A DNA stretch of 22,446 nucleotides from positions 1 to 22,446 of the IMG/VR virus record IMGVR_UViG_3300050821_005176. One strand, 5' to 3'. This document shows positions 1 through 22,446 of this stretch, piece by piece. Position numbers and translations under genes: made by a program. Position 1 is the first letter of the stretch; each line of letters begins with the position of its first letter. Below the pieces are notes generated by a model. It had not been told where the DNA came from, did no database searches, and worked only from the letters and a program-made list of their open reading frames with translations. Source of the DNA: a virus.

Positions 1-58
1 TTGGAGACAAGCGATGGATGTTCGCCACAAAGTATTCTTGGCCTTTGTCGTCAGACAT
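1..58 (-). CDS. Start of an unidentified gene, cut by the window edge
   Basis: The first 19 codons of a leftward gene are visible, starting at ATG 58-56 and reading MSDDKGQEYFVANIHRLSP before the window ends. The start is supported by an AGGAGAG Shine-Dalgarno five bases upstream on the minus strand (about 64-70). It is the next gene in the leftward head/structural operon after the methyltransferase-MptE gene, with a 16-bp gap. Too little is present to name a product. Confidence 0.6.
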   Translation of the reverse strand, partial: MSDDKGQEYFVANIHRLSP

Positions 59-74
59 CTGTTCTCTCCTATAG

Positions 75-1868
75 TTAAATTTCAAAATTGCCTGTTGGAT
101 CTTTAGAAGCAGCACCCGCAGTCTGTTCACGCTCGATATCGAGCTGTGCGCCATGCTGCATGATCCAACTCAGCAACCCATCACCGTAAACTTCAATTTC
201 AAACTCGTTGCCCAGAATGCGAATCAAGTCCATGAACTCTTGAGCCTGAGCAATCTGCCATGCTGTACACCAGAAGTTACGACCCCCGACTACAACAGGA
301 AACAGGGGTGCGTCATTATTCTCAGGTTGAGAATAGGCGTGATGTGTGTAGGTCTTCCAGTCTTCTGTTCTGGTTTCATTGTACTGACCCGACGCCACAC
401 AGGAGTCGCATCCGAAAAGATGAAAGCGCTTATAGCCCAGCATCCTAAGTAAGGGTATCGCACGAAGCAACACGGTACAGCCCCCGACAATGCCGAACCA
501 TTCGTCTCCATAGCGATCCTTCAAGATGTCAGTAATCTGCTCAGCGGTCGTATGCCACAGGTACGTTCGATCTTTGGGCAATCCTTCTAACACAGAAGGA
601 TCACACTGGGATCCGATGAGATATCGAGTCTTGTCATTGACGGGGTGCGTAAAGCGCGCATTGAAGGGGCGTGCGTCTACTACAACTTGCGCGCCGACTG
701 TCATCCCCTTGCTCAATGCCCAGTTGTAAGCGCCATTGAGTGTGACGATCTTGACACCCCGAGCATACATCTCGTGAATTTCCGTCTCGTTCAACGCGAG
801 CGAGGGTCCGCCTCCCAGCATTGCTACTTCCAGGTCATTCGGAATAAAGGGGTGAACTTGTTGCCATTTCCATGTTCCCGCTCCATGGCACTCAATACAG
901 GGTGTTTCCTTGCCTGGTTCATTGCAAGAACCTTTGCAATGCATACACAACTGCTCAGTAGTGTTGATACTGACGTTCTCGCGAATCGTATCAAGCTCCG
1001 TGTTGATTTCCCCACTGTCTACAATCTCACGCCCCGAAGCCCAAGCTGTCACATAAGCAATGCACGCGTGACCCAGGTTGCGCCAATAGTGAACCTGACA
1101 TTTCAGCTCAGTGAATTTAGCAAGCCACCATGAAGGTTCGTGCACTGATAAGTGAAGAGTATCCCCGATCAAAGCTCCACACGAGTCATCGGTGCAAGAG
1201 ATCTGAAAGAACACGTGCTGTGCTGCCTGCAGAATATTCCGCAACACAATATCCACTTGATCAGGGGGGATATGTTCCATCACATCCGTGTTGAAACCAT
1301 ACTCTGCAGTAGGCCGTTCAATCCGCTTCGACAAATCCTGATGATAGAACGACAACACATGCGCCTGAGTCGTCAATGCGTTACACACATCCTCATCCAG
1401 ACAATTGCGTGCGAAATCGAGCATCTCAACTTTGAGCTGATTGCCCAGCAACGCAATCATCAACGCGCCTTCACCCGTACCGCAACCAAAGTCTAACACG
1501 CGAGCGCCCTTGCGGGGATTCGCGACTTTCAAAAACTCTTGGGCGACTTGAGCACCTGGCACCACTTTACGATACTGCTCAAACGACCACATGCGCTCGT
1601 ACTTAGCCTGCTCAGATCCAACTGAAGCAACCTCATCTGCAACGTAGTGCAAAGGATACACACGTTGAATCGCATCTCTGCATGTGCGTTCGATTCCTTC
1701 AGCTATTTCCTCCGCCGTAACACTTTGTGCTTTTGTGTTGTTATAGAAGTTAGGATCGTACGTCAAATCAACTTTAGGCGATTCGCGAGCACCCTTGTTA
1801 ATTTCAACAGGATCCTCCAACTCAATATGATACCCCTGAGTCTTCAGATCCTCTTCCATTGTGCTCAT
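75..1868 (-). CDS. Methyltransferase / DnaJ-type zinc knuckle / MptE-like (DUF115) three-part protein
   Basis: A 597-aa protein in three recognisable parts. Residues about 85-275 form a Rossmann SAM-dependent methyltransferase domain, with motif I VLDFGCGTGEG at 124-134 and the acidic turn EMLDFA near 148-153. Residues 308-330 contain two CxxCxGx knuckles (CMHCKGSC and CIECHGAG) like half of a DnaJ zinc finger. Residues about 340-560 resemble DUF115/MptE-like proteins, with GGGPSL at 352-357 and VVVDARPF at about 396-403. MptE enzymes transfer pyrophosphate to 6-hydroxymethylpterin, but phage members of this family have no proven substrate. The start overlaps the upstream gene by ATGA. Position at the end of the head operon suggests either a virion-associated enzyme or accessory cargo. 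The domain calls are secure; the combined role is unknown. Confidence 0.85.
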   Translation of the reverse strand: MSTMEEDLKTQGYHIELEDPVEINKGARESPKVDLTYDPNFYNNTKAQSVTAEEIAEGIERTCRDAIQRVYPLHYVADEVASVGSEQAKYERMWSFEQYRKVVPGAQVAQEFLKVANPRKGARVLDFGCGTGEGALMIALLGNQLKVEMLDFARNCLDEDVCNALTTQAHVLSFYHQDLSKRIERPTAEYGFNTDVMEHIPPDQVDIVLRNILQAAQHVFFQISCTDDSCGALIGDTLHLSVHEPSWWLAKFTELKCQVHYWRNLGHACIAYVTAWASGREIVDSGEINTELDTIRENVSINTTEQLCMHCKGSCNEPGKETPCIECHGAGTWKWQQVHPFIPNDLEVAMLGGGPSLALNETEIHEMYARGVKIVTLNGAYNWALSKGMTVGAQVVVDARPFNARFTHPVNDKTRYLIGSQCDPSVLEGLPKDRTYLWHTTAEQITDILKDRYGDEWFGIVGGCTVLLRAIPLLRMLGYKRFHLFGCDSCVASGQYNETRTEDWKTYTHHAYSQPENNDAPLFPVVVGGRNFWCTAWQIAQAQEFMDLIRILGNEFEIEVYGDGLLSWIMQHGAQLDIEREQTAGAASKDPTGNFEI

Positions 1869-2182
1869 ACGGGTACTCCTTTAATCAGAGCATCCGCAAT
1901 CGTCTTACGCACACCATGAATAGCTACACGACCCTCAACTGAATCTCTCACCATAAACAGTTCATTGTCACAAGCCTTCAATGCAAACATCAACGCATTA
2001 CGTTGGTCTACATTCATAACAGGTGGTTCAGGCTCAGCGGGATGCCAATGTGCGTTACCCGGACAAACATGGTACACGGTAGGAGAAAGAGGGGCTTTGC
2101 ACTTCTCGCATACCGTTCGAGGAGCACTCAACGTCAGAACTGGAGGCTCGGAAATCGCAAAACTATCAACTGATTCCGTCAT
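1865..2182 (-). CDS. Small protein with CxxC zinc-ribbon-like motif, function unknown
   Basis: A 105-aa protein. Residues about 25-50 contain VCEKCKAPLSPTVYHVCPG followed by histidines (NAHWHP), a plausible single zinc-binding site (CxxC plus C/H). The C-terminal half (about residues 55-105) is a mixed helical segment without a recognised family. It starts at ATG 2182 after a GGGAGATAATC ribosome-binding region, overlaps the gene before it by 17 bp, and its stop overlaps the methyltransferase start (ATGA), so the two are probably translationally coupled. No enzymatic motif is visible. Confidence 0.7.
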   Translation of the reverse strand: MTESVDSFAISEPPVLTLSAPRTVCEKCKAPLSPTVYHVCPGNAHWHPAEPEPPVMNVDQRNALMFALKACDNELFMVRDSVEGRVAIHGVRKTIADALIKGVPV

Positions 2183-2345
2183 GATTATCTCCCGGAAGGG
2201 ATGTTGATTCAGATACTATTGGTTCTATTTCAGCGCCTACGATGACGCCTTTATCGTCACAGAGCTTACAAACCTGATTCACATTCTTGATACCCTGACA
2301 TACAGGACAAACGCCCACGTAGTCCTTCAAGTCAGGCATACTCAT
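2166..2345 (-). CDS. Tiny double-CxxC zinc-knuckle protein
   Basis: A 59-aa protein with CPVCQG (residues 13-18) and CKLCDDKG (26-33), a treble-clef/DnaJ-like pair that should bind one zinc. The frame is open much further upstream (to about 2651), but that extension is antiphase to the 212-aa structural gene. The start at ATG 2345 is preferred because it overlaps the preceding stop by one base (TAATG) and has GAGGA seven bases upstream. It sits between a virion-type protein and another zinc-knuckle protein; the methyltransferase beyond carries similar knuckles. Role unknown. Confidence 0.7.
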   Translation of the reverse strand: MSMPDLKDYVGVCPVCQGIKNVNQVCKLCDDKGVIVGAEIEPIVSESTSLPGDNHDGIS

Positions 2346-2983
2346 TACGGCGTCCTCAATGCCGATTGTCCAGCTGTTACCATTGATCCTGTTGGCGTAG
2401 ACATGTTGAATGCTATTGATGCAGCTACGCCTGGGATAGAAGCCGCTCCGACTGTCGGCGCAATGACTGTACCTCTGACGAAGCCTGGAGCAACCCCTGC
2501 GGCGGTGGTCGTGCTCACTGGGGGAGCGATCTGAACCGATCCGTACACGACAGGTGCGGAAGGGACGAGCGACAGTTGCACGATACCCGTGCCTACATTG
2601 ATCGAGACACCAGGACTCGCGAATGCGCTCGAACCGCCGACGAACTGCCAAGAGAACCCGTCGAACAAGAATTCACCCGAAGCCACCTGACCCGCACTTC
2701 CGCCTGATGCCCAGCCCGCGGGGATATCGCGCCAGCATGAAGAAAATGCAACCGTACGCGACCCTGTTCCATCTTGCGTCATTACCAGATGCAGCCTCAT
2801 CCCTATGTTGGGATTGAAGATGATAGGCTGTCCGATAATAATATTTCCAACCAGCGTCAGGGGAATTGTCAGGCCAGCCTGCAAATAAGGTTGGTAGTTG
2901 CCTGATGCTTGAACGATCTGAGAAGCAGCAGGAGAGTTCCCAAACTCTCTGCGCTGTTGCTCGATGACTGATTCAGCGACCAT
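2345..2983 (-). CDS. Virion structural protein with a phage-fibre-type beta domain
   Basis: A 212-aa protein without catalytic motifs. Residues about 40-115 have the pattern seen in many phage tail-fibre, head-fibre and decoration proteins: a strand-rich stretch, then VMTQDGTGSRTVAFSS, an SCWRDIPAGW segment and a terminal LFDGFSWQFVGG strand. Residues 115-212 are low-complexity, rich in Val, Pro, Ala, Thr and Ser, as in capsid-surface or fibre linkers. It lies directly after the Mu F-like head gene (2-bp gap) and could be a head fibre, capsid decoration or scaffolding-like component. The structural assignment is inference from composition and position. Confidence 0.65.
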   Translation of the reverse strand: MVAESVIEQQRREFGNSPAASQIVQASGNYQPYLQAGLTIPLTLVGNIIIGQPIIFNPNIGMRLHLVMTQDGTGSRTVAFSSCWRDIPAGWASGGSAGQVASGEFLFDGFSWQFVGGSSAFASPGVSINVGTGIVQLSLVPSAPVVYGSVQIAPPVSTTTAAGVAPGFVRGTVIAPTVGAASIPGVAASIAFNMSTPTGSMVTAGQSALRTP

Positions 2984-2984
2984 G

Positions 2985-3761
2985 TTATCTCCGACGATCT
3001 GGTTGGTAGGGATCAGGGACTATGGGCTCAGCATAACAACGGCAATTCCAGATTTCCCCTGGATGATGCCGCATGATGCGTCCGCCCTCATTCACCGCTG
3101 GGGGATTAGCCCATTCATACACTTTCCCACTCATAGCTTTATGACCCGGGCGCACATCAGAATCCTCACTGGTTCGCCAGACATAGTGCGTGGCTCCAAC
3201 TGAGTCACAGCGTACATGTAACAATGTAGACGCTGCGCGCGAGGTCTCAGTCCGTGCAATCAACGTCGCACGTTCCTTAGTAATCTGTGTAGTCTCTGCA
3301 ATAGCCTTTGCTACTTCCTTAGCTCTTACTCCTGACGTCAGTCCTTTAACTGTCAGTTCGGCAACCCTCTGAGCAGCCTTGGAAGGGATGCTCGTGATCA
3401 AGTCAACTTGCAGTTCCTGCAATTTACGAAAAGCCTCTTGCATCGGTGCAGTACGCAAGTCTCTATGCAATTGGGCGCTCAACGCAAATCCTAACGAAGC
3501 CCAGGCTGCGCGATCCCTTCCATCAACCTCTTTGATCATCTTGAGCGAAACACGCTTAGCCCAAGGTACTAACCCCTCAGCATATGACTGCAGTAGACGT
3601 TGGAGACCTGGCAAGCTCTCTAGCCCCTGCTCATATCGATCCACGATACTTCCAACATGACCCGCTAATTGCCGTAAGTGCTTCGCGTATTCACGCTCTA
3701 TCCTACCGTTGCGCGGTCTACCTCGTGCTCCTGAGCCTCGCTCATTCCGTGCTGTTGCCAT
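2985..3761 (-). CDS. Phage head morphogenesis protein, Mu gpF / SPP1 gp7 family (minor head protein)
   Basis: A 258-aa protein. The C-terminal half has the Phage_Mu_F domain: a helical AxxIARTETSRAAS segment (about residues 165-182), then YVWRTSEDSDVRPGHKAMSGKVYEW written in the usual order (the W-T-S-E-D-x-D-V-R-x-x-H core), and the closing HHPGEIWNCRCYAEP. Family members sit inside or near the portal and take part in head assembly and DNA ejection. The N-terminal half is helical and basic. It overlaps the 3' end of the portal gene by 20 bp, which matches the usual portal then Mu F order. The start ATG 3761 has GAAGG just upstream. Confidence 0.93.
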   Translation of the reverse strand: MATARNERGSGARGRPRNGRIEREYAKHLRQLAGHVGSIVDRYEQGLESLPGLQRLLQSYAEGLVPWAKRVSLKMIKEVDGRDRAAWASLGFALSAQLHRDLRTAPMQEAFRKLQELQVDLITSIPSKAAQRVAELTVKGLTSGVRAKEVAKAIAETTQITKERATLIARTETSRAASTLLHVRCDSVGATHYVWRTSEDSDVRPGHKAMSGKVYEWANPPAVNEGGRIMRHHPGEIWNCRCYAEPIVPDPYQPDRRR

Positions 3762-5277
3762 GACCTTCAGTCTTGACTTGCGCTAGTTCCAAATCACGCT
3801 CATGTTGGCTAGCAGCCGATACCTCACCTTGCTGTTGCTGTTGCTTAGCGACATCCTCTGGAGAGGGCACTGTCTCATTGTCCTCCTTGACAGCCTCATT
3901 GATCATCTCATCGGTGATATTCGTAAACAGACCTGTGATGCGAGACTGCTGGCGCAGCTCTTTAAGTGTCGTCGAACGAGCCGTAACACCTTCTTTGAAC
4001 GGCTCCATGATCGCACTGACCGTGTTCTTACCCACATTCGATTGCTCCTCATCATCGAGCAGCCAGAGCGGAAGAAACTTGATCTTCCAACCTTTCGGGG
4101 GAGCAACACCGAAATAACTTCTCCATGCTATCTCGTAGACCTTTCGAATCGCAACACCTAACAGAGACTTCTGTTGACGTTTGATGCCGTCATAGTAGGT
4201 GCGAAGATCTGACTCACCCGTTGCATTGAGTCCCGCGGGAGATTGACCGAACAAACGAACTAACGGGATCTGACTGGCACCCGAGAGCTGCTGCCCAAAT
4301 TGCAGCAAGATCAGGTCAAGACCTGTAAAGGTATAAGGATGCACCTGAAAGTCATCCAGAGCATCCATCAACGTCAAGCCTTCATTAGACTGAAAGCGAC
4401 GTATCATAGACATCTGCGCCAACAGACCATCGAGCGCGGGTCCGCCCATTGCGATGATCTTGCGCAGCCCGTCTACCTTGTAGGTACGAAGATGGGCCTT
4501 ATAGACGAGCTGCGCTGCTCCCTCTGTCGATGAATCAAACGCGATGAGACGATCCCACAATCGTTCGATGACTGACTGCCCCCAGTAATTCTCTGTGATG
4601 CGCTGCCAGTAGGGCAAGCGTACGCCTTCCATGCGTATGACGCGCGAGTAGTGAATGTTCATGTAAGGCAGACCTGTTCCTATATCAGGCCTGCACTCAT
4701 ACATACGAGGGTTCCCCAGATCCGGTCCTTGCTCCTTGACCAGATCCAACAGCGAAGGGAACACAGCCCAGCGATCAAGAGGAAACACCCCTTTGAACTG
4801 GCCCTTGCTGATTGAATTGATGTCGAGCGGAGTCGAAACATCCTGACCATCAATCATGATCAGGCCCAATGCGCCCCCATACAAACGAGCCCACTTGACC
4901 GTGTCACACAGATTAGGCCACACGCTGAGCTGTTCCATGCTCAGCTCAAACTCCTCCATATCATCGGGGGCCTCGTCACAGAGAACCGACACACCTTCTC
5001 GTGTCATATCCTCCGCAACGCAGTCAACAATAGTTCCTACAACCCAGCTGCCACGATAGGCCCATTCGATGAGCAGCCTGTTGCGACTGACCGGGTTGAA
5101 ACCGTAACGCCCTGCAGTTCCTTGATTGTCAGTTCCCACACCCACTCGCGCCAGAAAATTCTGGAACGAGTCGAATGTCGGGACAAACTTCCCATCCTCC
5201 ATGCGCCCACGCGGCTTGTCATGGGGGACAGCCTGCGGACTTACGAGCGATTCGAGATTGGGAGAGTTGACTGACAT
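3742..5277 (-). CDS. Portal protein, DUF1073 family
   Basis: A 511-aa protein, normal length for a portal. Family features include the N-terminal NPVSRNRLLIEWAYRGSW segment (about residues 61-78), then the CVAEDMTREGVSV region, the central ARLYGGALGLIMIDGQD strand, and a FGQSPAGLNATGESDLRTYY segment (about 340-360) typical of the portal wing/stem of DUF1073 proteins. The C-terminus is Gln/Glu-rich (QQQQQ near 480). Twelve copies would form the DNA gate at the head vertex and dock the terminase. Some database names for this family mention anti-CBASS Acb1 because a few members are fused to that enzyme; I see no Acb1 HxT catalytic motifs here, so portal is the right call. It has the usual position between terminase and the Mu F gene. 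Confidence 0.93.
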   Translation of the reverse strand: MSVNSPNLESLVSPQAVPHDKPRGRMEDGKFVPTFDSFQNFLARVGVGTDNQGTAGRYGFNPVSRNRLLIEWAYRGSWVVGTIVDCVAEDMTREGVSVLCDEAPDDMEEFELSMEQLSVWPNLCDTVKWARLYGGALGLIMIDGQDVSTPLDINSISKGQFKGVFPLDRWAVFPSLLDLVKEQGPDLGNPRMYECRPDIGTGLPYMNIHYSRVIRMEGVRLPYWQRITENYWGQSVIERLWDRLIAFDSSTEGAAQLVYKAHLRTYKVDGLRKIIAMGGPALDGLLAQMSMIRRFQSNEGLTLMDALDDFQVHPYTFTGLDLILLQFGQQLSGASQIPLVRLFGQSPAGLNATGESDLRTYYDGIKRQQKSLLGVAIRKVYEIAWRSYFGVAPPKGWKIKFLPLWLLDDEEQSNVGKNTVSAIMEPFKEGVTARSTTLKELRQQSRITGLFTNITDEMINEAVKEDNETVPSPEDVAKQQQQQGEVSAASQHERDLELAQVKTEGHGNSTE

Positions 5278-5278
5278 G

Positions 5279-5479
5279 TTACTTCGATGCCCTATCGATC
5301 AGAATCATCACGCCCGTGTTGATAGCGTAGATAGTTTCCTTCATGCCATCAGGGCGACGGCCATACTCACTCTCTAACTGAACATTGCAGTAGTCCTCTC
5401 CAGGACTTAACTGCGTAATGCGAGCGGGGATCAACACAACGTCACCCACACGCAATTCCGTACCATTCTTGTCATGCAC
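5279..5479 (-). CDS. Small conserved phage protein, KOW/SH3-like
   Basis: A 66-aa protein of mostly beta strands; the LRVGDVVLIPARITQL start resembles SH3/KOW-fold small phage proteins. The frame can be opened at TTG 5485, but the strong AGAGGAG on the minus strand (about 5487-5493) sits one base from that codon and seven bases from GTG 5479, so GTG 5479 (Met-His-Asp-Lys-Asn) is the better start. It ends one base before the portal start and is likely co-translated with it. Function unknown. Confidence 0.65.
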   Translation of the reverse strand: MHDKNGTELRVGDVVLIPARITQLSPGEDYCNVQLESEYGRRPDGMKETIYAINTGVMILIDRASK

Positions 5480-5481
5480 GA

Positions 5482-5799
5482 TCAAGCTCCTCTATGTAAA
5501 TACTCTTGATACGATTCCCACTTAGATCGAATGATCTGCGGAAGGTAATCCATCACTGATTCTTGATATGTCAGCACAACATCCCATCCGCCGCATGACG
5601 CGACCAGCTCCGCCAGCATCTCACACGCTTCCTTGACAATATCCTCGCGCGATTTCTCAGGATGCTTGTCCATGAAGTGTTGAACGGGCAAAGCCAGATG
5701 ACAGTGCATGCAGTTAGGATCTAGCGGCTCCCCGTCAATAGACTTCGGGGGTTCCGTGTTAGAAACTTGAATCAAACATGACGCTTCTCGAATACTCAT
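5482..5799 (-). CDS. Conserved small phage protein with CxxC, function unknown
   Basis: A 105-aa protein. NCMHCHLALPVQHFMDKHPE (about residues 29-48) carries a CxxCH motif and more histidines, compatible with a metal site; the C-terminal 50 residues are predicted helical. The ribosome-binding site AGAGGTGATCG directly precedes ATG 5799, and the start overlaps the stop of the 47-aa gene upstream (ATGA). Lies between the terminase and portal genes. I do not recognise a named family. Confidence 0.7.
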   Translation of the reverse strand: MSIREASCLIQVSNTEPPKSIDGEPLDPNCMHCHLALPVQHFMDKHPEKSREDIVKEACEMLAELVASCGGWDVVLTYQESVMDYLPQIIRSKWESYQEYLHRGA

Positions 5800-5939
5800 C
5801 GATCACCTCTGTTGGCTGAACTCATCATCCCTTTTTCCAGCTGAGGAGGGAACGGCTTTTTGGGATGAGTCAGCTCCCAAGCTCGTTTGATGGGGTCCAC
5901 CTTGTAACCTCTGTACTTTTTCGAACCCACATCATTCAC
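5796..5939 (-). CDS. Tiny GTG-start ORF between large terminase and the 105-aa gene
   Basis: A 47-aa basic protein beginning VNDVGSKKYRGYKVDPIKRA and containing HPKKPFPPQ. It starts at GTG 5939, which overlaps the large-terminase stop (GTGA), and its own stop overlaps the next start (ATGA). Exact four-base overlaps at both ends and an unbroken frame across the whole 5,800-5,939 gap make it a likely real gene. Lys/Arg/Pro-rich composition would suit a nucleic-acid or terminase-associated peptide, but this is speculation. Confidence 0.6.
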   Translation of the reverse strand: MNDVGSKKYRGYKVDPIKRAWELTHPKKPFPPQLEKGMMSSANRGDR

Positions 5940-7591
5940 TGTGCTAGCTTCGCCCATATGTCTGCCATACCGTTAGTTGGGTTAAATGCGATCATCACCG
6001 CGTCAGCTAAGTCAGGTGATGTGGCGCCGTCAGGGGTCTTATCAACTACGATCTTACCCAAGCTGTTCTTATCGTAGGTTGGCTGCGCTAGTTGCATGAT
6101 CAAGTCAGTCAGGTTCTCCAGCTGCGGATCGATACAGATGATGTTGTCTAAATCAACATCCGGAAAACCGTTCACGGCTCGCCACACATTGTTGAATCGA
6201 ATACGAAGCGACCACCAGCTTTGAGCTTTGAGGTTAAGAAAGAAGTCTTTGTTCTTACGTTCCTTGACCATTTCAGCTTCGGGTTCGAACACGGCACCAG
6301 AGCCCCTGAAGGGCTCATCATAGATCCAACGCATACCAACGTGGCGTCTCTCAGTGTTGATATTGAGAGCATCGCCCCTGACAGAAGCACCAATACCATC
6401 CGCGTCATAATCAAAACCACCATAGTCCTTCTCGTCACAGATGTTGATAGCACGAACAACTGACTTGTAGGTATCCGAATTACCCGAAGCCTGCCACGAT
6501 ATCAAGTCCTGAAGAAGAACTCCGTACCGTCCTGCAAAGACAGTCTGGTTACCTCCGTCGGCAACATCGAATCCTCCTCGACGAATACCTGAGGGCACAA
6601 TGCCGAGTTTGATGTGAGCACCGATGGCAGCTTCGACCCAAGCTGCTGGGATAACTTGGCCCGTTGTCGAGGCCAGATAGTTGATATCAACGTCCTGCGC
6701 GAGCGTGACATCGTCCGTTTCCCCTTTCAGCTTCTCGTACCACTCTTGACCTTTACGAGGATCATCACGCCAATGGAACGTGAAGAACTTGACCTTGCCC
6801 CTGTGGCGCTTCTGCGCGAAGGGATTAGCCATACCTGCGACCGATGAGATATCGAGCCTGCAGTTGGTGTTAGATAGTAACGAGCTTTCAATCAATTGAG
6901 GATGTTCTAGATGCGCCGCTTCATCGACAAAGTACTTTGACTTACGTCCGCCGCGCCCGATGTTGTCTCCCGCTTCCCCCGTGATCGAGCTGCCTGACTC
7001 TGGAAACCAGATACGCATGTACGCGGAATGCAGCTTCTCAGCCCAACCCCCTCGAAACTCCCAAGGTATGTTGTTGAGAAAGAATCGAATCTTGTAGAAC
7101 AAACAGTCCGAATCGTTAGACCGATCTACCTTATCAGCTTTAGCCGACCCGAATCCTATACGCATATTGCGTATGTCGCGACAGTCAAGAGCAGAGGTAA
7201 ACGCAGCTAACCAACTGACACCACAGTCACGTGACTTCTCAGTGAGCCCCGGCTCGCTTGCATGCCAACGCTCATTCATCCAATCGATCCAGTCGAGCTG
7301 CTTAGGGAACGGGATGAACGGGATCACGCAAGGTAAATGCTTCTCAATTGCCCTAGGATCCTCCGTACAAGCCCAATCCGCAATGAACTGCGCTTGATGA
7401 TCCTTGTACCAACGCAACAGTCTGGGGAACATTTCAGGTTTAGCGCGCAAGTCAGCGAGCTTCTGTGCCCGATAGCCTAAGACCATCTGATAATCTGGCT
7501 TCTTCCAATCAAACTCGAAGGGTAACACTACCGTTGTATGCTTGCCTCTTATCTCCTGCTTCCAGGGTGAGGGACCAACGATAGCATTCAT
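5936..7591 (-). CDS. terL: Terminase large subunit (packaging ATPase and nuclease)
   Basis: A 551-aa protein with both terminase halves. The N-terminal ATPase has the deviant Walker A KSRDCGVSW at 119-127, typical of phage TerL proteins, and Walker B KYFVDEAAHLEH at about 219-230 (catalytic D223-E224). The C-terminal RNase H-like nuclease shows GGFDVADGG at about 339-347, YDADGIG near 395-401 and the late acidic SPDLADAVMIAF near 526-537. It uses ATP to thread concatemeric DNA through the portal and cuts it. The start at ATG 7591 overlaps the 26-codon ORF upstream (ATGA), and the SD is weak (GACGAG), so coupling probably helps initiation. TerL lies downstream of TerS and upstream of the portal, the normal order. 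Confidence 0.95.
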   Translation of the reverse strand: MNAIVGPSPWKQEIRGKHTTVVLPFEFDWKKPDYQMVLGYRAQKLADLRAKPEMFPRLLRWYKDHQAQFIADWACTEDPRAIEKHLPCVIPFIPFPKQLDWIDWMNERWHASEPGLTEKSRDCGVSWLAAFTSALDCRDIRNMRIGFGSAKADKVDRSNDSDCLFYKIRFFLNNIPWEFRGGWAEKLHSAYMRIWFPESGSSITGEAGDNIGRGGRKSKYFVDEAAHLEHPQLIESSLLSNTNCRLDISSVAGMANPFAQKRHRGKVKFFTFHWRDDPRKGQEWYEKLKGETDDVTLAQDVDINYLASTTGQVIPAAWVEAAIGAHIKLGIVPSGIRRGGFDVADGGNQTVFAGRYGVLLQDLISWQASGNSDTYKSVVRAINICDEKDYGGFDYDADGIGASVRGDALNINTERRHVGMRWIYDEPFRGSGAVFEPEAEMVKERKNKDFFLNLKAQSWWSLRIRFNNVWRAVNGFPDVDLDNIICIDPQLENLTDLIMQLAQPTYDKNSLGKIVVDKTPDGATSPDLADAVMIAFNPTNGMADIWAKLAQ

Positions 7592-7668
7592 AAACTCGTC
7601 GGCTTACGAGCAGAGCTGTCACCCTCAGCTCGTATGGTGACGCAGGGGGTGCGTCGATAGGACCTCAT
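7588..7668 (-). CDS. 26-codon coupled ORF just upstream of large terminase
   Basis: A 26-residue, Arg/Ser/Thr-rich reading frame (starts MRSYRRTPCV). Its ATG overlaps the stop of the 112-aa gene (ATGA) and its TGA overlaps the large-terminase ATG (ATGA). It fills the only gap between the two genes. It may be a real microprotein or a coupling/leader peptide that keeps ribosomes moving into terL, whose own SD is poor. No homology recognised. Confidence 0.45.
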   Translation of the reverse strand: MRSYRRTPCVTIRAEGDSSARKPTSL

Positions 7669-8003
7669 GACCGCCGACCCGTCACGAGATATTCATAATG
7701 CTCAATCAAAGCCTGCTCACGCACAGCACTCATATAGGCTGCGTGCCATGCAAAACCTTCTCCTACTGTTGCATTATCCCAATAGTATTGAGGATCATCT
7801 GCCTGACCAACATGAACTGTTACGGTGACGATGTTGTCTGGCTTCTCAACAACAGTATTCGATCTCCAAGCATATCCATCCCAGAACTCCGTAGCCAACA
7901 TCGTCACTGTTGAAAATAACAAATCATGAGGATTCGCTGCAATGTACTTACCATCATTGTCAAGATAACGAAGCGCTCCAGCTCTGGGTGAAAAGTCACT
8001 CAT
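7665..8003 (-). CDS. Conserved-looking phage protein of unknown function
   Basis: A 112-aa protein rich in aromatic residues (LLFSTVTMLATEFWDGYAWR region, about residues 28-47; WDNATVGEGFAWHAAYMSAV about 75-94). No catalytic or metal motif is visible and I do not recognise a family. Its start at ATG 8003 overlaps the end of the 37-aa ORF upstream by eight bases. Placed between the two terminase genes, so a packaging accessory is possible but unproven. Confidence 0.65.
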   Translation of the reverse strand: MSDFSPRAGALRYLDNDGKYIAANPHDLLFSTVTMLATEFWDGYAWRSNTVVEKPDNIVTVTVHVGQADDPQYYWDNATVGEGFAWHAAYMSAVREQALIEHYEYLVTGRRS

Positions 8004-8109
8004 GACTCAATATCTCATCTAACATCCTAGACCAAAGGATAAATGCAATATGATATGCATAAGGGTGTTGCAATCCTTCCTGCAATTCATGCCATGTCTT
8101 GGTACTCAT
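7996..8109 (-). CDS. 37-aa coupled ORF just downstream of small terminase
   Basis: A 37-residue frame (begins MSTKTWHELQEGLQHPYAYH) whose ATG 8109 overlaps the small-terminase stop as ATGA. It ends inside the first codons of the next gene (ATGAGTGA, eight-base overlap). The central part could form an amphipathic helix. It is in the right place and phase for a real small gene and leaves no unexplained gap; product unknown. Confidence 0.5.
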   Translation of the reverse strand: MSTKTWHELQEGLQHPYAYHIAFILWSRMLDEILSHE

Positions 8110-8849
8110 GGCTTATGCTCCAGCACATTCCCCATGAGCTGTTGATATTCGACCGCCGCGTCTGTCGCATTAGCTGCGCCTTGCACGCGATCGGCAGCCT
8201 CCTGGGTGTTATTGATCTGGGTATTGTTAGTCACGTTGACAACAGCGCCATCCAACGCGCCCTGCTTCAATGCACCCTTGCCTATGAGATGCACCTTCAG
8301 TGCATCAGGCTTGCTCCACAGTTTGATCTTCGTGACATGCGTCATGATGACTTTGCCCTTCTTCCCGGGAGTCATCTTCGTTTCGACCTCGATCGACTGA
8401 ATAGCTGCCCTAGCATCGGGCGATAACTCAGTAACAGGGATCAAGTTGCCTTTATCATCGAACAGTTCTCTGGGATCGAAGTAGGCAATGCGTCGAGTCT
8501 CCAACCACGAGCGATAAAGCGTGAGCCCCGCTTCCTCCATCGCGACCGCTTCGCGCTCAGCAACAGCAGCAATGATATCGGGGCGACGACGAAGGACATG
8601 ACCTCGAACCGCTAACGTCGAAGGATCACCTTTATGGCCCGCAGCACGAGCGGCAGCAGTTCCTGTTCCTCCTAACACCAGTATATCAACAGCACGTCTC
8701 AGATCAGGAGTCAGCGCAGCATAAGCCCCAGCCTCACCCAGATACTCCTCACTCAAAGGCTTAGTGGTCTCGATAATGTGTTTGGTGAGAGGATGCCTGA
8801 TTTCGTCGCTAGGAGGACGACCCATTCTCTTTTTGGTAGCTGTTTTCAT
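8106..8849 (-). CDS. terS: Terminase small subunit (DNA-recognition component)
   Basis: A 247-aa protein. After a basic Lys/Arg N-terminus with an AT-hook-like GRPP (residues 10-13), residues about 48-90 form a helix-turn-helix including GGTGTAAARAAGHKGD. The central RIAYFDPRELFDDKGNLIPV and SPDARAAIQSIEVE segments, followed by KLWSKPDALKVHLIGKG, are the hallmark order of Terminase_2-type small subunits. The Asn/Gln/Ala-rich tail probably contacts the large subunit. It should form a ring that selects viral DNA and hands it to TerL. It is first of the terminase pair in transcription, and its start overlaps the previous ORF (ATGA). Confidence 0.92.
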   Translation of the reverse strand: MKTATKKRMGRPPSDEIRHPLTKHIIETTKPLSEEYLGEAGAYAALTPDLRRAVDILVLGGTGTAAARAAGHKGDPSTLAVRGHVLRRRPDIIAAVAEREAVAMEEAGLTLYRSWLETRRIAYFDPRELFDDKGNLIPVTELSPDARAAIQSIEVETKMTPGKKGKVIMTHVTKIKLWSKPDALKVHLIGKGALKQGALDGAVVNVTNNTQINNTQEAADRVQGAANATDAAVEYQQLMGNVLEHKP

Positions 8850-9070
8850 TTCCTACAGCCAATACTCAGGATCGAGTGAACCCGGGCGTATTGCCGGGGA
8901 GCCTGATTTTCAAACACCCGCGGTGGGTGCCCGGGACAGCGATGGCGCACGATTGCGTTGAGGCTGCCGCTTGCTCCTTTAGCTGCTGAGGCTGAGAGAG
9001 GGATCGAGGGACAAGCCAGCTTATAGCAGCTTGCAAGCGAAAGCACAAGCATGAGGGGTAATGCGTTCAC
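8846..9070 (-). CDS. Possible 74-aa ORF filling the gap before small terminase (doubtful)
   Basis: A 74-residue frame starting at GTG 9070, which overlaps the preceding stop (GTGA), and ending in the terS start (ATGA). The first 20 residues (MNALPLMLVLSLASCYKLAC) are hydrophobic with an LASC that looks like a lipobox, but there is no positively charged N-region. The remainder is Pro/Arg/Cys-rich and encoded by a GC-rich stretch with strong inverted repeats, unlike neighbouring genes. It could be a real small protein, or an open frame through a structured non-coding or packaging site. Confidence 0.35.
   Translation of the reverse strand: MNALPLMLVLSLASCYKLACPSIPLSASAAKGASGSLNAIVRHRCPGHPPRVFENQAPRQYARVHSILSIGCRK
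8881..8935. repeat. GC-rich nested inverted repeats upstream of small terminase
   Basis: CCCGGGC at 8881-8887 and GCCCGGG at 8929-8935 are a perfect 7-bp inverted repeat. Inside the right arm, CACCC 8915-8919 and GGGTG 8925-8929 form a second hairpin with loop GCGGT, containing the palindrome CCGCGG. A related GCCGGGG lies at 8893-8899. The block is markedly more GC-rich than its surroundings and lies 32 bp from the terS start codon, where cos or pac sites are often found. No function is demonstrated. Confidence 0.55.
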
Positions 9071-9729
9071 ATGATACCTTCAAGGTCAAGATGCTGATGG
9101 CTCTTGTGGATTGTGTTGATAGCTTCCATATACCAACGTTGATACATGTCTTCCAACATCTCAAACTTATCTGCAAGCGAATTACGCCATATCAAAGGAT
9201 CCATGTTCATGAGTTCAGGCAATAACCCAGGTGTCGGAATGAACTCGCGACGATGTGCATCCATTACTAATACCAACGTTGCAAGTTTTGATACATAGTC
9301 GTGAGGCTCACCCACACGCTGCCAGTTAACAGGTCCTACGCCCTTGTATCTCACCACCATAGGCCAGTTCTTTCCTTCCATGATCAGATCTAGTGCTTTC
9401 ATCATCAGTCCGCAATGCAGTTCCTCAAACACTCCCAAGAACCCTGCCAAGCTGTAATACAGTGACAGCTCGGGCATACGCGGCAATCCTTTCATAGCCA
9501 ACGCTAACTCACTATGGGTGTTGGTTGACGGCTTATATACCCGAGTCTGTGTTCCTAAAGCAGTGGGATCAACACTGAGCGCTAACTTCAATTCGCGACG
9601 CAGCTTCAGCTCTTGAGGTGTCAGCTTGCGCTTCTTGGCTTTACCCTTCGTGTTGAGAGAGGCTCCGGCAACATAACGAAGATCTATGCCCCGGGCGTTG
9701 ACGAGATTGACAAAGGCTTCAATGAGCAT
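9067..9729 (-). CDS. Unknown 220-aa phage protein
   Basis: A 220-aa protein. A basic linker (KGKAKKRKLTPQELKLRREL, about residues 28-47) is followed by a helical domain with conserved-looking aromatic and acidic positions (LYYSLAGFLGVFEELHCG about 90-107; GKNWPMVVRYKGVGPVNW about 118-135). No nuclease, helicase or transferase motif is seen. Only a poor SD precedes ATG 9729. It stands between small genes and the terminase, so a packaging-related or early regulatory role is possible. I do not recognise it. Confidence 0.7.
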   Translation of the reverse strand: MLIEAFVNLVNARGIDLRYVAGASLNTKGKAKKRKLTPQELKLRRELKLALSVDPTALGTQTRVYKPSTNTHSELALAMKGLPRMPELSLYYSLAGFLGVFEELHCGLMMKALDLIMEGKNWPMVVRYKGVGPVNWQRVGEPHDYVSKLATLVLVMDAHRREFIPTPGLLPELMNMDPLIWRNSLADKFEMLEDMYQRWYMEAINTIHKSHQHLDLEGIM

Positions 9730-9735
9730 GTTGGT

Positions 9736-9852
9736 TTAGGTATGGCCAGGGGGGAGGACGAGCATGTATCCCTCCCCCCTGCGCTCCCACGTCATGCTCG
9801 ACGTTTCGCGCGCACCTAGGATGCGCGACACGAGCGACCATTCTGTGCTCAT
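9736..9852 (-). CDS. 38-aa coupled small ORF
   Basis: A 38-residue frame beginning MSTEWSLVSRILGARETSSM and ending LPPGHT. Its ATG 9852 overlaps the previous stop (ATGA), and it ends seven bases before the 220-aa gene. It explains most of an otherwise empty 119-bp gap. A purine run (AGGGGGGAGGGA) within the 3' half could also act as an SD for internal or downstream initiation. Function unknown. Confidence 0.45.
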   Translation of the reverse strand: MSTEWSLVSRILGARETSSMTWERRGEGYMLVLPPGHT

Positions 9853-10103
9853 CCGATAACCTCCCCGTTGGGGCCTATACGTTCACGCTCAATCCAACAA
9901 TCATGACTCAAAGAAACAAAAGGCTCGTTCGCGTGAGGCTCCCAGTAGATGAATCTCAAGGGTCCGCCTTCCACGGTCACCATCGCTGAGGGATGAACTT
10001 TCGAAAGTGCAGCTATCAGCTCCTCAGCAGTGATCCACGGAGACACTTTATGGAGCTGTGATACATCCCACTGAGTTCTATCATCCAACACTACAGCGGT
10101 CAT
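9849..10103 (-). CDS. Small unknown phage protein
   Basis: An 84-aa acidic protein (ITAEELIAALSKVHPSAMVTVEGG, central region in the usual helix-then-strand order, about residues 24-47; FIYWEPHANEPFV about 51-63). The pattern of a helix followed by MVTVEGGPLRFIYWEP resembles small phage beta-sheet proteins of unknown role. It begins at ATG 10103 overlapping the previous gene (ATGA) and is followed by a similar overlap. No motifs for catalysis or metal binding. Confidence 0.65.
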   Translation of the reverse strand: MTAVVLDDRTQWDVSQLHKVSPWITAEELIAALSKVHPSAMVTVEGGPLRFIYWEPHANEPFVSLSHDCWIERERIGPNGEVIG

Positions 10104-10306
10104 GAATTCCTCATCCGCCGCACTTCGGCGCGCAACGAAAGAATCTCAGCAATCGCACGACGTAACAGAGCGGCGGCTGGTGTGTTGGGAGCAGCATCTT
10201 GAATAACATAAAGGTCTCTGACGAAATCTCCTGGAGGCAGATCCTGCGCCATTCGTGTCAGTTGTTGGACTTGATCGTTGGTTGGTTCGAAACTAACATC
10301 TGACAT
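10100..10306 (-). CDS. Small helical protein, function unknown
   Basis: A 68-aa protein, predicted almost wholly helical (TNDQVQQLTRMAQDLPPGDF, then AALLRRAIAEILSLRAEVRR). The C-terminal 25 residues look amphipathic and could form a coiled coil. ATG 10306 has a good AAGGAA seven bases upstream. It is the first protein gene after the tRNA in the leftward direction, which suggests that initiation restarts here after tRNA processing from the transcript. Confidence 0.65.
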   Translation of the reverse strand: MSDVSFEPTNDQVQQLTRMAQDLPPGDFVRDLYVIQDAAPNTPAAALLRRAIAEILSLRAEVRRMRNS

Positions 10307-10329
10307 TGTTAACTTTCCTTACACGAAGT

Positions 10330-10405
10330 TGGTTCGGTCGGAGAGAATCGAACTCCCGTATTCGCTAATGTTTGCAGCGATGCTCTACCATTGAGCTACG
10401 ACCGA
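10330..10405 (-). tRNA. tRNA with encoded CCA and an irregular anticodon arm (identity uncertain)
   Basis: Read on the minus strand, the gene has a perfect 7-bp acceptor stem (TCGGTCG at 10405-10399 with CGACCGA at 10340-10334), discriminator A and encoded CCA (10332-10330). The D arm is GCTC-AATGGTA-GAGC and the T arm is GGGAG-TTCGATT-CTCTC. The anticodon arm is odd: TCGCT pairs with AGCGA around a nine-base GCAAACATT. Alternatively a closing G-T pair gives a seven-base loop CAAACAT with no U at position 33. The natural reading frame of CTGCAAA suggests Cys (GCA), while the centred loop would be AAC (Val). It is embedded in the leftward operon between deformylase and a 68-aa gene. Confidence 0.85.
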
Positions 10406-10411
10406 CATCGA

Positions 10412-10894
10412 TCATCTGACAGCCAGAGAAGTAACAACCCCCTGTACGCTGATTGCTCTTTCAAACATCAACATACCATTCAAGTGATCAATCTCGTGAT
10501 GAATACACGCTGCGATCAATCCTGAGAATTTCTGTTTACGCTCCACGAGCGTGTGCGTTACCCAAGTTACTGTGATGCACTTCGGTCTCCTCGTCGTGTA
10601 GTACTCCTTACCTCCCCCCACACTCATGCACCCGTCCTCCACTCTCTGCTGCCCACTCTCCTTGACAATCACAGGATTGATCATCACGTACGTATCACTG
10701 CGACTGGGTGTAACATCAACCACAATAATCCTTTCCTCGATTCCTATCTGGGGTGCAGCTAATCCTATGCATCCAGAATAGGCTTCAAAGGTATCACACA
10801 GATCTGTGACCGTTCCTAACAAAGATATGACGACCACCTCCTTCGATCGGAGCTTGAGTCTGGGATTAGGAAACTGAAGTATCTCACGTTGCAT
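10412..10894 (-). CDS. def: Peptide deformylase
   Basis: A 160-aa enzyme, a normal deformylase length. All three family motifs are present: GCIGLAAPQ (residues 41-49, GxGLAAPQ class), EDGCMS (about 87-92, the EGCLS-type metal-binding Cys) and HEIDHLNG (133-140, the HExxH metal site). It removes the formyl group from N-terminal Met of nascent proteins. The frame is open upstream to a GTG at 10981, but ATG 10894 has a strong AGGAGT four to five bases away and aligns with the family start, so the shorter form is chosen. It is first in the leftward operon, beside a tRNA, consistent with a phage boost to translation. The inserted D in motif 2 (E-D-G-C) is a small variation. Confidence 0.93.
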   Translation of the reverse strand: MQREILQFPNPRLKLRSKEVVVISLLGTVTDLCDTFEAYSGCIGLAAPQIGIEERIIVVDVTPSRSDTYVMINPVIVKESGQQRVEDGCMSVGGGKEYYTTRRPKCITVTWVTHTLVERKQKFSGLIAACIHHEIDHLNGMLMFERAISVQGVVTSLAVR

Positions 10895-11005
10895 CGAGAC
10901 TCCTAACTTCGTGACAAGCGAAGCAGTGACAGGGCTGCATGCTGATGCCTCCTTAAGACAGGTGTCAATCGCGATCTGCACACCCTCTCGAAGCTCTCGC
11001 CCTAT

Positions 11006-11109
11006 TACGTGTACGAGAGACGAAAAATTTCATTTTCCACTCACATCACCTTACGTGCGACCCTAGAGGCTAGAAATTGATTTTTTCACTCTTGGCTCTC
11101 GTACACGTA
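11006..11109. repeat. 14-bp perfect inverted repeat, arms 77 nt apart internally
   Basis: TACGTGTACGAGAG at 11006-11019 is the exact reverse complement of CTCTCGTACACGTA at 11096-11109. The spacing (about 90 bp centre to centre, between eight and nine helical turns) and the divergent promoter location suit a pair of operators bound by the same regulator in opposite orientations. The MerR-like protein encoded just downstream is one candidate binder. Confidence 0.75.
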
Positions 11110-11289
11110 TAGCTAGAACAAGCACTTGCGAAGCTTGACAGTTCTAGCCCCGAGCGCTCGCACCTGTCATAGAGTCCCTAGACCCTCAAGCAAAATCAAT
11201 GCTCTAGCCTCTCTAGCCCCTACCTTTGCATACCAACACGAAAATAGACGATTCATCAGTTACAGCCCTGATAACAGCCTAGAACCTAG
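11063..11289. repeat. Cluster of nine CTAG-centred sites
   Basis: CTAG starts at 11063, 11070, 11113, 11144, 11178, 11204, 11213, 11279 and 11286. Many share a longer core resembling GGCTAGA or its complement (for example GGCTAGAAA, GGGCTAGAAC, GAGGCTAGAGC), in both orientations. Nine tetramers in 227 bp is about ten times chance expectation, and CTAG is usually scarce in bacterial and phage DNA. Possible iteron-like or operator sites. Confidence 0.65.
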
Positions 11290-11302
11290 AATAATGAATT
11301 AG

Positions 11303-11331
11303 TTGACGACCATAAATTAGACGAGTAGCGT
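11303..11331 (+). promoter_or_regulatory. Weak candidate sigma70 promoter for the early operon
   Basis: TTGACG (11303-11308) is a good -35 element; 17 bases later TAGCGT (11326-11331) is only a partial -10. Transcription would begin near 11338 and give a leader of about 55 nt before the ATG at 11393. This placement also argues against the GTG 11330 start. Confidence 0.3.
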
Positions 11332-11392
11332 GTTTAACCCCGAACTGCTCAGCTCACTGTCACTCTCTGCTTCCCCCCAAGGACACCCCTCT

Positions 11393-11614
11393 ATGACTGA
11401 ATATCTTGACACTGTAGGAGTGCTCGCGCGGGCTGCTAGCGTGACTAAACAGACTGTCCTCAACTATGCGAATGCGGGGCTTCTGGAATACGTTCTGACG
11501 AGCGACGGGCGACGACTTTTCAAGACAGGTCAGGTTGAGAAGATCCGACAGATCTACGCCTCCAACGTCAAGCGTCGGGGCAATCGACGTGAGCGCATGA
11601 GTGTGAATTCATGA
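11393..11614 (+). CDS. Small MerR-like helix-turn-helix protein
   Basis: A 73-aa DNA-binding protein. Residues 4-50 (VGVLARAASVTKQTVLNYAN, then GLLEYVLTSDGRRLFKTGQV) have the winged-helix pattern of MerR/excisionase-type domains: HTH, an aromatic turn, then a wing with the RRLF strand. The rest is a basic Arg-rich tail. The start at ATG 11393 has AAGGA nine bases upstream; the longer GTG 11330 form adds only a Ser/Leu-rich stretch without SD. It lacks an effector domain, so it is a pure DNA binder and probably the early regulator of the divergent region. The stop overlaps the helicase start (ATGA). Confidence 0.8.
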   Translation: MTEYLDTVGVLARAASVTKQTVLNYANAGLLEYVLTSDGRRLFKTGQVEKIRQIYASNVKRRGNRRERMSVNS

Positions 11615-13221
11615 GCCTCGATGTGCGTCGGGACTACGTGCCTCAGTCCCCGCCTTTCGAGCATCAATGGGAAGCATTAGAGCAGAGTATCAGCAAGAAG
11701 GCCTTTGCTTTCTTGATGGATCCGGGCCTAGGCAAGACTAAGACCACCTACGACACGGGCGCGATTCTTTTTGAGCGCGGTCATATACGCGCGATCTTCA
11801 TACTGGCTCCCAATGATGTGCACAGTCAGTGGATCGATGAGCAGTTGCCTTTGCACCTGCCTCATCGCATTCGTGCGCGTACGCTCGTATGGCGCAGCTC
11901 GAATGCTCGCGTGTTACGTGAATCGAAAGAGCTGCTGAAGCCTTTACCCGATCGTCTTGTGGTCGTTGCCATGAACAGTGATGCGATTGCCACGAAGCGC
12001 GGTAAAGCGTTTGCGAAGAAATTGCTGACAACCTACCCCACTCTATTCGTACTGGATGAATCTCATGAGTTCAAGAATCCCAACGCCTCCCGAACTCGCG
12101 CAGTACTACATCTATCTCATGACTCGTTCGCACGTCGCATTCTTACCGGTACTTTTACCGATGGTAACCCTTTCGACATCTACGCGCAGTTCAACTTTCT
12201 CAATCCCAGAATCCTCGACTGTGATTCCTTCCTCGCCTTCAAGCGTCGCTACGCCGTCATGGAGCAAGAGTTCACACGCATTATCGACAAGCGCACCGGA
12301 AAGCAGCGCCTTGTTCAGTATGAAAGCGTCCAAGAGTATCGACGCCTCGAAGAGCTGAACGCACGCCTCGCGCCCTTCGTCTATCGTCGTCGTAAAGAAG
12401 ACTGCGCAGACTTGCCCCCCAAGACCTATGTGCGTGTCCCTACGCACCTGTCTGAAAAGCAGAAGATCGTTTACCATGAGCTGTTGGAAACAGGACTGGT
12501 GCTGTTGAAACAAAGCGAGGAAGGAAAGCGGGGCATACAAGTGCAGAAGTTAGAGGAGCTTACCGACGAAGATCTAGCAGACCGAATACAATCTGCTAAA
12601 GATCGCGTCAGTTTTCAGATCAAACTGACCTTGTTTCTTAAGCTGCAGCAGTGCGTAGCAGGTTATCTCAAGACTGATGAGGGCAAGGAGATCTGGATCG
12701 ACGGGGAGGACTACACGAAATGCCCCCGTATCGCGACGACTGTTGAATATGTCCGTTCGATGCTGGCGAGTACGCGAGGCAAGATCATAGTCTGGTGCAA
12801 CTTCAGGCGACCTCTGCGCGCATTGTCAGATGTTCTGCATGAGCAGGATGTAGGACACGTCATGATAGACGGAACCGTTACGGGTGCTGTGCGCACTGAA
12901 GCGATACGAGTGTTCAAGGACTCATCCTCCGACATTCGCGTCATGCTCGCGCACCCCAAGACGATGGGCACGGGACAGAATCTCGCGGTTGCTCAGACCG
13001 TCATCTATTACACCCGCAGTCTGTCCTTCATACAACGTCGTCAGAGTGAGGATCGTGTACATCGTATAGGGCAGACAGGCTCGGTGATCATCGCAGACAT
13101 GATGGCGACTGATGCGCCCTCAGACTGCATCGAACTCGCACTGCTCAAAGAGAAGGAGGCTATGGCGGACAGACTGCAGACTTTCAATTCAGAGCGACTG
13201 GCGGAAATGCTGACACTGTAG
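11611..13221 (+). CDS. SNF2-family DEAD/H-box ATPase (superfamily 2 helicase)
   Basis: A 536-aa protein with the two RecA-like lobes of SNF2 enzymes. Visible motifs are Q-type HQWEALE (residues 18-24), Walker A MDPGLGKTK (36-44), the DESH form of motif II (LDESHEFKN about 148-156), motif III LTGT (178-181), IVWCNFRRPL and the closing motifs V-VI with GTGQNL and RRQSEDRVHRIGQ. The RIGQ box is typical of SNF2 and related phage helicases. It should translocate on duplex DNA and remodel protein-DNA or fork structures, in replication, recombination or transcription. There are no accessory chromatin domains. ATGA overlap with the MerR-like gene implies co-translation. Confidence 0.93.
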   Translation: MSLDVRRDYVPQSPPFEHQWEALEQSISKKAFAFLMDPGLGKTKTTYDTGAILFERGHIRAIFILAPNDVHSQWIDEQLPLHLPHRIRARTLVWRSSNARVLRESKELLKPLPDRLVVVAMNSDAIATKRGKAFAKKLLTTYPTLFVLDESHEFKNPNASRTRAVLHLSHDSFARRILTGTFTDGNPFDIYAQFNFLNPRILDCDSFLAFKRRYAVMEQEFTRIIDKRTGKQRLVQYESVQEYRRLEELNARLAPFVYRRRKEDCADLPPKTYVRVPTHLSEKQKIVYHELLETGLVLLKQSEEGKRGIQVQKLEELTDEDLADRIQSAKDRVSFQIKLTLFLKLQQCVAGYLKTDEGKEIWIDGEDYTKCPRIATTVEYVRSMLASTRGKIIVWCNFRRPLRALSDVLHEQDVGHVMIDGTVTGAVRTEAIRVFKDSSSDIRVMLAHPKTMGTGQNLAVAQTVIYYTRSLSFIQRRQSEDRVHRIGQTGSVIIADMMATDAPSDCIELALLKEKEAMADRLQTFNSERLAEMLTL

Positions 13222-13229
13222 GAGAAGGA
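13220..13229 (+). promoter_or_regulatory. Extended SD AGGAGAAGGA before csrA-like gene
   Basis: The ten-base motif ends one base before ATG 13231. AGGAG is the SD proper; the additional AAGGA supplies a second GGA triplet. It is the first of five identical copies in the right half and lies in front of the CsrA homologue itself, so autoregulation is conceivable. Confidence 0.7.
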
Positions 13230-13230
13230 C

Positions 13231-13503
13231 ATGCTGATGCTGACACGTAACAAAGGAGAATCTATTGATATCATTGATTCCAACACACAGGAACTGTTGT
13301 GCACGATCACACTGCTGCAGATCATAACCAAAGATCGAGCACGTCTCGGGTTCGATGCCCCCAAGCACATCAGTATTGTGCGGGACAATGCCGTCAGGGT
13401 ACTCGATAGGCGCAGACCGGAGGAAAAACTGGGGGGAGGGGATGTGGGTTGCAAGGCTCACGAGGTTACCGATTGTGTTATTTGTAGAGGAGAAGGAACA
13501 TGA
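13231..13503 (+). CDS. csrA: CsrA/RsmA-family RNA-binding protein with a C-terminal extension
   Basis: A 90-aa protein. Residues 1-55 match CsrA in order: MLMLTRNKGESIDI (beta 1-2, with Leu4/Thr5/Arg6), a slightly longer turn, ARLGFDAPKHISIVRD (beta 3-5 with the GxxAPKxxxxxR core including the RNA-contact Arg) and a C-terminal helix start. CsrA dimers bind GGA in mRNA leaders and block or open ribosome sites. Beyond the usual ~60 residues is an extra tail with C-x(5)-H and CVIC, a possible zinc site, absent from host CsrA. SD AGGAGAAGGA is immediately upstream. It lies ten bases after the helicase gene in the early operon. Probably retunes host or phage translation. Confidence 0.88.
   Translation: MLMLTRNKGESIDIIDSNTQELLCTITLLQIITKDRARLGFDAPKHISIVRDNAVRVLDRRRPEEKLGGGDVGCKAHEVTDCVICRGEGT
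13488..13497 (+). promoter_or_regulatory. Extended SD AGGAGAAGGA before the membrane-protein gene
   Basis: Second copy of the ten-base motif, two bases before ATG 13500. It lies inside the 3' end of the csrA-like coding region, so the leader is translated and any CsrA binding would have to compete with elongating ribosomes. Confidence 0.7.
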
Positions 13504-13721
13504 TTCATGCTGATAAACGACCGATGATGCACTGGATCATTCTGATCAGTGTTGCTGTGCTGTTAGGATCTTTAGTGGGGATCATATTGCCCCAGGAGAA
13601 TAAAGACAGAAATGAATTCATGACAGACTGCCTCAAACATGAGCCGTGGTACTCATGCAGTCTCAAATGGAAGCAGATGCACCCCGATCCTGTCGTGGTC
13701 GTCGCTCCCTTCAACAAGTAA
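13500..13721 (+). CDS. Small single-pass inner-membrane protein
   Basis: A 73-aa protein with one strong transmembrane helix at about residues 11-30 (WIILISVAVLLGSLVGIILP). A positively charged N-terminus (HADKRP) predicts N-in, C-out topology. The periplasmic C-terminal part has two cysteines (DCLKHEPWYSC, nine residues between them), likely a disulfide. Similar short TM proteins with an FxxDC...C tail occur in phage early regions, often without known role. The start overlaps the csrA-like stop (ATGA). It is not a convincing holin because it has a single TM and is not near a lysin. Confidence 0.7.
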   Translation: MIHADKRPMMHWIILISVAVLLGSLVGIILPQENKDRNEFMTDCLKHEPWYSCSLKWKQMHPDPVVVVAPFNK

Positions 13722-13731
13722 AGGAGAAGGA
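13722..13731 (+). promoter_or_regulatory. Extended SD AGGAGAAGGA before the 65-aa gene
   Basis: Third copy, two bases before ATG 13734, in the 12-bp gap after the membrane-protein stop. Identical in sequence to the copy before the csrA-like gene. Confidence 0.7.
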
Positions 13732-13733
13732 TA

Positions 13734-13931
13734 ATGGCATTCAGTCGTAAGATCGTAGCGACCGACGTGTACGAAGGGAGACGTATCACGGTACGCTACA
13801 TGGGTCCTGATCTGTTGTGTGAAGTAGAAGGGATCGAACTAGCGGGGTTCTATCTCAACACAGAAGGAGCGTATGGGGCTGCGCATCGGTACATCGATGC
13901 GGAGATCAAGGAGGAAAAGCGTCATGAATAA
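13734..13931 (+). CDS. Small unknown phage protein
   Basis: A 65-aa protein predicted to be an alpha/beta mini-domain: three strands (RKIVATDVYEGRRITVRYMG, then LLCEVEGIELAGFYL) followed by a helix (AYGAAHRYIDAEIKEEKR). No named family is recognised. Strong SD AGGAGAAGGA. Its last eight bases overlap the next gene (ATGAATAA). Early-operon placement suggests a small host-modifying or accessory factor. Confidence 0.65.
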   Translation: MAFSRKIVATDVYEGRRITVRYMGPDLLCEVEGIELAGFYLNTEGAYGAAHRYIDAEIKEEKRHE

Positions 13932-14103
13932 GATTGTTCTCGAAGCCCAGTTGAAACGACTACAGAGTGACCTCAGAGATACAGAGGATCCTGTATTGTT
14001 GGTCAAGTATCCTCATCTGAGTAGTCCTACACTCAGGCAACAGATCAGTGAGGATATCGCACGAGCCGAGGCGGAACTGAACAGTGAGGTGAAACATGGC
14101 TAA
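13924..14103 (+). CDS. Small coiled-coil protein, function unknown
   Basis: A 59-aa helical protein (IVLEAQLKRLQSDLRDTEDP, then LRQQISEDIARAEAELNSEV). Heptad-like leucines suggest dimerisation through a coiled coil. The frame can extend upstream to 13873 but AGGAGG eight to twelve bases before ATG 13924 fixes the start. It overlaps the previous gene by eight bases and the next by eight. Confidence 0.65.
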   Translation: MNKIVLEAQLKRLQSDLRDTEDPVLLVKYPHLSSPTLRQQISEDIARAEAELNSEVKHG

Positions 14104-14872
14104 AGCCAAAACTGCATTAGCTCCTCTCACTAGTAATCACGCGCAAGCCGAGCGTGAGAAAGCTTCTAAACCCTCGACCGGACGCAGCAAGTCAGGGGAT
14201 GATGAGTGGGCGCTTACTCCGCCTATGAAGCAAGCCTTGCAAGAAAGCGCACTGCCTAAGTCTGATGATGTGCTGGCTGAAATCGCAAAGCAGGAAGGCA
14301 TCGATCAAGCTCCTCCTGAACTGACCGCACGCATCTGGGAGACGGCGCGTGAGCTATACCGACGACAGACAGAAGTAGCGCGTCTGACGGCACGCATAAA
14401 AATGGAGACAGAAGAGATCACACGACTATCAGAAAACGTGTTACCCGAGATGATGTCCGAAGCTCAGACTAAAGAGATGACGAGCACAACAGGTGTGAAG
14501 CTCGTCAAGGCCGATAAAGTCTACGGCAACATTTCGAAGGAGAACGAACCTGCTGCGCATGCTTGGCTCGAAGCTAACAAGTTCGGCAGCATCATCAAGT
14601 TCGGGTTCTCGATCCCCGTTGAGAAAGGGGATGTGAAGCTCGCGAAGATGGTCCGAGCCCTCCTCAAGAAAGCCAAGTTAGCCTTCGAAGAGAAGTCCTC
14701 CGTTCATTACCAGACACTGCAAGCATTCATACGAGAGAGTGTGGAGCAAGCTCGCAAGCTGCCCTCCTCTATCACTTACGTCACGAAACCTGTTGTGGAG
14801 ATCAAATTACCTAAAGCCAAGAAGACTAAGGCCTCTGTCACTGACTCAACATCTAACGATATCGATCTTTAA
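14096..14872 (+). CDS. Conserved phage protein with N-terminal coiled coil, function unknown
   Basis: A 258-aa protein. After a disordered Lys/Ser-rich N-terminus, residues about 85-130 form a coiled coil (RELYRRQTEVARLTARIKME), then a compact domain: LPEMMSEAQTKEMTSTTGVK, NISKENEPAAHAWLEANKFG, SIIKFGFSIPVEKGD and SSVHYQTLQAFIRESVEQ. This order (LPxxMxExGxxxxxxxxG, a helical AxAWLxxxxxGxxIK, V-H-xxTLxAFxxE) is one I know from many phage early regions, where it is unnamed. The tail is basic. Its consistent location by ssDNA-binding and primase genes suggests a replication or recombination accessory role; this is inference. Confidence 0.75.
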   Translation: MAKAKTALAPLTSNHAQAEREKASKPSTGRSKSGDDEWALTPPMKQALQESALPKSDDVLAEIAKQEGIDQAPPELTARIWETARELYRRQTEVARLTARIKMETEEITRLSENVLPEMMSEAQTKEMTSTTGVKLVKADKVYGNISKENEPAAHAWLEANKFGSIIKFGFSIPVEKGDVKLAKMVRALLKKAKLAFEEKSSVHYQTLQAFIRESVEQARKLPSSITYVTKPVVEIKLPKAKKTKASVTDSTSNDIDL

Positions 14873-14884
14873 TAGGAATATACA

Positions 14885-15835
14885 ATGGCCACTGCAAGCA
14901 AAGTACAAACGAAACCTGTCACGACTTCCGGCAAGCCTGTGACGACTTCCGCCTCGAACCCTGCGACTCAGACCGCGCGCACGAGTGCAACAACCCCTTC
15001 CGCACCTGTCCAGCAGCCGAAACCCGCTGAGTCCGAGAACAGACAGATAGTGACGCATGTGAGCGACGAATTAGCTGCGTTACTCGAATCCTCGAAGGGC
15101 GGGGGATTTGAAGAGGCGACGGTTGACGCCTTTGCAACACCGTTCCTCGTGATACTGCAAGACTTGTCGCCGCAGACCAAAAAACTGATGCCAGGCTACA
15201 TCGAAGGAGCGAAGCCTGGACAGATTCTCCAGAGCGTGTCACAAGAGTTGTTTGATGGAATCGAAGTGATTCCGTGTTACTTCTCGCGTGTCTTTATCGA
15301 GTGGGTGCCGCGCGCAAAGGGCGGAGGACTCGTTGCGATCCACCCCGCTGATACACCGCTGGTCCAGCAGATCACGCGGGACGAGAAGAACCAGCCTGTG
15401 TTGCCTAATGGACATACGCTGGAGGATACTCGCCAGCACTACGTGCTGTTCAAACATCCTTCCGGTCAGTATATCCAATGTCTGATTGCGATGAAATCGA
15501 CTCAGGTAAAGCGCAGCAAGCGTTGGATGGCATCGATGTCAGCAGGATTGCCCCATGGAACGAAGCTGCTCAATGATCTGCCCTCTTACGCTTGTTCCTA
15601 CAAGCTGACGGTGGAGGAAGAAGCGAATGAGCAAGGCCAGTGGTTCTCGTGGGTCGCGAGTGAGCGCAAGCTCATCACGGATGTCGAGTTGTTTCGTCGT
15701 GCTAAGTCCTTCAATGAAAGTGTAAAGCGCGGTCAGACTCGTGCGAACTATGAAGATCTGCGCGCGACGGAGACAGGTGCAGGACAAAGCGGCAGTGATG
15801 TCCCCGGTGACCTCGATAACGAAATCGATGCTTGA
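14885..15835 (+). CDS. Phage replication-associated protein, possibly ssDNA-binding type
   Basis: A 316-aa protein. The first ~55 residues are a low-complexity Thr/Ser/Ala/Pro/Gln linker with a TTSGKPVTTSA repeat. The core (about 75-270) contains ATPFLVILQDLSPQTKKLMP, GAKPGQI, a VIPCYFSRVFIEWVPRAKGG strand pair and an ASMSAGLPHG segment. The C-terminus is acidic (DVPGDLDNEIDA), a feature of many single-strand-binding proteins that recruit partners by their tails. Related phage proteins are usually unannotated. Immediately upstream of the primase gene (13-bp gap). The ssDNA-binding idea is plausible rather than proven. SD AGGAA lies before ATG 14885. Confidence 0.7.
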   Translation: MATASKVQTKPVTTSGKPVTTSASNPATQTARTSATTPSAPVQQPKPAESENRQIVTHVSDELAALLESSKGGGFEEATVDAFATPFLVILQDLSPQTKKLMPGYIEGAKPGQILQSVSQELFDGIEVIPCYFSRVFIEWVPRAKGGGLVAIHPADTPLVQQITRDEKNQPVLPNGHTLEDTRQHYVLFKHPSGQYIQCLIAMKSTQVKRSKRWMASMSAGLPHGTKLLNDLPSYACSYKLTVEEEANEQGQWFSWVASERKLITDVELFRRAKSFNESVKRGQTRANYEDLRATETGAGQSGSDVPGDLDNEIDA

Positions 15836-15848
15836 GTGAGAAAAGCCC

Positions 15849-17390
15849 ATGGACTGCGATGAGCGCTTACGAGCGTTATTCCGTGGGTTGGGGCGGGGGT
15901 ACGGCACATATGAGCTGTCACCCCCCAGCCCTAAGTCTAAGGCGAAGATCAAGAAGGAAGGTAAAGCACTGACAGTCAGAGGCGAAGTCACAGCGGAGTT
16001 GTGGGAGAAGCATTTCCAGGGGGAAGTGGGCTTAGGTGTTGTCCCTTTAGATGATGAGGGGGTGAGTTACTTTGGCGCGATTGATGTTGATGTTTACCCG
16101 CTCGATATCGCGGCTTTGGAAAAGTCTTGTCGGGATCTTCATTTACCTTTGTTACCGACTCGTACTAAATCGGGCGGAGCGCACCTTTACCTCTTTATTA
16201 AAGGCGGAGCACGCGCGGAGCTTGTCAGATCGAAGCTCGACGAGTGGGCGGGTGCGCTCGGGCACGGGGGCTGCGAGATCTTTCCAAAGCAGAACGCGTT
16301 GCACTCATCGGAGGATGTGGGTAACTGGATCAACATGCCCTACTTCGGGTATAAACAGGGAACCACTGAGCGCTATGGGATTCTGGCGGGGGTCCCTCTC
16401 TTTATTGAAGAGTACTGTACGCAGGCGGAGAAGAGATCGGTAACTGAGGAACAGTTAGAACATATCGCCGCTTATGATCCGACCAAGGTAACAGATGAGG
16501 ACATGTTCAAGGACGGGCCTCCCTGTCTGCAGTGCTTGGGTAGAACAGGCTTCGGCGAAGGGATGCGCAATAACGGCCTGTTCGCTATCGGGGTGTATCT
16601 CAAGAAGCGTTACCCTGATGACTGGAAAGCGCACCTGTTGGCCTACAACGCACGCTTCATGAAGCCTCCCTTGACGGAACTTGAAGTCAAGACGACGGTC
16701 AAAGCACTTCAACGCAAGGAATATTCCTACACGTGCACAAAGCCGCCGCTCAAACAGTTCTGCAGCAAACAAGTCTGTACTACGCGAGAGTTCGGTATCG
16801 GGGCAGGACAAAACTGGGATCTGGTGGTCGATAAGGAAATACAGAAGGTTCTGACCGATCCGCCGCATTACTACATGACGGTGAACGGTATTCGCATTCG
16901 ATTGACCGCGGAGGAGATACTGAGCCAGACTTACTTCCAACGCAAGTGCATGCAACTGATTGATTATGTCCCGCCGACTATTCCTTCCGCCAAATGGCGC
17001 GAAATGATCAACAACTGGCTGAAGGATGCTGTGAAGATCGAAGCACCGGATGACGCTTCGCTCAAGGGCGAGTTGAAAGGGCATCTGGAGTTTTTCTGCT
17101 CATCCCATGAAGCCGAGACACGCAATGAGATACTCGTAGGACGAGTGTTTGCGGAAGAGGGATGGTGGTACTTCAAAGCCTCTTACTTCAAGGAGTACTT
17201 GAGTCAACGGCGCTTTACGGGGTTCTCTCCTCAAGAGCTGTTCGCGACGTTGAGGGATCTGGGGATGGAGCCGAAACAGCTCTGGATCGATGAAACTAAC
17301 GTAGCAACATGGAGATGGAAAATTGATGTTGTCAATCGATCTAACGGTCATGTACCCACGCACTCCGTTACTGAGAAGGGGAGCATGTGA
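15849..17390 (+). CDS. Archaeo-eukaryotic-type primase (AEP, TOTE/prim-pol-like) with PriCT-like domain
   Basis: A 513-aa protein. Residues 60-170 form the AEP catalytic core: acidic pair in FGAIDVDVY (D79, D81), the RTKSGGAHLYLF motif (S108-GG-A-H112) and EIFPKQ (143-148), followed by GNWINMPYF (158-166). That EIFPKQ...GN.IN.PYF order is characteristic of the AEP primases found in TOTE conflict modules and phage primase-helicases. A helical PriCT-like segment (MRNNGLFAIGVYLKKRYPDD) follows at about 236-255. The C-terminal third is without an NTPase motif, so no helicase is fused. It should make primers for replication, in place of a DnaG-type enzyme. A close link to the helicase genes on either side fits. 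Confidence 0.85.
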   Translation: MDCDERLRALFRGLGRGYGTYELSPPSPKSKAKIKKEGKALTVRGEVTAELWEKHFQGEVGLGVVPLDDEGVSYFGAIDVDVYPLDIAALEKSCRDLHLPLLPTRTKSGGAHLYLFIKGGARAELVRSKLDEWAGALGHGGCEIFPKQNALHSSEDVGNWINMPYFGYKQGTTERYGILAGVPLFIEEYCTQAEKRSVTEEQLEHIAAYDPTKVTDEDMFKDGPPCLQCLGRTGFGEGMRNNGLFAIGVYLKKRYPDDWKAHLLAYNARFMKPPLTELEVKTTVKALQRKEYSYTCTKPPLKQFCSKQVCTTREFGIGAGQNWDLVVDKEIQKVLTDPPHYYMTVNGIRIRLTAEEILSQTYFQRKCMQLIDYVPPTIPSAKWREMINNWLKDAVKIEAPDDASLKGELKGHLEFFCSSHEAETRNEILVGRVFAEEGWWYFKASYFKEYLSQRRFTGFSPQELFATLRDLGMEPKQLWIDETNVATWRWKIDVVNRSNGHVPTHSVTEKGSM

Positions 17391-17596
17391 TGTCAACACG
17401 TAAACTTATAGGCTACATCCTATACAATCAACAGGAAAATACATTCTTAACCTCATCTTTTTGTGTTGATAAACCTGAGGGTCCTGCAATCGAGAATGAA
17501 ACATGGAAGTATATTCCGTGTTATGAGCAATCCGATGTAGGATATTCAGTTCATGTGATCGTGACGGCAGATCCCTCTGCAAGGAATGAGTCATGA
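17390..17596 (+). CDS. Small unknown protein
   Basis: A 68-aa protein (MSTRKLIGYILYNQQENTFL at the start) of apparent beta-rich character, with KYIPCYEQSD in the middle. ATG 17390 overlaps the primase stop (TGATG); GTG 17387 in the same frame is possible but the GAGAAGGGGAG ahead is better spaced for the ATG. The stop overlaps the next start (ATGA). No function assigned. Confidence 0.65.
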   Translation: MSTRKLIGYILYNQQENTFLTSSFCVDKPEGPAIENETWKYIPCYEQSDVGYSVHVIVTADPSARNES

Positions 17597-18438
17597 GTCC
17601 CCACAACACATTGACTGAATGGGCGGAGTTGGCTGAGGAACAGGGGTGGAAGGTTGTTTCTAAGCCTGACGGACGTTACGCATTCTATCCTCCTGCTAAC
17701 TCCGTGCCCCCAGACCTTCGAGTGATCAACCTAGTAGAACCGTTGAGCGGCAATAACAAGACTCTGCAGAATAATCGAGCACTGTTGAAGCGAGCCGGCC
17801 TGAAGTTTGAGGAGGATAAGGTGAGCAAGGGTAACGGGTTCATTCTGTCAGAAACACTGCAGGTTCCCGTACATAACAAATCAGAACCTACACTCGATGA
17901 TCTGATAGCAGGAGCACATTTAGATATCAACACTATGATGGATTCATTGTCCAAACTCTCGGAGAAACTGGGATTGATTCAGAAAGTCTCTAACCACTCA
18001 TCAGAAGGATATGAAAAGATCAAGGCACTGGCTGAAGCTCTGAAGAACATCTTAACTCTACGTTTAAGGAAACTCATCATGAAGACTCTGATACTGACTT
18101 GCCTGTTGACTCTGCTCTCTTGTCCTATGATTGCTGATGCAACCAACACCTGTTATGCCGCTCGACTCTATGTCAGTCTGCCTGAGGAGGCTGCGGGTCA
18201 TAATCTGTTTCTGAATCTCTATGACTTCACGGGTGACGGAACAAAGCGGCATGTCGTGACAGTATTGACCCAGGGATCTGTGACAGTGGCGTATGCGCTG
18301 CGCTACTCTGCTATTTGGGAAGTAGATGTGACACTCCCTGACGGTGAGACGGTGACAAATCAGATTGTGATCCCTGCTGAGACACAGTGCTGGTCTGCGA
18401 CGAATGCGCCGATCTATACACTGACACTGTCAGACTGA
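17593..18438 (+). CDS. Composite ORF: HicA-like N-domain joined in frame to a secreted C-domain
   Basis: A 281-residue frame without a stop. Residues 1-75 (EWAELAEEQGWKVVSKPDGR, YAFYPP, then NNRALLKRAGLKF) resemble the small double-stranded-RNA-binding/HicA-like domain seen in phage and toxin proteins. Residues 85-162 are helical. Residues 163-185 are a textbook signal peptide or membrane helix (MKTLILTCLLTLLSCPMIAD), and 186-281 is a beta-rich domain with two Cys. Either this is a type II membrane protein with a cytoplasmic HicA-like head, or two genes whose boundary lost its stop codon. The HicA assignment rests on pattern only; I cannot confirm catalytic His. Confidence 0.6.
   Translation: MSPHNTLTEWAELAEEQGWKVVSKPDGRYAFYPPANSVPPDLRVINLVEPLSGNNKTLQNNRALLKRAGLKFEEDKVSKGNGFILSETLQVPVHNKSEPTLDDLIAGAHLDINTMMDSLSKLSEKLGLIQKVSNHSSEGYEKIKALAEALKNILTLRLRKLIMKTLILTCLLTLLSCPMIADATNTCYAARLYVSLPEEAAGHNLFLNLYDFTGDGTKRHVVTVLTQGSVTVAYALRYSAIWEVDVTLPDGETVTNQIVIPAETQCWSATNAPIYTLTLSD
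18079..18438 (+). CDS. Internal-start secreted small protein (119 aa)
   Basis: Within the composite ORF, ATG 18079 has its own ribosome-binding site (AAGGAA, eight bases upstream) and begins with a full signal peptide: Met-Lys, a hydrophobic core (TLILTCLLTLLSC) and an ADA-type cleavage region before TNTC. The mature part is a beta-rich 95-residue domain (YAARLYVSLPEEAAGHNLFL; two Cys, NTC and TQC, for a disulfide). This looks like a stand-alone periplasmic or lipoprotein gene. The LLSC could be read as a lipobox. Both the fused and separate products may be made. Confidence 0.6.
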   Translation: MKTLILTCLLTLLSCPMIADATNTCYAARLYVSLPEEAAGHNLFLNLYDFTGDGTKRHVVTVLTQGSVTVAYALRYSAIWEVDVTLPDGETVTNQIVIPAETQCWSATNAPIYTLTLSD

Positions 18439-18439
18439 A

Positions 18440-18449
18440 AGGAGAAGGA
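18440..18449 (+). promoter_or_regulatory. Extended SD AGGAGAAGGA before the zinc-ribbon gene
   Basis: Fourth copy of the ten-base motif, two bases before ATG 18452, in the 13-bp gap after the secreted-protein stop. It is identical to the copies at 13220, 13488, 13722 and 21986. Confidence 0.7.
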
Positions 18450-18451
18450 AC

Positions 18452-18751
18452 ATGAGTGATATTGTAAAATATGAGCGTGCTCGTAAGCGCATTAAGGAAG
18501 GCCAGAGCACGCTCAGTGATGCAGTGACTGTTGCACGGGGATATCCCGGGCCTCCTGTCGAGCCTGTTGTGTTCAGTTCTCAATTACCTGTTGAAGAAGA
18601 TGGCGACGAGATATTCACCCATAGTATGTATTGCAGCAAGTGTCGTGTAGGATTCTCGCATGAGGGTAAACCTTTGTACGCTGTTCTTTTCGCGAATGAC
18701 AGAGGGTTTCTCGAATGCTCAGTATGCGGAGGATGTTATGGTAAAACCTGA
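18452..18751 (+). CDS. Small zinc-ribbon protein
   Basis: A 99-aa protein. The C-terminal half holds CSKC (about residues 61-64) and CSVC (91-94) on either side of two strands, the standard four-Cys zinc ribbon; GxSHEG before and GCYGKT after are typical turns. The N-terminal half is a Lys/Arg-rich helix and a Pro-rich linker. Such proteins often bind RNA, DNA or RNA polymerase. It overlaps the next gene by 14 bp. Confidence 0.7.
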   Translation: MSDIVKYERARKRIKEGQSTLSDAVTVARGYPGPPVEPVVFSSQLPVEEDGDEIFTHSMYCSKCRVGFSHEGKPLYAVLFANDRGFLECSVCGGCYGKT

Positions 18752-19193
18752 ACACGCGTTTCACGCTCAAGCGGCAATATCAGATGCTCTGGATCGTCAA
18801 GCACCCGTTAAAAAAGATTTGAGCAAGTGGGATTGGTCGATTGATGAAGCACGCGAAGTCTGCAAGCTCATCAACAGCATCTCATTGCCCTACAACTGTC
18901 ATCCAGCCCTGACAGGCGGATTGCTGTATAAAGACGGCCCCCGCAAGGATTGTGACATCGTCATGTATCAACGCGGCGATACAAAAGGTGCTAAGTCAGA
19001 GATAGACTGGGTGGGCTTATGGGCTGCGCTCAAGAATGTAGGAATAACTCTCGAACGGGATTACGGGTACTGCAAGAAGTGCCTGTGGAAAGGCAAGATG
19101 ATCGATATACTCGATCCTACCGATGACGGTACGTACAACATGCAGCACGATCAGGATGTGGAACCGATTATCGTTTCAGCAATGGAGGAGTAG
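18738..19193 (+). CDS. Nucleotidyltransferase-fold-like phage protein
   Basis: A 151-aa protein. HPALTGGLLYKDGPRKDCDIVMY (positions about 54-76, in the order GG...DxDI) matches the minimal GGxxx...DxD core of nucleotidyltransferase-fold proteins, and W-containing helices follow (EIDWVGLWAALKNVGI). A CKKC pair lies near 115. Similar LTGGxLYKxxxxKDxDI proteins are common in phages but have no assigned substrate. The second acidic residue and catalytic third Asp are not obvious, so it may be non-enzymatic. ATG 18738 has GGAGG upstream; longer upstream starts conflict with the zinc-ribbon gene. Confidence 0.7.
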   Translation: MVKPEHAFHAQAAISDALDRQAPVKKDLSKWDWSIDEAREVCKLINSISLPYNCHPALTGGLLYKDGPRKDCDIVMYQRGDTKGAKSEIDWVGLWAALKNVGITLERDYGYCKKCLWKGKMIDILDPTDDGTYNMQHDQDVEPIIVSAMEE

Positions 19194-19198
19194 GTATC

Positions 19199-19723
19199 GT
19201 GGCGTCCTATCTAGATACCGAATTCGAGTTTGTTGTGGAAACCGTACGCCGTCTTAACCGAGGACAACGTATATTCGTTGATAGACTGCTGCTACGCCCA
19301 CGGGGTGGCATAATAGGTGAGTTCCTGAGTAACGGCGCAACACCTGCTGATGAGGTGTTAGAGAAGATCATCGGCAGCAGCTACGAACTGGGATACAGCT
19401 ATTCTGCCGATGAGCTGCGTATAGAGTTCTTTCGGCTTCATGACGAGCTGCCTGATGGAGTAAGGAGTTTCGTATCGGTAGACAGGCGACACCATTTCGA
19501 ACGATCTTTTGATGGAATGTGGAGACTCAGGGGGCGAGATCTGACTCATCAGGAGGAGTATCAGATCCAGTGTGCTAAGAATGGACATCACTGGCATACG
19601 GCCTATGTGTATTCAGCTCCGCCCATTGTGTATGGAGTAGAGAAGACCTTGAGACCTGATATGTTGACTGTGGTCCAAGCCACAGGATATCGTTGTTTTT
19701 TGTGTAACAAGGAAAAATCGTGA
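19199..19723 (+). CDS. Unknown protein with C-terminal Cys/His cluster
   Basis: A 174-aa protein starting at GTG 19199 after GGAGGAGTAGG. The N-terminal 110 residues are mixed alpha/beta with no recognised motif. The C-terminal part has CAKNGHHWHT (about residues 129-138) and YRCFLCNKEKS (164-174), a CxxxGHxW...CxxC arrangement used by small zinc-binding domains. The stop overlaps the SLOG gene (GTGA). Unrecognised otherwise. Confidence 0.65.
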   Translation: MASYLDTEFEFVVETVRRLNRGQRIFVDRLLLRPRGGIIGEFLSNGATPADEVLEKIIGSSYELGYSYSADELRIEFFRLHDELPDGVRSFVSVDRRHHFERSFDGMWRLRGRDLTHQEEYQIQCAKNGHHWHTAYVYSAPPIVYGVEKTLRPDMLTVVQATGYRCFLCNKEKS

Positions 19724-20061
19724 AAGTGCTTGTCTGTGGAGGACGTCACTATTCGGATCGCAGATATATGGAGAGGGTGTTGTTGAAGATCCATGTACGT
19801 ACTCCCATAAGACTTCTCGTAGAAGGCGGATCGGGAGGAGCTGACTTTCACGCGGGTCAATGGGCTGACTCGATGGGTATCGAGCATGTAATAGTGTTTG
19901 CGGATTGGGATATTCATGGGCTTGCTGCAGGTCCTATTCGTAACAAACAGATGTTGACAGAGTACCATCCCAACCTAGTCATCGCATTCCCCGGAGGTAA
20001 AGGAACAGCGAACATGATTCAACAAGCAAAGGCCTACGGTGTGTTGGTGAGGCAAGTATGA
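19720..20061 (+). CDS. YspA-type SLOG-family protein (DUF2493)
   Basis: A 113-aa protein. MKVLVCGGRHYSD at the start, LLVEGGSGGADFHAGQWA (about residues 32-49), a short GPIRNKQML (66-74) and AFPGGKGTANMI (89-100) are the core Rossmann-like motifs of the YspA/DprA-like SLOG superfamily. Members bind nucleotide-derived ligands and occur in phage and anti-phage signalling contexts; the ligand of this subgroup is not established. GTG 19720 overlaps the preceding stop, and the stop overlaps the next start (ATGA), so it is well embedded in the operon. Confidence 0.85.
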   Translation: MKVLVCGGRHYSDRRYMERVLLKIHVRTPIRLLVEGGSGGADFHAGQWADSMGIEHVIVFADWDIHGLAAGPIRNKQMLTEYHPNLVIAFPGGKGTANMIQQAKAYGVLVRQV

Positions 20062-20255
20062 AAGACGATCATACCTATAACGGTATCCCTGTGCCTCAGA
20101 TACCCACAAGCAAGCTGGTCGAGCTTATCAAGGACGGAGGTGTAGAAATCAACAACATGGATGGATATTCCGGGAGTATCAGACAAGCTGAAGAAGATGT
20201 CGTGAAACGTCTTCAGATCGAGTTGACGATTCGCCTCTACAACTTGAGAAGTTGA
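20058..20255 (+). CDS. Small unknown protein before the UvrD-like helicase
   Basis: A 65-aa acidic protein (PVPQIPTSKLVELIKDGGVE, then a helical RQAEEDVVKRLQIELTIRLY). The start overlaps the SLOG stop (ATGA) and the stop TGA is immediately followed by the helicase ATG. The lack of any gap suggests coupled translation. No family recognised. Confidence 0.6.
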   Translation: MKDDHTYNGIPVPQIPTSKLVELIKDGGVEINNMDGYSGSIRQAEEDVVKRLQIELTIRLYNLRS

Positions 20256-21797
20256 ATGAAAAACCGCCTCATCATCTTCGGTCCCCCAGGTACGGGTAAG
20301 ACGCACACCCTGTTGAATAATCTCGATGCTCATCTTGACGCGGGGACCCCACCTGACCGGATCGCGTTTCTGACATTTACTCGTCGGGCTCGTCGCGAGG
20401 CCCTAGAGCGTGTGGAGAAGCGATTCAATCTAAAGCCTAAGGATCTGCCTTACTTCACCACGATCCATGCACTCGCCTTCAAGGGCATGAAGCTCAAAGA
20501 AGGAGATGTGTTGGATAAAGACTCTATTGGAGAGTTCGGCAAGATCATCGGCATGAAGTTCACGGAATCTCGATTCAGTGAGCAATTGTCAGAAGGATTG
20601 AACGGAGAGATCCAAGAGGGCGACTATTACCTGAGCCTGATCGAGTTAGCTCGTTTGCAGGGCACGCCGATCGAAACGATGTGGAGGAGACAGACAGGTG
20701 TCAAGCCAGAATGGACTAAGGTTGACTGGTTCGTGCGCACATATGAAGAGTTCAAGACCGAGCACGGCTTGCTCGACTTCACCGACGTGTTGGTACAATA
20801 CGCGAAGAAAGGTGAAGCTCTTGACCTGGATGTGGGTTTTGTGGATGAGGCGCAAGACCTGTCGTCTCTCCAATGGCTCGTGGCTCTACAAGCTCTGGAA
20901 TCTGCCCCTGATCAGTACATCGCGGGAGATGACGACCAATCCTTGTTCAAATGGGCTGGAGCTGATGTTGAGACGTTCCAAGGGCTGCAAGGCGAGAGAC
21001 TGATCCTGACACAATCGTACCGTATCCCCAAGGTAGTGCATCGTGTAGCCTCTCAGATCGTGGCACGAGTCAAACAACGTGTGATCAAGGAGTTTCAATC
21101 ACGGGATGAGGAAGGGGAGCTGAAACACTATTCATCGGTTGAGCTGTTGCCGATACCCAAAGCAGGGGAGGAATGGCTGTGGCTCGTGCGCAATCGTTAC
21201 ATGTTGAATGAGCTGCGCAATCGACTCTCTGAGAACGGCGTAGTGTATTCAGGATCCCACGGGCAGTCCTCTATTGTCGAAAGCGAGCGCAAAGCGATCT
21301 ATGTCTGGGAGAAATTGCGCGCGGGTAAAACTCAAGTGGCGGAAGACATTCGCGATATGTACGCGAAGCTGCGCACACGAGTTCAGATCAGGCACGGCTA
21401 CAAGGCATTATCGGATGCCTATGATCGTGACCTGTTGACACTGTTGGAGCTGCAACGGGATCACGGCTTGTTAGCAGACGGTCCGTGGTACGAAGTCTTC
21501 ACGACCATCCCCTTAGCTCGTCGAATGTATTACCGCAAGCTGTTGCGACATCACAAGACGCTGAATCTGGCTCCGTGCGTTCAATTGGAGACGATTCACG
21601 GAGCTAAGGGGGCTCAGGCCGATCATGTCGCACTCTTCTTAGAACAGAGCAAGCGCACCTGGGCTGAATCGCAGCAGAATGCGAGCGACGATGAGCATCG
21701 GGTCTGGTATGTGGGCTGTACGCGTGCACGCATCTCATTGCACGTCGTAGCGAGCAGCTCGCGCTATGCATACCCCTTCCCCCGAGCCGGCGTATAG
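20256..21797 (+). CDS. UvrD/Rep-type superfamily 1 DNA helicase
   Basis: A 513-aa helicase with the SF1A motif set: Walker A FGPPGTGKTHT (residues 8-18), motif Ia FLTFTRRARREA (about 38-49), motif II FVDEAQDLSS (about 195-204), motif III GDDDQSLFKWAGAD (about 224-237), motif IV TQSYRIP, motif V IHGAKGAQADHV (about 445-456) and motif VI VWYVGCTRARISLHV (about 478-492). It should unwind DNA 3'-5', in replication restart or recombination. It is short compared with UvrD (~720 aa), mainly missing the large 1B/2B inserts. Last gene of this tight operon; a terminator-like hairpin follows. Confidence 0.93.
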   Translation: MKNRLIIFGPPGTGKTHTLLNNLDAHLDAGTPPDRIAFLTFTRRARREALERVEKRFNLKPKDLPYFTTIHALAFKGMKLKEGDVLDKDSIGEFGKIIGMKFTESRFSEQLSEGLNGEIQEGDYYLSLIELARLQGTPIETMWRRQTGVKPEWTKVDWFVRTYEEFKTEHGLLDFTDVLVQYAKKGEALDLDVGFVDEAQDLSSLQWLVALQALESAPDQYIAGDDDQSLFKWAGADVETFQGLQGERLILTQSYRIPKVVHRVASQIVARVKQRVIKEFQSRDEEGELKHYSSVELLPIPKAGEEWLWLVRNRYMLNELRNRLSENGVVYSGSHGQSSIVESERKAIYVWEKLRAGKTQVAEDIRDMYAKLRTRVQIRHGYKALSDAYDRDLLTLLELQRDHGLLADGPWYEVFTTIPLARRMYYRKLLRHHKTLNLAPCVQLETIHGAKGAQADHVALFLEQSKRTWAESQQNASDDEHRVWYVGCTRARISLHVVASSSRYAYPFPRAGV

Positions 21798-21822
21798 ACG
21801 GTTTCAGACGGTTTCAGACGGC
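21797..21822. repeat. GACGGTTTCA tandem repeat containing a DUS-like 10-mer
   Basis: GACGGTTTCA is repeated at 21797-21806 and 21807-21816, then GACGGC. The last copy contains TTCAGACGGC (21813-21822), which is the exact reverse complement of the neisserial DNA-uptake core GCCGTCTGAA. It follows the helicase stop codon directly. The arrangement is direct, not the inverted pair that forms neisserial terminators. Confidence 0.6.
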
Positions 21823-21836
21823 TCTTCTCTATAGAG

Positions 21837-21870
21837 GGGGTCTCGCAGCTCCCTTTTTGACCCCTGTTTT
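21837..21870 (+). terminator. Terminator-like hairpin after the UvrD-like gene
   Basis: GGGGTC (21837-21842) pairs with GACCCC (21859-21864) around a 16-base loop, and TGTTTT follows (21865-21870). The loop is long and the T-run short, so this is at best a modest rho-independent terminator. The palindrome CTCTATAGAG (21827-21836) abuts it. The remaining intergenic stretch to 21,985 is AT-rich, with no gene seen. Confidence 0.4.
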
Positions 21871-21985
21871 CAGCGATTCTGGGGGTGTCACTCAGGCACG
21901 CGTAAGTACTTGATAAATTTAAGAAAAAAGATGAGACAGAATGGACTTAGGAAGAGCATAATCTGACCTCGGTGGAGAGACTTAT

Positions 21986-21995
21986 AGGAGAAGGA
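21986..21995 (+). promoter_or_regulatory. Extended SD AGGAGAAGGA before the 77-aa gene
   Basis: Fifth copy of the ten-base motif. Two ATGs follow (21995 and 21998); AGGAG is seven bases from the second, which is the more likely start. Confidence 0.7.
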
Positions 21996-21997
21996 TG

Positions 21998-22231
21998 ATG
22001 TTCAAGAAAGATGATCAAGTGCGCATTCCCCCCGGATCCTGGATTCATACGATCGGCTGGGTGGCTGCTGATGTCGTCGCGACGGGAACAGTGACTCAAG
22101 TCAATAAGAACGGCAAGAAACTCTCCGTACGCGTGAACGAAGTGCGCAATGCACTCAAGCGAGATTGTCGTACCACCACCGCCGTTGCCAAAGTCTGTGC
22201 CTTCTCTGTTGATGCTGTCATCCCTGCCTGA
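21998..22231 (+). CDS. Small SH3/KOW-like phage protein upstream of the ribozyme
   Basis: A 77-aa basic protein. FKKDDQVRIPPGSWI, then VVATGTVTQVNKNGKKLSVR, is a beta-barrel-like pattern (a hydrophobic strand with a central VN-KNGKK turn) close to SH3/KOW mini-domains. The C-terminal half is rich in Arg, Thr and Ala and ends with strands. Start ATG 21998 is chosen for SD spacing; ATG 21995 adds one Met. Its stop TGA (22229-22231) is four bases before a hammerhead ribozyme, so the mRNA would be cut about 49 nt after the stop. Confidence 0.7.
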   Translation: MFKKDDQVRIPPGSWIHTIGWVAADVVATGTVTQVNKNGKKLSVRVNEVRNALKRDCRTTTAVAKVCAFSVDAVIPA

Positions 22232-22234
22232 AAT

Positions 22235-22286
22235 ATCACACTGACGAGCCCCGAAGGGCGAAACGAGCTGCAAGCTCGTATGTGAT
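22235..22286 (+). ncRNA. Type I hammerhead self-cleaving ribozyme
   Basis: All conserved parts are present in order. Stem I: ATCACA (22235-22240) with TGTGAT (22281-22286). Core box CTGACGA (22241-22247; CUGANGA). Stem II: GCCC-CGAA-GGGC (22248-22259). GAA at 22260-22262. Stem III: ACGAGCT (22263-22269), loop GCA, AGCTCGT (22273-22279), which begins with the required A15.1-U16.1 and C-G pairs. Cleavage residue H17 is A22280, so GUA is cut between 22280 and 22281. The open stem is stem I, which defines type I. It should cleave the early transcript co-transcriptionally, leaving a 2',3'-cyclic phosphate upstream and a 5'-OH downstream. No mismatch is seen in any stem. Confidence 0.95.
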
Positions 22287-22446
22287 TAAGGAGACCGGGC
22301 TGCTGCAGCAGTACCGCCGGGAGTCGCGACAAGATGTCGCAGGGGCCGCCGAGTTGACGACTCGGGAGACGACACGACAGAACGTGGGCAATGTCTCAGC
22401 AGCGGGTAATTCGCGAACCGACAAGTTCGAATGCAGTGACAGTGCA
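22282..22446 (+). CDS. Possible start of a gene downstream of the ribozyme (alternatives unresolved)
   Basis: From GTG 22282 (inside ribozyme stem I) a frame stays open to the window end for 55 codons (VIKETGLLQQYRRESRQDVA at the start). AAGGAG at 22288-22293 has no ATG/GTG/TTG at normal spacing, only CTG 22300 in the same frame. A rival start is ATG 22391 (MSQQRVIREPTSS onward) in another frame, with only a weak SD. Hairpins at 22326-22340 and 22349-22365 and the palindrome CTGCTGCAGCAG (about 22300-22311) suggest instead a structured leader RNA. I cannot decide which. Confidence 0.3.
   Translation, partial: MIKETGLLQQYRRESRQDVAGAAELTTRETTRQNVGNVSAAGNSRTDKFECSDSA

Follow-up and report, generated by a model that had tools for sequence, protein, structure and literature searches.

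A type I hammerhead ribozyme just past a stop codon in an uncultured bacterial virus: a candidate intercistronic cutter

The accessible text of Perreault et al. (2011; PMC3088659) describes hammerhead arrays in prophages, for which RNA processing was proposed and cleavage was demonstrated in vitro and in E. coli. A hammerhead also occurs in the HF1 group of haloviruses, tailed dsDNA viruses in which its function is unknown (PMC7230728), and a statement cited in PMC10085705 has bacterial hammerheads enriched in the vicinity of Mu-like phage genes and other self-cleaving ribozymes. The role of the phage hammerheads has been an open question since 2011. Here we analyse a hammerhead of an uncultured bacterial virus, whose whole IMG/VR record of 22,446 bases is referred to as the window.

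The ribozyme and its surroundings

The + strand half of the window carries replication genes, i.e. a SNF2-type helicase, a Pam3 gp34-like protein, an AEP-type primase and a UvrD helicase, and the region, all on the + strand, is plausibly expressed as one early operon. The terminase of the window shares 56% identity with the terminase of Burkholderia phage Magia. A gap of 197 nt, with a tandem GGTTTCAGAC GGTTTCAGAC at 21800-21822 (+) behind the helicase gene, separates the UvrD helicase gene from a 78-codon ORF, for whose product no homologue was found in phages, viral contigs or genomes. The features that follow the primase are listed below.

20256-21797 (+): UvrD-type helicase gene; its homologue in the related contig L211 precedes the hammerhead array of that contig
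21995-22231 (+): 78-codon ORF with gene-like codon usage and a TGA stop 3 nt ahead of the ribozyme
22235-22286 (+): type I hammerhead ribozyme, whole motif, from core, stems, minimum free energy (MFE) fold and covariance models
22235-22240 (+): stem I 5' strand AUCACA, pairing with 22281-22286
22241-22247 (+): core CUGACGA (C3-A9; G8 is G22246), read directly from the sequence
22248-22259 (+): stem II GCCC/GGGC (22248-22251/22256-22259) with the 4-nt loop II CGAA, from sequence and fold; 12-nt class
22260-22262 (+): core G12-A13-A14 (GAA), read directly from the sequence
22263-22279 (+): stem III of 7 bp with loop GCA, including A15.1-U16.1, from sequence and fold
22280 (+): H17, an A; cleavage predicted from the sequence 3' of A22280, 49 nt past the stop codon
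22281-22286 (+): stem I 3' strand UGUGAU, the predicted 5' end of the downstream product, from sequence and fold
22287-22289 (+): UAA flank facing U22234 (a U.U mismatch adjoining stem I), a subclass signature by its association with the 4-nt loop II
22288-22293 (+): Shine-Dalgarno-like AAGGAG, read directly from the sequence, immediately past the ribozyme
22300-22446 (+): frame lacking any stop up to the contig end; possible CTG start (CTG22300) 6 nt past AAGGAG
22326-22429 (+): three perfect short hairpins (22326-22340, 22349-22365 and 22414-22429)

Elsewhere, the window has a gene for a CsrA-like protein (13231-13503, +; Pfam PF02599, E=7e-10), whose product is possibly a post-transcriptional regulator, and, in a gene block on the opposite strand, a tRNA-Val with an AAC anticodon (10330-10405, -).

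Judged from its sequence, the segment 22235-22286 is a genuine, complete type I hammerhead, and it is predicted to cleave itself. Every core base and three perfect stems are present where the earlier note had placed them; the motif begins, as that note also claimed, just past a stop codon (3 nt after the TGA at 22229-22231), and the A that it had named as the base of the predicted cleavage site, A22280, occupies H17. The helices comprise 6, 4 and 7 bp, stems II and III being closed and stem I open, which is the type I topology. When the motif was folded in six contexts, its pairs had a probability of about 0.8-0.95 in most of the longer ones, and in one (21995-22290) the pairing of stem I was low (P 0.11).

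Past the ribozyme, no ATG, GTG or TTG lies at the usual distance from AAGGAG. The codon score of the 22300-22446 frame, for which no relatives were found, is -0.06, at about the 5th percentile of the genes of this phage, yet it is the best of the six frames. The G+C content past the ribozyme is 61%, versus 51% for the window, and a palindrome, CTGCTGCAGCAG, is situated at 22300-22311 (+) in the G+C-rich stretch, which ends at the contig edge. The segment had been called hairpin-rich. This is borne out by the three hairpins, which pair 17 bp versus 4.0 in shuffles, a value reached by 7 of 1000 shuffles, but not by the overall folding energy of the last 160 nt, which is ordinary (z=-0.43). It is conceivable that a structured non-coding RNA starts at 22281, its 5' end being set by the ribozyme, with no separation of mRNAs. 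Such an RNA would suit the missing standard start codon, the hairpins and the raised G+C, and phage hammerheads that define tRNA 5' ends do exist; nevertheless, the stretch folds no better than its shuffles, has no Rfam match and contains a frame that stays open to the contig end behind a well-spaced Shine-Dalgarno sequence, and we regard this explanation as unlikely.

Recognition and subclass of the ribozyme

The earlier note had asked for a check by folding and against Rfam. Both the MFE and the centroid structure of the motif are exactly the hammerhead fold (z=-3.3), and RF00163 matches it with 25.8 bits (E=5e-4 in a local search and 4.9e-6 at genome scale), but this score is below the Rfam gathering score of 34, which is a search convention and no molecular property. 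RF00163 has the same core bases, three stems and type I order as the window copy, but the Rfam model represents the phage subclass poorly. A covariance model trained on 30 other phage hammerheads whose stem II segment is 12 nt long, and not on the window copy, yields 58.2 bits (E=4.3e-16) for 22232-22291, its sole match in the window. Two other candidates at the locus were rejected: RAGATH-1 (RF03152) overlaps the same bases, but with 17.1 bits versus a cut-off of 56.3, and the Rfam match to PhotoRC-I is far under its cut-off.

The hammerheads used for comparison were collected by scanning a phage-like core pattern over IMG/VR, which gave at least 120 stretches. The core pattern is expected 0.06 times per shuffled window, and a scrambled pattern of the same content has 3 matches in the whole IMG/VR collection. 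Of 120 stretches among the matches listed, 113 contain complete hammerheads of type I or III according to a structural scanner, which recognised none on the reversed sequence; a slightly stricter version, used afterwards, retained 110 loci with 174 hammerheads, again among the matches listed. Little weight is given to covariation in the hammerhead alignment (A1), because the scanner demanded pairing and the covariation is thus partly built in. No near-identical hammerhead was found in IMG/VR, and a DNA search of INPHARED with the element and its surroundings returned chance matches only.

Among the matches listed, the phage type I hammerheads fall into two groups by the length of loop II. Members of the 5-nt group have A.A just beyond a 6-bp stem I and AAA or AAC as the 3' flank, whereas those of the 4-nt group usually have Y.U beyond stem I, often UAA as the 3' flank, and A more often at H17 (10 of 36 members among the matches listed). 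The association with loop II length is significant for the 3' base (Fisher p=5e-13 over copies, 9e-7 at one per locus) and for H17 (p=2e-4 and 3e-4, respectively); counting one copy per locus reduces the effect of relatedness without modelling kinship. The window hammerhead has loop CGAA, U.U, UAA and A at H17, and therefore carries all marks of the 4-nt-loop group, including bases outside the motif searched for. The signature probably reflects a tertiary contact between loop II and stem I.

Placement at stop codons and at tRNA 5' ends

Counting stop codons of ORFs with 60 aa or more, 88 of the 131 type I copies testable among the matches listed start no further than 10 nt from where a same-strand stop codon ends; at random positions the share is 6.7%, and for the opposite strand it is 14 of 123. 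In these type I copies, among the matches listed, the stop often lies within stem I or coincides with the UGA in CUGA, whereas the listed type III copies mostly start 19-37 nt past the stop. The predicted cut is mostly 33-60 nt from the stop in type I and 26-44 nt in type III, and in type I the next Shine-Dalgarno sequence and start codon commonly follow about 23-30 nt past the cut, both among the matches listed. Such a pair is found within 45 nt downstream of 61 of 159 hammerheads among the matches listed, versus 6.6% at random. This fixed placement suggests that long viral messages would be cut into separate pieces. The window copy fits the rule, lying 3 nt past the TGA at 22229-22231 with its predicted cut 49 nt past the stop.

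The placement also bears on a translation-coupled switch, in which the ribosome ending the 78-aa gene would cover the stem I 5' strand (4-9 nt past the stop) and block folding, so that cleavage would occur only when upstream translation is slow. Type I copies that touch or overlap the stop codon are indeed within the footprint of a terminating ribosome. However, the type III copies, with their larger offset, are largely beyond it, and the overlap is equally explained by compaction of phage genomes; this switch seems to us quite improbable. An inserted mobile or circular-RNA element (retrozyme or viroid-like) is an even more remote candidate: hammerheads elsewhere serve such elements (PMC7761336), but here the ribozyme is single, flanking repeats are absent and the position obeys the phage stop-codon rule, and we give this origin almost no credence.

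The statement of the earlier note that phage hammerheads are mostly isolated copies is not supported by this sample, in which 36 of 110 loci, among the matches listed, have at least two. Several copies each are present in L009, L014, L018, L070, L083 and L109, and within one phage the hammerheads often agree or nearly agree in stem I (e.g. GGUUAA/UUAACC) but not in stems II and III, which is possibly due to trans-acting exchange or shared descent. The window has one copy, and the contig ends 160 nt further on; it is possible that an array follows past this end.

Contigs with tRNA arrays have hammerheads that adjoin tRNA genes. Among the matches listed, all five hammerheads with a tRNA at most 60 nt downstream have their predicted cut exactly at the mature tRNA 5' end, and these five came from the set that was found regardless of tRNAs. 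They belong to the following units, in each of which a type I hammerhead is directly upstream of the tRNA.

L072:8394-8525: predicted cut at tRNA-Tyr +1
L076:6872-7007: predicted cut at tRNA-Tyr +1
L079:6478-6756: predicted cut at tRNA-Tyr +1, twice; the first tRNA-Tyr is uncalled by ARAGORN and was assigned from its acceptor, anticodon and CCA
L037:1432-1578: predicted cut at G-1 of tRNA-His

tRNA-His alone among tRNAs retains a base at position -1. In these units one strand is both the 5' side of the acceptor stem and the 3' side of ribozyme stem I, which suggests a maturation of tRNA 5' ends that would be independent of RNase P. Two further tRNA-Tyr cases with the predicted cut at the tRNA 5' end (L231 and L232) are not independent, because the search pattern already required this spacing. 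The hammerhead-tRNA-Tyr pattern had 4 matches in the genome collection, all without a tRNA, and a stricter pattern for such fusions had none. In the literature searched, which mostly excluded subscription papers, we found no prior report of hammerhead cuts at tRNA 5' ends, and the coincidence appears to be new. Hammerheads also occur 6-7 nt past the 3' ends of tRNA-Lys and tRNA-Asp genes, in L002 (- strand) and at L035:579-627.

A contig related to the window, L211 (IMGVR_UViG_3300040801_000321), has its replication module in the same order, i.e. SNF2 helicase, Pam3 gp34-like protein, primase and UvrD helicase, and the last of these is followed by type II hammerheads, about 11 in number, eight of which exceed the RF02276 cut-off.

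L211:12660-18583: type II hammerhead array, with one copy after most early genes behind the UvrD helicase

All but the first of these hammerheads are exactly at stop codons. In the ten copies measured with a type II scanner, the start is -1 to +1 nt from the stop, the predicted cut 26-34 nt past the stop and the next start codon 52-63 nt past the cut. A recurring leader, ACAA(G/A)CCGATTGGAG, precedes most start codons in the array. The array begins at the place syntenic to the window hammerhead, behind the homologue of the UvrD helicase, but with another topology, and therefore the placement, not the sequence, seems to have been kept or re-invented between the two.

None of 98 loci related by primase or helicase has a full-core type I or III hammerhead, and in 97 of them no full-core match of types I-III was found, the sole exception being L211 with its type II copies; other type II scanner matches in related loci are as weak as those of the reversed-sequence control. 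The window hammerhead is therefore not conserved in its lineage. Neither Burkholderia phage Magia, the terminase relative, nor phage DSL-LC04, a helicase relative, has a type I or III hammerhead. This absence from nearly all relatives, together with the score under the Rfam gathering score, could be taken to mean that the window copy is an inactive relic or a chance fold. Its intact core bases, the subclass signatures outside the core and the E of about 4e-16 with an independent model, however, make this very unlikely.

Proposed role and relation to known systems

We consider it fairly probable that the window element is a cis-acting, intercistronic type I hammerhead that splits a rightward phage transcript. 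Once RNA polymerase has moved past 22286, the RNA would fold and, co- or post-transcriptionally, break its own chain between A22280 and U22281, which would separate two functional RNAs. The upstream product would end 49 nt past the stop of the 78-aa gene, with stems II and III as 3'-terminal hairpins and a 2',3'-cyclic phosphate at its 3' terminus, and the downstream product would begin as 5'-HO-UGUGAUUAAGGAG..., with the Shine-Dalgarno sequence 7 nt from the new end. Hammerhead chemistry leaves 2',3'-cyclic phosphate and 5'-OH ends. Both should resist the usual entry points of decay, i.e. 3' exonucleases and the 5'-monophosphate-dependent RNase E, and therefore separation with stabilisation would be expected. 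The net effect would be the conversion of a long transcript into separately lived mRNAs.

Transcript processing, to which the earlier note had pointed, is the best-supported reading in view of the stop-codon offset, the syntenic L211 array and the cleavage published for prophage arrays, although this support is positional and partial. Observed here are the motif, its exact fit to the subclass, its location next to the stop codon and the recurrence of this placement rule across many phages; from these we infer cleavage, co-transcription and an effect on stability for the window hammerhead. That the predicted cut falls at mature tRNA 5' ends in tRNA-array phages is independent evidence that its position follows a need of RNA processing. 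Against the intercistronic role stand the single copy in the window, the 97 of 98 related loci without a full-core hammerhead, the absence of a standard start codon at the usual distance and the stem I P of 0.11 in one context. A weak promoter-like site ahead of the 78-codon ORF (21933-21962) also counts against it, since the 78-aa gene could be transcribed from there on its own as a short RNA.

We further offer, as a tentative proposal whose chances we put somewhat short of even, that phages use hammerheads as a general system of RNA processing. In it, types I to III would be interchangeable intercistronic cutters at a set distance from the stop, and the window copy would open an array that continues past the contig end, of type I where L211 has type II; in phages with tRNA arrays, tRNA-Tyr and tRNA-His would obtain their mature 5' ends from the same ribozyme and not from RNase P. 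If this is true, messages and some tRNAs of some phages are processed by built-in RNA catalysts and not by the RNase E, RNase III or RNase P of the host, and the 5'-OH ends escape both 5'-phosphate-dependent RNA-seq and 5'-phosphate-dependent decay. The position rule and the coincidence of cut and tRNA 5' end make the role directly testable with a few short transcripts.

Intercistronic phage hammerheads and the processing idea are already known; the positional rule is sharper than what we found described, where a missing description is no proof of its being unpublished. The hammerhead of the halovirus HF1 group is likewise in a tailed dsDNA virus, in that case an archaeal one, a likeness drawn from its description (PMC7230728). 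The prophage arrays of Perreault et al. (2011) differ in that the window fragment has one copy and that a fixed stop-codon offset is not described in the accessible text of that paper, but they likewise place the same ribozyme class in the gaps between phage genes (PMC3088659). Because that text proposed processing and showed cleavage, we regard the window copy as a further case of the known phage hammerheads.
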